57,718 nucleotides of DNA from Fructilactobacillus sanfranciscensis DSM 20451 (GTDB taxonomy: Bacteria; Bacillota; Bacilli; Lactobacillales; Lactobacillaceae), in NCBI RefSeq assembly GCF_001436035.1, contig NZ_AYYM01000005.1, forward strand, positions 1-57,718, given 5' to 3'. Positions 1 through 57,718 of the stretch are shown piece by piece; the first letter of the stretch is position 1, and each line of letters opens with the position of its first letter. The translations under genes and the position numbers were made by a program. The notes below the pieces were generated by a model that saw only the letters and a program-made list of their open reading frames with translations, did not search any database and was not told the DNA's origin.

Positions 1-63
1 ACCATTGGTCAGGAAAGGTCAAGGGTTTTGCATAAAAAAGTTTAATTTATTTTCAAAATAAAC

Positions 64-100
64 AAAAAAGCCAATTTCAAATTAATGAAATTAGCTTTTT
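64..100 (-). terminator. Intrinsic terminator of pepN
   Basis: Inverted repeat of about 11 bp with a short A/T loop just after the pepN stop codon. Read on the minus strand it ends in a run of T. The first 60 bases of the window hold no gene I can support. Confidence 0.75.
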
Positions 101-111
101 CTACTATATTA

Positions 112-2643
112 TTAAACTTCTTTTGCAACAGCATCATTAACAGCTGTCTTTTCTTTTTCTACTAAATCAACTTTACCAGTAATTAATTTCTTATCCATTT
201 TAATTTCCCGAGTTAATCCTGGAGTATCAACCTTAGGATCAAAGAAAGCATTAAATTCAGCTAGACGTTCTGGGGTATGGAAAACATTAGCAGTTACAGT
301 GATAAATGTTGCAAATTCCATATCACCACCAACTGTAGCTTCCAACCATGACCATTCATTACGAATCCAATCCCAAGCAAATTGCTGACTTTCTTCATTA
401 GCTAAGACCCCACGATACCAAGCCCGTAAATCTTGCGGCTTAATCACATCCGCATTTTCAAAATCATTTACCAATGATTTTACTAATTCTGGATCAGTTA
501 CGTTAGAGACTGCCATACAAATATCTTGTTTGAAGCTTGGATCAACAGTTTCATGGTAAGCTTTCATCAATTTATCAAACAAGCCTTTACTGCTAAAGTT
601 TAAAACTTCATTTTTTAAGACCAATCCACGAACTGCGGCTGGAATTTGTGTCAAATCATCGTCATTATCTTCAAATAATTCATGCGCTTGTGCAATCGAA
701 ACTGCATCGTGTGCATATAATGAAGCGTTCAAAACATATGGACGAACTAATTGGTCATCATTAGAATCTGTTGCTTTTGGAGTCCAATCCAATCGTTCAA
801 CTTGTTTACGACTTAAATTATCAAAAAATTCACGCAATTCTTGTTCTTCTGGACTCCCGGCAATCACAAATTGTTTCAATGAATTTGCAATTCTATAAAG
901 GACAGAAATTACTGCCACTGATTCATCATTTGCAAATTCAACTAATAAAGGAATTAAATCAGCATATGATAATCGTTGTGCTGAGGCCAAAAGTTGTGAA
1001 TCTTGAAGTAATTGACGTTTACTAATTGGGTCTAATTGATCTGCATGTTGCAAAATGTCCTTAAGTAATTTGTCATCATATTGAACAATAAAATGTGAAT
1101 TATTTCCAACATTTAAACGGAATGGTTCTCCATTTTCTGTCCGTAAAGCCTTATAATCTCCAAGGTTAAGTTTCTTGTCCTTCATAATTTGGGGAGTTCC
1201 ATAGTTTCCGTTTAACGGAATTTGCCATGTCCGGCCTTTATCTTCACCGCCACCGATAAAGAATTGTTGTTGTTTAAGTACTAATTGTCCTGCGTCATTA
1301 ACGCTCGCTGTAACAACCGGATATCCAGGTTGATCTAACCATGACTTCATGATTTCACCAACGTTAATACCTGAAGCATCACCTAAAGCTTTCCACAAAT
1401 CAGCTCCCGTTGAATTACCAAATTTATGCGCAGCAAAATAGTTCTTCAATCCTTCACGAAGCGCCTTATCACCAATCAATGCCCGAACCATTACTAACAT
1501 CCGCGCACCTTTAGCATAAACAATGGCACCATCAAAAAGAGAGTCAATTTCAGCTGGATTATTAACAGCAACGTGTACCGATTGAACCCCATCAGTTGCA
1601 TCACGATTTAAAGCTGCTGGAACATCAGACATTTGGAACAATTCCCAAACATTCCATTCAGGATTTAAAGCATCAACTGAAACATATTCCATCATGTTAG
1701 CAAAACTTTCGTTTAACCAAAGATCATCCCACCACTTCATTGTTACTAAATCACCAAACCATTGGTGAGCAAGTTCGTGAGTAATAACAGTTGCAACTAG
1801 TTCCTTAGTATCTAAAGGAGTATTGTTTGGATCTAATAATAAGTAGGCTTCACGATAAGTAATCAAACCCCAATTTTCCATTGCTCCTGCAGAAAAATCA
1901 GGGAGAGCTAATTGCCATGAATGTGGTAGTGGATATGGAGTTTGATAGAAGTCTTCATAAAATTCAATGGCACGTTTGGCAATATCCAAAGCAAAATCTA
2001 ATTCATCTGCTTTATGAGCTTTAGTGGCAAAAACTCCAACTTTAACCCCACTGTCAGTCGTTGTAAGCTTACTTTGTAAATCACCAAAAGCAAAGGCTAC
2101 TAAGTAAGTCGACATTTTAACAGTTGGCTCAAAGTAATGAATTCCGCCAGCTTCGTGATCTTCTGGCATATTAGCCAAAATTGTTTCACCAGGTTTTTCA
2201 TCAAACTTAATTGCTAAGCTAAATGTTGCCTTAGCTTCCGGTTCATCAACACAAGGAAATGCTTGCCGGGCAAAAGTGGTTTCGAATTGAGTACCAATAA
2301 TTTGTTGTTTCTTACCATTCAATTCATAGTAAGAAGGGTAAATTCCCATCAAAGTATCAGTTAAATCAGTATGATACTTAATTCTTAGTTCAACTTTACC
2401 TTCATTAGGTAAAGTAATACGAACTGCTTCAGCGTCATTATCAGTCTTAAACTCAACTGGTTTACCATCGGCAATAACTTCATCAATTACCAAATATTTT
2501 TGGTTAACGGAAATTTCTGATTGAGTTGCTGTTCCAGTAATTGTTGTTTCACCAACAATTGTTTTCTTTGCACGATCTACATCAACATAAACATCATAAT
2601 GTTCAGGTTGAAAAGTATCATAAAAACGTTCAATTTTAGCCAT
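112..2643 (-). CDS. pepN: Aminopeptidase N (M1 family, lysyl/alanyl aminopeptidase)
   Basis: Cytoplasmic zinc metallopeptidase of 843 aa that removes N-terminal residues from peptides, the usual length for lactobacillal PepN. The substrate-anchoring GAMEN motif is at about residues 250-254. The zinc site HELAH is at about 288-292, with the third ligand in the WLNESFA segment about 20 residues on. The start at 2643 is chosen because AAGAGG lies 7 nt upstream; an in-frame codon further upstream overlaps that ribosome binding site. The gene follows oppA, so peptide uptake and hydrolysis are adjacent. A strong terminator between the two suggests pepN has its own promoter. Confidence 0.96.
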   Translation of the reverse strand: MAKIERFYDTFQPEHYDVYVDVDRAKKTIVGETTITGTATQSEISVNQKYLVIDEVIADGKPVEFKTDNDAEAVRITLPNEGKVELRIKYHTDLTDTLMGIYPSYYELNGKKQQIIGTQFETTFARQAFPCVDEPEAKATFSLAIKFDEKPGETILANMPEDHEAGGIHYFEPTVKMSTYLVAFAFGDLQSKLTTTDSGVKVGVFATKAHKADELDFALDIAKRAIEFYEDFYQTPYPLPHSWQLALPDFSAGAMENWGLITYREAYLLLDPNNTPLDTKELVATVITHELAHQWFGDLVTMKWWDDLWLNESFANMMEYVSVDALNPEWNVWELFQMSDVPAALNRDATDGVQSVHVAVNNPAEIDSLFDGAIVYAKGARMLVMVRALIGDKALREGLKNYFAAHKFGNSTGADLWKALGDASGINVGEIMKSWLDQPGYPVVTASVNDAGQLVLKQQQFFIGGGEDKGRTWQIPLNGNYGTPQIMKDKKLNLGDYKALRTENGEPFRLNVGNNSHFIVQYDDKLLKDILQHADQLDPISKRQLLQDSQLLASAQRLSYADLIPLLVEFANDESVAVISVLYRIANSLKQFVIAGSPEEQELREFFDNLSRKQVERLDWTPKATDSNDDQLVRPYVLNASLYAHDAVSIAQAHELFEDNDDDLTQIPAAVRGLVLKNEVLNFSSKGLFDKLMKAYHETVDPSFKQDICMAVSNVTDPELVKSLVNDFENADVIKPQDLRAWYRGVLANEESQQFAWDWIRNEWSWLEATVGGDMEFATFITVTANVFHTPERLAEFNAFFDPKVDTPGLTREIKMDKKLITGKVDLVEKEKTAVNDAVAKEV

Positions 2644-2720
2644 TATCCAACCTCTTTTCAATTAATACTCTCATTATATAACGGTTTTCCTCATTAAATT
2701 AAGCATTTCGCTTATAAACA

Positions 2721-2763
2721 AAACTACTCTACAATTTTAAAAATCAATATTGTAGAGTAGTTT
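2721..2763 (-). terminator. Intrinsic terminator after oppA
   Basis: Perfect 15-bp inverted repeat (AAACTACTCTACAAT and its complement) with a 13-nt loop, between oppA and pepN. It closes the opp operon on the minus strand. Confidence 0.8.
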
Positions 2764-2790
2764 GTCACTTAAATAATCATTAATTACTAA

Positions 2791-4578
2791 TTATTTAGTG
2801 TTTTCTTGTGTAAGTTGAAGGTTGCTGAATGAGTTATCACCATCAGCAGGTTTTACACTGTAACCCTTAACACGTTTGTTAACTGGTTCCCATGACAATG
2901 AGAATGAATCTGGAGCGTATGCAGTTTCCTTGTTCATGTATGCTTGCCAGTCTTTAAATTGTTTTGCACGATATTTATGGTTCCAAGCTTTACTATTGTT
3001 CATGTTGTTCAAAAGCTTAGTGTTTTCTTTTGATACAAAGTGACCCATGTTGTATGGAGCATTTTGACCGTAGAGTTGAGTTGGAGTAGGTTCTGATGAA
3101 AGTGACCATGCACCATTCCAAACATCAATGTTCTTTTGGTCTGGTTTTTGAATTGCTGAATCAAAACTGTTGAATTCCATTGGTTTACCTGAAGTGTACT
3201 TAACGTTCAAGCCAAGTTTACGCCATTGTTGCAATTCGTATTTATGAGTAGCATTTGCAGTAGCTGATGAAGATGAAACAGCAAAGTTAATTACAAGTGG
3301 TTTACCGTTTGGTTGTGCTCTCCATTTGCCCTTCTTCTTGTATCCAGCATCATCAAGAAGTTTGTTAGCTTTCTTCATGTTGTACTTGAAGCCAGGTGTT
3401 TTTGCATTGTAAAGATCTTTAAATACTGGAGGAAGTAGAGTGTTAGCTCTCCAAGAAACTCCATTACCAAATTTCTTAGCAACTTGATCTAGATCAATAG
3501 CGTACATCATTGCTTTTCTCAAGTTCTTGTTACTCATCTTCTTGTTCTTATCAGTAACTTGTTTACCAGTTTTTGGATCCATGTGTCCTAAGTTAAATCC
3601 AAAGTAACTGTATGCAAAGGCTGGTTTACCAACAATTTGGTAATCTTTAAGTTTTGAAATCTCAGGACGATCAGCAGCTGAAGCTCCACCTTGTAGGAAG
3701 TCATACTTCTTAGCTTTTAGAGCAGCAGTTACGTTACTTGTTGAAACAACTCGGATATCAACATGTTTGATTTTAGCTTTCTTACCCCAGTAGTACTTGT
3801 TAGGGCTCCAACTAGTTGATTCACCTTCAACAACCTTGTCAAGTTTGTAAGCACCAGTAAAGATTGGGTCTTTACGTATCTTGTCAGAAGAAACAAGGTC
3901 TGCAATCTTAACATCTTTGAGATATTCATATGGTTCTACAGAACCCCAGATGAATGAGTTTCCGGCATATTGCATTGCTGGAGTTAAATGATCAAAGTGG
4001 ATAACTGCAGTTTTTCCTTTTTCTCCATCAGGATATGTAATTCCTGAGATGGTATCTGATTTACCTTCATGGTAATCCTTCATACCTTTGATGTTTTCAA
4101 AATCTCCACTATATTGTTGTGATTTTGTATCAGGATTAGCAATTACTTCGTATGCATATTCAATATCTTTAGCAGTAACAGGGGTTCCGTTTGACCACTT
4201 AGCGTTTTTACGAAGAGTAATTGTAGCAGTATTAGCTTTCTTGTCTAATTTCAAGTTAGCCATACCACCGTTAACAATTTTGTAATTGTTATCAGTTGCA
4301 AATAAGTTACCTTGTCCACCCGGGGCAAATACATCAGCATCAGTTGCTACACTTGCTAGAGTTGGTGATGAAATCCCAGTAAATGGAGAATCACTAACTT
4401 CCCCAATTTTCAAAGTTCCATCGTTTGCTTTAGGACTAGCCTTAGCAGATGCACTATAAGTTTGTGGAAGCTTAGGGGTCTTAACAGAAGAATTGTTAGA
4501 TCCATTTGAACAAGCTGCCAATGTCAAGGTAAGCAGTGCAGCACTACCCAGCATCGCAAGTCTATGACGTTTTTTCAT
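2791..4578 (-). CDS. oppA: Oligopeptide ABC transporter, substrate-binding lipoprotein OppA
   Basis: Extracellular solute-binding protein of family 5 (595 aa) that captures oligopeptides for the OppBCDF transporter. The N-terminus is KKRH followed by a hydrophobic stretch and the lipobox LAAC at about residue 22-25, so it is a membrane-anchored lipoprotein. Paired segments such as NLRKAMMYAIDLDQVAKKFGNG are typical of the family. Start 4578 is set by GGAGG 8 nt upstream; an in-frame TTG five codons earlier overlaps that site. It is the last gene of oppDFBCA, the order known from Lactococcus. Peptide length preference cannot be told from sequence. Confidence 0.95.
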   Translation of the reverse strand: MKKRHRLAMLGSAALLTLTLAACSNGSNNSSVKTPKLPQTYSASAKASPKANDGTLKIGEVSDSPFTGISSPTLASVATDADVFAPGGQGNLFATDNNYKIVNGGMANLKLDKKANTATITLRKNAKWSNGTPVTAKDIEYAYEVIANPDTKSQQYSGDFENIKGMKDYHEGKSDTISGITYPDGEKGKTAVIHFDHLTPAMQYAGNSFIWGSVEPYEYLKDVKIADLVSSDKIRKDPIFTGAYKLDKVVEGESTSWSPNKYYWGKKAKIKHVDIRVVSTSNVTAALKAKKYDFLQGGASAADRPEISKLKDYQIVGKPAFAYSYFGFNLGHMDPKTGKQVTDKNKKMSNKNLRKAMMYAIDLDQVAKKFGNGVSWRANTLLPPVFKDLYNAKTPGFKYNMKKANKLLDDAGYKKKGKWRAQPNGKPLVINFAVSSSSATANATHKYELQQWRKLGLNVKYTSGKPMEFNSFDSAIQKPDQKNIDVWNGAWSLSSEPTPTQLYGQNAPYNMGHFVSKENTKLLNNMNNSKAWNHKYRAKQFKDWQAYMNKETAYAPDSFSLSWEPVNKRVKGYSVKPADGDNSFSNLQLTQENTK

Positions 4579-4664
4579 TTTCTTTTCCTCCAAAATATTG
4601 TGTTTTAAAATATGAAACTTAATCCCATCGATTTCAGAACCACCTCCTAAAATGATTTTTTTAA

Positions 4665-5606
4665 TTAGCTACCTCTTCTTTGCGAAGCATCAGCTGTTCG
4701 ACGAAGAACTTGTCCAACATAACTAATTGCTAAACATAAAAGAATGATTTCAAATGCAGCTGGTAACCATGTCCACCAGTATTGAGTAATATTGTTAGGA
4801 TCGTTAGCATTTGAAATTAAAGTACCAAGTGATGGAGTTCCGTCTGGAAGACCAAAACCTAGGTAAGAAAGTCCAGTTTCAACCCCAATATTTTCCGCAA
4901 AAGATAAAGTAGTATCAACGATAATTAATGAAGCGATGTTTGGTAAAATTTCTCGGAAAATAATCTTTAAATTACTTGTCCCAGAAACCTTTGAAGCAGC
5001 TACGTAATCTTTTTGCGATTCAGCTAAAGTACTTGAACGAATTAAACGAGAAGTTCCCATCCAATAAAATAATGATAATAAAAGTGTTAAAGTAATCGCA
5101 TTGTAGTTTGGAATAATTGTTACGATTACGATGATAGTCATCAACATTGGAATAATCATCATGAAATCGTAAACACGTTGCATGGCTAAATCAACATAGC
5201 CACCGTAATAACCTGAAACTAATCCATAAACGACACCAAATGTTGATGAGATGGCAGTCAAACCAATCGCAATTAAAATTGAATTACGAGATCCAACAAC
5301 TAATTGAGAAAAAATTGGACGACCACTTGCGTCAGCACCTAAAATATAGTTACTAAATGGTTTAGCATAGTATCCCATCAAATCAGTTTCCATAATATGA
5401 GGAACATTTATAAAAAATGAACCAAGGATTACAGCTACGATGAAGAAAACAATAAAACCGGCGGAAACTAAAGCTATTTTATCAACTTTAAATTCACTCA
5501 TCATCACCTTAATGGTACTAGGCGTTGCTTCGTTTTCTGCTTCTTTAGATAATTCTAAAAGATCAGCATCAGAGAGCTCGTCTCGTGCGTTAAAATCATA
5601 AGCCAT
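4665..5606 (-). CDS. oppC: Oligopeptide ABC transporter permease OppC
   Basis: Inner-membrane permease of 313 aa. A cytoplasmic N-terminal extension of about 45 aa is followed by one membrane segment, an external loop, then the BPD_transp_1 domain with five more segments. The EAA coupling loop reads as ASKVSGTSNLKIIFREILPN. It pairs with OppB to form the channel and is energised by OppD and OppF. It lies 15 bp after oppB with its own ribosome binding site, and 86 bp before oppA. Confidence 0.95.
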   Translation of the reverse strand: MAYDFNARDELSDADLLELSKEAENEATPSTIKVMMSEFKVDKIALVSAGFIVFFIVAVILGSFFINVPHIMETDLMGYYAKPFSNYILGADASGRPIFSQLVVGSRNSILIAIGLTAISSTFGVVYGLVSGYYGGYVDLAMQRVYDFMMIIPMLMTIIVIVTIIPNYNAITLTLLLSLFYWMGTSRLIRSSTLAESQKDYVAASKVSGTSNLKIIFREILPNIASLIIVDTTLSFAENIGVETGLSYLGFGLPDGTPSLGTLISNANDPNNITQYWWTWLPAAFEIILLCLAISYVGQVLRRTADASQRRGS

Positions 5607-5621
5607 TTGTTTTCTCCTTTC

Positions 5622-6581
5622 CTATTCGACTCTGATTCGAGGGTCAACAATGCTAAGAACAATATCAGAAATTAACGTTCCCATTAAGTTCAAGAAACCA
5701 TATAGCAAGACCAAAGTAGTAATAACAGTATAATCACGATAATTAACGGCATTTAGGAACAATTGTCCCATTCCTGGATATGAAAAAATCATTTCAGTAA
5801 AGATTGATCCAGCTAGCAAACCAGTAATTGAATATCCGGCAAAAGCTGCGATGGGAAGAAGTGAATTCCGAAAAATATGATGTCTATAAATATCTTTTTC
5901 TGGAACTCCTTTGGCAACTGCTGTTTTTACAAAAGCAGAATGTTTGGCATCAATTACTTGTGATCTAAGATATTGCACAATATTAACAGTTCCAAATAAT
6001 GCACCTAACAAACCTGGAAGAATAATGTGTCCCAATCTTGAAAGAATGGTTTCACCCATTCCATTAGCATTTGGTGAAATCGATCCAGAAGTTGGGAACC
6101 AACCAAGGGCGTATCCGAAAATCCAAATTCCGATAACCAATACAACGAAGAAAGGAACTGACATCGTAATATAATTAAATACACGAATGATAGTATCTTG
6201 CCATTTTCCTTCGTGTTTACCAGCAAAAATTCCTAAAGGTAAACCAATTGCATAAGTTAAAATCATGGTAAATGTTGCTAACCAAAGAGTATTAAGTCCA
6301 CGTTGTTTAATTAAGTTAATAACTGGCATTTGATATTCATAACTCATTCCAAGTTTTCCATGGAATAAATTAACAACCCAGTGCCAATATTGAACGTACC
6401 AGGGATCAAACAATCCATTAGCAGCCATTAAGCGGTGAAGTTGAGCTGGACTAGTTTTGGGATTAATTGACCCACTAAAAGGATCTCCAGGCATTGCTTT
6501 TGCTAATAAGAAAACCAAAATGCTAAGGACAATTAATTCTGGAATCATGATTAACACACGACGTAAAATTGTTTTCCACAT
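5622..6581 (-). CDS. oppB: Oligopeptide ABC transporter permease OppB
   Basis: Membrane permease of 319 aa with six predicted transmembrane segments. The N-terminus (ILRRVLIMIPELIVLSILVF) is the standard OppB/DppB opening segment, and the EAA loop is KTAVAKGVPEKDIYRHHIFRN-like near residue 215. It starts 2 bp after the oppF stop, so the genes are translationally coupled. It forms the heterodimeric channel with OppC. Confidence 0.95.
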   Translation of the reverse strand: MWKTILRRVLIMIPELIVLSILVFLLAKAMPGDPFSGSINPKTSPAQLHRLMAANGLFDPWYVQYWHWVVNLFHGKLGMSYEYQMPVINLIKQRGLNTLWLATFTMILTYAIGLPLGIFAGKHEGKWQDTIIRVFNYITMSVPFFVVLVIGIWIFGYALGWFPTSGSISPNANGMGETILSRLGHIILPGLLGALFGTVNIVQYLRSQVIDAKHSAFVKTAVAKGVPEKDIYRHHIFRNSLLPIAAFAGYSITGLLAGSIFTEMIFSYPGMGQLFLNAVNYRDYTVITTLVLLYGFLNLMGTLISDIVLSIVDPRIRVE

Positions 6582-6583
6582 AA

Positions 6584-7552
6584 TTAATTTTCCTCCTTAA
6601 TGTCTTTGTATTTCAGTGCTTCTTTAGGTGGCAAAGCAACTAAGTGGCCCTTTGAAACTTCTACTAGCGGATAGGCCCGTCCTTCTTTATCATAGTAATC
6701 TTTTTGTTTTTCTTTATATTCTTTTTCAATTTTTTGGCGCCGTTCACGATCTTTATCACGATCGGCAACTCTAGTACTAGGAATTGCAGCTAATAAACGT
6801 TGAGTATAAAGATGTTTAGGATGTTTATAAATATCCTCTCGACTTCCAATTTCAACGATTTGACCACGATTCATAATTGCAATTCGATCACACATGTGAC
6901 GAACAACCCCTAAATCATGAGAAATAAATAAGTAAGAAACTCCCATGTTACGTTGAATTTTCTTCATAAAGTTCAATACTTGTGCTTGAACTGATAAATC
7001 CAAAGCTGAAACTGGTTCATCCGCAATTACCAATTTAGGATTAGTAGCAACCGCTCTTGCGATTCCAATTCGTTGCCGTTGTCCTCCAGAAAATTGATGA
7101 GGATACTTGTACAAAGCATCGGGTGATAATCCAACAATTTTCATTAATTGTAAAACTTTAATTTTTTCCTGTTCAGGAGTAAGGTTTTCAAAGTTTTTTA
7201 ATGGTTCAGCAATAATACTTTCAATTCGTTTTCGTGGATTCAAACTTGAAAATGAATCTTGGAAAATCATTTGAACATCTTGATCGTAATCAATTTCTTT
7301 ACGGTCTTTGTGACTAGTAACGTCATGACCTTCAAAAGTAATTTCTCCAGAAGTTACTTTTTCCAAACCGATGATGGCACGCCCAGTTGTTGATTTACCT
7401 GATCCAGATTCACCAACTAATCCAAATGTTTCCCCAGGTTGAATTTCAAAACTAACTCCATCAACCGCACGAACATTGTCAACCACTCCGTTAAAGAATC
7501 CTCCTCTAATCGGGAAGTGAACTTTTAAATTTTTAACTTTAATTAAACTCAT
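6584..7552 (-). CDS. oppF: Oligopeptide ABC transporter ATPase OppF
   Basis: Cytoplasmic ATPase of 322 aa. The Walker A motif is GESGSGKST near residue 48, the signature is SGGQRQR, and Walker B is LVIADEP followed by the switch histidine in ISHDLG. The C-terminal oligopeptide-transporter extension is unusually lysine/glutamate rich (KIEKEYKEKQKDYYDKEG). It overlaps the oppD stop by 4 bp (ATGA), so it is coupled to oppD. It hydrolyses ATP together with OppD. Confidence 0.96.
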   Translation of the reverse strand: MSLIKVKNLKVHFPIRGGFFNGVVDNVRAVDGVSFEIQPGETFGLVGESGSGKSTTGRAIIGLEKVTSGEITFEGHDVTSHKDRKEIDYDQDVQMIFQDSFSSLNPRKRIESIIAEPLKNFENLTPEQEKIKVLQLMKIVGLSPDALYKYPHQFSGGQRQRIGIARAVATNPKLVIADEPVSALDLSVQAQVLNFMKKIQRNMGVSYLFISHDLGVVRHMCDRIAIMNRGQIVEIGSREDIYKHPKHLYTQRLLAAIPSTRVADRDKDRERRQKIEKEYKEKQKDYYDKEGRAYPLVEVSKGHLVALPPKEALKYKDIKEEN

Positions 7553-8565
7553 GCGTCACTTTCCTCCTTAAAGTAAAAATCTTGATAACAGGTACAACGA
7601 ACTTCGTGGCCATGACCTAATTTATGCATACTTGGATTTTCTTCATGATCACTTGCTAGAATCCAAGGAATTCTTGGTGCAAAAGCATCACCAGTTGCTG
7701 GCATGTTTTGTAATGAGGGAACTGAACCTTCGATTACGTATAGTTCATCGCTTTCGCTGTCAACTTGTGGAATTGATTTTAATAATGATCTGGTATAAGG
7801 ATGTTGTGGATTGTTAAATACTTGATCAACATTTCCTTTTTCAACAATCTTTCCAGCATACATAACGTGAACATAATCTGCAGTTTCAGCAACTACTCCT
7901 AAATCATGAGTAATCAAAATGATACTTGAATGATTTTCTTTCTGAATATCTTTTAAAAGATCCAAAATTTGAGCTTGGATAGTTACGTCCAAAGCGGTCG
8001 TTGGTTCATCAGCAATGATGAAATCTGGTTTACAAGCAATCGCAATTGCAATCACAATTCTTTGTCTCATTCCACCAGACAATTGGTGAGGAAATTGATG
8101 AGCAGTTCGCTTAGGATCAACAATTCCAACTTGGTCAAGTAATTCAAGTACTCGAGCACGTCTTTCTTGCTTGCTCATGTCTGTGTGGCAGATCAAAACT
8201 TCTTCAATTTGGTCTTCAATTCTTTTTAAAGGATTCAATGCTGATAAAGGATCTTGGAAGATCATTCCAATCTTAGCTCCTCTAATCTTGTTGTAATCTG
8301 CTTCACTAATTTTAGTTAAGTCCTGTCCTTCGAAATCAATTTCTCCAGTAATCTTGGTTTCGCTAGGATCTTGTAATCCCATAATTGAATTAACTAGTGT
8401 ACTCTTTCCACATCCAGATTCACCTACAATTGCTAAAATTTCATCTCGTTTAATTTTCATATCAATATCGGAGATTGCTTTATAAAATTTGTTGTTAATT
8501 TTAAAAGATGTAGTTAAATCTTTAACAGTTAGAATCGTTTCGTGTTTAGTTGCAGATTCTGTCAT
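7549..8565 (-). CDS. oppD: Oligopeptide ABC transporter ATPase OppD
   Basis: First gene of the opp operon, 338 aa. Walker A is GESGCGKST, the signature is LSGGMRQR, Walker B is FIIADEP, and the H-loop is ITHDLG. The C-terminal oligopeptide ABC domain contains a conserved cysteine pair (RCTC) near the end that may be part of the iron-sulfur-like motif reported in some Opp/Dpp ATPases (inference). The start is preceded by GGAGGAAAT. A perfect CcpA cre site lies about 135 bp upstream, suggesting carbon control of the operon. Confidence 0.96.
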
Positions 8566-9141
8566 GTTATTTCCTCCGAATTCGTTTGCTTTTTAAAAAT
8601 TGATTTTTTATTACAATAAGCTATTAAAAACCGACCGTCAAGCAATATTTTTATTTTTCCTTAATGATTTTTGTGAATAATTAATTTTTATTTTCTAAAG
8701 AAAGCGATTACATAGTTAATATTAAAGCAATCCTTTTCTGCAAAATTAACAAAAAAGAAAAAGTAAAAAAATATAAAAAACGCCAATAGTTAGTGTCATC
8801 TTTCGTGATATGCTGGAAATTTATTTAAATTTTCAACAGAACGTTCTTATTAATCTACTTAAAATCATTCAGTTTCCATTTTAAGGATGACTTTGTGAAA
8901 TAAAGTATAATCGAATTACTTTCTTTAACAGGTATTTTAAATATATAATAGTAGAAACACGAAAAATAAAATTATCAATTAAAGCTCTTTTTCATTCGTT
9001 AACTAACGTTTCAAAAACCATCCGAACAACATATAGTTCGGTTTTAATTTCTCAATATTTTTAAATTAATTACAAAAGTTCTGATTTACGTTAGATTCGT
9101 GCTAAAATAATTCTTATTATTAATTTAAAGGGGTCTTGCCA
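8566..9141. other. Long A/T-rich intergenic region between divergent oppD and MFS genes
   Basis: About 575 bp without a convincing ORF. It must hold both divergent promoters. It contains a cre site (8699-8713), TATAAT at 8906-8911, TAAAAT at 9103-9108 in reach of the MFS gene, and a small hairpin CCGAAC/GTTCGG at 9022-9041 followed by TTTT. I see no gene remnant. Confidence 0.6.
8699..8713 (-). promoter_or_regulatory. cre site (CcpA operator) upstream of oppD
   Basis: Minus strand reads ATGTAATCGCTTTCT, which matches the consensus WTGNAANCGNWNNCW at every defined position. It is about 135 bp upstream of oppD. CcpA control of opp is an inference from the motif. Confidence 0.6.
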
Positions 9142-10335
9142 TTGGCAAAAGAAACTAAACGGGCCATCTTGATTATCGTGCTAGCCAACTTCATCATTTG
9201 TTTAGGTTGGGGACTAATAATTCCGGTGGAACCATTTATTAAAATTGAATATCATTTAACGGCTGGACAAATGGGATTTATGACCTCACTGTATGCTTTT
9301 GCCCAATTTGTTTTCTCACCAATTGTTGGTAAAGTTTCGGATAAATATGGAAGAGCTCCAATTTTAACTACTGGACTACTCCTCTATATGGTTGCAGAAT
9401 TGCTTTTTGCCGTTGCTGGAACCGTCTTATGGTTTAACATTTCTCGGATTATCGGTGGAATTTCAGCAGCAATGGTGGGGACCGCCTCAATGGCTATGGC
9501 TGCTGACCTTTCAAGCGATAAGGATCGGGCCAAGGTAATTGGTTGGATTTCAGCTGCGTTGAGTGGTGGATTAATCATTGGACCAGGAATTGGAGGTGTG
9601 TTGGCTAACATTAGTTATAAAACACCCTTCTGGTTTGCTGGAATTTCCGGTTTAATTGCTGCCATTGTCTTTATGGTCGGCCTTCCCCAACATTTGAAAG
9701 CTCAAAGTCATGGTGATTTAGTGGATGGAATTTCCATTACCGAAAAAGGATTTAAATCGATTATGAGCAAAGCTATCATTATTTTGTTTGCGATGATTTT
9801 AATTTCCTCGTTTGGACTGGCCGGTTTTGAAAGTATCTATACTTTGTATGTTAACCAAGTTTTCCACTTTACCTTAAACGAAATTGCTTTAGTGTTAATT
9901 TTGAATGGGATTTTCTCATTAATTCTCCAAGTTGTTTTGTTTGATCGAATGGTAAATATGTTTAGTGAAATCGGCTTAACGCGAATTTGTTTCGCCATCG
10001 GAACCTTAAGTACCGTCTGGATATTAGTCGCTCATACCCAGATAGAAGTGATCATTGCTACCTTATTCATCTTCTGTTCTTTTGATATCCTTCGTCCTTC
10101 CATAACGACAATGTTGACGCGGTTTGGGAAAAACAATCAAGGATTAATCAACGGAGTTAACATGTCTTTAACCAGCATTGGAAACATTATCGGACCTATT
10201 TTTGCTGGTGGTTTGATGGATATTAATCCGCACATCCCTTACATTATTGTTGCTGTAATCTTAGGCATCTCTGCTCTCATTACCTTTATTGTGAGCCATG
10301 AAATGAAAATCAATCAAAACATTAAAACTAACTAA
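9142..10335 (+). CDS. MFS transporter (drug/proton antiporter-like)
   Basis: Integral membrane protein of 397 aa with 12 predicted membrane segments. Motif A is GKVSDKYGRAP at about residue 60-70 and motif C-like glycines occur in GGLIIGPGIGG, both typical of DHA1 drug exporters. The substrate is not identifiable. The TTG start at 9142 is preferred because AAAGGGG ends 8 nt upstream; another TTG at 9136 is only 2 nt from it. It is a single-gene unit closed by a bidirectional terminator. Confidence 0.85.
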   Translation: MAKETKRAILIIVLANFIICLGWGLIIPVEPFIKIEYHLTAGQMGFMTSLYAFAQFVFSPIVGKVSDKYGRAPILTTGLLLYMVAELLFAVAGTVLWFNISRIIGGISAAMVGTASMAMAADLSSDKDRAKVIGWISAALSGGLIIGPGIGGVLANISYKTPFWFAGISGLIAAIVFMVGLPQHLKAQSHGDLVDGISITEKGFKSIMSKAIIILFAMILISSFGLAGFESIYTLYVNQVFHFTLNEIALVLILNGIFSLILQVVLFDRMVNMFSEIGLTRICFAIGTLSTVWILVAHTQIEVIIATLFIFCSFDILRPSITTMLTRFGKNNQGLINGVNMSLTSIGNIIGPIFAGGLMDINPHIPYIIVAVILGISALITFIVSHEMKINQNIKTN

Positions 10336-10368
10336 AAAGCAGACCTCAAATTTGAGATCTGCTTTTTT
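10335..10368. terminator. Bidirectional terminator between MFS gene and femX-like gene
   Basis: AAAAAGCAGA-CTCAAATTTGAG-TCTGCTTTTTT hairpin with flanking A and T runs, serving two convergent genes. Confidence 0.85.
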
Positions 10369-10376
10369 CATGTAGA

Positions 10377-11390
10377 TTAATCTTTCACTAATTCTTTGTA
10401 AACATCGTCATCAAGAACTGCATCGATTTCTCCGATGTATTCCACGGGAGCGGCTTTCACAAAAGTATGCTTAAAGACCCAAAGTGGATCACTGGTTGAT
10501 TCACTTTCAATTCCACCCATATCGTACAAGGTTATGTCAGGTTCATCAAGCGCCCATTGAATCATTTCAGTTTGCACTGCGTAAGGAGCATAGTAAGTAT
10601 TGCCATCCATTGAACCAGCATAGACATACCAAATCTTGTCTCCATACTTCAAAACAATTCCAGTTGAAAGCAATTTCCCATCGCGTTTGGCAACGTAAAT
10701 CCGCATGGTATTTTCATCAAAAGCATCTAACATCCGTTGAAAATATTCCTTAGGACGATAAGTAATGCCATGACGATTAGCCATCGTTTGATAAGTCGTG
10801 TAAAAGGCATCAATGGCAGCTGCATCATGTCCCCAGGTAACTTCCACTCCATCACGAATTGGGCGTTTCAATTTACTTTTAGTTTTAGAAGGATATAAAT
10901 CTAACGTTTTTTCTTTACCAGGAAAATTAGCTAAATCTAAGACCATATTCAACCGTGGTTGAATGGTGGCGTGCATTCCTTCGTCAGCAACATTGCGGTT
11001 CCGCGTTTTATAGCCACGTTTTTTTAATTCATCATTTAATTCATCTGAATATTCAATTTCTGGATCCATCCGTAAAACGTAAGCATCCGGTAAAATTTTT
11101 TTAGCTTCGGCAACTAATTTATCCAAAAGATCGAGGTCAAATCGGTCAGCAATGATTGGTCCCTTTGAAGCATAGGCAAACTTTTTTCCTGCGGGAGTAT
11201 CAGTTAACAACATTGACATTGCTGCCACGATTTCTCCGTTTTCGTTTTCAACAAATACTTCGCGTGCTTCCCAATTATTTTTAACTTTTGCCCAACCAAG
11301 GTCTTGGGTAAGACGTCCCTCTTTAGTACTACGCATAAATTTTTCGTAACGTGCTACCATTTCTTTATCTTTTTGGTCTAAAACTGGCAT
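10377..11390 (-). CDS. FemX/FemAB-type peptidoglycan interpeptide-bridge aminoacyltransferase
   Basis: FemXAB family protein of 337 aa, a non-ribosomal peptidyltransferase that uses aminoacyl-tRNA to add amino acids to the lysine side chain of lipid II. It has the tandem GNAT-like folds: N-terminal half with VENENGEIVAAMSMLL and ASKGPI, C-terminal half with KRDGKLLSTGIVLKYGDKIWYVYAGS, and the ending YDMGGI...DPLWVFKHTF. At 337 aa it is shorter than FemA/FemB (about 420) because the coiled-coil arm is reduced, as in FemX/FmhB-like proteins of lactobacilli. The amino acid added cannot be told from sequence. It is monocistronic. Confidence 0.88.
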   Translation of the reverse strand: MPVLDQKDKEMVARYEKFMRSTKEGRLTQDLGWAKVKNNWEAREVFVENENGEIVAAMSMLLTDTPAGKKFAYASKGPIIADRFDLDLLDKLVAEAKKILPDAYVLRMDPEIEYSDELNDELKKRGYKTRNRNVADEGMHATIQPRLNMVLDLANFPGKEKTLDLYPSKTKSKLKRPIRDGVEVTWGHDAAAIDAFYTTYQTMANRHGITYRPKEYFQRMLDAFDENTMRIYVAKRDGKLLSTGIVLKYGDKIWYVYAGSMDGNTYYAPYAVQTEMIQWALDEPDITLYDMGGIESESTSDPLWVFKHTFVKAAPVEYIGEIDAVLDDDVYKELVKD

Positions 11391-11480
11391 CTAATTCCCA
11401 CTCCTTCTAAATTATCTATTAGTGCTAATTATAGCATAATTACACTGGTAATAATCGAGGCCAAACTGGTTAAAAAAGAG

Positions 11481-11515
11481 TAAAAAACTCACCTTTCCTA
11501 GTGAAAGATGAGTTG
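11481..11515 (-). terminator. Intrinsic terminator after the TSUP permease gene
   Basis: AACTCA-CTTTC/GAAAG-TGAGTT hairpin followed by a T run on the minus strand. Confidence 0.75.
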
Positions 11516-11525
11516 GTTTTTATTT

Positions 11526-12308
11526 TTATAAATAAGCTTTGTAGCCCAAGTAACCGGCTAACACAAATGAAGCAATTGCAATTAACATTCTAAGCATTTT
11601 AACGTTCACATGCCGCACAATTAGTGGACCAGTATAACCACCAATTAGCAAACCAATTCCAAGTGGGACAACGGCAGCCCAATCAATCGTGGCTTTGAAA
11701 ATGAATAATAGCGTGGCAGCGACATTACAAATACAACACATAAAGTTTTTCACTGCATTATATTCGGCAAACCCTTCGTGAGTAATCACTCCCAAAATAG
11801 CGAGTAAAACTACCCCTCCAGCGGCTCCAAAATAACCCAAGTACCCACCGACAAATACAATTCCAAAGTAACTAATTAATTTAATAATGCGCTCTTTATG
11901 TGGATTTCGACCATCACGTTTTAATTTAGTTCCAACGTTACTTTCTGTTCCTCTACCAGAAATAATTAGCAAAATTCCAGCTGATAAAATGAAGAATGGG
12001 ACTACTTTTTCAAAGGTCGAAGCTGGCGCGATTAACAAAAGCGAACTACCGATAAAACTACCAATGACGGCTAGAATCGTATAACCCATTACTCGATGCC
12101 ACTGACCTTTTAATTCTCGCATTGAAGCAGGAATAGCTCCTAGTCCAGTACTAATCAAAGCCACCGTATTAGAAACATTGGCAACCACTGGCGGGATTCC
12201 TACAATTAACAGAGCTGGATAAGAAACAATTGATGCCAATCCAGCAATCGTTGCTAATAACCCCGCGAAAAATCCAGCAACAATTAAAAATAAAATAGTT
12301 AATAACAT
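11526..12308 (-). CDS. TSUP (TauE/SafE) family permease
   Basis: Membrane protein of 260 aa with about eight hydrophobic segments and the two repeated glycine-rich halves of the TauE/SafE family (FFAGLLATIAGLASIVSYPALL near the start, GGYLGYFGAAGGVVLLAILG in the middle). Family members export sulfite, sulfoacetate or related organosulfur anions; the substrate here is unknown. The ATG at 12308 follows an AAGAAGA-type weak ribosome binding site. It stands alone between a cell-wall gene and an MFS leader region. Confidence 0.85.
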   Translation of the reverse strand: MLLTILFLIVAGFFAGLLATIAGLASIVSYPALLIVGIPPVVANVSNTVALISTGLGAIPASMRELKGQWHRVMGYTILAVIGSFIGSSLLLIAPASTFEKVVPFFILSAGILLIISGRGTESNVGTKLKRDGRNPHKERIIKLISYFGIVFVGGYLGYFGAAGGVVLLAILGVITHEGFAEYNAVKNFMCCICNVAATLLFIFKATIDWAAVVPLGIGLLIGGYTGPLIVRHVNVKMLRMLIAIASFVLAGYLGYKAYL

Positions 12309-12496
12309 TTTTTAGAAATCTTCTTTCTATATGCGAATTGTCTAGCGTTATTACCCATTATACATTAAATTATTCTTAACTCGATGGGCGCAATGAAATT
12401 AAAAATTTAAATTAGCAATTTATTTTAATAATAATCAAATCAGCAGCTAAATAATTCGTGTATCAGCATCAAACGTCTACTTTTCAACTTTAATGT

Positions 12497-12524
12497 TTGT
12501 CTTTCTGTCGACTTTCTGTATAAT
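12497..12524 (+). promoter_or_regulatory. Sigma-A-type promoter for leader peptide and MFS exporter
   Basis: TTGTCT (12497-12502), 16-nt spacer, perfect TATAAT (12519-12524). Transcription would begin near 12531, giving a leader of about 125 nt before the MFS gene. Confidence 0.6.
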
Positions 12525-12560
12525 GTTTAATAATATAGAAAAATCGGAGGTTTTAGAATT

Positions 12561-12599
12561 ATGTCAAAATCAAGAACTGTCCTTATTCATTCAAAATAA
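12561..12599 (+). CDS. Putative 12-aa leader peptide (MSKSRTVLIHSK)
   Basis: ATG preceded by a strong GGAGG (12546-12550, 10 nt spacing), 12 codons, TAA stop. It lies between a good promoter and the MFS exporter gene, and two alternative hairpins follow it. This is the layout of translational attenuators that control ribosome-antibiotic resistance genes. Function is inferred from layout only; the peptide does not match a leader I recognise. Confidence 0.5.
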   Translation: MSKSRTVLIHSK

Positions 12600-12601
12600 C
12601 A

Positions 12602-12648
12602 AAGTAGCTCGAATTAATCCTTCAATACACAAGCTACTTATTGAGGAG
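12602..12648 (+). promoter_or_regulatory. Candidate translational attenuator hairpins before MFS exporter
   Basis: Hairpin A pairs AAGTAGCT (12602-12609) with AGCTACTT (12632-12639), 8 bp perfect. Element B, CCTTCAAT (12619-12626), can pair with ATTGAGG (12640-12646), which covers the GAGGAG ribosome binding site (12643-12648) of the MFS gene. The arms are interleaved, so ribosome position on the leader ORF could shift the balance. Confidence 0.5.
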
Positions 12649-12658
12649 TTCTTATAAT

Positions 12659-13921
12659 ATGAAAAGTTTAAAAAATCCCGTAGTACGTTATCTCTTAATT
12701 TTATCCACGATTGGAGTATTAGGAAGTAGCCTCTATCGTATTGTTTTAGTCCAATATGCAGCTACATTAGAATTTGCTAAATGGGCAATCGTTTTCGTTT
12801 CTGTTTCACAAATTATGCCCTTTTTGTTACAGGTAATTCCTGGAAAATATGCTGATAAAACCAAACAAAAATTTGGAGCAATGTTTTATACCCAGTTAAT
12901 CGCTGGGTTTATGTTTATTGTAATTGGTTTATTACTAGATTTACGCAGTTGGTTTGCCTTAGCAATCATTCTTTTTCTTGACGCAATTGTTACTTTGATT
13001 TCTATCTATGAAAGCGGTCTAATCGCTGTAATTCAAAAAAGATACATCCGCAAAGAACTTATGGAATCTTCTACAGGCTTGATTAGTGGATTATCGATCC
13101 TAATCAGTATGTGTGGTCAATCAATCGGGGTTGGAATTTTATTAATCTCCCATAACGATTTTCAAATTGTTGCTTACATAAATTCATTAACTTTTTTCAT
13201 CTCGTCAGCTTTTATTTACTTAAATCGAAAAAAGTTTAATGATAAAGGGCTAGCAAAACTTGTTCAAAATTCTGTTTCACATGAAACAATTGAACCAAAA
13301 GAAAAGATTAGTAAATCTCAATTTTGGAACAATGTAGAAAATGTCTTTCAAGCTAATCCTTATATTATGTTGACCAGCTTAGTTTTTGAAAATTTTGTTT
13401 TCTCGGGGATGTTCGCATACGTAAGCATTACTTTATTAAACGATAAATACATTAAACTCCCCTATTCCGTTAGCATTTTAATGTTTTCTGTTTCAATGGG
13501 TGCCGGATATTTACTCGGCAGTATCTTTGCTGACAAAATGCTCAACCATGTGCCCCTACCGTTAATTAGTATGGTGGTCGATTCTCTAACAATTTGTTTC
13601 TTTGTTTCAATGTTTATTTTTCACCAAGATTATTTTTCTTTTGCAATTATTTTCTTGATTTATCTCTTGTTTGGTAAATTCGATACTAAGATTTATTCGC
13701 GAACGGTGGTAGCTGTTGATGAAAAAATCTTAGCAAGTTTTCGAACTAAAATGAGTTCCATGGTTAATGCATCCCTTCCAATTGGAACCTTTGCATTACC
13801 TTTTATTGCAACTACTATGGGAAATATGTCTAGTTGCTTATTAGTGATTTTCTGTATGGCAGTTAATCTAGTTATTTTATTATTTGCTACTAAGGAAGCT
13901 TTTAATTTAAAAAAGGCTTAA
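12659..13921 (+). CDS. MFS transporter, probably a drug exporter under leader control
   Basis: Integral membrane protein of 420 aa with about 12 membrane segments. It begins with LKNPVVRYLLILSTIGVLGSSLYRIVL, and the first cytoplasmic loop carries a degenerate motif A (GKYADKTKQKF), as in MFS_1/enterobactin-exporter-like and macrolide-efflux-like proteins. The ATG at 12659 lies 10 nt after GAGGAG; an upstream TTG would start within that site and is rejected. The leader ORF suggests induction by a translation inhibitor (inference). The coding sequence contains a parS-like 16-mer at 13273. Phenylalanine-rich and A/T rich like its neighbours. Confidence 0.82.
   Translation: MKSLKNPVVRYLLILSTIGVLGSSLYRIVLVQYAATLEFAKWAIVFVSVSQIMPFLLQVIPGKYADKTKQKFGAMFYTQLIAGFMFIVIGLLLDLRSWFALAIILFLDAIVTLISIYESGLIAVIQKRYIRKELMESSTGLISGLSILISMCGQSIGVGILLISHNDFQIVAYINSLTFFISSAFIYLNRKKFNDKGLAKLVQNSVSHETIEPKEKISKSQFWNNVENVFQANPYIMLTSLVFENFVFSGMFAYVSITLLNDKYIKLPYSVSILMFSVSMGAGYLLGSIFADKMLNHVPLPLISMVVDSLTICFFVSMFIFHQDYFSFAIIFLIYLLFGKFDTKIYSRTVVAVDEKILASFRTKMSSMVNASLPIGTFALPFIATTMGNMSSCLLVIFCMAVNLVILLFATKEAFNLKKA
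13273..13288. promoter_or_regulatory. parS-like site (ParB loading) inside the MFS gene
   Basis: TGTTTCACATGAAACA, one base from the Firmicutes parS consensus TGTTTCACGTGAAACA. The identical 16-mer occurs at 33825 and 44338. Confidence 0.7.
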
Positions 13922-13934
13922 TTTAAACAATAAC

Positions 13935-13972
13935 AAAAAACGTCTAAATTTTTTCAAATTTAGACGTTTTTC
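13935..13972. terminator. Bidirectional terminator between MFS and pyruvate oxidase genes
   Basis: AAAAAACGTCTAAATTT, 4-nt loop, then the perfect complement ending in a T run. The two flanking genes converge. Confidence 0.85.
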
Positions 13973-13977
13973 TTTTT

Positions 13978-15792
13978 TTAAAGTTTTACATCATATTCAG
14001 CAAAGTAGTCAGTTAATGGTTTTAGATTTTCACCATCAAATTTATTGAATAATTCTGCTAAACTATAAGTTTTACCTTCTTGTTGAAGATATCTTGGGTT
14101 GACTTTTTCTTCTAATTTACCATCCGTAACCTTAACCATTAAATCTTCAACTGGCAAAGCACGATGATCATTAATTTCAATATCAAGCAAGAATGGTTTT
14201 CCAGCTTGAGTAGCTTTTAAAGCAGTATCAAATGCTGATGGAAGTTCAGAATAATTCTTAACTTTAAGTGCATCAATACCCATTCCTTTAGCAATCATTG
14301 AGAAGTCTTGACGTTGTAAATCAAGTCCAAAGATGTCCATTGGAAGATCTTCTTGTTCTCCTTCGATAAAGCTTAAATCACCATTTTGCGTAACGATGTT
14401 GATAATTGGAAGATGGTATTTAACCATGGTAACCAAATCTTGCATAACCATTGATAAAGCACCGTCTCCAGCAATGTTAAAGACTTGTTTATTTGGTTCA
14501 TCTAACTTAGCTGCAATTGCACCTGGAACTCCAGAACCCATTGTGGCAAACAAAGCTGAGATAAGCCAACGGTTAGTAGGTGCCAAATTCAAGTATCTAA
14601 AGGTGCTGATAATGTTATCACCCACATCAATTGAAAAGATAGAATCTTGGTTAGCAATCCGATTAACTTGTTCGTAAACTTGTGCAGGAGAAAGACTTTC
14701 ATTTTGACTAGCTTTAATTTGTGCTAAATAAGCTTTCCAATTCTTTTGGTCAGCTACAGCTGCTTTAAAGAATGCTGATTCAGGAACTGGTTGACTTGCA
14801 GCAATTGCTTTTTCAACAAAGATTGTTGCGTCAGACCAAATTGCTAAATCAGGAACATGATGACGACCAAGTTCAAGCTTAGAATTGTCAATTTGAACAT
14901 ATTTAAAATCATGACCAGCATAGTAACTGTTAGCAAATGGGAAGTCTCCTCCAATTGCAATCACTAAATCTGCAGTTCCAAGAATTTCGTCAGCTGCTTT
15001 AGAAGCGGCCCGATTAGCAGTTCCTAGATTACCTTCATAGTTTGGATCAATTAAACCAATTGCTAAACCATCCATAATCAATGGAATTTGAAGCTGTTTT
15101 GACAATTTGATTAATTTGTCTCCGCCTTGTTTAATTCCACGACCAACATGAATAACAGGACGTTTTGCAGATTTAACCATGTCTAAAAATTCAGAAACTT
15201 CAGTGTCTGTTGCAACTGGTTCTGGAGCTGTTTTTTCGTAAGTTGCAGAAGCTGAATCATACTTAACATCGGGAATTTGTGCAAACCCAAAGTCATTAGG
15301 AATTACAACCACTGTAACTCCTTTTTGAGCATAAGCTTCATGAATCGCACGGTCAATCACGTGAGGCAAACTTTCTGGGCTCATTACTACTCGATCGTAA
15401 ACAGCTACATCAGAAAAAATAGGAGCTTCAGGCATTTCTTGGAAATAATTGTAGTTCATATCGTTATGTCCAACTTGACCTACCAATGCTAACATAGGAA
15501 CTCGATCTTCTTTAGCATCGTACAAACCATTGAGCAAGTTAACTGCACCAGGACCAGCTGAACCAAATGCTACTCCAATTTTTCCAGTTAATTTAGCATG
15601 AGCGGCGGCTGCAAGAGCACCAACTTGTTCGTGACGAATTTGAATGTATTCAATATTATTTTTTTCTTCATCTAATGCATGGAGGGTTGAATTAATTGAA
15701 CCACCAGGATAACCATAAATTTGTTTAACCCCATAAGCTTCAATCACTTTTAACATTGCTACTGCTGCGGAAATTGTTTTTACATCTTTCAT
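13978..15792 (-). CDS. spxB: Pyruvate oxidase (thiamine diphosphate/FAD enzyme)
   Basis: 604 aa, the usual length. It converts pyruvate, phosphate and oxygen to acetyl phosphate, CO2 and hydrogen peroxide in the cytoplasm. The N-terminal TPP pyrimidine domain has IYGYPGGSINS and the catalytic-type glutamate in IRHEQVGA (about residue 50). The central FAD-binding domain has VIHVGRGIKQGG and TADLVIAIGGDFPFA. The C-terminal TPP-binding domain has NIAGDGALSMVMQDL, the GDG motif for magnesium/TPP. The start at 15792 follows AAAGGAGG; codons upstream overlap that site. A cre-like element about 40 bp upstream suggests CcpA repression. Acetolactate synthase relatives are excluded by the pox-type length and FAD segment, but not absolutely. 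Confidence 0.92.
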   Translation of the reverse strand: MKDVKTISAAVAMLKVIEAYGVKQIYGYPGGSINSTLHALDEEKNNIEYIQIRHEQVGALAAAAHAKLTGKIGVAFGSAGPGAVNLLNGLYDAKEDRVPMLALVGQVGHNDMNYNYFQEMPEAPIFSDVAVYDRVVMSPESLPHVIDRAIHEAYAQKGVTVVVIPNDFGFAQIPDVKYDSASATYEKTAPEPVATDTEVSEFLDMVKSAKRPVIHVGRGIKQGGDKLIKLSKQLQIPLIMDGLAIGLIDPNYEGNLGTANRAASKAADEILGTADLVIAIGGDFPFANSYYAGHDFKYVQIDNSKLELGRHHVPDLAIWSDATIFVEKAIAASQPVPESAFFKAAVADQKNWKAYLAQIKASQNESLSPAQVYEQVNRIANQDSIFSIDVGDNIISTFRYLNLAPTNRWLISALFATMGSGVPGAIAAKLDEPNKQVFNIAGDGALSMVMQDLVTMVKYHLPIINIVTQNGDLSFIEGEQEDLPMDIFGLDLQRQDFSMIAKGMGIDALKVKNYSELPSAFDTALKATQAGKPFLLDIEINDHRALPVEDLMVKVTDGKLEEKVNPRYLQQEGKTYSLAELFNKFDGENLKPLTDYFAEYDVKL

Positions 15793-15830
15793 AATGATAC
15801 CTCCTTTATTTGACCTAAGCATATTCTTCT

Positions 15831-15846
15831 TTGTAAGCGCCTACAA
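15831..15846. promoter_or_regulatory. cre-like site upstream of pyruvate oxidase
   Basis: TTGTAAGCGCCTACAA, a near-palindrome matching WTGNAANCGNWNNCW with one mismatch, about 40 bp before the start codon. CcpA control of lactobacillal pox genes is known, so the assignment is reasonable. Confidence 0.6.
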
Positions 15847-15871
15847 CACTTTGACTTATGAATCTAATCAC

Positions 15872-15900
15872 AAAAAATACGCTATCAAATGACAGCGTAT
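15872..15900 (-). terminator. Intrinsic terminator after the YibE/F genes
   Basis: ATACGCT-TC/GA-AGCGTAT hairpin; on the minus strand it is followed by TTTTTT. Confidence 0.8.
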
Positions 15901-15907
15901 CAAGTGT

Positions 15908-16660
15908 TTATATCGTTGTTTTTTTATGACGTAAAAAGATTCCAATCGTAACAGGAATAGTTAAAATTACTCCAATTGAAGAAATTAAAGTCATGATAAA
16001 TTCCGAAATGAAAATTTTATCATTAATGATCATACCAAAACTATAATTCAGACGTGAAAACCAGATAAACAAGGCTAGTAACTCTCCGTAAAAACCAAAG
16101 AACAACGTATTAAACGCGGTTCCAATGATTTCTTTTCCAATTAATAACCCCTCACTACGCAATTTAGCTCTGGTAATCGTCGGATTATGCGCTTCAATTT
16201 CAAATAAACCAGTGGCAATGGCAATCGAGGCTTCTGCCACTGCTCCCAAGCAACTTAAAATCGTCATTGCACACGAAACATCAAGGAATTTAACACCCAG
16301 TTGGAGTGACAATCCTTCTAAGTCTTCGGTATTTTCAGGACCAAAACCTTGAACTTGCGCCCACTGTTCAATTGGAACAATTAGTAAAATTACTATTCCA
16401 ACCACAATCAAAGATGTGATGAAAGCAATATCCGCATTTCTCCCTTGTTGATTACCAAAGTAAATCGAAATCACCAAGATGATCACCGCGTTAATCAGCG
16501 TCACAATTAAATAGGGAAAACCGTACGAAATTAAAACCACTGAAATAAATACCAAACAGAAGTTAAAAATTAAGCCTAAAAAAGAAACGAACCCCTGTTT
16601 TCCACCAGCCAATAACATTGATCCAAATAAAATTAATACTAATAAAGTTATCGTTGTCAT
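15908..16660 (-). CDS. YibE/F family multi-spanning membrane protein (second subunit)
   Basis: Membrane protein of 250 aa with about seven hydrophobic segments. It carries the family features CAMTILSCLGAVAEASIAIATGLFEIEAHNP and an internal cytoplasmic stretch. YibE/F proteins are putative transporters of unknown substrate, normally encoded as adjacent pairs. The ATG at 16660 overlaps the upstream stop as ATGA, with AAGGTG upstream, so it is coupled to its partner. Function is unknown beyond family membership. Confidence 0.82.
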   Translation of the reverse strand: MTTITLLVLILFGSMLLAGGKQGFVSFLGLIFNFCLVFISVVLISYGFPYLIVTLINAVIILVISIYFGNQQGRNADIAFITSLIVVGIVILLIVPIEQWAQVQGFGPENTEDLEGLSLQLGVKFLDVSCAMTILSCLGAVAEASIAIATGLFEIEAHNPTITRAKLRSEGLLIGKEIIGTAFNTLFFGFYGELLALFIWFSRLNYSFGMIINDKIFISEFIMTLISSIGVILTIPVTIGIFLRHKKTTI

Positions 16661-17772
16661 TTGATCACCTTCGTTTTGCAAATTGCCCCAGCAATCAAGC
16701 CAGTAATTGGAACGGTTAATGCAATTCCAATCCCACTAATCAAACTTTGAACAATTCCTAATGACATAATCATGGAACAAGAATAACCCCAACTGTTTCC
16801 GTTTTTCAAAAAGAGTACCATCATGGGAAAAGTTCCAGCCACAAAAATTAAAAATAACACGTTAATCAAGGGTCCCATAATGGAACGTCCAATCTTACGA
16901 GCATCTTCAAATAGTTGCCAAAAAGTTAACGTTGGCTCCTCCCGATTAACCGCAAACAGACTTGAAGTAATGTCAGCTGATAAATCCATGATTGCCCCTA
17001 ATGAGCCAATCATACTTCCGGCAAAAAAGAGCGGTAACCGTTGCTGCGTCACGTAGTCCATCATTTCAAATTTCATGCCACGTTGATGGGTAACCGAAAG
17101 GACGAGATAAGCAATTAAAATTGCCGAAAACGTGCCTAGAATCGTGGCCGCAATTGCCACGACTGTTTCTTTAGATTTCCCAAAGATTAGTAAAGCCGTT
17201 ACCATCGTAAAAATAATTGAAAGAATTGCGAATAGGATAAACGGATTGAAATTTGTGTGGACATCCAGCTCAATAGCCACCATGAATAATAAGGCATTAA
17301 CGACCAAACTCAATAGTGCCATCGACCCGCGAAATTTAAGAATTATTAACAAGAATGTAATTGTCAACCAACTTAGAAAAATCACTGTTGTATCCCGCTT
17401 AAATCCAGTAATCATAATTGAGGATGCTTTTAATTTCTGACTCCCAAGATGAACGAAAATCTGTTGTCCTGGATGATATTCTTGATCAGTTGCAGTAGAC
17501 CCGCTAAATTGATTTTGGGCTTTGACTGTTTTTCCTGCATCTTTTCCATTCAAAATCTTCAATGTTAATTTTTGATTTTCTTGATAATCACGATTTTGAA
17601 ATTCATCGGTCGTATTCGTTTTTCCATAATTATGAACTTGTTCCACTTGAGCCACGGTTTGTTGGTACAAAGGGGCATCATAATGCGTAAACAAAATTGC
17701 AACTACGCCAACAATCAAAATAATTAAAATCGTGAGCCACTTAATCTGAACCTTCGGCCTAATTCTTGTCAA
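16657..17772 (-). CDS. YibE/F family membrane protein (first subunit)
   Basis: About 371 aa. One N-terminal membrane segment (WLTILIILIVGVVAILF), then a 110-residue external domain rich in Q/N/T (with YHPGQQIFVHLGSQ, OB-like), then seven further segments including the family stretch QRLPLFFAGSMIGSLGAIMDLSADITSSL. I choose the TTG at 17772 because GGGAG lies 8 nt upstream. An ATG at 17835 in the same frame would overlap rlmH by 23 bp and lacks a ribosome binding site. Substrate unknown. Confidence 0.8.
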   Translation of the reverse strand: MTRIRPKVQIKWLTILIILIVGVVAILFTHYDAPLYQQTVAQVEQVHNYGKTNTTDEFQNRDYQENQKLTLKILNGKDAGKTVKAQNQFSGSTATDQEYHPGQQIFVHLGSQKLKASSIMITGFKRDTTVIFLSWLTITFLLIILKFRGSMALLSLVVNALLFMVAIELDVHTNFNPFILFAILSIIFTMVTALLIFGKSKETVVAIAATILGTFSAILIAYLVLSVTHQRGMKFEMMDYVTQQRLPLFFAGSMIGSLGAIMDLSADITSSLFAVNREEPTLTFWQLFEDARKIGRSIMGPLINVLFLIFVAGTFPMMVLFLKNGNSWGYSCSMIMSLGIVQSLISGIGIALTVPITGLIAGAICKTKVIK

Positions 17773-17812
17773 AATTACATCTCCCAAAAACTTTTTACCT
17801 CTAAGTTTAGCA

Positions 17813-18292
17813 TTATTTATGATAAGGGCTTCCATTATTAATCATAAATGCACGATAAATTTGTTCACAAAATACTAATCGCATCAATTGGTGAGGCAAA
17901 GTAAAACAGCCAAATGAAATTGTATCATTTGCTCGTTTCATTACTGCATCCGAAAGACCAAGTGATCCACCAATCACAAATGTAATGTCAGAATGGCCAT
18001 AGGTCGTTAAATCTTTAATTTTAGCGGCGAATTCTTCGGAGCTAAATTGCTTACCTAAAATTGCTAACGCAAACACAAATTCTTTATCACCAATTTTACT
18101 GAGAATCCGTTCTCCTTCTTTTTGTTTTACCTCATCCATTTCAGCTTCACTTAAAGACTCAGGTGCTTTTTCATCAGAAACTTGCACAATTTTAAATTTA
18201 CAAAAACGAGAAAGTCGTTTTTCATATTCCGAAATTCCATCACGAAAATATTTTTCTTTAACTTTTCCCACTACTACTAATTTGATGTTCAT
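17813..18292 (-). CDS. rlmH: 23S rRNA pseudouridine-1915 N3-methyltransferase RlmH
   Basis: SPOUT-family methyltransferase of 159 aa, the standard length. It methylates the pseudouridine at position 1915 in helix 69 of 23S rRNA on assembled 70S ribosomes. Diagnostic segments are [13 protein letters not shown] at the start, [11 protein letters not shown] (the SAM-binding knot) near residue 105-115, and the C-terminal [18 protein letters not shown]...SPYHK. It is the usual companion of walJ/htrA in lactobacilli, but here htrA is missing from the gap upstream. Confidence 0.97.
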
Positions 18293-18901
18293 AACTCGAC
18301 TCCTTTTAACAGTTTATCCACAAAGTTATCCACAAAAATCACAATCAAATGCTTCTTTTTGTGGATTTATCCCCAACGCTTTTTTCTCACTTGTTGTCAA
18401 TTTATTTTTTATTTCACACCTTTTTCCACAGCAACATATGTTCGTTAACACAAAATTAATTGGCTAAAACGCTTGTTATTAAAGCATTTAAAAAATATTT
18501 TGAATGTTTCTCAAAGTTATCCACACACGTTATGGATAACCATCCGAATTTTATTAACTGCTAACAAATCCTTAAGTGACAAGCTTTAACGTATCCACGG
18601 ATAGTTGTACACAGGTTTATCCACAACTTATTGACTGTGCTTTTTTTGGTTGTTTATTTTTCTTAATTATCAATTTTAAATGTTATCATTCGTTCGTAAT
18701 TAAAAAAATAGGCTAACAGAATGTTACTAAAACTTTTTCGATTTTTCCGCTTCCTTTTATCATTATAGCTGACTTTTTACTTTAATTTTTTCATTTTAAC
18801 AAAATCCACATTTCGTTAGGTTGTATCATACTAATTTTATAATATCCGTTTCAGCAACTTATTCACAAAAAAAGTGCGATTATCAGTTGGATAATCACAC
18901 T
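18293..18901. other. Gene-free walJ-rlmH gap with a DnaA-box cluster
   Basis: 609 bp without a supported ORF. It holds four perfect TTATCCACA boxes in the same orientation, at 18314, 18326, 18517 and 18617. Near matches are TTATCCCCA (18367), TTTTCCACA (18422), TTATCCATA on the minus strand (18531-18539) and TTATTCACA (18859). The sequence between and after them is very A/T rich. In related lactobacilli this gap usually carries htrA. I find no HtrA remnant. A subsidiary origin element or a DnaA-titrating cluster are both possible. Confidence 0.75.
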
Positions 18902-18903
18902 TT
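18867..18903 (-). terminator. Intrinsic terminator of the walRK operon (after walJ)
   Basis: AAAGTG-GATTATC/GATAATC-CACTTT hairpin overlapping the walJ stop codon, followed by a T run on the minus strand. Confidence 0.75.
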
Positions 18904-19705
18904 AAAGCGTATATAAATCTGAAGGTTTTTCTACATCAGTTCCGTGTAGTTGAAAACTTTTTCCAACACCTAAACCATTATTTTTCATCATTGAAGCCAC
19001 AGTCAAACGTTGTAATTCCTTAGTATTGTTATGATGACTACGGTGGGCTAAGAAAATATGCTTTGTTTTGGGACCCATAACATCCATTAAAACTTCTGTT
19101 CCTTCGACATTTGATAAATGCCCTGTATCACTTTGAATTCGAAGCTTCGTATAATATGAATAATCACCATTCATCAACATATCAGTATCATAATTACATT
19201 CAAACAAATAGCCATCCGCATCGCGAATGATACCGGCAACATTATCAGAAATTGTTCCAGTATCAGTCACAATTACAAAACTCTTACCATTGTGATGATA
19301 ATTATAGAATTGTGCCTGAGCAGCATCATGGGAAACGGCAAAACTTTCCACATCTAAATCATCAAAAGATTCCGTTTTATTGGGATCAAAAATGTATTTT
19401 TGTTCAACTGGAATTTTTCCAATTTTGGAGTTCATGGCATTCCAGGTTGGTTCATTAGCATAAACATTCATTCCATATTTACGAGCTAAAATACCCACTC
19501 CCTTGGCATGATCCGTATGCTCATGGGTTACAAACATTGAATCAACATCTTTTAAATCTTTGCCGATTGATTTCATCATTCGCTCAATTCGAATTCCAGA
19601 TAACCCTGCATCTTGAATAATTTTATGCTTTGGAGTTTCAATATAGGTACAATTTCCGCCACTTCCACTTGATAAGACGCAAATTTTAAAATCATCATTA
19701 TTCAT
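18902..19705 (-). CDS. walJ: MBL-fold metallohydrolase WalJ (YycJ)
   Basis: Cytoplasmic metallo-beta-lactamase-fold protein of 267 aa, the last gene of walRKHIJ. The metal-binding motif HEHTDH is at about residue 61-66. Other ligands are SHDAAQ, TDTGTIS and LAHRSHHN. The start region ICVLSSGSGGNCTYIET is typical. YycJ is linked to cell division/wall homeostasis and has 5'-3' exonuclease activity in some reports; its precise role here is unproven. It overlaps yycI by 8 bp. Confidence 0.93.
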   Translation of the reverse strand: MNNDDFKICVLSSGSGGNCTYIETPKHKIIQDAGLSGIRIERMMKSIGKDLKDVDSMFVTHEHTDHAKGVGILARKYGMNVYANEPTWNAMNSKIGKIPVEQKYIFDPNKTESFDDLDVESFAVSHDAAQAQFYNYHHNGKSFVIVTDTGTISDNVAGIIRDADGYLFECNYDTDMLMNGDYSYYTKLRIQSDTGHLSNVEGTEVLMDVMGPKTKHIFLAHRSHHNNTKELQRLTVASMMKNNGLGVGKSFQLHGTDVEKPSDLYTL

Positions 19706-20549
19706 CTTTACTGTTCACACTTTCTAATGATTGTTGACTTTGTTCCGTATTATGAACTTGTTCTGTTTTAAATGAGGCCCCTGTAAAGGCATTAATGCGG
19801 TGAATTTGAACATCAGAAGATGCTTTAGTTTTTGTTGCAATAATCCAAGTTGGAATATAAACGTCTTTTCCGTTAATATGCAATAACTTAGTATAGCCCA
19901 ACTTTGTCCAAATAACGTCAGAATTATTGGGAATTCCATTATATTGATACAAGTAAATTAAAGCTCGTTCTTGAGAAATTAAATCAGTTTTTTCATGCAA
20001 AACTCTAATGTCATTAAGTTTTTGTTGTGTATACCCAGACAACCGGTCATTAGCATTCAAGTTAAAGGTAATTCGACCTTCTGAAGTGTAGAAAATTCCA
20101 TCAATTGCCTTTTGATCATAAACTAACTTAGACTTCGTTGAATCAACTTGATTAAACTCATATTGCGTCCCTGCTAAGACGAAACCTGGCTTCTTCAGTA
20201 ACTGATTAATTGTTTTTTCAGGATGTTTTTGATCAACTTTAAGGGGACTAAATGTACTACTAATGGTGTCACTATCGTCTATACGTGCATCTTGATCTCG
20301 TAAATAATTAATTTCCTTTTCAAGATCAGTATCTTGTGTAGCTGCTATGTAATACCCATCCTTTTTTTGATCAGACAATTTACCTACTGAAATGTTATCA
20401 CGTTTCATTTCTTTGATGACAGTACCATTAACATTTTCCGAAGCTGTATTATCGTTTTGAATATTATTGTTTTTCGTCATTAATATTAAAAAGATATCAA
20501 TCACAATAAAGGCAAAGAGGAAGACTTCTTGAATTCGTTTAAAGTTCAT
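19698..20549 (-). CDS. yycI: WalK regulatory membrane protein YycI
   Basis: Single-pass membrane protein of 283 aa with a short cytoplasmic N-terminus, a membrane helix (VFLFAFIVIDIFLILM) and an extracytoplasmic YycI domain. YycH and YycI form a complex with WalK and modulate its activity. The ATG at 20549 is chosen because AAAGGGG lies about 7 nt upstream. It overlaps yycH by 11 bp and walJ by 8 bp, so translation is coupled across the operon. Confidence 0.92.
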   Translation of the reverse strand: MNFKRIQEVFLFAFIVIDIFLILMTKNNNIQNDNTASENVNGTVIKEMKRDNISVGKLSDQKKDGYYIAATQDTDLEKEINYLRDQDARIDDSDTISSTFSPLKVDQKHPEKTINQLLKKPGFVLAGTQYEFNQVDSTKSKLVYDQKAIDGIFYTSEGRITFNLNANDRLSGYTQQKLNDIRVLHEKTDLISQERALIYLYQYNGIPNNSDVIWTKLGYTKLLHINGKDVYIPTWIIATKTKASSDVQIHRINAFTGASFKTEQVHNTEQSQQSLESVNSKDE

Positions 20550-21858
20550 TTGAATTCCCCTTTCCAATTTGTGTATCTAAGGAACGATAATTAATCCATT
20601 GGTTGTTAATTTTAATAAACCAACTTGGTTGTAAGGTTACAATCAACTTATTTTGGTTATCAGAAATTACTTGATAACCAAGTCTAATTCCATTAATTTG
20701 TTTCATATTAACCCCACTATTTTCCAAATCAATCAATAAATTCCGTGAATTTGGAAGAGTAATGGTTTGTTTATCTGTCGGAACGGGAACTTCAAAATCT
20801 CGTAATGAAAACGCAAAACGTTCCACATTTCCATTCATAAATCTGTAATTATAAACTCCAAGTTGTTGATCACTGTAAATTGGAAACCCTTCAATGTAAA
20901 GTCGATAATTAACGTTTTGTTTCTTAGGGTTATAGGTATCAAACTTAGTATTTTCCAAGGAAATTCCCAGTTGAACAGCATTTTGGTATGCAGATTTTAG
21001 GGCTCCAATTTGTGAAGTGATTTTTTGATTAGGTCGATAGTTGTTATAGATTACGTCATCATTATTATCAAACGTCAAATCTTGATTTTGAGAACTACAA
21101 ATGGTTTTATCTTTTTGATGTTTAACTGATGCCGCAGTTGTATTTCCTATAATTCGATTCAAATAAGAATTTGGGGTTTGCTCCTGCAACATATAACCGT
21201 AATCCTTCATCTTAACTTGATTAGGGAAATAGATGTAGGGATTTCCGTTAACGGAACGTAATTCGATTCGATTTTTATTCATTTTTTGATTAAGAATTTG
21301 CTTAATCGTTTTTAGTTTGAGAGTGCTAACTTTAACTTTATAAATTGTATATTTATCGTCATTTAATAGATAAACATAATGATAACTACCCTTTAATGGC
21401 ACAATTAATCGTTTAACATCGCCTTTATCTTTAAACTGACTATAGTGAAGAATTTGAGCTAACATGTCAGATGAAATCGGATTATTGTAATTTAACATCA
21501 ATGAATCCGATTTATTAAGCATCTGATTGTATTGCTTTTGATTCCCTTGAGAAACTCTTTCAATGTGAGAGTAATGATAATCTTGCATCGTTTTAAAAAT
21601 TTCAGAAACTAGGTTGGTAGAAGAACTAGTAAGCAATTCTTTTCCTTTATCCGAATTTTGAATTAATTGTGTCGGCGAATAAACATCAATCATTTTACGA
21701 GCAGTTTCATCAGTATTTAAAGTAGTTGTTTTCTTTTCATGCACCCTTCCACTAAAACGAGCTGGATTGGTTAGTAAAGAAACTGACAAAACTACACTAA
21801 TTAAAACTGCGATTCCTAATAAAATTGGTAATGTATATCGTCTAAGCTTCGCCATCAT
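20539..21858 (-). CDS. yycH: WalK regulatory membrane protein YycH
   Basis: 439 aa. One N-terminal membrane helix (TLPILLGIAVLISVVLSVSLL) precedes a large extracytoplasmic YycH domain. The ATG at 21858 (followed by a second ATG) has GGAGG 9 nt upstream inside the end of walK, giving a 17-bp overlap. It works with YycI as a regulator of the WalK sensor. The extracellular part is rich in N, Q, K and Y as in relatives. Confidence 0.92.
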   Translation of the reverse strand: MMAKLRRYTLPILLGIAVLISVVLSVSLLTNPARFSGRVHEKKTTTLNTDETARKMIDVYSPTQLIQNSDKGKELLTSSSTNLVSEIFKTMQDYHYSHIERVSQGNQKQYNQMLNKSDSLMLNYNNPISSDMLAQILHYSQFKDKGDVKRLIVPLKGSYHYVYLLNDDKYTIYKVKVSTLKLKTIKQILNQKMNKNRIELRSVNGNPYIYFPNQVKMKDYGYMLQEQTPNSYLNRIIGNTTAASVKHQKDKTICSSQNQDLTFDNNDDVIYNNYRPNQKITSQIGALKSAYQNAVQLGISLENTKFDTYNPKKQNVNYRLYIEGFPIYSDQQLGVYNYRFMNGNVERFAFSLRDFEVPVPTDKQTITLPNSRNLLIDLENSGVNMKQINGIRLGYQVISDNQNKLIVTLQPSWFIKINNQWINYRSLDTQIGKGNSNEL

Positions 21859-23710
21859 CCCACAAGTCCTCCTCAACTGTTTCACAAGGTAAAGTAATAT
21901 AGAACGTCGATCCCTTACCTTCAACACTATTTACGTGGATATTACCGCCAAATGATTCAACAATTTCTTTTGAAATTGCAAGTCCCAATCCACTACCACC
22001 TTGGGCACGTGCTCGGGCTTTATCGACTCGGTAAAAACGATCAAAAATATGTTTAAGTGCTGCTTTAGGCATCCCTAGCCCCTGATCGGAAATACTCATC
22101 ACAATCCGGTTATGATTTTCATAAAGTCGACAAGTAATCACTCCCCCATCAGGTGAGTATTTAACGGCGTTATTCATGATATTATCGATTACCTGCGTAA
22201 ATCGATCTGTATCAATTTCTGTCCATAGATCTTGTTTCGTAAAATCACGCTTAATCTTATAAGTTTTCTTAGTATCATCACTTCTAACAATCATGTCAAA
22301 TTGGTCTAATACGTAATTAAATAAGCGATTAATATTTACTAATTCAGTATTATAACTTTGTGTACCAGAATCCATCCGTGACAACGTCAATAAATCATTA
22401 ATCATCCGAATCATTCGGTTAGTTTCATCTTGAGTAACCTTTAAGAATTTAGGTGCTAATTTTTTATCTTCCCAAGCTCCGTCCAACAAGGCTTCAATAT
22501 AAGAATGGACACTAGTTAAAGGAGTTCTCAATTCGTGTGAAACATTTGATACAAACTGGCGTCGGTCAGCATCAATCTTTTGTTGGGCCGTAACATCATG
22601 AAACACACAAACAATCCCATTAATAAAACCGGATTTACGTTGAATCAATGAAAAATGCGTTGAAAGAATTAACTGATGTTCATCGTTAGAAAAATCTAGA
22701 ATAATTTGTCCGGGATCATCAATTAAATTCTTTAAAGTGTACTTATTTTGCAAATTTAAAACATTTAAAATCGGACGGCCAACTACTTGATCTTTTTCAT
22801 CGTTTAACAAATCAAGTGCTTCATCATTAACAATTGTTACAATTCCTCGTCGATCAGTTGCCATAACCCCGTCGGTCATATTATCAAGAACTGAGTCCAA
22901 ACGCCGACGTTCTGATTCTGTTGATTCTTGTGATTCTTCAACTTGAACGGAAAGATTGTTAACAGCATGAGCTAGTTGTCCTAACTCATCGTTTCCGTAA
23001 ACTTGAACGTGTCCAGAGTAGTCTCCTCTAGCAATTTGTTCAGTCTGTTTCTTTAATTCATCAATTGGTTTAGTAATGGCCCTTGAAATAACTAAAGTAA
23101 GAATCACTCCTAAAATAATTGATAAAACAGCAGCAAAAAGATAAATGGTCGTAATTCGATTAATATTTTGATAAACCGGTCTTAAATTGGCCCGAATGTA
23201 AACGACCCCTTCAATATTAATTTGATTTTTTGCACTATTAATTTGATTTTTTGCACTATTAATTAGTGGTTTAACCATCGTATAGTAACGACTGTTGTTA
23301 TTTGAAGAATTCTTTTCAATTGTTTTTCCACTATAAAGAGCACTCTTGATGTCACTATCAGTGTTTTTTTGTCCCACTAGATATTGTTTACTAGTTTGAC
23401 TAGTTCCACGGATATTATCACGAGCATCAACCACCGTTATCTCATCAACGTTACTAAAATCGGCGTCTTGTAAGATGGTTCGAATTTGTTTATTTGCTTT
23501 TATTTGATTTTTATTAGTTAATTGCTTTTTTAAAGAGGTATTAACATAGGGCTTAAGCTGGATTGAATCCTTAAAAGTAGTTAAATTTTGATACTCTAGT
23601 TGCCGCACGAAGACTGTTCCCACAATTTCAAGGGTTAATAACATCATTAATACGAAAACAAGGGCAATCTTAAAATGAATTGATTTAAAAATTTTCCATT
23701 TTTGCTTCAT
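21842..23710 (-). CDS. walK: Sensor histidine kinase WalK (YycG/VicK)
   Basis: Membrane kinase of 622 aa that controls wall metabolism through WalR. Order: membrane helix at about 13-33, extracytoplasmic Cache-type loop to about 180, second helix about 187-207, HAMP (ITKPIDELKKQTEQIARGDYS), PAS domain, dimerisation domain with phospho-acceptor His near residue 390 in SHELRTPLTS, and an ATPase domain with N-box NIMNNAVKYSP, G1 DQGLGMP and G2 GGSGLGLAISKEIVE. Odd feature: the extracellular loop has an exact 21-bp tandem duplication (23216-23257) that repeats NSAKNQI. Start follows walR by 23 bp. Confidence 0.96.
   Translation of the reverse strand: MKQKWKIFKSIHFKIALVFVLMMLLTLEIVGTVFVRQLEYQNLTTFKDSIQLKPYVNTSLKKQLTNKNQIKANKQIRTILQDADFSNVDEITVVDARDNIRGTSQTSKQYLVGQKNTDSDIKSALYSGKTIEKNSSNNNSRYYTMVKPLINSAKNQINSAKNQINIEGVVYIRANLRPVYQNINRITTIYLFAAVLSIILGVILTLVISRAITKPIDELKKQTEQIARGDYSGHVQVYGNDELGQLAHAVNNLSVQVEESQESTESERRRLDSVLDNMTDGVMATDRRGIVTIVNDEALDLLNDEKDQVVGRPILNVLNLQNKYTLKNLIDDPGQIILDFSNDEHQLILSTHFSLIQRKSGFINGIVCVFHDVTAQQKIDADRRQFVSNVSHELRTPLTSVHSYIEALLDGAWEDKKLAPKFLKVTQDETNRMIRMINDLLTLSRMDSGTQSYNTELVNINRLFNYVLDQFDMIVRSDDTKKTYKIKRDFTKQDLWTEIDTDRFTQVIDNIMNNAVKYSPDGGVITCRLYENHNRIVMSISDQGLGMPKAALKHIFDRFYRVDKARARAQGGSGLGLAISKEIVESFGGNIHVNSVEGKGSTFYITLPCETVEEDLWDDGEA
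23216..23257. repeat. Two exact 21-bp tandem copies inside walK
   Basis: The unit ATTAATTTGATTTTTTGCACT occurs at 23216-23236 and again at 23237-23257, and a partial third copy of 7 bases follows. It is in frame and repeats a heptapeptide next to the second membrane helix. Confidence 0.95.
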
Positions 23711-23733
23711 TATGATTCCCTCTTACCTAATTA

Positions 23734-24444
23734 TTATTTTTCTTCAGCACTACGAACGTAATAACCAACACCACGACGTGTGACAAGCCATTTAGGTTGA
23801 CTTGGATCATCTTCAATTTTTTCTCGTAAACGACGAACCGTCACATCAACCGTCCGAACATCACCAAAAAAATCGTAACCCCAAACGGTTTGAAGAAGGT
23901 GTTCACGAGTCATAACTTGTCCGGCATGTTGTGCTAAATAATGAATTAATTCAAATTCACGGTGAGTTAAATCAACGGTTTTCCCGTTCTTAGTAACTGA
24001 GTATGAATCGGGATGCACAGTTAAATCACCAAATGTAATTTCCCGCTTTTCATCGTCTTCTTTGCTACTATTTTCACTGGCAACTGACTGACGTCGTAAA
24101 TTAGCTTTTACTCGGGCAACCAGTTCCCGGTTAGAAAAAGGTTTAGTAACATAGTCATCGGCACCGATTTCTAGTCCTAACACTTTATCTAATTCAGAGT
24201 CTTTGGCAGTTACCATGATAATCGGCATATTATGCGTTTTTCTAACTTCCTTTGCAACTTCTAAACCATCAATTTTAGGAAGCATGATATCTAAAATTAT
24301 TAAATCAGGTGTATTTTCCTCAACTTTTTTTAAGGCATCTTCACCATCATAAGCAACTTCAACTTCGTATCCTTCTTTTTCTAAACTAAATTTTTCAATA
24401 TCGGTAATTGTTTTTTCATCATCTACAACTAAAATTTTAGACAT
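23734..24444 (-). CDS. walR: Response regulator WalR (YycF/VicR)
   Basis: OmpR-family response regulator of 236 aa. The receiver domain has acidic DD at 8-9, phospho-acceptor Asp52 in LDIMLPK, and the conserved lysine in [11 protein letters not shown]. The C-terminal winged helix ends [17 protein letters not shown]...[27 protein letters not shown], typical WalR. It regulates cell-wall hydrolase genes and is usually essential. First gene of the walRKHIJ operon; the promoter would lie in 24445-24640. Confidence 0.97.
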
Positions 24445-24607
24445 AATTTTTATCTCCTGTTATTGTACGTTTTCTGGTTCGTGCTTTGAGTTTAACCAAG
24501 GCTTACTTTGTGCTCAGTCACCTCTAAGTATAACATAACTGTTTTAGGCAACTAAATATCCAACACTAGTCCCTCTTAAAAAATATGCAAATTCTCTTAA
24601 ATTAGTA

Positions 24608-24636
24608 TTGATTTGGTTTGAACCATATGATAATAT
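24608..24636 (+). promoter_or_regulatory. Promoter of tRNA-Lys
   Basis: TTGATT, 17-nt spacer, TAATAT, about 20 nt before the mature tRNA 5' end. Sequence match only. Confidence 0.4.
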
Positions 24637-24655
24637 ATTAAATGTACTTTGATAT

Positions 24656-24728
24656 GGGCAGTTAGCTCAGCTGGCAGAGCAACGGACTCTTAATCCGTGG
24701 GTCCAGGGTTCGATCCCCTGACTGCCCA
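24656..24728 (+). tRNA. tRNA-Lys (anticodon CTT)
   Basis: 73 nt with full cloverleaf. Acceptor GGGCAGT pairs ACTGCCC, D-arm GCTCAGCTGGCAGAGC, anticodon stem ACGGA/TCCGT with loop CTCTTAA, and T-arm CAGGG TTCGATC CCCTG. The anticodon is CTT, reading AAG. CCA is not encoded. It stands alone between walR and a small transporter gene and is followed by its own terminator. Confidence 0.96.
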
Positions 24729-24737
24729 TCATATTAA

Positions 24738-24769
24738 GGAAGGATTTACCAATTGGTAAGTCCTTTTTT
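24738..24769 (+). terminator. Intrinsic terminator of tRNA-Lys
   Basis: AAGGATTTACC/GGTAA-GTCCTT hairpin followed by TTTT. Confidence 0.8.
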
Positions 24770-24791
24770 GTTACCTAAATTTAACCATAAA

Positions 24792-24820
24792 AAAACGAAA
24801 CTGAAATTCAGTTTCGTTTT
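24792..24820. terminator. Terminator of the EamA exporter gene
   Basis: AAAACGAAACTGAA/TTCAGTTTCGTTTT, a perfect stem next to the stop of the leftward gene; symmetric enough to act in both directions. Confidence 0.8.
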
Positions 24821-24824
24821 TGTT

Positions 24825-25769
24825 TTATTCAATTTTAGCTTTTTCAGTATTATATCCAACCACAGTTACAATTGATCCACAAATAATAATAGCAATCCCA
24901 ATCATCGTTGGAAGATTGATGTCTTCCCCAATTAAGAAGAAAGCAAAAATAGGAGAAAGCACCGGTTTGAAGAAGAAAACTAGCGAGGCCATTGATACTC
25001 CACCATCTTGTAAAGCCAAGAAGTAAAAAGCAAAACCTCCACCAGTTACTGCCAAACCAACAAAAGCCAATATCCATAAATTAGGAAGATTAACGTTTGT
25101 AAAAATTGGAATATCAGAAAATTCTTTTAACCATCTAATTGAATTCATCCAATTAGCTATTGAAGGAATTTTGGTAATCAAAATAATCACTAATAATTCT
25201 GCTGCACCAGCAATAAAGGTAAAACCAGTCATTACTACCCCATCTAAATGGACTTTCAATGAACTAGCTTGTGACATAATTCCATAAAATCCAAAGGTTG
25301 CCGCTGCTAAAATTGCTAACGAAACTCCAATTGGATTGGTTACTTTAAACGGATCGATAATTACCAACAATCCAATTACTGACAAAACCAATGAAATAAT
25401 GTCCGAACGAGAAACGTTTTCGTGCAAAATAAAGTAGGCAAAAATCAAAGCAAATACTGGATTACAGCTAAAGAGGACTGCGACAATCGCTGGTTCTCCA
25501 TATAAAATGGCTAATTGATATAGTGTCATCGAAACTACGACACATAAGAATCCAGTCAGTGAGAAAATTTTCCAATCTTCCCAGTGAAGTTTGTGGTGTA
25601 GTTTTTTTAATCGTGAAATAGCAAAGGGTAAAATTACCAAGCCACCAAGGGTAAAACGAATCAAGTTTAACTGAATTGGATTAAATTGATTTCCAGCAAT
25701 TTTTAAAGCAATTTCCATCAAACTAAATAAAACAGTTGAAATAAAAACGTAAATTAAAGATTTTTTCAT
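24825..25769 (-). CDS. EamA/DMT family metabolite exporter
   Basis: Membrane protein of 314 aa with ten predicted helices and two EamA repeats (first repeat ending ILYGEPAIVAVLFSCNPVFALIFAYFILHE; second ending LVFFFKPVLSPIFAFFLIGED). Members export amino acids or other small metabolites; substrate unknown. The ATG at 25769 is used; an in-frame GTG upstream overlaps the AGGAG site. It sits between the core replication genes and tRNA-Lys and is not part of the usual order in this locus. Confidence 0.85.
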   Translation of the reverse strand: MKKSLIYVFISTVLFSLMEIALKIAGNQFNPIQLNLIRFTLGGLVILPFAISRLKKLHHKLHWEDWKIFSLTGFLCVVVSMTLYQLAILYGEPAIVAVLFSCNPVFALIFAYFILHENVSRSDIISLVLSVIGLLVIIDPFKVTNPIGVSLAILAAATFGFYGIMSQASSLKVHLDGVVMTGFTFIAGAAELLVIILITKIPSIANWMNSIRWLKEFSDIPIFTNVNLPNLWILAFVGLAVTGGGFAFYFLALQDGGVSMASLVFFFKPVLSPIFAFFLIGEDINLPTMIGIAIIICGSIVTVVGYNTEKAKIE

Positions 25770-25834
25770 AATATGTATTAGGCTCCTCACTTATTCAAAC
25801 ATACAAAAGATAATGATAAATTGCAAATCTCTAT

Positions 25835-25865
25835 CAAAAAAGCCAGACTATTCAAATGACTGGCT
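25835..25865 (-). terminator. Intrinsic terminator after the replicative helicase gene
   Basis: AGCCAG...CTGGCT stem with an A/T-rich centre and a T run on the minus strand. Confidence 0.7.
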
Positions 25866-25876
25866 GTCTTTAAATA

Positions 25877-27310
25877 CTATTTGCGATATGAAACATTAGA
25901 AAACTTGTTATAGGCTTTTAAGAATAGTAACGGAACAGTTCCTCGAGCACCAGAACGGTTCTTTTCGATAATAACTTCAACTTCACCTTGTCCGGTGTCA
26001 TCATCATCTGAAACCGGTGCTTGAGACATTTGAGGAGCACCTGGAGCACCGTTATTTTCGTCAGATCCATCACGTTCGTAATAATCATCCCGATATAAAA
26101 AAGCTACAATATCTGCATCTTGTTCAATTGATCCAGATTCACGAATATCAGAAAGGACTGGTCGTTTATCTTGTCGTTGTTCGACACCACGAGATAGTTG
26201 TGACAAAGCAATAATCGGTACTTGTAATTCATTGGCTAATTTTTTTAATTGTCGTGAAATTTCAGAAACTTCTTGTTGCCGACTTTCCTTATTATTACCT
26301 TCAATCAGTTGAAGATAATCAATCACAATTAACCCTAAACCAGGATCATCAACCCCTTGTTCGTGTTCGGCTTCTTTTTTTAATCGCCGACAATTAGCCC
26401 GAATCGAGGCAATTCTGTTTCCGGGAGTATCATCAATAAAAATTCGAGACTCAGATAAGTTTCCCATCGAAACTGTTAAAGATTGCCATTCTTCTGGAGT
26501 TAATTCACCGGTTCGTAAGTGATTAGACTGAATACTTCCTTCAGCACAAAGCATCCGGTTAACCAATGATTCTGCGCTCATTTCCAAACTAAAAATGGCC
26601 ACTGTTTTATTGGTTTTGGTTCCCACATTTCGAGCAATATTTAGTGCAAAAGCGGTTTTACCAACTGCCGGCCGTGCAGCTAAAATTATTAATTCTCCTG
26701 GATGTAATCCGGTCGTCATTTTATCTAATTCAATATAGCCTGTGGCAGTTCCTGTAACTTCCTCTCCACCATTAGCAGCTAAATCTTGAATTTTTTGCCA
26801 TGATTCACCAACTACTTCGCCAATCTTTTTAAAGCCACTTTGGTTTCGTTTTTCTGAAACGTCCATAATTTCACGTTCAGCGTTGTCAAGCAAGTCATCA
26901 AGATTTTCATCTTCGTTATAACCATCGTTAGCAATTTTATTAGCAGTATCAATTAAACGTCGCTGCGTGGCTTTTTTTTGCACTAACTTGGCATAGTACT
27001 CAATATTAGCAGCAGATGGAACAGCATCAACGACTTCCAAAAGATATGGTACTCCACCAACATCTTCCAATTGATTTTGTCCCTTTAATTTATCGGAGAC
27101 AGAAACGGCGTCAATGACTTCATCCGCATCTGATAAATCGAGCATCGCTTGGAAAATAATTTGATTTGCCCGACGATAAAACTCATCTGGAGTTAAAAAT
27201 TCAGCAGCTGTAGCAATTGCTTCTTGGTTTAAAAAAACAGCTCCTAGAACTGCTTTTTCGGCTTCTGGATTATTAGGGGGCGTATGATCTAGCAAAACAT
27301 CATTATTCAT
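25877..27310 (-). CDS. dnaB: Replicative DNA helicase DnaB (DnaC in Bacillus naming)
   Basis: Hexameric helicase of 477 aa that unwinds DNA ahead of the replication fork. The N-terminal primase-interacting domain begins PPNNPEAEKAVLGAVFLNQEA. The RecA-like domain has Walker A ARPAVGKTAFALNIARN near residue 210, Walker B LIVIDYLQLI, and IIALSQLSRGVEQR. An acidic insert near the C-terminus (VSDDDDTGQGEVE) is typical of Firmicutes. It follows rplI by 28 bp. Confidence 0.97.
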   Translation of the reverse strand: MNNDVLLDHTPPNNPEAEKAVLGAVFLNQEAIATAAEFLTPDEFYRRANQIIFQAMLDLSDADEVIDAVSVSDKLKGQNQLEDVGGVPYLLEVVDAVPSAANIEYYAKLVQKKATQRRLIDTANKIANDGYNEDENLDDLLDNAEREIMDVSEKRNQSGFKKIGEVVGESWQKIQDLAANGGEEVTGTATGYIELDKMTTGLHPGELIILAARPAVGKTAFALNIARNVGTKTNKTVAIFSLEMSAESLVNRMLCAEGSIQSNHLRTGELTPEEWQSLTVSMGNLSESRIFIDDTPGNRIASIRANCRRLKKEAEHEQGVDDPGLGLIVIDYLQLIEGNNKESRQQEVSEISRQLKKLANELQVPIIALSQLSRGVEQRQDKRPVLSDIRESGSIEQDADIVAFLYRDDYYERDGSDENNGAPGAPQMSQAPVSDDDDTGQGEVEVIIEKNRSGARGTVPLLFLKAYNKFSNVSYRK

Positions 27311-27338
27311 ACAAAATCTCTTTTCTAATGCTTAACCA

Positions 27339-27791
27339 TTATTTTTCTGAAACATGAACTCTAATTTTAGCAGTCACTTGTGCATGTAATTTAACGGGTA
27401 CATTAGTGTATCCCATGGTTTTAATTGGTTCTGGCAATTCAATTTTACGTTTGTCGATATTAACCTTGTATTGATCAGCTAAAGCCTTAGCAATTTGTTT
27501 GCTAGGAATTGAACCGAATAAACGGCCTTCTTTACCTTCTTTGGCCTTTAATTCAACCACAGTATCATCTTTTTCAAGGAATTTTTTGATTTTTTCTGCT
27601 TCTTCTAAGGCAGCTTCGGCATCAGCTTCTTCATGGCGTTGAACTGCTTTTACTTTTGCAATTGCTGCTTTAGAAGCTTCTTGCGCTAACCCATTTTTAA
27701 TCAAGAAATTTTGTGCATATCCAGTGGGAACATTTTTAATTTCGCCACGTTTACCTTTACCTTTAACGTCTTCTAAAAAAATAACTTTCAT
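27339..27791 (-). CDS. rplI: 50S ribosomal protein L9
   Basis: 150 aa, full length. The N-terminal rRNA-binding domain reads [36 protein letters not shown]-like, then a long charged helix, then the C-terminal domain ending [18 protein letters not shown]9 sits at the base of the L1 stalk and helps keep reading frame. It lies between gdpP and dnaB in one leftward run. Confidence 0.97.
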
Positions 27792-27821
27792 GATTGTTTC
27801 TCCTTTATAATTTAAATTCGT

Positions 27822-29840
27822 TTAATCATTAGTATTTTCTGCTTCTTCGTCTTTGTGTAAAACACCAAGCAGCATTTCTTGAACTTCATCAACTGTTTTA
27901 TCAGCAATTTGTGTAGCACCAGCATCCAAGTGACCACCACCACCAAGCGCTTCCATAATTAATTGGACATTCACGTCCCCGTTACTTCGTGCAGAAATTC
28001 CCACGTTTCCATCATTTCGACGGAAAATCACGAAGGAAGCTGAGACCCCATCAATTTTCATCAATGAATCAACTGACTTCGCAGCCGTTACGGAATCATA
28101 CTTCTTATCATCTTCTGCCGTAATTAATGCTAAGTTCCCATCGATAAATTGTACCATGGATATCAAATGATTTTCAGCCATATAGCTGTTAACATTTTCT
28201 TTCATAAGTAGTGCTATCTCATCAACATTTGCTCCAGAAGAACGCAAATAACTAGCTGCATCAAAAGTTCTTGTCCCAGTTCTTACTGTAAATGATTGAG
28301 TATCAACCACAATTCCGGTCAACATCGTAGTTGCTTCCAAAGTGTTAATTGGATCGGCACTTTGGGATTGATATTCAAACATTTCGGTAATTAATTCACA
28401 GGCAGATGAGGCATAAGGTTCAACGTAAGCCAATAATGGATTTTCGGGGAAATCTTCTCCCCGACGATGATGATCAATAATCACTACTCGATTTTGTAAT
28501 CGTTCGTAGAGATTAGGAGCTAATCCGATTGATGGATTAGAATGATCAACCATCACTAACAAACTATCATCAGTTGCCATTTTAACCGCTTTATCAGATG
28601 TAATAATTGAATCCCTAATAGCTGGGTAATCATCAATTTCATCCAAAAGACGTTGAATATCGGAATAAACAATCTTTTCATCAAAAACAATGTAACATTC
28701 TTTTCCATTCATTTGAGCAATCCGACGAATTCCTAAAGATGCTCCCCAACAATCCATGTCAGGATGAGCATGCCCGTCGACAAAAATTTTGTCGGATTCC
28801 TTCATCAACTCTTGTAAAGCCGATGTAATCATTCGTGCACGGACCCGTGTCCGTTTTTCCATTGGATTAGTCTTACCACCAAAGAAAAGCGCCTCACCAT
28901 CACTAGGCTTGATAACAGCTTGATCACCACCTCGCCCAAGGGCCAAATCTAAGTTACTCTGTGCTTGATCTGCTAACTTATTCAAATCAATATCATCGTA
29001 AGCAATTCCAATACTCAAAGTAATTGGAAAGTTTTGCTTAGAAGTTCCTTGGCGAATTACATCAAGAATATTAAACTTATCATTTTCAATCGCATGTAGG
29101 GCTTTCATATACATCATAATCATGAAATGATCAGCATCAATTCGTTTTAAATAAACTCCATAATGCTTAGCCCAGATACTTAACTGGTTAGTAACATAAT
29201 TTTTCAAATTAGAAATTTCTTGATCAGTCATTGATTGACTAACTTCATCAAAATTATCTAAGTAAACTTCACCAATTACTACTCGCTCATCAAGATATCG
29301 TTTTTCAATTGAAGCATAGTGGGTAATATTTTCCATATAAACGGTATTATACTGGCGTTGAATTAACATCATAAATTGGTTTCCACGCCATGTTACTTCA
29401 AAAGAATCATCTTTTTCCCAGTGATTCTGAATAATGTCAAATAACTCAGGATCAACTTCTTCTAGTGAACGTTGAATGACCTTTTTACCTTCAAAGTATG
29501 GCTGTAAGTAAGGATTTACCCAAGAAATACGTTTAGCCCGATCGAGCAACAAAACGCCAATTGGCATTTCTAAAAGGGCTTCTTGCTCCCCACGTGAAAT
29601 TAAATATGATAGATCAGTTAGGTAATTATTGGCATTTTCTTCAACGATATTTAAATTTTTAATCGTATATGCTAAACCAGCACATGCCATCACTAAAAGA
29701 ACGCAACCGACAAGCATATTATAAAGAAACGCAATTACTAAACCCAAAATTAAACTAACTGCAATAAAGAGTGAAATACTACGTAATCGTTTATTTCGCA
29801 AAAATGGTGGTAAATTATTCTTTTTTACTAAGTTTTTCAT
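27822..29840 (-). CDS. gdpP: Cyclic-di-AMP phosphodiesterase GdpP
   Basis: Membrane phosphodiesterase of 672 aa. Two N-terminal helices (LFIAVSLILGLVIAFLYNMLVGCVLLVMACAG), a PAS-like domain, a degenerate GGDEF domain (its signature is not GGDEF), then DHH with VDGHAHPDMDCWG and DHHRRGEDF, and DHHA1 ending GGGGHLDAGATQI. It hydrolyses c-di-AMP and so affects wall stress and osmolyte control. It starts 112 bp after the rpsR terminator region and is transcribed with rplI. Confidence 0.96.
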   Translation of the reverse strand: MKNLVKKNNLPPFLRNKRLRSISLFIAVSLILGLVIAFLYNMLVGCVLLVMACAGLAYTIKNLNIVEENANNYLTDLSYLISRGEQEALLEMPIGVLLLDRAKRISWVNPYLQPYFEGKKVIQRSLEEVDPELFDIIQNHWEKDDSFEVTWRGNQFMMLIQRQYNTVYMENITHYASIEKRYLDERVVIGEVYLDNFDEVSQSMTDQEISNLKNYVTNQLSIWAKHYGVYLKRIDADHFMIMMYMKALHAIENDKFNILDVIRQGTSKQNFPITLSIGIAYDDIDLNKLADQAQSNLDLALGRGGDQAVIKPSDGEALFFGGKTNPMEKRTRVRARMITSALQELMKESDKIFVDGHAHPDMDCWGASLGIRRIAQMNGKECYIVFDEKIVYSDIQRLLDEIDDYPAIRDSIITSDKAVKMATDDSLLVMVDHSNPSIGLAPNLYERLQNRVVIIDHHRRGEDFPENPLLAYVEPYASSACELITEMFEYQSQSADPINTLEATTMLTGIVVDTQSFTVRTGTRTFDAASYLRSSGANVDEIALLMKENVNSYMAENHLISMVQFIDGNLALITAEDDKKYDSVTAAKSVDSLMKIDGVSASFVIFRRNDGNVGISARSNGDVNVQLIMEALGGGGHLDAGATQIADKTVDEVQEMLLGVLHKDEEAENTND

Positions 29841-29908
29841 AATTTCACCCCTAAATTAAAACTACTTTATCTTCTATTCTATCACATGCCGTTTGAAAAT
29901 TTATGCAA

Positions 29909-29937
29909 GAAAAAAAGACCTAGCGGATGCTAGATCT
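29909..29937 (-). terminator. Intrinsic terminator of rpsF-ssb-rpsR
   Basis: AGA-CTAGC/GCTAG-TCT hairpin with seven T on the minus strand, just after rpsR. Confidence 0.8.
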
Positions 29938-29952
29938 TCCTTAATTATCAAA

Positions 29953-30210
29953 TTAGTCTTCAACTACGAATGGTAGTAAAGCCATGATACGGGCACGTTT
30001 GATTGCGCTAGTCAACTTACGTTGGTTTTTAGCACTAGTTCCAGTAACACGACGAGGTAAAATCTTACCTCGTTCTGAAATGAAACGTTTCAATAAATCA
30101 GTATCTTTGTAATCAATGTATTCGATGTGGTTAGCAGCGATGAAGTCTACCTTACGGCGACGGTGTCCACCGCCTCTTCTTCCACCTCTAGAATGTCTTT
30201 GTTCAGCCAT
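29953..30210 (-). CDS. rpsR: 30S ribosomal protein S18
   Basis: 85 aa. A basic N-terminal tail rich in R and G ([13 protein letters not shown]) precedes the conserved core [26 protein letters not shown]-like and [27 protein letters not shown]. It binds S6 on the platform of the 30S subunit. Start 30210 follows GAGGAGGG; codons upstream overlap that site. Third gene of rpsF-ssb-rpsR. Confidence 0.97.
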
Positions 30211-30251
30211 GTTTTTTCCCTCCTCGGTCATAATTCAGATCAGCACATTAA

Positions 30252-30764
30252 TTAAAATGGAAGATCGTCATCGGAAATATCGATTTGGTCACCACCAGCA
30301 AATGGATCAGCAGAATTGTCAGATCCTTTATTAATATTTTGGTTGTTATTGCTACCACCAAAATTATTATTGTCTGGTGTGCCAAATGGATTTTGTTGAG
30401 GAGCAGCATTGCCTGCGTTGTTACCACTAGGTTGGCCACCATTTTGACGTGGTTCCAAGAAAGTGAAGTTATCAACGACAACTTCGGTCACGTAGACACG
30501 TTGGCCCTGTTTGTTTTCGTAATTTCTGGTTTGTAAACGACCTTCAATTCCGATTAACGAACCTTTATGAACGAAGTTGGCAAGATTTTCAGCTGGTTTA
30601 CGCCAGATAACACAATTGACAAAATCAGCTTCCCGATCACCATTTGAATTGGTGAATCTACGGTCAACAGCTAAGGTAAAAGTACCTACAGCTGCGCCAC
30701 TTTGGGTGTATCGCAAATCGACATCTCGTGTTAAGCGTCCAGTTAGGACAACGGTATTAATCAT
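30252..30764 (-). CDS. ssb: Single-stranded DNA-binding protein
   Basis: 170 aa. An N-terminal OB fold ([43 protein letters not shown]) is followed by a flexible linker rich in N, Q and G from about residue 108 and the acidic tip DISDDDLPF that recruits replication partners. It protects single strands at forks. It sits between rpsF and rpsR, the conserved order. Confidence 0.97.
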
Positions 30765-30792
30765 ACTGAAAATGCTCCTCTCAGTTTAAAGT

Positions 30793-31092
30793 TTATTTTT
30801 TGTCATTACGAACAACAATCATGTGACGTAAGATACCATCACTAAATTTTGCAAGACGATCAAATTCGTTAATTGCATCAGCGTTGTCAGAAGTTAAGTT
30901 GATAACGTGGTATAAACCTTCGTTGTAACCTTTGATTTCGTATGCAAGACGGCGTTTTGACCAATCTTTTGAATCAATTAACTTAGCACCATCGTCAGTC
31001 AAAATCTTGTCGAAACGTTCTACTAAAGCAGTTTTAGCAGCAGCATCAAGATCTGGACGAATAATGTAAGTAATTTCATATTTGTTTTCCAT
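30793..31092 (-). CDS. rpsF: 30S ribosomal protein S6
   Basis: 99 aa, full length. Conserved parts are [12 protein letters not shown] at the start and [24 protein letters not shown] in the middle. It forms a dimer with S18 on the 30S platform. First gene of the operon, preceded by AAGGAGGTG and by a leader with potential autoregulatory pairing. Confidence 0.97.
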
Positions 31093-31098
31093 GAATTA

Positions 31099-31146
31099 CA
31101 CCTCCTTATGGACTATAGGCCCTCCAGTGATTTGAAGAGCAAGGGC
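31099..31146 (-). promoter_or_regulatory. rpsF leader with possible S6:S18 autoregulatory structure
   Basis: On the minus strand GCCC (31146-31143) can pair GGGC (31122-31119) just upstream of the ribosome binding site, and the palindromic GGCCTATAGTCC follows. rpsF-ssb-rpsR operons are known to carry an S6:S18-binding leader. The conserved CCG bulge is not obvious here, so this is tentative. Confidence 0.35.
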
Positions 31147-31176
31147 AAACTAAGAGTACTTAGTTCACAAGTTTAT

Positions 31177-31205
31177 ATTATATCACGATTAGAATTATTA
31201 TTCAA
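31177..31205 (-). promoter_or_regulatory. Promoter of rpsF-ssb-rpsR
   Basis: Minus strand TTGAAT (31205-31200), 17-nt spacer, TATAAT (31182-31177). It lies between the gyrA terminator and rpsF. Confidence 0.6.
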
Positions 31206-31250
31206 ACCACGAAATGCTTTTTACGATACATCGATAGATACGTAATAAAA

Positions 31251-31280
31251 AAGAATTCCATTTTAAAAAATGAAATTCTT
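31251..31280 (-). terminator. Intrinsic terminator of gyrBA
   Basis: AAGAATT-CATTTT/AAAATG-AATTCTT hairpin with a T run on the minus strand. Confidence 0.8.
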
Positions 31281-31288
31281 AATTTTAA

Positions 31289-33796
31289 TTATTCTGGCTG
31301 ATCATCTGCACCTGATTTATCATCAGTTGTTTCAGAATCAATGTCTTCGTCGCCATCTTCTTCTGGTTGCACAATTGCCATTGTAGCAACTGTAGAATCA
31401 TCATCAACTCGAATTAAATGAACTCCTAAAGTTGAACGACCAGTTTCAGAAACATTTCCAGCTGCAAAACGAATCATCACACCCTGATCAGTAATTAACA
31501 TGATATCTTCGTCGCCGTTAACTACTCCCAATCCAACTAGGGGACCATTTTTCTCAGTCACGTTCGAGGTTTTAATTCCTTTACCACCTCGACCTTTAAT
31601 TGGATATTGATTAACCGGGGTCCGTTTTCCGTATCCGTTCTCTGAAATAACAAACACATCAGATCCTGGAGTAAGAATAGCCGCACCAATTACGTAATCG
31701 TCATCCCGCAAACGTACTCCACGAACTCCAGAAGCCGAACGTCCCATAGAACGAACATCCTCAACCTTGAAACTAACTGCATAACCAAGGTGAGTTCCGA
31801 TAATCATATTTTGATTCCCATCAACGAGGGAAACCTTAATAAGTTCATCGTCATCATGAAGATTAATGGCTTTCAAACCATTGTTACGAATATTCGTAAA
31901 TTCATCAATTGGAGTGCGTTTAACCGTTCCCAGCTTAGTAGTGAAGAAGAGGTATTTATGTTCCCCATCTCCATCCACTCTTAAGACAGTTTGGATTTTT
32001 TCTTTTTCACCCAGGTTAATCAAGTTTACGATAGGAAGTCCCTTTGCAGAACGACCATATTCAGGAACTTCATAAACCTTCATACTGTAAACTTTTCCAG
32101 CATTGGTAAAGAATAACAATAAATCATGGGTAGAACCGTTAATTAGATGCTCAATAAAGTCATCCTTGTTAACACCCATTCCTTTAATTCCACGACCACC
32201 ACGATTTTGGGTCTTGAAATCATCCGTTGGGATCCGTTTGATGTACCCATTATGCGTCAATGTAATGGTGACATTCTTATCTTCAATAAGATCTTCATCT
32301 TCAATATTAGTGATTTCACCAATCATTAATTCAGTCCGACGATCATCACCGAACCGTTTTTGGATATCTAATAATTCATTGTAAATAATTTCGTTAACTC
32401 GTTCATGACTAGCTAAAATTTCTTTATAGTCCTTGATTTGAGCAAGTAATTTTTCGTGTTCGTCATTAATTTTGCCACGTTCTAGTCCAGTCAAACGAAC
32501 TAAACGCATATCTAAGATAGCTTGTGCTTGCTTATCATCCAAATCAAATTGAGAAATCAATTCGTGTTTGGCAATGTCAGCAGTCTTTGAACCACGAATA
32601 ATCGTAATGATTTTATCAATGTTATCAAGGGCAATTAACAATCCAACTAAAATATGAGCACGAGCTTGTGCTTTCTTTAAGTTAAATCGAGTTCTCCGTG
32701 TAATAACTTCCACTTGATAATTCAAATAACTGTTCAAGATTTCTTTCAAACTTAAAATCTTAGGAGCACCTTCAATAATAGCAAGCATGTTAAAACTAAA
32801 TGAAGTTTGCATCAAAGTTAACTTAAATAAATTATTCAAAACTACTTCAGCACTAGCATCACGACGAATGTCAATAGCAATCCGCATTCCTTCACGATCA
32901 GACTCATCATTAATTGCACTAATTCCATTAATTCGTTTATCCCGAACTAATTCAGCAATTCGTTCAATTAATGTTGCTTTATTAACCATGTAAGGTAGTT
33001 CAGTAACTGCAATCGTTTGTTTACCGTTTTTATCTTCTTCAATGTCTGTTTTAGAGCGGACCACAATGTTTCCCCGACCAGTTTCATAGGCATGTCTAAT
33101 TTCTGACTTACCCATCACAATTCCACCAGTTGGAAAATCTGGTCCAGGAAGGGCTTCCATTAAATCATTAACATCAGCATCTGGATTTTTCATCAAAATG
33201 TGAATAGCTGAAATAACTTCAGTTAAGTTGTGAGGCGGAATATTCGTTGCCATCCCAACAGCAATCCCAGTTGCTCCGTTAAGTAACAAGTTAGGGATTC
33301 GTGCTGGTAAAACGACTGGTTCACGTTCCGTGCCATCATAGTTAGGTACAAAATCAACTGTATCTTTGTTTAAATCACGTAACATTTCCATGGAAATCTT
33401 GCTAAGCCGAGCTTCAGTATAACGCATGGCAGCAGCACCATCTCCATCAACGGAACCAAAGTTACCATGACCATCAACTAACATGTAACGATAACTAAAT
33501 TCTTGTGCCATCCGCACCATGGCTTCGTAAATTGAACTATCACCATGGGGATGATACTTACCCATTACATCCCCAACGATTCTGGCAGATTTTTTATATG
33601 GTTTTTCTGGCGTAACTCCTAATTGATCCATACCATATAGGATTCGTCGGTTAACTGGTTTCATTCCATCACGTACATCCGGCAATGCACGAGCAACAAT
33701 TACACTCATGGCGTAATCAAGGAATGAAGATTTCATTTTTTTCGATAAATCAACATTCGTTATTCTTGTTTCTGGCGTATCGGTTTCATTGGCCAC
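31289..33796 (-). CDS. gyrA: DNA gyrase subunit A
   Basis: 835 aa. It cuts and rejoins DNA while GyrB supplies ATP energy, introducing negative supercoils. The catalytic tyrosine is in [12 protein letters not shown] near residue 124. The quinolone-resistance region [20 protein letters not shown] has the susceptible-type Ser and Glu. The C-terminal half has six beta-pinwheel repeats (RGGRGIKGM is the GyrA box), and the end is an acidic tail ([18 protein letters not shown]). I use the GTG at 33796 because GGAGG lies 8 nt upstream; an ATG five codons earlier overlaps that site. Downstream of gyrB with a parS-like site in the gap. Confidence 0.96.
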
Positions 33797-33824
33797 AGGA
33801 TTAACCTCCATTCGTCTCTGTTAA

Positions 33825-33840
33825 TGTTTCACATGAAACA
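33825..33840. promoter_or_regulatory. parS-like site between gyrB and gyrA
   Basis: TGTTTCACATGAAACA directly abutting the gyrB stop codon; one base from consensus parS. Confidence 0.75.
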
Positions 33841-35790
33841 TTAAACATCTAAGTTTTCTACAAATTTCGCGTTATTTTCAATAAATTTACGACGTGGGGC
33901 AACTTTTTCTCCCATTAACATCGTGAAAGCTTCGTTAGCTTCATCAATATTATCTGATGTAACTCGAAGTAAACGACGGTTAACTGGATTCATCGTAGTA
34001 TCCCATAATTGTTCCGCATCCATTTCTCCTAAACCTTTGTATCGTTGAATAGATGGTTTTGGTGAGGCTGGAAGAGAAGCAAGTAATTCTTTTAGTTCTT
34101 CGTCAGAATCAACGTATCTTTGGAATTTATTCCCTTGGCGAACCCGATACAAAGGTGGTTGAGCAATGTAAACATAGCCATGATCAACCATGGGACGCAT
34201 AAAGTTGTAAATCAACGTTAATAATAGAGTTTGAATGTGCGCACCATCGACATCCGCATCAGTCATGATAATTAGCTTATGGTAACGAACTTTTTCAATA
34301 TTAAATTCTTCTCCAAAACCAGTTCCCATTGCGGTAAACAATGATCTAATTTCTTCATTGGCAAGAATTCGATCCATTGTAGCTTTTTCCACGTTCAAAA
34401 TTTTACCTCGAATAGGCAAAATTGCTTGGGTCAACCGTGAACGTCCTTGTTTTGCAGAACCTCCGGCTGAATCCCCTTCGACAATAAATAATTCTGAAAC
34501 AGCTGGATCTTTACTGGTATTATTAGCCAATTTACCAGGAAGGTTATTAATTTCAAGGCCGCTCTTCTTCCGTGTAACTTCACGTGCGCGTTTAGCAGCA
34601 GCTCGTGCTTTAGAAGCTAACATCCCTTTTTGGACAATTTCTTTGGCAATTTGGGGATGTTCATCCATAAATTTAGAAAATTCTTGTCCAAAAACGTGAT
34701 TAGTTGCCGTTCTAGCATCCGAATTACCTAACTTGGTTTTCGTTTGTCCCTCAAATTGAGGATCAGGATGTTTCACACTGATAACCGCCGTTAATCCTTC
34801 ACGAACATCAGGCCCAGTTAAATTATCTTCGTTGTCTTTAATAATATTGTTGTTTCGCCCATAAGTATTGATAATTCTAGTTAAAGCTTGTTTGAAACCT
34901 TCTTCGTGTGTTCCACCTTCATAAGTATTGATGTTGTTGGTAAAGGTTTTGAGCGTACTGTGATAGTCATTAGTGTACTGAAGAGATACTTCAACAGTAA
35001 TCCCGTTTTCCTTACCTTCAACATAAATTGGATCCTTGAAGATTGGAGAACGACCACGATCTAAGAATTCAACGTAATGCTTAATCCCACCTTCGTAAAA
35101 GAAGTCATGTTCTACGGGCTTTTCAGGACGTTCATCCTTAATCGTAATCCGAAGTCCTTTATTCAAAAAGGCTAATTCACGAACTCGAGTCGTCAACGTT
35201 TCCATGTCAAAAGTCGTAGTTTCTGTGAAGATATCTGGATCTGGCAAAAAATGAACTTTAGTGCTGTGATCATCTTGAGGTGCAGTACCAACTACTTCAA
35301 TTGGAGTTTTAACATGTCCTCTCACAAAGTCCATGTAATATTGTTTTCCGCCACGGGTGACAGTTACATCAAGTTCGCTGGAAAGTGCATTAACAACTGA
35401 GGCACCAACCCCATGTAACCCACCAGAAACCTTGTAACCACCACCGCCGAATTTTCCTCCGGCATGAAGAATGGTAAAGACCGTTTCAAGAGCAGACTTC
35501 CCTGTTTCCTTTTGCATATCAATCGGAATTCCACGACCATTATCAGTCACAGTAATACTGTTGTCTTTTTCAATCACAACATCGATTTTGGAAGCAAATC
35601 CTGCTAAAGCTTCATCAATCCCATTATCAACAATTTCCCATACTAAATGGTGTAATCCTTGGGAATTAGTTGCCCCAATATACATTCCGGGACGTTTCCG
35701 AACTGCTTCAAGTCCTTTTAAAACTTGAATTTGACTGGCATCATATTCACGTGCCCGTTCTGCCTGGGTTTCTTGTGGTTTGTCTGTCAT
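33841..35790 (-). CDS. gyrB: DNA gyrase subunit B
   Basis: 649 aa. The N-terminal GHKL ATPase domain has [25 protein letters not shown] and [15 protein letters not shown]. The transducer follows, then the Toprim domain with [13 protein letters not shown] and DADVDGAHI, and the C-terminal [15 protein letters not shown]. ATPase partner of GyrA. Start 35790 follows GAGGAGG by 7 nt. It lies 20 bp after recF in the same leftward run. Confidence 0.97.
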
Positions 35791-35810
35791 ATAAATCCTC
35801 CTCAATCAAC

Positions 35811-36923
35811 TTACTTGGAAATGATTCCATCTTTGATATGAAACATTTTTGGATTATGAATTAATTCTGTGGCAACATCGCTCATGCTAGTGGTTGTCAA
35901 AAACATCTGAACTTTGTCTTGAATCGCAGTTAAAAGGTGCGTTTGTCGTCCTTCATCAAGTTCTGACAAAACATCATCTAGTAACAAAACTGGATATTCT
36001 CCGGTTTCTTCTTTCATGACATCAATTTCCGCTAATTTGGTAGCCAAAGCGGCCGTTCGTTGTTGTCCTTGTGAACCAAACTGAGCAACATCTTTATCGT
36101 TTACGATAAATCGTAAATCATCTCGATGTGGTCCAAAAATCGAAGTTCCTTGGCGAATTTCTTTCTCGTGATTGCTTTTAAATTTTTCCAATAAAATCTG
36201 ATAGATTTGTTCAACTGAACCAAGTTCTCCTTTTTTTAGAGAAGTCATATATTTAAAATTTAAAGTTTCACGTTGTTGTGAAATCGCACTATGGATCTTT
36301 TGGGACCATTTTTGGAGTTTTCCTAACAATTGAACTCGTTGGTAGATAATTTCAGCGGCGTAAGCTGCTAATTGGTCTGATAAAACGTCTAAATAAATGG
36401 TATCTGTTGCTTTATGAAAATGAAGTTGGCGCAAATAAGCATTTCGTTGTTTTAAAATCCGCCGGTATTGCGTCATATTATAAAGATACTTATTACTCAT
36501 TTGCCCAAACTCGATATCCATGAAGCGTCGTCTAATCTGTGGAGAGCCTTTGACGATTTTTAAATCTTCAGGAGCAAATAAAATGACATTTAATTGTCCA
36601 ATATAAGTTGAGAGTTTCGCCTGCTCAATGTGATTAACTTTGGCTCGCTTACCCTTTGAACTTAAAGTTAATTCCAATTGGGTTTTCCCCGAACTTCGTT
36701 GCACTAAACCCCAGATATCAGCTGCTTTATCATCCCAACTAATTAAATCGCGGTTACTGTTGGCCCGATGACTTTTCGTCAAAGCCAATACATAGATTGC
36801 TTCCAGTAAATTGGTCTTTCCCTGGGCGTTTTCTCCAATTAAGACATTTACCCCGTCAGAAAATTGGACATCTACCTTCCCATAGTTACGAAAATTTCGT
36901 AATCTTAACTCATTTACCTTCAT
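35811..36923 (-). CDS. recF: DNA replication/repair protein RecF
   Basis: 370 aa SMC-like ATPase that helps load RecA at gaps. Walker A GENAQGKTNLLEAI is at about residue 32, the signature FGSQGQQRTAALATKLAE is near 290, and Walker B is YPVLLLDDVLSELD. It opens with the standard NELRLRNFRNY. It is 8 bp after yaaA. Confidence 0.96.
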   Translation of the reverse strand: MKVNELRLRNFRNYGKVDVQFSDGVNVLIGENAQGKTNLLEAIYVLALTKSHRANSNRDLISWDDKAADIWGLVQRSSGKTQLELTLSSKGKRAKVNHIEQAKLSTYIGQLNVILFAPEDLKIVKGSPQIRRRFMDIEFGQMSNKYLYNMTQYRRILKQRNAYLRQLHFHKATDTIYLDVLSDQLAAYAAEIIYQRVQLLGKLQKWSQKIHSAISQQRETLNFKYMTSLKKGELGSVEQIYQILLEKFKSNHEKEIRQGTSIFGPHRDDLRFIVNDKDVAQFGSQGQQRTAALATKLAEIDVMKEETGEYPVLLLDDVLSELDEGRQTHLLTAIQDKVQMFLTTTSMSDVATELIHNPKMFHIKDGIISK

Positions 36924-36931
36924 TTAATTTC

Positions 36932-37150
36932 CTACTTTGATTTAATCAGAAATGTTCCAAAATCAGGAACTCGAACGATATCGCCATCGTAGAGCTTTTT
37001 TCCTCGACGATTTTCTGGTTCATCATTGTAATAAACCGTTTTTTCTCGTAAATACCATTTTGCTTGCCCACCAGAGGCAATCACGTCTTCCATCTTTAAC
37101 AATTGCGCTAAAGTAATGTATGGAGTGGTAATTAAAACTTCTTTTTCCAT
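36932..37150 (-). CDS. yaaA: S4-domain protein YaaA (RlbA-like)
   Basis: 72 aa, a single small RNA-binding S4 domain (ITLAQLLKMEDVIASGGQAKWYL...VYYNDEPENRRGKKLYDGDIVRV). It is the conserved small gene between dnaN and recF. A role in ribosome assembly has been proposed for the family; the exact RNA partner is not known. A terminator separates it from dnaN, so it likely has its own promoter in 37151-37270. Confidence 0.92.
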   Translation of the reverse strand: MEKEVLITTPYITLAQLLKMEDVIASGGQAKWYLREKTVYYNDEPENRRGKKLYDGDIVRVPDFGTFLIKSK

Positions 37151-37274
37151 GAATCCACCTGCTTTCAGTTACTTACAATTATACCTTTTTTAACGGAAAA
37201 AGTATACACAACTAGCACTGATAGCCGTTTTAACGAAAAATAGGGCATTCTAGATAAATAACATTTAAAAATAC

Positions 37275-37310
37275 AAAAAAAGCTCATATCGCAAAATATG
37301 AGCTTTTTTG
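37275..37310 (-). terminator. Intrinsic terminator after dnaN
   Basis: AAAAAGCTCATAT, 6-nt loop, ATATGAGCTTTTTT; a strong stem with T run on either strand. Confidence 0.85.
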
Positions 37311-37323
37311 ATGTTTTTAATTT

Positions 37324-38463
37324 TTAAAAGGTCCGAACCGGGGTGATTAATTGAATAAATTCATGATCATTTTCGGTTGGAGTAATTGTAAATGGACGAA
37401 GAGCAGACGTAAATGCCACTTCAACATCAATTTTACCAAATACTCGAAGTGCTTCTTTCATATAATCTGGGTTAAATGAAATTTCAAGGTCTTCTCCGCT
37501 AATTTCCTTTGGTTGGAGATCTTCTTCAACTTTACCAACATCAGGAGAGTTACCAGTAATGGTCACTACTTTATCATTTGGCTTAATCGTTAATTTAATT
37601 ACATTATTCCGTGATTCATGAGACAACAATGAGGCACGTTCAACAGCTGCTAATAAATCTGGAGCTGAGAACTGAATCTTAGTTGCGGATGAATCTGGAA
37701 TTAAGCGTGAAGTATCTGGGTACATTCCTTCAAGTAACCGTGAGTAAAAACGAGTTGCTCCAAAATTAAACATAACTTGGTTTTCCGATAAATCCATTTT
37801 GATTTGTTCTTTTTCACTATCAAGCATGTGAGAAAGTTCTTTCAAACTGTCACCAGGAATCACAATGTTATAAGCACCGTCACTTTCAGCAGGTAAACTA
37901 ACTTTCCGTTGACTTAACCGATGACTATCAGTTGCGACAGCTAATAATTGATTTTGGTCTAGGGTGAAGTGCACCCCAGTTAAAATTGGACGATTTTCTT
38001 GTTTAGATACAGCAATTACAGTTTGACCAATTACTTCTTTAAAAATTTCAGCAGGTAAGTCAATTGAATTATCGGTGCTGATTTCTGGAAGATGAGGATA
38101 ACCATTTGCATCTAACCCATTAATGGTAAATTCAGAGTTTCCTGACTTAATGTTGGTTTGAAAATTATCGCCAACTTCAACAACTAACTCTGTGTCAGGT
38201 AATTTTTTTACAATTTCACTGAAAAAACGAGCGGGTAAAACAATGCTTCCAGTTGAACTAATTTTTAAATCGTTATCTGGATTATCACCACTAATTGTGG
38301 TTTGAATTGAAATATCTGCATTACTTCCAGTTAACATAATGTTGTTTCCAGTGACGTCTAGTTTTAAACCAGTCAAAATTGGAATAGTTGTTTTAGAAGA
38401 GATTGCTCTTTGGACAATATTTAACGCTTTAATGAATGAAGCACGATTGATTGAAAATTTCAT
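37324..38463 (-). CDS. dnaN: DNA polymerase III sliding clamp (beta subunit)
   Basis: 379 aa. Three clamp domains with the usual N-terminus (MKFSINRASFIKALNIVQRAI-like), TIPILTGLKLDV, NRPILTGVHF and the ending FIQLITPVRTF. The dimeric ring holds the polymerase on DNA. It follows dnaA across 212 bp that carry origin elements. Confidence 0.97.
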   Translation of the reverse strand: MKFSINRASFIKALNIVQRAISSKTTIPILTGLKLDVTGNNIMLTGSNADISIQTTISGDNPDNDLKISSTGSIVLPARFFSEIVKKLPDTELVVEVGDNFQTNIKSGNSEFTINGLDANGYPHLPEISTDNSIDLPAEIFKEVIGQTVIAVSKQENRPILTGVHFTLDQNQLLAVATDSHRLSQRKVSLPAESDGAYNIVIPGDSLKELSHMLDSEKEQIKMDLSENQVMFNFGATRFYSRLLEGMYPDTSRLIPDSSATKIQFSAPDLLAAVERASLLSHESRNNVIKLTIKPNDKVVTITGNSPDVGKVEEDLQPKEISGEDLEISFNPDYMKEALRVFGKIDVEVAFTSALRPFTITPTENDHEFIQLITPVRTF

Positions 38464-38675
38464 TTTTTAGGATTCTCCTTAGCGTGTTTTTAGTTTACTT
38501 AATTAATAAAAGAATAAAAGCAGTAGTAGTAGGTGCTGTTAATTATGGGGAAAACTAAGCTAAACGTAGCTACCCGTTAGTCCACACTTTGTGGATAAAG
38601 TTGTTGATAAAAACTAGTATTTCAGAAAGTTATCCACAATTCAAATTATACCATTTTTGAGATTATTCAGATTTA
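38464..38675. other. oriC, dnaA-dnaN part: DnaA boxes and candidate unwinding element
   Basis: Two perfect DnaA boxes: TTATCCACA at 38630-38638 and its complement at 38590-38598. About 57 bp further toward dnaN there is TAGTAGTAG (38524-38532) followed by an A/T-rich run. In gene orientation this reads box, then CTACTACTA, then T/A-rich DNA, which resembles the DnaA-trio and unwinding element of Bacillus subtilis. The distance between box and trio is larger than in Bacillus, so the assignment is tentative. Confidence 0.7.
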
Positions 38676-40025
38676 CTAGTGTCTAATTTCGTTTTTTAAA
38701 TCTTCAATTTGATTGCGTAGGTCAATATCGGTTGTTACTTTTTCCGAAATTTTATCATAAGCATGGATTACGGTTGTATGATCCTTGCCACCAAAGGCAT
38801 CTCCTATTTTAGGAAGTGAATTATCGGTTAATTCACGAGATAGGTACATGGCAATTTGCCGTGGAACAACAATGGCTTTGACTCGTTTTTTCCCCTTAAT
38901 ATCTTTCGCAGTAATATGAAAATAATTCGCCGTGGTTTTAATGATAGTTTCGGGTGTGATGGCACTGCGTTCTTTATCTAACTTGAGTGGCCGTAGGGCT
39001 TCTGAAACTAAATCGATTGTGATTGGTTCTTGTTTTAAATCGGCAAAGGCCTTAATTCGAGCTAAAGCGCCTTCCAATTCACGGACATTGGAATCAATTT
39101 GACTGGCAATATAACTCATGATGCTACCGTCAACCTCCAGCCCTTCAGATTTGGCTTTGGCACGCAAAATTGCGGCTCGAGTTTCTAAATCAGGCGCAGT
39201 AATATCAACGGATAAACCCCATTTGAATCGAGAAACTAAACGATCAGTTAACGAATTAATTTCGTTTGGAAGCCGATCAGCAGTCATAACAATTTGCTTG
39301 TTGTTTTCATATAAAGCATTAAAAGTATTGAAGAATTCATCTTGAGTTCCTTCTTTGTTAGCCAGGAACTGGATATCATCAATCAAGAGCAAGTCAATTT
39401 CACGATACATTTTCCGAAATTCTTGCATCTTACTATTTTGAATGGCATCAATGAAATCATTTGTAAATTTTTCGGTTGTAACATATTTAACGATGGCATT
39501 TGGATTAGCAGCTAAAACCTTGTTACCAATGGCTTGCATCAAATGAGTTTTCCCTAGACCAACTCCCCCATAGAAAAATAGCGGATTATAAACTTTACCG
39601 GGATCTTCCGAGACTGCCAATGCAGCAGCATGGGCCATTTGGTTTCCTTGACCGATCACAAATCTTTCAAATGTGTAATTTGGATTTAAGTGAGGATCTA
39701 CTCGTGGACGTTCAGGAACCCTATTTTTATTGTGAAAGTCTCTGATATTTGCTGTATTTGAATCAGGGGTATCTTCACCTTTAACTACGAATTTAGGTGT
39801 GACATCGGTTTGGGTAATTTCGTAAGCGTACTCGATAAATTTAGAAACGAGTTGTTTTTCCCAATAATCACGGTGCAAATCAGTAGGTAGTTCAAGTACA
39901 AACACATTTCCATCATAGGAAATTGGAGTAGCAGGTCCAATCCAAGTATTGAAGTTAATGTTGTCGTATTTAGGATCAGTTCTGAATTTACTTTTTATTT
40001 TGTTCCATAATTCATTTTCATTCAC
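38676..40025 (-). CDS. dnaA: Chromosomal replication initiator DnaA
   Basis: 449 aa AAA+ protein that binds DnaA boxes and opens the origin. Domain I starts VNENELWNKIKSKF with NTWIGPATPI. Walker A is FYGGVGLGKTHLMQ at about 148-160, Walker B is LLLIDDIQFLANKEGTQ, and domain IV carries the box-binding signature GGKDHTTVIHAYDKI near 410-424. The GTG at 40025 is chosen because GGAGGAG lies 8 nt upstream; an in-frame ATG 15 codons earlier overlaps it. Divergent from rpmH. Confidence 0.97.
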   Translation of the reverse strand: MNENELWNKIKSKFRTDPKYDNINFNTWIGPATPISYDGNVFVLELPTDLHRDYWEKQLVSKFIEYAYEITQTDVTPKFVVKGEDTPDSNTANIRDFHNKNRVPERPRVDPHLNPNYTFERFVIGQGNQMAHAAALAVSEDPGKVYNPLFFYGGVGLGKTHLMQAIGNKVLAANPNAIVKYVTTEKFTNDFIDAIQNSKMQEFRKMYREIDLLLIDDIQFLANKEGTQDEFFNTFNALYENNKQIVMTADRLPNEINSLTDRLVSRFKWGLSVDITAPDLETRAAILRAKAKSEGLEVDGSIMSYIASQIDSNVRELEGALARIKAFADLKQEPITIDLVSEALRPLKLDKERSAITPETIIKTTANYFHITAKDIKGKKRVKAIVVPRQIAMYLSRELTDNSLPKIGDAFGGKDHTTVIHAYDKISEKVTTDIDLRNQIEDLKNEIRH

Positions 40026-40528
40026 TGAAGTTACTCCTCCTATGTTAAAGCGATAAAAATATTTTAGCATTTTATGACGGAAATAAAAAAGTTTTCCACA
40101 ACATAAAACACATTGTGGATATATGTTTCACATCTAAGGTATAAGTTTTCCACAAACTTGTTAACAACTAATAAAAAGAAGTTGCTTTTTGACTAATTAA
40201 CAAGCACGTGTGGATAACTAAACGTTGCTATAAAAGGAACTATTACACATTTATTGAATTGTACACAGCTTGTGGATAAAAATGAATAACTGTTGTGATT
40301 TTGTGCAAAGATTCGTGCAAAGCATGTGATTTACCTGCCTAGTTATCCACACTAATTCACAGGTAAACTTTATGAAACTTTTTTTATATCCACAGAACGT
40401 TAGGTTAACTAATTATGGAACTTTTCAAATTTGTCCTTTGCTAGTTTCGCGGTTTGTGCTATTATTTAAAAGAAGCACTATTGGATAAAAAATCGTTTAA
40501 ACGAAATCGAATATAAGGAGGGCTCGTA
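40026..40528. other. oriC, rpmH-dnaA part: DnaA-box array
   Basis: 503-bp gap. Perfect boxes are at 40209-40217 and 40271-40279 (minus orientation) and 40343-40351 (plus). One-mismatch boxes are TTTTCCACA at 40092-40100 and 40146-40154, TGTGGATAT at 40114-40122, and ATATCCACA at 40386-40394. A TATTAT at 40460-40465 could be the rpmH -10. No ORF is supported. Confidence 0.85.
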
Positions 40529-40663
40529 ATGAAGAGAACTTACCAACCAAAGAAACGTCATCGTAACCGTGTTCATGGTTTCCGTGCACGTATGCAAACT
40601 AAAGGTGGACGTAAAGTATTAGCTCGTCGCCGTCAAAAAGGTAGAAAAGTATTATCTGCATAG
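40529..40663 (+). CDS. rpmH: 50S ribosomal protein L34
   Basis: 44 aa, very basic: [18 protein letters not shown] and a tail RVLARRR-like ([19 protein letters not shown]). ATG at 40529 follows AAGGAGGG. First gene rightward of the origin, ahead of rnpA as is nearly universal. Confidence 0.97.
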
Positions 40664-40664
40664 A

Positions 40665-40690
40665 CCACTGACCATTCGGTGGCCTTTTTT
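40665..40690 (+). terminator. Intrinsic terminator between rpmH and rnpA
   Basis: CCACTG/CGGTGG stem with loop ACCATT and a T run. It may act as a partial terminator that lowers rnpA relative to rpmH expression. Confidence 0.65.
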
Positions 40691-40724
40691 ATTATACAAA
40701 TATAAAAATTTGGAGATTAATTTA

Positions 40725-41087
40725 ATGAGAAAATCGTATCGTGTTAAAAAAGAAGCTGATTTTCAGCAAGTTTTTGAAAAGCATGATTCGGTAGCTAATC
40801 GTCAGTTTGTTATCTATCAAATGGAAAAACCCGATCAACCCCATTTTCGGGTTGGAATTTCCGTCGGTAAAAAAATTGGAAATGCGGTTCACCGTAATTG
40901 GGTGAAACGTCGAGTTCGACAATCAATTACTGAATTAAAGCCTTATCTAAAACAAGACGTTGATATTTTAATTATTGCAAGACCGATTGCTGATGGTCTT
41001 TCAATGAAAGAAGTAAAGTCTAGTTTGGTGCACGTTTTGCACTTAGCTCATTTGTTGGATGCTGATTATAGTGAGGAAAAGGAATGA
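40725..41087 (+). CDS. rnpA: Ribonuclease P protein component
   Basis: 120 aa basic protein that assists the RNase P RNA in 5' maturation of tRNA. It starts [17 protein letters not shown] and contains the RNR-like motif [16 protein letters not shown]. The ATG at 40725 has GGAG about 9 nt upstream; an in-frame TTG further upstream overlaps that site. It overlaps yidC by 4 bp (ATGA). Confidence 0.96.
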
Positions 41088-41920
41088 AAAAATTCAAAAA
41101 AATTGCTACAGCCATGATGGTAGTCAGTTTAGGGTTATTTCTAACTGCTTGTAGCAACTCTCCCGTTACTAGTCATAGTACTGGTTTATGGGATGGATTA
41201 ATCGTTTATAATTTCTCTCGTGCGATTATTTGGTTATCGAAAGCCTTTGATTACAACTATGGAATTGGGATTGTTTTATTTACTATTATTATCCGAGTTA
41301 TCATTTTGCCATTGATGGTTTACCAAACTAAAAACATGAAAGAGATGGCTGAACTTCAGCCACAACTTAAAGCTTTGCAAAAGAAGTATTCATCTCGTGA
41401 TACTGATACGATGATGAAGTTGCAGGCTGAACAAAAAGCGCTTTATAAAGAAAATGGAGTACATCCAATGGCAAGTATGTTGCCAATGATTGTACAATTA
41501 CCAGTTATTTTTGCGTTGTACCAAGCCATTTGGCGGACACCGGAACTAAAAACCGGGCACTTCTTATGGTTACAACTAGGAAGTCGTGATCCATACTTTA
41601 TTTTGCCAATTCTTGCTGCTTTGTTTACGTTCTTTAGTTCTTGGTTAGCAATGAAGTCACAACCAGAAACCAATGCCATGGCAATGTCGATGACCTTCTT
41701 GATGCCTGTGATTATTTTCTTCACGGCCTTGAATGTTCCATCAGCCCTTTCATTGTACTGGGTAGTTACCAACGCTTTCCAAGTTGGACAAACATTAGTT
41801 ATCCAAAATCCTTGGAAAATGAAACGCGAACGAGAAGAAAAGCAAAAGGCTAAACGTGAGCATGAACGAGCTGTTGAAAAAGCAATTCGTCGGGCTAAAA
41901 AGAGTCACAAAAAACGTTAA
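41084..41920 (+). CDS. yidC: Membrane protein insertase YidC/OxaA
   Basis: 278 aa. A lipoprotein signal ([19 protein letters not shown], lipobox LTAC) is followed by five membrane helices. The helix-loop [20 protein letters not shown] and the segment [23 protein letters not shown] are typical, and the C-terminal tail is very basic ([20 protein letters not shown]...KKSHKKR), which is common in YidC and aids ribosome contact. It inserts membrane proteins. Coupled to rnpA. Confidence 0.96.
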
Positions 41921-41926
41921 TATTTA

Positions 41927-41964
41927 AAATAAGCTTGGGAAATTTAATTCCTAAGCTTATTTTA
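41927..41964 (+). terminator. Intrinsic terminator after yidC
   Basis: AAATAAGCTT-GGAA/TTCC-AAGCTTATTTT hairpin with T run. Confidence 0.85.
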
Positions 41965-42006
41965 TTTATAAATTAATATTACAAACGAACGAAAACCCTT
42001 TCGAAA

Positions 42007-42051
42007 CCTAGTTAATTTGTGCTATGCTATCAAGGTTGACAATTAACTAGG
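42007..42051 (+). promoter_or_regulatory. Perfect inverted repeat covering the jag ribosome binding site
   Basis: CCTAGTTAATT (42007-42017) and AATTAACTAGG (42041-42051) are exact complements across a 23-nt loop. The right arm overlaps the AGGAG of jag. If transcribed it could mask translation initiation; alternatively it is a protein operator. Confidence 0.55.
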
Positions 42052-42065
42052 AGAAATCATATATC

Positions 42066-42788
42066 ATGCCAAAATATACAGGTAAAAATCTAGAAACTGC
42101 CATTGAAAATGGACTTAAAGACTTAAACATCAATCGTGAAAACGCTAAAATTAAAATTATTCAAAAACCAAGTAATGGATTCTTAGGATTATTTAAAAAA
42201 GATGCCATTATTGAAATGAAAGTTGTTAAACAACAAGTTAAAACACTGAAACCAACTAAAAAAACAGTTACAACTGAGGTCTCCAAAAAAGCTAGTAAAC
42301 AGCCAGAAACAACTGCTGAAGCCCGTTTTGAACGTAACTTTGCTGTTGTTAAAAAGCTTGCTAAGTATTTACAAGACGTACTTGATGAGATGGGAATCAA
42401 TGCCACTTTAGAGGTTGACATGCCGAACAACAAACGTGTTTACATTGATTGTCAAACTGATAAAGAAGGACTTTTAATTGGTAAGCACGGTCGAACTATT
42501 AATGCTCTCCAACAATTATGTGAATTTTACCTTAATAATCACGGCGTAAACTACGTCGAGGTCGTTTTGGATACCGCTAATTATCGCGAACGTCGCCGGA
42601 AAATTTTAATTGATTTAGCTACACGAAGTGCTCGGGACGTTGAAGCAACGGGCCAACCAGTTCATCTTGATTCCATGCCTGCCTTTGAGCGTAAACAAAT
42701 TCATTTAGTTTTAGAAAATTTTGATGATGTTTTAACTTATTCAGTTGGAAATGAACCAAATCGTGAAGTGGTTATTGGACCACGATAG
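42066..42788 (+). CDS. jag: RNA-binding protein Jag/KhpB (Jag-N, KH, R3H)
   Basis: 240 aa. An N-terminal Jag domain (residues 1-50, YTGKNLETAIENGL, NGFLGLFKKDAIIEM), a K/T/S-rich linker to about 80, a KH domain with LLIGKHGRTINALQQL, and a C-terminal R3H domain with ERKQIHLVLENF and the ending NREVVIGPR. Known KhpB proteins bind small RNAs and help control cell elongation with KhpA. It usually follows yidC. Confidence 0.95.
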   Translation: MPKYTGKNLETAIENGLKDLNINRENAKIKIIQKPSNGFLGLFKKDAIIEMKVVKQQVKTLKPTKKTVTTEVSKKASKQPETTAEARFERNFAVVKKLAKYLQDVLDEMGINATLEVDMPNNKRVYIDCQTDKEGLLIGKHGRTINALQQLCEFYLNNHGVNYVEVVLDTANYRERRRKILIDLATRSARDVEATGQPVHLDSMPAFERKQIHLVLENFDDVLTYSVGNEPNREVVIGPR

Positions 42789-42795
42789 TCATAAA

Positions 42796-42824
42796 TTGAC
42801 AAATTAAATTAATCTAATTATGAT
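42796..42824 (+). promoter_or_regulatory. Strong sigma-A promoter before mnmE
   Basis: Perfect TTGACA (42796-42801), 17-nt spacer, TATGAT (42819-42824). Transcription would start near 42831, upstream of the leader hairpin. Confidence 0.75.
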
Positions 42825-42858
42825 AGATAAGATATAAAATTAAATCGATAAAGTAGTG

Positions 42859-42909
42859 AAAGTGCTTTGTCCCCGTGTTGTTAAGACGCGAGGGGTAGGT
42901 ACTTTTTTT
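42859..42909 (+). promoter_or_regulatory. Leader hairpin with T run before mnmE (terminator or attenuator)
   Basis: Paired elements AAAGT/ACTTT, CCCC/GGGG and an inner G/C segment, ending in TTTTTTT at 42903-42909. It lies between the strong promoter and mnmE, so the mnmE transcript must read through it. It could also simply end jag transcripts. Confidence 0.55.
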
Positions 42910-42938
42910 ATGGAAAAAAGCAGAAAGGAGTTTTTAAG

Positions 42939-44336
42939 ATGCCATTAATGACAACTGATTATGATACCATTGCAGCAATTTCAACTGCTCCAGGAGTTGG
43001 GGGAATTTCAATCGTAAGAATTAGTGGGTCAGACGCCATGAAAATTGCGAAAAAAATTTATCGTGGTAAAGACTTAGATAAAGTAGCAACTGATACCATT
43101 AATTATGGACACATTGTCGATCCTGCCAATGATGATAGTAGAGTTGATGAAGTGATGGTTTCAGTGATGCGGGCTCCCAAAACCTATACTAAAGAAGATA
43201 TTATTGAAATTAATTGCCACGGTGGAATTCAAGTTACCAATAAGGTTTTGCAGCTAGTATTAAGAAACGGCGCTCGGATGGCTGAACCAGGAGAATTTAC
43301 GAAGCGCGCCTTTTTAAATGGAAGAATTGATCTTTCTCAATCAGAAGCGGTAATGGATTTGATTGATGCCAAGACCGATGAAGCCCGTAAAGCAGCTTTA
43401 AATCAGTTGGATGGTAATCTTTCTGCAGCAATTCGTAAAATGCGGCAAAAAATTGTTGATGTGTTAGCTAATGTCGAAGTTAATATTGATTATCCCGAAT
43501 ATGATGGGGCTGAAGTAGTGACTTCAAAATTAATGTTGGATAAAGCACAGGAAATTAAAGCTGAAATTGAGAAATTATTAGCAACGGCCCAACAAGGAAA
43601 AGTTCTCCGTGATGGCTTAAATACCGCAATTGTTGGTCGACCTAATGTTGGTAAATCAAGTTTGTTGAATCGTTTATTGCATGAAGAAAAAGCAATTGTA
43701 ACGGATGTGCCTGGAACTACCCGTGACGTGCTTGATGAGTATGTGAATGTAGCGGGTGTTCCGCTTCATTTAATTGATACCGCAGGAATTCGGGAAACTG
43801 AAGATAAGGTAGAGAAAATTGGGGTTGACCGTTCTCGTGCTGCAATTAAAAAAGCTGACTTGGTACTTTTAGTTTTGAACTCAAGCGAACCCTTAACTGA
43901 TGAAGATCGACAATTACTTGATTTAACTCGCGATAGTAAACGAGTGATTTTATTGAACAAAACCGATCTTCCAATGAAGTTAGACATTGAGAAAATTAAA
44001 GCCGAATACGGGAATAGTGACATGATTAAGACTTCTGCTATGGCAGAAAATGGAACCAAAACACTTGAAGATACAATTTCTCAAATGTTCTTTACTAAAG
44101 GAATTGCTAGCACGCAAAACAGTGTGATGGTCACCAATGCTCGCCATATTAGTCTTTTACAACAAGCACTTGACTCAGTGCAAACGGTTATTGATGGAAT
44201 TGGAGCGGGATTACCAGTTGATATTGTGCAAATTGATTTGCAATCAGCATGGGATGATTTAGGCGCAATTACCGGAGATAGTTATGATGATGAATTGATG
44301 GATCAATTATTTGACCAGTTCTGTATTGGAAAATAG
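42939..44336 (+). CDS. mnmE: tRNA modification GTPase MnmE (TrmE)
   Basis: 465 aa. With MnmG it installs the cmnm5/nm5 group on wobble uridine 34 of several tRNAs. The N-terminal folate-binding domain opens [23 protein letters not shown]. The G domain has [29 protein letters not shown] and NKTD. The C-terminus ends FCIGK, the catalytic-type cysteine motif. ATG at 42939 follows AAAGGAG by 8 nt. It is in an operon with mnmG. Confidence 0.97.
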
Positions 44337-44337
44337 T

Positions 44338-44353
44338 TGTTTCACATGAAACA
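44338..44353. promoter_or_regulatory. parS-like site between mnmE and mnmG
   Basis: TGTTTCACATGAAACA immediately after the mnmE stop and before the mnmG ribosome binding site; one base from consensus parS. Confidence 0.75.
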
Positions 44354-44366
44354 TTAGGAGAAAATA

Positions 44367-46307
44367 ATGACAGAAAAAAAAGAAGTTTTAAAAACAACGG
44401 ATGTTACGCACACTTACAATGCGGGTGATTACGATGTTGTAGTTGTGGGTGCTGGACATGCCGGTAGTGAAGCCGCTTTAGCTGCAGCACGGATGGGTCA
44501 AAAGACTTTATTACTAACCATTAGTTTAGAAATGGTCGCCTTTATGCCTTGTAATCCTTCGGTTGGTGGACCAGCAAAAGGGACAGTGGTTCGAGAAATT
44601 GATGCTTTAGGTGGCGAAATGGGTAAAAATATTGATAAAACCTACATCCAAATGCGGCTCTTGAATACCGGTAAAGGTCCTGCAGTTCAAGCATTACGGG
44701 CTCAAGCTGATAAGCATGCTTATCACCAAGAAATGAAAAATACGATTGAAAAAGAAGACAACTTAACGTTGCGTCAAGCCATCGTGGACAATTTGGTAGT
44801 AAATGATAACCGCGTTGAAGGAGTTATCACCAATACTGGGGCAATTTATCACGCGAAAACGGTGGTCCTTGCAACCGGAACTTCAGCACGAGGACAAATT
44901 TACATTGGGGAACTTCGTTATTCATCAGGTCCTAATAACTCGCTTCCATCCATTAAATTGTCAGAAAATCTGGAAAAAAATGGGTTTAATTTGGAACGGT
45001 TCAAGACTGGGACTCCCCCTCGAGTAAATGGAAATACGATTGATCATTCTGGAATTGAAGAACAACCGGGAGATGAGAAACCACATCACTTTAGTTTTAT
45101 GACTCCTTATAGTGATTATTTACCGGTCAGTGAACAAATTTCTTGTTGGTTAACTTACACTAATCCCACAACACACCAAATTATTCGAGATAATTTAGAT
45201 CGTTCTCCACTTTTTAATGGTGTAATCGATGGAATTGGGCCTCGTTACTGTCCTTCAATTGAAGATAAAGTGGTCCGGTTTGCTGATAAAGATCGTCACC
45301 AAGTCTTCCTTGAACCAGAAGGTCGTGGCAACGACGAATGGTATGTGGATGGAATGTCTAATTCCATGCCCGAAGAATTACAACAAGAAATGCTCCATTC
45401 AATTAAAGGGTTGGAAAATGCCAAGATGATGCGTCCTGGTTATGCGATTGAATATGACATTATTCCACCACAACAAATGAAGCCTAGTATGGAAAGTAAA
45501 GTAATCGAAAATCTTTTCACAGCGGGGCAAACCAATGGAACTTCGGGTTATGAAGAAGCCGCTGGACAAGGATTAATGGCCGGAATTAATGCTGCACGTA
45601 AAGTTCAAGGTAAAGATCCAATTATCTTAAAACGTTCCGATGCTTACATCGGGGTGCTAATTGATGATTTAGTTACCAAGGGAACTAATGAACCTTACCG
45701 ACTTTTGACTAGTCGGGCCGAATATCGGTTATTGTTACGAAACGATAATGCTGACATGCGTTTAACTCCGATTGGTCATGAAATCGGTTTGATTTCTGAT
45801 GAACGCTACGAAGCATTTTTGGCCAAGAAAAAAGCCGTTGAAGATGAAATTAATCGTCTAGAAACCATCAGAATTAAACCAAATGATCAGATTAATGAAT
45901 TTGTCCAATCACACGGTGATAAGCCTTTGAAAGATGGAATTATTGCCGCTCAATTCTTACGTCGACCTTATGTGGACTATGCAAAGTTGCTAGAATACAT
46001 TCCAGCAACGGATGAACCACTTGATCCACGTGTTGTGGAACAAATTACGATTTACATTAAGTACGCTGGTTACATTAAAAAAGAAGAAGAAAAAGTTAAT
46101 CGGATGAAAAAAATGGAATCGAAGAAAATTCCGGAAAAGATTGATTACGATGCGATTGATGGAATTGCAACTGAAGGAAAAGAAAAGTTGAAACAAATTC
46201 AACCAACCACGATTGCGCAAGCATCACGAATTAGTGGTGTTAATCCTTCTGACATCGCCATTTTGAGTGTGTACATTCAACAGGGGAAGATTGCGAAAAC
46301 TGAATAA
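44367..46307 (+). CDS. mnmG: tRNA uridine-34 modification enzyme MnmG (GidA)
   Basis: 646 aa FAD enzyme. Dinucleotide-binding motif [19 protein letters not shown] is at about 26-44. Conserved signatures are [17 protein letters not shown]-equivalent [12 protein letters not shown], and [19 protein letters not shown]. The N-terminus is about 10 residues longer than typical ([15 protein letters not shown]). It makes the wobble-uridine modification with MnmE. No rsmG or parAB follows, unlike Bacillus. Confidence 0.97.
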
Positions 46308-46319
46308 TTTAAACATAAT

Positions 46320-46358
46320 AAAAAGTTCAATCAACTTAGCTCGTTGATTGAACTTTTT
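46320..46358 (+). terminator. Intrinsic terminator of mnmEG
   Basis: AAAAAGTTCAATCAAC, 7-nt loop, perfect complement, T run. A TATAAT (46363-46368) for the next operon begins right after it. Confidence 0.85.
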
Positions 46359-46388
46359 AGCTTATAATGTCGATATGGAGGCAAAAAG

Positions 46389-46628
46389 ATGAATAATCGC
46401 ATTGTAAAAGTAATTAAAAATGGAAAACAGATGACTTTACCAGTTACGGATGAAATTAAGCTTAATTTAGGTGACCAATATTATGTTTCACAGTTAGATA
46501 ATGGTGAGATTGTATTTACCCCGTTGTATCAAGATATTTTTTCTAGTCCAGAATTTGCTGACCTTGATTTTTCACAAGCAGAAATGGATTTTGGCAAATT
46601 TATGGGGGAGGAAAAATTAGATGACTGA
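46389..46628 (+). CDS. MazE-like antitoxin (AbrB/SpoVT fold)
   Basis: 79 aa. The N-terminal half (RIVKVIKNGKQMTLPVTDEIKLNLGDQYYVSQLDNGEIVFTPL, cited in parts) has the swapped-hairpin AbrB pattern, and the acidic C-terminal tail (PEFADLDFSQAEMDFGKFMGEEKLDD-type) would wrap the toxin. Start follows GGAGG. It overlaps the toxin gene by 8 bp. TATAAT at 46363-46368 lies just upstream, so it is transcribed separately from mnmG and is probably autorepressed, as usual for MazE. Confidence 0.82.
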   Translation: MNNRIVKVIKNGKQMTLPVTDEIKLNLGDQYYVSQLDNGEIVFTPLYQDIFSSPEFADLDFSQAEMDFGKFMGEEKLDD

Positions 46629-46929
46629 TGAGTATATTCCAAAACAAAAAGACATTATCTATCTCGATTTTGACCCCCAAAGTGGGTTGGAAATCAAAAA
46701 ACGTCGGCCAGCTTTAGTCCTTAGTAAAGGGGATTATAGTGAGCGAACGGGATTAGTTGCCGTGTCCCCAATTACACATGGCCAAAAAAACCACGTAACC
46801 TCTATTACCGTAAAAGGTAAGGAAATTGATGGCTATGTAAATGCTTTACAATTTTATACGTTTGATTTTCGGACGCGCCACGCCCAGTATGTGGAAAAAT
46901 TTCTAATCGGTTTTTTATTAAAGTTATGA
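46621..46929 (+). CDS. MazF/PemK-like endoribonuclease toxin, C-terminus apparently frameshifted
   Basis: 102 aa in frame. Typical features are IPKQKDIIYLDFDPQSGLEIKKRRPALVLS, VAVSPITHG and a QFYTFDFRTRHAQYVEK segment matching the MazF core, which in active enzymes cuts mRNA at short sequences. After VEK the frame gives FLIGFLLKL and stops. The -1 frame from the AAAAA run (46895-46899) continues ISNRFFIKVMNVIRQIF to a stop at 46952, which looks like the missing MazF C-terminal helix. One A appears lost (or a base call is wrong). Activity of the truncated form is uncertain. Confidence 0.75.
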   Translation: MTDEYIPKQKDIIYLDFDPQSGLEIKKRRPALVLSKGDYSERTGLVAVSPITHGQKNHVTSITVKGKEIDGYVNALQFYTFDFRTRHAQYVEKFLIGFLLKL

Positions 46930-46957
46930 ATGTTATTCGCCAAATCTTTTAATTAAA

Positions 46958-46990
46958 ATAAGACAACTCTCTGAGATGTCTTATTTTTTT
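46958..46990. terminator. Bidirectional terminator between mazF and the LysR gene
   Basis: ATAAGACA-CTC/GAG-TGTCTTAT stem followed by TTTTTTT; the two genes converge. Confidence 0.8.
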
Positions 46991-46992
46991 GG

Positions 46993-47865
46993 TTAATTTA
47001 ATTCTTGGGCATGTTTTTTGACAAATTTTTTGAATTTTTCTGCGGCACTGGTCATCAGGATTTCATTTTTTGATAGAATCCCAATTTTTCTGGTAATGAT
47101 TGGACTAGTTGGTAAAATGCGAATCTGATGGTGGTCATCTAAGGATTGATCAACTGGCATAATGGTATAGCCTAAGCCCTGTTCGACCATTAATAATGTT
47201 GAAAAACTATCATGTAGTCGCATTTTAATATGGGGTTTTAGACCAGCACTTTTAAACTGACTTAAAGATTCACTATGTAAACCTTCTTCTAATAAAATAT
47301 AGGGGTACTTGGTTAGTTCAGCTAAATTTAATGCATTTAGATCTGACGAAAATGGATAACTTTTAGGCAGAACTGCTCTCAAAGTTTGCTCCTTTAAAAA
47401 CTCGCAATCACAATCAGGGGCAGCATCTTGATTTAAAATTCCCAATTCAGCATCACCGTTTTCTACTAACCGAGGGATACTGACGTTATCACCTTGAATA
47501 ATGGAAAAATCAACGTTTGGATTTTGAAATTGAAAAGCACTGATTAGCTCTGGCAGCCACTGTTGGGAAATACTAGGAATCGTTGCAATTCTAATTAATC
47601 GATTGGCTTGATTAGTAATTTCGTGCTGTTTATCTATTAGAGCTTGCTGGTCATTGATTAATTTAACGATGAAAGGATAAATGGCTTGGCCTTCCTTGGT
47701 TAACTTTAATGTTTGTCGTTGCTTACTAAGTAAGGGAAAACCTAATTCTTGTTCTAAACTAGTTAGCATTTGACTAACTGCTGGTTGAGAATAACCCATG
47801 ATTTGTGCAGCTTTGGTAATACTTTGTTGTTCTAAGACGAGCTTTAAAGCCCAATATTTATTCAT
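46993..47865 (-). CDS. LysR-family transcriptional regulator
   Basis: 290 aa. The N-terminal winged helix-turn-helix reads QQSITKAAQIMGYSQPAVSQMLTSLEQELG, a textbook LysR DNA-binding helix, followed by the effector domain (PSISQQWLPELISAFQFQNPNVDFSIIQGD). Effector unknown. It is divergent from the EamA exporter 97 bp away, so it probably controls that gene and itself through the operator in the gap. Confidence 0.9.
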   Translation of the reverse strand: MNKYWALKLVLEQQSITKAAQIMGYSQPAVSQMLTSLEQELGFPLLSKQRQTLKLTKEGQAIYPFIVKLINDQQALIDKQHEITNQANRLIRIATIPSISQQWLPELISAFQFQNPNVDFSIIQGDNVSIPRLVENGDAELGILNQDAAPDCDCEFLKEQTLRAVLPKSYPFSSDLNALNLAELTKYPYILLEEGLHSESLSQFKSAGLKPHIKMRLHDSFSTLLMVEQGLGYTIMPVDQSLDDHHQIRILPTSPIITRKIGILSKNEILMTSAAEKFKKFVKKHAQELN

Positions 47866-47887
47866 AATATAACGTATCCTTATAATT

Positions 47888-47912
47888 TAATAAAAAATAT
47901 TAATTTTTATTA
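47888..47912. promoter_or_regulatory. Candidate LysR operator between lysR and EamA genes
   Basis: TAATAAAAA, 7-nt centre, TTTTTATTA: a perfect A/T inverted repeat with a T-N11-A core in the divergent promoter region. A/T richness makes chance repeats possible. Confidence 0.4.
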
Positions 47913-47962
47913 TTTTGTTTTCCATTATATATTAAAACTATGATTAGTGGAGGACGATTGAG

Positions 47963-48856
47963 ATGAAAAGAAAACAAGGATTAATTTTAGCAATTTTAGG
48001 AGCATCATTTTGGGGCTTGAGTGGGGTATCGAGCCAGTTTTTATTTAAGCAACCTTTTTCCCCAATTTGGTTAGTAGGGATGCGATTGTTCGTGGCTGGT
48101 TTATTAATGTTGCTATTTGCAGCTAGCCAACCCCAATTAAAAGCACAAACTTTTAAGATTTGGCAATCTAGTAGTTCTCGTAAACAACTTCTTTTATTTA
48201 GTTTCTTAGGTTTTTTACCCGCTCAATTAGCATTTTTCTTAACGATTGGTTACAGTAACGTTGCGACCGCAGCGGCTCTCCAGTTTTTGAACCCGTTATT
48301 CACCATCATCTATTGCACATTGAAGAAACGATGCTTACCTAATCGAATTGAAATGATCACAATTGGATTAAGTTTAGGTGGAACCCTTTTATTAGTAACA
48401 AATGGTAATTTTGGTAGCTTATCTTTGGCTCCATTGGCTCTATTTTGGGGAATTGTATCAGCGATTGGAGCAGTTTTCTACAGTTTATTGCCGCAAAAAC
48501 TACTAAATGATTATGATGCGACAATTGTTGTGGGTTGGGGCATGTTTTTAGGTAGTTTACCATTATTACCAGTGGTGTTTTTGATTGCATTACCAGCTTT
48601 CTCTGTTCCAATTATTATCAATATTGTGTTTGTCGTTTTAGTTGGGACCTTGTTAGCAAGTCTGGCCTACATTAAAAGTTTGGCGTTTTTACCAGCAGCT
48701 ACAACGCAGATGTTAGGGTCATTTGAACCATTGACCGCTACCTTAGCTTGCATGTTAGTTTTGCAGGATAAATTAGGCGGATTTGAAATTTTAGGAATGG
48801 TCTTAATTGTGAGTGTGGTCTTTATTCAATTTGGATTCAGTAAACTACAAGCTTAA
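47963..48856 (+). CDS. EamA/DMT family transporter
   Basis: 297 aa with ten predicted helices in two EamA repeats (GLILAILGASFWGLSGVSSQFLF; second repeat LALFWGIVSAIGAVFYSLLPQ). Repeat ends LASLAYIKSLAFLPAATTQMLGSFEPLTATLACMLVLQD are typical of drug/metabolite exporters. Substrate unknown; likely regulated by the divergent LysR protein. It follows GGAGG-type site before ATG 47963. Confidence 0.88.
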   Translation: MKRKQGLILAILGASFWGLSGVSSQFLFKQPFSPIWLVGMRLFVAGLLMLLFAASQPQLKAQTFKIWQSSSSRKQLLLFSFLGFLPAQLAFFLTIGYSNVATAAALQFLNPLFTIIYCTLKKRCLPNRIEMITIGLSLGGTLLLVTNGNFGSLSLAPLALFWGIVSAIGAVFYSLLPQKLLNDYDATIVVGWGMFLGSLPLLPVVFLIALPAFSVPIIINIVFVVLVGTLLASLAYIKSLAFLPAATTQMLGSFEPLTATLACMLVLQDKLGGFEILGMVLIVSVVFIQFGFSKLQA

Positions 48857-48918
48857 TTAAAATTTAATCGATTAATGGTAAAATAAGAAAAATCAATAAT
48901 TTTGAGGTGAACGGGAAA

Positions 48919-49809
48919 ATGGTTAAATTTATTGAACGTAAACCAACTTTTGTGGGCGCAGATACAAAAGGGATTGACCGCAAATTCCTTAATTTGGCAT
49001 ATGCAGATGGTCAGCGTAACCAACTTGATATTTATTTACCTAACCAAGAACAATCTAATTATCCAGTTATCATTGATGTTTACGGTGGCGGAATGTACTT
49101 TGGAGAAAAAAGTTCTAATAAATTAAACGGAGCCCTTCAATTATTGAAACGCAGGTATGCAGTGGTGAGCCCTAACTATTCATTAAGTTACATGGCAGAC
49201 TTTCCTCAGCCAATTTATGAACTGAAGGCTGTGATTCGGTGGGTAAAAGCCCATGCCGACCAATATCATTTTGATGATCAGAATGTGTTTTTAATGGGGG
49301 AATCATCAGGAGCACAGTTGGCCATGCTAACCGCTGCTTCAGAAGCAAATAATCAGTTGCAAAGTGAGTTTGGTGGTAATTTATCTTATAGCAGTCAAGT
49401 CAACGGAGTAATTGCCTCTTATGGTCCTTACGATTTAGCGATGATGCCTGCTCAATTCGCTGTCTTAGGCCAAACACCTAAATTTTCAGAAACTGGAGCT
49501 GCTGATTCATTTGAAGGTATGATGTTAGGACAACAACGTCCGTTAGACGTTCCTGATTTAAATGTGGCCGTTAATCCGAAAACTTATTTAAACAAACATA
49601 TGATTCCCGTTTTAATGTATGCAGGAAAACAGGATCGGGTCGTTCCTTATATTCAAACAATTAATTTAGCCGCTGAAGTAGCGCAAAAAATTGGATCTCA
49701 AAACGTAGAGTTACATATTGTACCGGATGCTCCACATGGACCAAGTGGTTTTATGAACGGAACGGTTTTTGCTCAAAAAGAACAATTTTTACAGCGAAAT
49801 TTGCATTAG
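48919..49809 (+). CDS. Alpha/beta hydrolase (esterase, BD-FAE/lipase-like)
   Basis: About 296 aa, no signal peptide. The oxyanion motif is IDVYGGGMYFG (variant of HGGG), the nucleophile elbow is GESSGAQ near residue 135, the acid is in YAGKQDRVVP and the histidine in PDAPHGPSGF. Such enzymes cleave short-chain or feruloyl esters. ATG 48919 is preferred, with GAGGTG 9 nt upstream; the GTG within that site is an unlikely start. Physiological substrate unknown. It sits alone between an exporter and lepB. Confidence 0.85.
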   Translation: MVKFIERKPTFVGADTKGIDRKFLNLAYADGQRNQLDIYLPNQEQSNYPVIIDVYGGGMYFGEKSSNKLNGALQLLKRRYAVVSPNYSLSYMADFPQPIYELKAVIRWVKAHADQYHFDDQNVFLMGESSGAQLAMLTAASEANNQLQSEFGGNLSYSSQVNGVIASYGPYDLAMMPAQFAVLGQTPKFSETGAADSFEGMMLGQQRPLDVPDLNVAVNPKTYLNKHMIPVLMYAGKQDRVVPYIQTINLAAEVAQKIGSQNVELHIVPDAPHGPSGFMNGTVFAQKEQFLQRNLH

Positions 49810-49847
49810 TGGTAAAATAGATTGATTTATAAAATAGGAGAAATAAA

Positions 49848-50483
49848 ATGAAAACAATCAAAGAAATTCTAAGTTGGGTTCTCCCAGTGATAATTGGTTT
49901 GGCGGTTGCCTTAATAATTAGACAATGTTTTTTCACGGTTGCTCGTGTTGATGGGCCTTCCATGGAGCCGAACCTGATTAATAATGAAAGAATTATGGTT
50001 TGGCGTCGTTCAGAAATCAAACGTGGGAGTGTAATTGTTTTCAACGCAGCCGGGATTGATCCACAAGCAGCGGAAAATGGTGGTTTTGTAAAGAATTTAC
50101 TTGGTACTAATGGAACTGATTATGTAAAACGAGTTATTGCAGTTCCAGGAGATACGGTTGCTTTTAAGAATGGATCAATTTACGTTAATGATCATAAAAT
50201 TGATCAAAGCTACATTAGTAGTTCAGAACAAAAAAATGGATCTGACTACAATATGCAACCTGGAAACTGGGATTTAAAATCACTCTCTAGAAACTGGAAA
50301 AAGAATCAAGGAGCAGTGAAGGTTCCAAAGAATCAATACTTTGTAATGGGTGATCACCGAAGTGTTTCAAATGATAGCCGTTATTGGGGATTTGTACCGA
50401 AAGATAAGGTTATTGGGGTAGTTAAGACTTTCCCTTGGGATACTAATAAACAAAAACGTGAAAATATCAATGACCGAGATTAA
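49848..50483 (+). CDS. lepB: Signal peptidase I
   Basis: 211 aa. One N-terminal membrane helix (LSWVLPVIIGLAVALIIRQ), the catalytic serine in GPSMEPNL (about residue 43), the catalytic lysine in YVKRVIAVPGD (about 90), and the C-terminal box GDHRSVSNDSRYWGFV. It cleaves signal peptides of exported proteins outside the membrane. The ATG follows AGGAG. Confidence 0.95.
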   Translation: MKTIKEILSWVLPVIIGLAVALIIRQCFFTVARVDGPSMEPNLINNERIMVWRRSEIKRGSVIVFNAAGIDPQAAENGGFVKNLLGTNGTDYVKRVIAVPGDTVAFKNGSIYVNDHKIDQSYISSSEQKNGSDYNMQPGNWDLKSLSRNWKKNQGAVKVPKNQYFVMGDHRSVSNDSRYWGFVPKDKVIGVVKTFPWDTNKQKRENINDRD

Positions 50484-50484
50484 T

Positions 50485-50512
50485 AAAAAGACGACTTTTG
50501 GTCGTCTTTTTT
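50485..50512 (+). terminator. Intrinsic terminator after lepB
   Basis: AAAAAGACGAC/GTCGTCTTTTTT hairpin with loop TTTTG. Confidence 0.85.
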
Positions 50513-50566
50513 GCTATTTGTAAATTTAATTGGTACAATGTCAATTAAATCGAAAGGGTGAATAAC

Positions 50567-51889
50567 ATGAAATTTAATCAACCGCTTACTAATCAAGACC
50601 TTGCACAAATGCACCAAAAGTTAAAAGACCGTTCGGAACATAAAATTGTTGCTAACGCTGTGATGTCTAATGGAATTAATAAAACTGCTACGAACGCTCA
50701 AGTTTTAGCTAAATTGAACCATACTTTTTCAATTGATATTCCTACAGGAACTGTTGCCAATCAAAAGCACAGTGGACGCTGTTGGTTATTTTCAATTTTA
50801 AATACGTTACGTCATCAATTTGCTACTCAGTATAAAGTAAAAGACTTTGAATTGTCTCAAAGCTACTTATTTTTCTGGGATAAGATTGAACGGGCTAATA
50901 TTTTTTATGATCGGATGATTGCTTTAGCTGGTCGTCCTGCTAGTGATCGTGAAGTTGAATTTTACTTGAGTTCACCAGGTACTGATGGTGGTCAATGGGC
51001 GATGGCAGCTGCTTTAGTCCAAAAATATGGGGTAGTTCCACGTGAAACCTTCCCGGAAACCGCTGTTACAGAAGACACAAGTGATTTGGATATGTTGTTA
51101 AATCGAAAAATGCGTCATGATGCTATGAAACTTCGTGAATTAGTCAATCGTGGAGCAACGGATGCTGAAATCAATAATTTGAAACAACAATATATGGATG
51201 AAATTTATCGAATTACTGGTCAATCAGTCGGTGTTCCACCAGAAAAATTTGATTTGGAATATCGTGATGATGATAAAAAGTATCATCTTGATCGAGGACT
51301 AACACCTAAAGATTTCTATGCCAAATACATTGGAGTTGATTTAGATCAATACGTAGTTTTAACTAATTCCCCAGATAAAAAATACGGTGAATTATACGCA
51401 TTGCCTAGTCAAGATAATGTTGAAGGTGGCAAACAAATTGAATTTTTAAACGAGTCAATGGATCAACTTAAAGAAGCTGCCATTAAACAGCTTCAAGCTG
51501 GAGAAACGATTTGGTTTGGAAATGATGTTTTACAACAAATGGACCGTCAAAAGGGTATTTTAGATAGTGAATTGTTCTTACATGATGAATTATTTGGGAT
51601 CAATACCAAAATGAGTAAAGCAGAACGACTTGAATATCATGAAGCAGAAGTTTCTCATGCAATGACTTTAACGGGAGTTGATGTGGTTAATGACCAACCA
51701 ATTAAGTGGAAAGTAGAAAATAGTTGGGGTCCTAAAATTGGCGACAAAGGTTATTTTGTAATGGCCGATAACTGGATGGATGATTACACTTATGAAGTGG
51801 TTGTTAAAAAGGAATTTCTTCGTGATGAAACCAAAAAAGTATTAGACAAAGCACCAATTATGTTAGAACCATGGGATTCATTAGAATAA
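50567..51889 (+). CDS. pepC: Aminopeptidase C (bleomycin hydrolase family, C1B)
   Basis: 440 aa cytoplasmic cysteine peptidase with broad aminopeptidase activity, common in lactic acid bacteria. The active cysteine is in NQKHSGRCWLFS (about residue 70), the histidine in VSHAMTLTGVD and the asparagine in KVENSWGPKIG. ATG 50567 has AAAGGG 8 nt upstream; an in-frame GTG within that site is rejected. With PepN and Opp it supports peptide nutrition. Confidence 0.96.
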   Translation: MKFNQPLTNQDLAQMHQKLKDRSEHKIVANAVMSNGINKTATNAQVLAKLNHTFSIDIPTGTVANQKHSGRCWLFSILNTLRHQFATQYKVKDFELSQSYLFFWDKIERANIFYDRMIALAGRPASDREVEFYLSSPGTDGGQWAMAAALVQKYGVVPRETFPETAVTEDTSDLDMLLNRKMRHDAMKLRELVNRGATDAEINNLKQQYMDEIYRITGQSVGVPPEKFDLEYRDDDKKYHLDRGLTPKDFYAKYIGVDLDQYVVLTNSPDKKYGELYALPSQDNVEGGKQIEFLNESMDQLKEAAIKQLQAGETIWFGNDVLQQMDRQKGILDSELFLHDELFGINTKMSKAERLEYHEAEVSHAMTLTGVDVVNDQPIKWKVENSWGPKIGDKGYFVMADNWMDDYTYEVVVKKEFLRDETKKVLDKAPIMLEPWDSLE

Positions 51890-51893
51890 AGAC

Positions 51894-51925
51894 AAGAGCT
51901 AAACCAAATTGGTTTAGCTCTTTTT
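51894..51925 (+). terminator. Intrinsic terminator after pepC
   Basis: AAGAGCTAAACC/GGTTTAGCTCTTTTT hairpin with loop AAATT. Confidence 0.85.
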
Positions 51926-52009
51926 ATTTTGATTATTAATAACTTATTTTTCAACAAAAGTCTGAAAAATTAGGTAGAATAGTGTTATTAGAAATTAGGA
52001 GGAGTTCCC

Positions 52010-53478
52010 ATGGCAATTTTTGGGTCAATTTTAGACGCAATTATCATTATTAATACGATTCTTGCGATTATCACTGTTTTTAGAACCCCACGTGATATTG
52101 CAGCAACTTGGGCATGGCTGTTAGTATTAATTTTCATCCCCATCTTTGGATTTATTGTCTATGCCTTCTTTGGCAGACGTTTGCCAAAGAGTAGTTTATT
52201 AAGACTTAGCGGGAGTGCCAAGAAGCAAGTTAAACGACAAATTAAGCAACAAAAACAAAAGTTAGGTAAGTTCAATGATAAAGAGAATCCTAACAATAAA
52301 ATTGTTAACGACTCACAAGGATTAGTAAAATTTTTTATGAATACCGCTTCAGCACCTTTACTAGGACATAATGAAATTGAAACGTTTACTAATGGCCCTG
52401 ATTTCATTAAACAATTATTTACTGATTTCAGAAATGCCAAAAGTTCCATTAACATCGAATTTTATGCTTTTTCTCATGATAAGATTGGACGTCAAATCTT
52501 AGATCTCTTGGTTAAAAGGCTCAAGAAGGGGTTGATGTTCGAGTAGTTTATGATGCATGGGGTTCGATGGGGACAACTGAAAAGTTCTTTAAACCTTTAA
52601 TTGATGGTGGAGGAAGGGCATTTCCTTTCTTGCACAATAAGTTAAACATTAAAGACATGCGAGTTAACTTTCGTGATCACCACAAGTTAGTGACCGTTGA
52701 TGGTGAATTTGGTTATATTGGCGGATTGAACATTGGTGATCAATACATGGGTTGGTCAAAAAAATTTGGTAATTGGCATGATTGTACGATTAGAATTCAT
52801 GGTGATGGAGTTTATGGGCTACAATCTCGCTTTATTTTAGATTGGAATGGAACTGATCTTAAATCACAAATTGATCCTAATGATCCTGATAATATTGCTA
52901 AATATTATCCTAAAATGGAAACGGATGGAAATGCCATTATTCAAGTGGTTGCTAGTGGTCCTGATTCAACGATGGAACAAATTAAAATGGGTTACATTAA
53001 GTTGATTGAAATGGCAGAAAAATCAATTAAAATCACGACACCTTACTTAATCCCTGACGAATCAGTGTTAAATGCTTTGAAAATTGCTGCTAAGTCTGGC
53101 GTAAATGTCGAAATTGTCACTCCAGATATGCCTGATCACCCATTTGTTTATCGTGCGACCCAATATTATTCTCGACAATTAATGCATCTCGGGGTGAAAG
53201 TCTATGCATATAACAATGGATTTATGCATGCGAAAACGATGGTGGTTGATGATAAACTAGTTTCTGTTGGTTCAGCCAATATGGATTATCGGAGCTTTGA
53301 ACTTAACTTTGAATGTAATGCCTTTGTTTACGATGAAAAGCTTGCCCAAAAAATGGAAGAGATTTACGCACAAAATATTGCTGAAAGTACACTTCAAACA
53401 GAAAAGATCTTTAAAGATCAATCTACTTGGCTTAATTTCAAACAACACTTTAGTCGATTGCTATCTCCATTATTATAA
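52010..53478 (+). pseudogene. cls: Cardiolipin synthase, split by a single-base frameshift
   Basis: Two consecutive reading frames together make one phospholipase D-family cardiolipin synthase of about 489 aa. The first frame (52010-52546, 178 aa) has two membrane helices and INIEFYAFS, and ends prematurely at GLMFE. The second frame resumes with EGVDVRVVYDAWG in the codons just before 52567 and carries both HKD motifs, HHKLVTVD with GGLN, and HAKTMVVD with SANMD. Inserting one A in the AAAA run at 52513-52516 restores the reading frame as LLVKKAQEGVDVR. The intact enzyme joins two phosphatidylglycerols. Either an inactivating deletion or a base-call error. Confidence 0.85.
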
Positions 53479-53482
53479 AAAT

Positions 53483-53520
53483 AAAAACGTTGTTTCCTAT
53501 GTTAGGAAGCAGCGTTTTTT
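53483..53520 (+). terminator. Intrinsic terminator after cls
   Basis: AAAACG-TG-TTCCTA/TAGGAA-CA-CGTTTTTT hairpin with a TGT loop. Confidence 0.85.
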
Positions 53521-53522
53521 GT

Positions 53523-53538
53523 CGTTTCACATGAAACA
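53523..53538. promoter_or_regulatory. parS-like site after cls
   Basis: CGTTTCACATGAAACA: two bases from the parS consensus, sharing the CACATG centre of the other three sites. Confidence 0.55.
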
Positions 53539-53542
53539 ATTA

Positions 53543-53600
53543 GACATTAAATACGAATAATAAATTTTTATATTAAAATTTATCATTCGTATTTGATGTC
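53543..53600. repeat. 58-bp imperfect palindrome, A/T rich
   Basis: Left arm starts GACATTAAATACGAAT and right arm ends ATTCGTATTTGATGTC; about 26 of 29 arm positions pair. It lies between the cls terminator and the glnQ leader and has no following T run, so it is not a simple terminator. Confidence 0.7.
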
Positions 53601-53618
53601 ACAAAATGCGACAGGAAA

Positions 53619-53690
53619 CCTAGGCATATTTATGATTATCTAGTAAGTTTAAGGAAGCCTAGAAGCCCCTTTCTAGAGAAGACGAGGAGG
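53619..53690 (+). promoter_or_regulatory. Candidate switching leader before glnQ
   Basis: CTAGGC (53620-53625) pairs GCCTAG (53657-53662). The CTAG of that arm also begins CTAGAA (53659-53664), which pairs TTCTAG (53671-53676). The two stems are mutually exclusive and are followed by the GAGGAGGG ribosome binding site. No known riboswitch class is recognised. Confidence 0.4.
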
Positions 53691-53699
53691 GACATAAAT

Positions 53700-54440
53700 A
53701 TGTCATATATTATTCAATTTAAAGATGTCCAAAAATATTATGGTGATTTTCATGTACTTCATGATATTAATTTAACTATTCACCCCGGTGAAACGGTTGT
53801 ATTAATTGGACCATCAGGTTCTGGAAAGTCAACGTTACTTAGAACCATTAACGGTCTAGAAACAATTCAAAAGGGTCAACTGATTGTAGATGGCAAAGAT
53901 GTTTCTAGTGACAAAACTAATCTAAATCAATTAAGAACGGATGTTGGAATGGTTTTCCAACACTTTAATCTCTACAATAATAAAACGATTTTGGACAACA
54001 TTATGTTAGCACCTAAAATTGTTTTAAAACGAAATGATGCCAAGAATCGGGAAATTGCGGATCAATTATTAAAACGCGTTGGTTTAACTGACCAAGGTGC
54101 AAAATATCCTGCTCAATTATCTGGTGGGCAAAAACAACGAATTGCGATTGCGCGTTCACTTGCAATGGATCCCAAAGCTTTACTTTTTGATGAACCCACT
54201 TCGGCCTTAGACCCAGAGATGGTTGGAAGTGTTTTGAGTGTTATGCGAGACATTACCACGAGTTCTTCAATGACTAGTTTAGTGGTTACTCATGAAATGG
54301 ATTTTGCGAAAGCAGTGGCTGATCGAGTTATTTTCATGGCGGATGGTAAAATTTTAGAAGATTCTTCTACCGAAGAGTTCTTCAAACAACCTAAGACTGA
54401 ACGGGCTCGTCAATTTCTTTCACAAGTTGAACATCATTAA
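53700..54440 (+). CDS. glnQ: Polar amino acid ABC transporter ATPase
   Basis: 246 aa. Walker A GPSGSGKSTLLRTI at about 39, Q-loop FQHFNLYNN, signature LSGGQKQR, Walker B ALLFDEPTSALDP, and the switch His in VTHEMDFAK; these match the GlnQ/HisP subfamily. It powers the transporter encoded by the next three genes. The start follows GGAGG and a structured leader. The gene symbol follows the subfamily; the substrate could be glutamine, glutamate or aspartate. Confidence 0.92.
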   Translation: MSYIIQFKDVQKYYGDFHVLHDINLTIHPGETVVLIGPSGSGKSTLLRTINGLETIQKGQLIVDGKDVSSDKTNLNQLRTDVGMVFQHFNLYNNKTILDNIMLAPKIVLKRNDAKNREIADQLLKRVGLTDQGAKYPAQLSGGQKQRIAIARSLAMDPKALLFDEPTSALDPEMVGSVLSVMRDITTSSSMTSLVVTHEMDFAKAVADRVIFMADGKILEDSSTEEFFKQPKTERARQFLSQVEHH

Positions 54441-54457
54441 GAAATGAGGATAAACCT

Positions 54458-55321
54458 ATGAGTAAATTAAAAGGAAAACGCATTGGTTTACTGGCAGCCG
54501 TAGTCTTAGTGGTTGTTTTAGTGGGTAGTTTGGTTTTTGGATGGACTTATCACGAATATCAAAGCAAGACCAAAAATTCACTGAAAAACATTAAGTCAGC
54601 TCATGTAATGCGCTGGGGCGTTAAAAGTGATACCCGGTTGTTTGGTTTGATTAGTCCGAAAACTGGTCAAAGTGAGGGCTTTGATATTGATATGGCCCGT
54701 ACTGTTACTAAACAAATCGCTAAAGATCAAGGAACTAAAATTAAACCAGAATTTACGCCAGTAACGACCAGTTCTAAAATTCAATTAATTAAAAATAACC
54801 AAGTGGATGCGGTGGCTGCTTCGATGACCATCACCCCAGAACGGGCTAAAATAGTTGATTTTTCCAATCCTTATTTTCCAGCTGGGCAATCAATTTTAGT
54901 TAAAAAGAATTCTGGAATTAAAAATATTCAACAATTAAACAATCCTAAGTCGACGATTATCGGAGTAATGGGAACGATGGCCATGGAAACTACCAAAAAA
55001 TTCGCGCCTAAAGCCAAATTAATTGCCATGCCTGATAATTCTCAAGCATTTAGTGCCTTACAATCTGGCCAAGGGGATGCAATGACGACTGATAATGCGA
55101 TTTTGTATGGTTTCTGTCAACAAAGTAAAGACGTTGCAGTGATTGGAGGAACATTTACCAACCAACCGTATGGATTAGCAATGGATAAGGGTCAAACTGA
55201 TTTACAAAAAGCAGTTAACCGGGCTCTTAAAGAAATTCGAGCTGACGGAACCTATGACCGTTTGATTAAAAAATGGTTTGGTAACATTCCTGGCTTAGAT
55301 TGGAGGGAATTGACAAAATGA
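54458..55321 (+). CDS. Amino acid ABC transporter substrate-binding protein, membrane anchored
   Basis: 287 aa. N-terminal positive patch and uncleaved-type helix (IGLLAAVVLVVVLVGSLVFGW) without a lipobox cysteine, then an SBP_bac_3 domain (FDIDMARTVTKQIAK, VDAVAASMTITPERAKIVDFSNPYF, YGLAMDKGQTDLQKAVNRAL). It captures the amino acid outside the cell. Anchoring by a transmembrane helix instead of a lipid is less usual. It overlaps the first permease gene by 4 bp. Confidence 0.9.
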   Translation: MSKLKGKRIGLLAAVVLVVVLVGSLVFGWTYHEYQSKTKNSLKNIKSAHVMRWGVKSDTRLFGLISPKTGQSEGFDIDMARTVTKQIAKDQGTKIKPEFTPVTTSSKIQLIKNNQVDAVAASMTITPERAKIVDFSNPYFPAGQSILVKKNSGIKNIQQLNNPKSTIIGVMGTMAMETTKKFAPKAKLIAMPDNSQAFSALQSGQGDAMTTDNAILYGFCQQSKDVAVIGGTFTNQPYGLAMDKGQTDLQKAVNRALKEIRADGTYDRLIKKWFGNIPGLDWRELTK

Positions 55322-55953
55322 TCAAAATTTTAACTGATAACTGGTCGACAATTATCACTGGATTTGAATTTACAATTCTTTCATCAATTGTTGGACTGTT
55401 AGGCTCATTAATTTTAGGAACGGTTTTTGCTTTAATGGAAATGGCTCCCAATAAATTTCTGAAATTCATTGGAACGGCGTTTGTGGAATTTTTCCGAAAT
55501 ATTCCGTTATTGGTAATTACATTGTTTTTCTATGTGGTGGTGTCCCATGCCGTTAAAATTAACGGATTTTGGGCTGGAACAATTGCCTTAATTCTGTATA
55601 CTTCATCATTTGTCGCTGAATGTATTCGGGGAGGCGTGAATTCAGTTGACCCAGGACAAATGGAAGGGGCCCGCTCAAATGGATTAACCTATACGCAAGC
55701 TATGATCCACATTGTTTTGCCCCAAGGATTTAAATTAGCTATTCCTTCATTAGGAAACCAATTCATTAACTTAGTCAAAAATTCATCGATTCTTTCCTTT
55801 GTAGCTGGACTTGATTTAATGTACCAAGCTAATGTAATTTCGGGAGCTAACCTAGATCCATTTAACACTTATATTGTCATTGGAATTTTCTACTTATTGT
55901 TAACCGGACCACTCTCGGTTTTCATGAATCATTTAGAAAATAGATTAAGATAG
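55318..55953 (+). CDS. Polar amino acid ABC transporter permease 1
   Basis: 211 aa with five helices of the HisM/GlnP type. The EAA loop reads GQMEGARSNGLTYTQAMIHIVLPQGFKLAIPSLGNQF-like near residue 115-150. The ATG at 55318 overlaps the previous stop (ATGA), with GGAGG upstream; an in-frame TTG inside that site is rejected. It forms the channel with permease 2. Confidence 0.92.
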   Translation: MIKILTDNWSTIITGFEFTILSSIVGLLGSLILGTVFALMEMAPNKFLKFIGTAFVEFFRNIPLLVITLFFYVVVSHAVKINGFWAGTIALILYTSSFVAECIRGGVNSVDPGQMEGARSNGLTYTQAMIHIVLPQGFKLAIPSLGNQFINLVKNSSILSFVAGLDLMYQANVISGANLDPFNTYIVIGIFYLLLTGPLSVFMNHLENRLR

Positions 55954-55964
55954 GAGGTAGCGCA

Positions 55965-56621
55965 ATGATTTATGCATCAGCATTCAATTCAGTTAACATG
56001 CACTATCTAATGGGTGGTTTAGGCATTACGATTGCCGTCTCAATTATTTCGATTGTGATTAGCTTTATTGTTGGGACAATTTTAGGAGTAATTTTATTTG
56101 AAGAAGTTCCATACTTCTCTCGGACGGTTCAATTTATTGTAAATACAATTCGTAATTTACCATTATTGTTATTAATCTTCTTTACCTACTTTGCCATGCC
56201 TAAACTAGGAGTGGAGCTAAACGCCTTCACTGCTACGGTCTTTGCAATGTCAGTCTTTGAATCAACGATGGTTTCTCAAATTATTCGGGGTGGATTATTA
56301 TCAGTGGGAGCTGGACAAATCGAAGGGGCTTTATCAACTGGAATGACTAAATTTCAAACTTTATGGTACATTTTATTACCGCAAGCTTTGAAAAATTCGA
56401 TTCCACCATTGATTTCTCAGTTTATTTCTTTAGTGAAAGATACATCCCTTGCAACTGCCATCGTTTTGACCGAAATGATGTTTAGAAGTCAAGTAATTTA
56501 TGGGCAAAACCCTAACTATATGATTCCAATGTTTGCCATCGTTACGGCATTATACTTTGTTGTTAATTACAGTTTATCGCTCTTATCAAAATGGTTTGAA
56601 AGACGATTGGCTACTTCATAA
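55965..56621 (+). CDS. Polar amino acid ABC transporter permease 2
   Basis: 218 aa, paralogue of the previous gene with the same EAA loop pattern (GQIEGALSTGMTKFQTLWYILLPQALKNSIPPL, cited in parts). It lies 11 bp downstream with an AGGAGG site. The order ATPase, binding protein, permease, permease is common for amino acid importers of lactobacilli. Confidence 0.92.
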   Translation: MIYASAFNSVNMHYLMGGLGITIAVSIISIVISFIVGTILGVILFEEVPYFSRTVQFIVNTIRNLPLLLLIFFTYFAMPKLGVELNAFTATVFAMSVFESTMVSQIIRGGLLSVGAGQIEGALSTGMTKFQTLWYILLPQALKNSIPPLISQFISLVKDTSLATAIVLTEMMFRSQVIYGQNPNYMIPMFAIVTALYFVVNYSLSLLSKWFERRLATS

Positions 56622-56628
56622 TAAACTA

Positions 56629-56650
56629 GTCCTCTAATTGGGGACTTTTT
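56629..56650 (+). terminator. Intrinsic terminator of the amino acid transporter operon
   Basis: AGTCC-C/G-GGACTTTTT short hairpin with loop TAATT. Confidence 0.7.
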
Positions 56651-56652
56651 AT

Positions 56653-56681
56653 TTGCAAAAAAAGTAATGAGTAACTAGTAT
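56653..56681 (+). promoter_or_regulatory. Promoter of the candidate small RNA
   Basis: TTGCAA (56653-56658), 17-nt spacer, TAGTAT (56676-56681). Start would be near 56688, the first base of the outer stem of the RNA below. Confidence 0.5.
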
Positions 56682-56687
56682 GTAGAT

Positions 56688-56771
56688 ACAGGAATGGGCG
56701 CGAGTACATTTAGGTTCTGTTGATCCTACGTAAAGTTGTAAAAAACTGCCCGTGCCTAGGCCTGTTTTTTT
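56688..56771 (+). ncRNA. Candidate structured small RNA, about 84 nt
   Basis: Outer stem ACAGG (56688-56692) pairs CCTGT (56761-56765), directly followed by a T run to 56771. An inner stem GGCGCG (56697-56702) pairs CGTGCC (56751-56756), and an inner arm TAGG (56711-56714) pairs CCTA (56725-56728) around a 10-nt loop. The segment is more G/C rich than the surrounding intergenic DNA, has its own promoter, and no ORF. I do not recognise an Rfam family; not SRP, 6S, tmRNA or RNase P RNA by size and motifs. Confidence 0.5.
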
Positions 56772-56774
56772 GTG

Positions 56775-56810
56775 CAAAAAAATAACCTAGCCACAATCGG
56801 CTAGGTTATT
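56775..56810 (-). terminator. Intrinsic terminator of the coiled-coil protein gene
   Basis: AATAACCTAGCC, 6-nt loop, exact complement; a T run follows on the minus strand. Confidence 0.85.
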
Positions 56811-56820
56811 GATTTAATTT

Positions 56821-57576
56821 TTAAAATCCTACTTTACTTAACCATGAATTAATCGTGTTTTGTAATTCTTGAATTAAGCCACTTTGTTGTTGAATTTGAT
56901 CTTTCAAGTCATCCATTTCAGATTCTAATTTACCGGAATCAGGGTTACTTTGGATTTTATTGATTTGATTATTAAGTGCATTAGTTGCACTATTACTTTG
57001 AAGTTGACTAATTTGTGATTGAATTCCGTTTAAAGTGTTTTCAAGTTGCTCTTTATCATGGTTTTCTTGGTAAGTTTTTTGGGCTTGTTTAACCTGATTT
57101 AATTCTGTTTGTAATTTTTGATTTTGTGCGCTATCTTGAGCTTGGTTTGTTTTAGCTTGGTTATAAATTGAGCAAGATGTTAAGCCTAAAACAATTAATA
57201 CAAAAACTAAAATTCCAATCCAAATCTTTTTTGCAGTTGATGTTCTGCGAGGTGCATATGATTGATTATTGTTATTTGATTGCGGAATATTATTGTTTTG
57301 ATTATTGACGAAGTTGTTATCGTTTAAACGATTAAAATCCTTAACGTTAACTTTGAAAGGCTTTTCAACTTTTTGATTTCCAATTTGGCACCATAGGGTC
57401 GCGTTATAAGTTCCACTTTGGTAAGGGTTCACGTTGGAAGTGTTAACGAAAAATTGTGGAGTTACCCGTACGTCATTAACGACCGGATTAAGTTCTGAAA
57501 TGATATTTTCATCATTTAAAGGTTCATTAATTTGGTGATTAATGTATGAGTATTGAAGAGTAATTTGATTATTCAT
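56821..57576 (-). CDS. Membrane protein with N-terminal domain and C-terminal coiled coil, function unknown
   Basis: 251 aa. Residues 1-80 form a beta-rich, Ig-like-looking domain (RVTPQFFVNTSNV, GTYNATLWCQIGNQKVEKPFKVNV). A linker rich in N and Q (about 85-108) and a basic patch (APRRTSTAKK) precede one membrane helix (IWIGILVFVLIVLGLTSCSIY, about 117-137). Residues 140-245 are a coiled coil full of Q, N and K heptads. By the positive-inside rule the coiled coil is outside and the beta domain inside. LTSC within the helix resembles a lipobox but is internal. I do not recognise a family. Confidence 0.75.
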   Translation of the reverse strand: MNNQITLQYSYINHQINEPLNDENIISELNPVVNDVRVTPQFFVNTSNVNPYQSGTYNATLWCQIGNQKVEKPFKVNVKDFNRLNDNNFVNNQNNNIPQSNNNNQSYAPRRTSTAKKIWIGILVFVLIVLGLTSCSIYNQAKTNQAQDSAQNQKLQTELNQVKQAQKTYQENHDKEQLENTLNGIQSQISQLQSNSATNALNNQINKIQSNPDSGKLESEMDDLKDQIQQQSGLIQELQNTINSWLSKVGF

Positions 57577-57676
57577 AAAAATCCTTTCTGTTCAGTAGTT
57601 TATTATGTTTATATTATCATATTTTATAAAAGTGAAAAAATTAAGCATTGCAATTATAAAAAGTTTAATAAATGGA

Positions 57677-57710
57677 TTTGGTCGAAAAAGTTTGACTTTT
57701 TTTGACCAAA
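57677..57710. repeat. Inverted repeat upstream of the coiled-coil protein gene
   Basis: TTTGGTC-AAAAAGT and ACTTTTT-GACCAAA arms around a 3-nt loop, 34 bp in total, about 100 bp before the gene start. Operator or hairpin of an upstream gene outside the window. Confidence 0.6.
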
Positions 57711-57718
57711 TTGTTGAC

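Follow-up and report, generated by a model that had tools for sequence, protein, structure and literature searches.

The closest described counterpart of the locus studied here, the gap between walJ and rlmH of Fructilactobacillus sanfranciscensis, is the yydA cluster of Bacillus subtilis, which Okumura and co-workers reportedly counted in 2012 as one of six clusters. In the available text of PMC4447404, the eight regions of B. subtilis with the strongest DnaA binding are the ones easily detected in vivo, and binding region 8, upstream of yydA, belongs to them. It has seven sites and in vitro Kd values of 0.16 µM (ATP) and 0.33 µM (ADP), and DnaA appears to repress yyzF-yydD (PMC4447404, in part). 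In the excerpt of PMC8203912, yyzF-yydABCD is one of eight directly regulated sets. Removal of six clusters outside oriC resulted in early initiation (excerpts of PMC5295017 and PMC13220808), an effect that was strong only with all six gone and was partly relieved by one cluster restored at various places (excerpt of PMC5295017). The earlier note on this DNA knew of nothing similar between walJ and rlmH, which overlooks that rlmH is yydA in B. subtilis and that a strong DnaA-binding region lies upstream of it there.

Escherichia coli datA is likewise a non-coding DnaA-box locus outside oriC that limits initiation. It differs in working through DnaA-ATP hydrolysis, with the involvement of IHF. 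B. subtilis is described as lacking both IHF and datA, as well as Hda and SeqA, in the available part of PMC13220808.

The window analyzed here is the whole 57,718-nucleotide stretch of DNA from F. sanfranciscensis DSM 20451. Its RlmH was found to match B. subtilis YydA in the PDB (1to0, E 1.7e-58) and also S. aureus RlmH (species taken from the SAV/SA locus tag). The window locus and the B. subtilis yydA cluster thus share their position upstream of rlmH (yydA) and the presence of several DnaA boxes. They differ in that B. subtilis has an ORF in the gap, presumably yyzF from its position, and further clusters elsewhere, whereas in the five Fructilactobacillus genomes of one or two contigs examined oriC is accompanied by a single cluster, which has seven slots at fixed spacing, and the window carries a LexA-like dyad. 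In genome G316, the RlmH of which equals YydA at 151 of 159 positions, the gap contains a 56-codon ORF with boxes inside it and around it. We consider it probable, at roughly 0.7, that the cluster in the walJ-rlmH gap is orthologous to that upstream of yydA in B. subtilis and acts as a DnaA sink limiting re-initiation.

In the window rlmH (17813..18292, - strand) encodes a 23S rRNA methyltransferase, and walJ (18902..19705, - strand), encoding a protein with a metallo-beta-lactamase fold, was named from its position after the YycF/WalR gene (23734-24444). The gap between them contains four perfect DnaA boxes (TTATCCACA), all on the + strand, starting at 18314, 18326, 18517, and 18617, and one-mismatch boxes at 18367(+), 18422(+), 18531(-), and 18859(+). 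The four exact boxes in one orientation and the several one-mismatch boxes of the earlier note were therefore recovered at the same coordinates. Its description of the DNA as A/T-rich also holds, with 29% G+C in the gap against 34-36% in the flanks. The same is true of the likeness in box density to oriC, which lies in two gaps around dnaA: the dnaN-dnaA gap (38464..38675) has two perfect boxes together with DnaA-trios (TAGTAGTAG) at 38524, and the dnaA-rpmH gap (40071..40529; rpmH named from position and from its sequence by eye) has three.

These four and five boxes account for all nine perfect boxes of the window, where shuffled sequences gave an expectation of 0.68. The genome (1.23 Mb, 68 contigs) was found to have 15 perfect boxes in total, four in the walJ-rlmH gap, five in oriC and six elsewhere, the last being singles on other contigs. 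For at least four boxes in 609 bp, the Poisson probability is about 3e-12 if the rate is taken from the six background boxes, and about 1e-10 if it is taken from all 15. The gap is thus an intergenic region outside oriC with several DnaA boxes beyond chance expectation, and from its sequence it is assigned to a known kind of locus, the DnaA-box cluster outside oriC of the B. subtilis type.

Box density like that of oriC and an A/T-rich gap are also compatible with a remote, alternative or former replication origin, and the earlier note had proposed a remote origin element or the relic of an origin move. The cumulative GC skew, determined within the window, has its minimum at 37919, beside dnaN-dnaA. 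The skew is alike on the two sides of the walJ-rlmH gap (-0.116 to the left and -0.103 to the right), with no change at 18.3 kb, and is +0.117 beyond dnaA. The DnaA-trio motif consists of TA[GA] repeats, and among the three gaps scanned a run of at least three repeats was found only in the dnaN-dnaA gap, at 38524; no such unwinding element lies beside the boxes of the walJ-rlmH gap. The gap therefore resembles the bipartite oriC of Bacillota (dnaA-dnaN and rpmH-dnaA gaps) in box sequence and similar density, but differs from it in having neither DnaA-trios nor a skew turn. On this evidence the origin and the origin relic were both rejected. The cluster also coexists with oriC in the five genus genomes examined, and we regard an origin of any of these types as highly improbable.

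Conservation was first of all evident within the genus. rlmH was found in nine of the ten Fructilactobacillus genomes searched, source genome included, and the cluster was kept in all nine, each with four or five perfect boxes upstream of rlmH. Seven slots, scored with at most two mismatches and at positions within about 2 bp, are common to the nine: -30, -42, -128, -233, -247 (inverted), -321, and -333 from the rlmH start. Slot -30 (18314..18322, + strand) is perfect in eight of the nine genomes and has one mismatch in the other, while slot -42 (18326..18334, + strand), at a distance of 12 bp, is perfect in all nine. Slot -233 (18517..18525, + strand) has zero to two mismatches across the nine. 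It is followed at 14 bp by the inverted slot -247 (18531..18539, - strand), which is perfect in seven genomes and has one mismatch in two, the window (TTATCCATA) included. Slot -333 (18617..18625, + strand), perfect in the window, has one mismatch in the eight other genomes.

Slots -128 (18412..18420, + strand; TTTCACACC) and -321 (18605..18613, + strand; TTGTACACA) deviate by more than two and by two nucleotides in the window, respectively, and are perfect in the eight other genomes. Judged by its slots, the window copy of the cluster is slightly decayed relative to its congeners. Adjoining the decayed -128 slot is the one-mismatch box TTTTCCACA (18422..18430, + strand) at -138; several other genera also have a box at -138 to -141. 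The one-mismatch box TTATCCCCA (18367..18375, + strand) is located outside the conserved slots, and the other eight genus genomes have no box with at most one mismatch at this offset.

In the alignment of the nine clusters, pairwise identity was 93.9% for the 54 box columns and 56.6% for the 285 other columns, a contrast that somewhat favours the boxes, since the perfect boxes of three sequences out of the nine were used to define the box columns. In five genus genomes of one or two contigs and 1.4-1.5 Mb (G001, G002, G005, G006, and G008), groups of at least three perfect boxes were found only at oriC and upstream of rlmH, 22-23 kb apart. Of the checks that the earlier note had proposed, the one in close relatives thus speaks for the feature, and the GC skew speaks against an origin role. 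Single boxes do occur across this A/T-rich genome, but the shuffle controls and the conserved spacing led us to reject chance or simple A/T-rich repeats, the probability of which is negligible.

The conservation was found to extend beyond the genus to other Bacilli. In 154 distinct genomes (loci L009-L162) the 450 bp upstream of rlmH contained 408 perfect boxes in 69.3 kb, compared to a mean of 1.2 in dinucleotide shuffles of the same segments and to 40 in the remaining 464.5 kb of these loci. At least one perfect box was present in 127 loci, at least two in 109, at least three in 79, and at least four in 57, while 27 had none. The 154 loci are a non-random set of best-scoring matches and hand-chosen loci, mostly one per genus or family, in which close relatives are over-represented and most families outside Lactobacillaceae contribute one to three genomes. 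Among 80 named loci, which are the best 80 of at least 500, overlap the unnamed set and by their titles come almost entirely from Lactobacillaceae, 68 had at least two perfect boxes within 600 bp, six had one, and six had none; the latter were five Lacticaseibacillus and Secundilactobacillus similis.

Some of the loci scored as empty have several one-mismatch boxes (five each in L044 and L045, nine in L146, four each in L058 and L124), and in L130 two perfect boxes lie beyond the 450 bp, at -815 and -719. No perfect box was found in the 450 bp in families f7, f9, f11, f12, f18, f23, f27, f34, f38, and f39, each represented by one to three genomes. Genome G157 (6.8 Mb) lacks perfect boxes in the 450 bp preceding rlmH; at C1:1144235-1144482, far from dnaA, it has at least three perfect boxes within 250 bp, among the matches listed. 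The cluster thus occupies the orthologous position, upstream of yydA/rlmH, and is conserved in relatives. In the open-licence literature searched we found no report of an rlmH/htrA DnaA-box cluster outside Bacillus or of its conservation; what is new here is the breadth of that conservation and the LexA-like dyad at fixed spacing.

The neighbouring genes bear on whether the region might serve the wal operon or htrA instead. A frequent layout among relatives is walJ-htrA-cluster-rlmH, as in F. fructivorans (L199). A co-oriented htrA upstream together with at least two boxes in 600 bp was observed in 71 of 162 loci, and walJ took the place of htrA in 14 of the 162. A further 23 loci with at least two boxes had neither htrA nor walJ in the flank, many of these flanks being only 1.5 kb long. 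The htrA protease domain was not found in eight of the ten genus genomes, the source genome among them, and was kept in F. fructivorans (G004) and G009. Given this frequent layout and the source genome in which htrA was not found, the walJ-rlmH gap is most simply explained as a product of htrA loss.

Several observations would fit a regulatory region of the wal operon or htrA: walJ is the neighbour in the window, and 12 of 162 loci have htrA and rlmH in divergent orientation, so that the two genes could share the region (at least one perfect box lies between them in 11). In ten of 18 genomes in which rlmH had moved, the cluster also remained beside htrA, as described below. However, the cluster lies 3' of walJ or of co-oriented htrA, an intrinsic-terminator-like hairpin (18871..18903, - strand; one found against 0.3 in shuffles) closes walJ, and the cluster persists in genus genomes where htrA was not found. 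Regulation of the wal operon was rejected on the grounds of htrA loss, the 3' position and the terminator, and we hold any such role for wal or htrA to be very improbable. The earlier note had also raised a DnaA reservoir near the wal operon. The reservoir, based on predicted binding, is the best supported of its options; the link to wal looks like a by-product of htrA loss.

As the terminator-like hairpin closes walJ, rlmH probably needs its own promoter. A rival reading is that the cluster is chiefly an operator through which DnaA would repress rlmH and its downstream genes or set the timing of their expression, with storage being incidental. Across the genus, the pair of boxes at -30 and -42 keeps a fixed place directly upstream of the ribosome-binding site; in the window the likely site, AAAAGGAG (18300..18307, - strand), is 6 bp from the nearest box. 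The apparent repression of yyzF-yydD in B. subtilis agrees with such a role. A candidate -35 element of the rlmH promoter, TTGACA, is located at 18395..18400 (- strand). It is absent from the six promoter-like sites of the promoter scan, which gave no good -10 for TTGACA (18400-18395) in the window, and this counts against an operator. In several other genera TGTAGT or TATTGT, read by eye, was found 17 bp downstream of TTGACA. TTGACA showed no clear enrichment upstream of rlmH (41 compared to a shuffle mean of 31.9, with a standard deviation of 5.0 and a largest value of 46).

On the - strand, 15908-18292 is occupied by rlmH and two YibE/F-like genes with overlapping ends. This suggests a single transcript, which DnaA bound to the cluster would also affect.

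A dyad, CGAACNNNNGTT, was found 26 times in the 154 upstream segments, invariably on the rlmH strand, compared to 1.05 in shuffles. The next box was 23-24 bp from the dyad in 21 of the 26, and TTGACA was 44 bp from it in 14 of the 16 that had one downstream, a regularity which also favours the operator. In the 80 named loci (the best 80 of at least 500; our own count) the dyad was located at -134 to -187 in 43. The window copy, CGAACATATGTT (18433..18444, - strand), is separated from TTGACA by 44 bp and from the decayed -128 slot by 24 bp; of the boxes actually present, that at 18422-18430 is closest, at 14 bp. A second dyad, at about -87 from the rlmH start, was seen between TTGACA and the start in several genera, and reads CGAACTAGTGTTCA in Lactiplantibacillus plantarum (L282).

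The four central bases of the first dyad vary, as in a dimer operator, and we take CGAACNNNNGTT to resemble the LexA/DinR box. The LexA (DinR) operator consensus is the palindrome CGAACNNNNGTTCG. CGAACATATGTTGC, the first half of this palindrome with GTT, is present, while the window has no stretch that matches the full palindrome with at most one mismatch. A CGAACAAACGTTC site is located upstream of recA in the source genome. Genome-wide, the 12-base dyad had 25 sites compared to 22 for the reversed control; being hardly commoner than the control, it is notable only for its place upstream of rlmH. A 204-aa gene next to a CGAACAATTGTTC site (L166) gave no NCBIfam match at 1e-20, and a LexA regulon is therefore not established. 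Putative LexA control of rlmH is a lead.

Evidence against the operator also comes from 18 genomes in which rlmH is not the gene next to htrA but lies about 2 kb away or more, in some cases in a different part of the genome. In these, 700 bp behind htrA were scanned, and the cluster was found to have stayed 3' of htrA in ten: all five genomes of genus g12 (G020, G057, G087, G113, and G137), with near-identical spacing, all three of family f44 (G305, G326, and G426), and G066 and G423. Eight (G030, G096, G044, G196, G264, G157, G342, and G193) had no perfect box in the 700 bp; the last five come from families in which the genomes examined likewise lack boxes at rlmH. The rlmH side of this count covers the 18 except G113, G137, G066, G096, G326, and G426. 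For G326 and G426 the htrA copy next to walJ was used and not the best-scoring copy. The G087 flank showed no walJ, and of the three perfect boxes in G305 one or more fall inside the neighbouring ORF. G272, with htrA without walJ beside it and no boxes behind, was excluded from the 18. In G018, G203, and G350 rlmH lies beside htrA, yet no perfect box was found.

In G423 the boxes lie between the 3' ends of htrA and a convergent TrkA-type gene, with rlmH about 2.3 kb away behind two genes. On one strand of this gap there are open frames of 60 and 48 codons, and no frame exceeds 110 codons, so that the cluster faces no gene start of that size. Boxes, geometry and position were conserved, and the cluster was able to persist when either neighbour had been lost or moved. 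An rlmH operator alone does not explain a cluster that stays by htrA after separation from rlmH, whereas a putative DnaA reservoir would. We consider it unlikely that the cluster is chiefly an operator. G423 also has a further group of three perfect boxes (L203:3288-3504), about 28 kb from dnaA and upstream of an oligopeptide-type ABC transporter gene.

The distance to dnaA was assessed in 61 of 62 genomes, with G403 left out. The median rlmH-dnaA distance was 34 kb, with distances across a record end being rough since some record lengths were rounded and those of G388 and G357 assumed. At least two perfect boxes were present in 28 of 41 genomes with rlmH within 60 kb of dnaA and in nine of 20 beyond 60 kb. 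The number of boxes drops as the distance grows (Spearman -0.42, confounded by kinship), a trend that fits an origin-proximal role without proving it. Against a sink, G092 keeps an array of seven perfect boxes 315 kb from dnaA, which speaks for an operator. The 27 of 154 loci with none in the 450 bp scanned and the eight of 18 genomes with none behind htrA also count against a sink.

For the preferred reading, a DnaA sink orthologous to the yydA cluster, the mechanism would be as follows. DnaA is predicted to bind the seven-slot array which, being about 20 kb from oriC, would be copied soon after initiation. Early copying would double a high-affinity DnaA sink and lower free DnaA, which would help prevent early re-initiation. 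In genomes with the array upstream of rlmH, this gene is probably repressed by bound DnaA as well, because boxes are located beside TTGACA and next to the ribosome-binding site.

More tentatively, and with some doubt, the array may represent an ancestral initiation-control locus of much of Bacilli, under selection as an independent cis element, which in many Lactobacillaceae was joined to a LexA-type operator at a constant spacing. If so, its geometry would have been kept while either neighbour was lost or replaced, and DNA damage could be sensed at a locus that stores DnaA. The six outside clusters of B. subtilis mask each other in deletion studies (excerpt of PMC5295017). Since the five Fructilactobacillus genomes have one cluster besides oriC, a single deletion could test the titration model directly, and the cases in which rlmH has moved or htrA has been lost help to separate DnaA storage from gene control.
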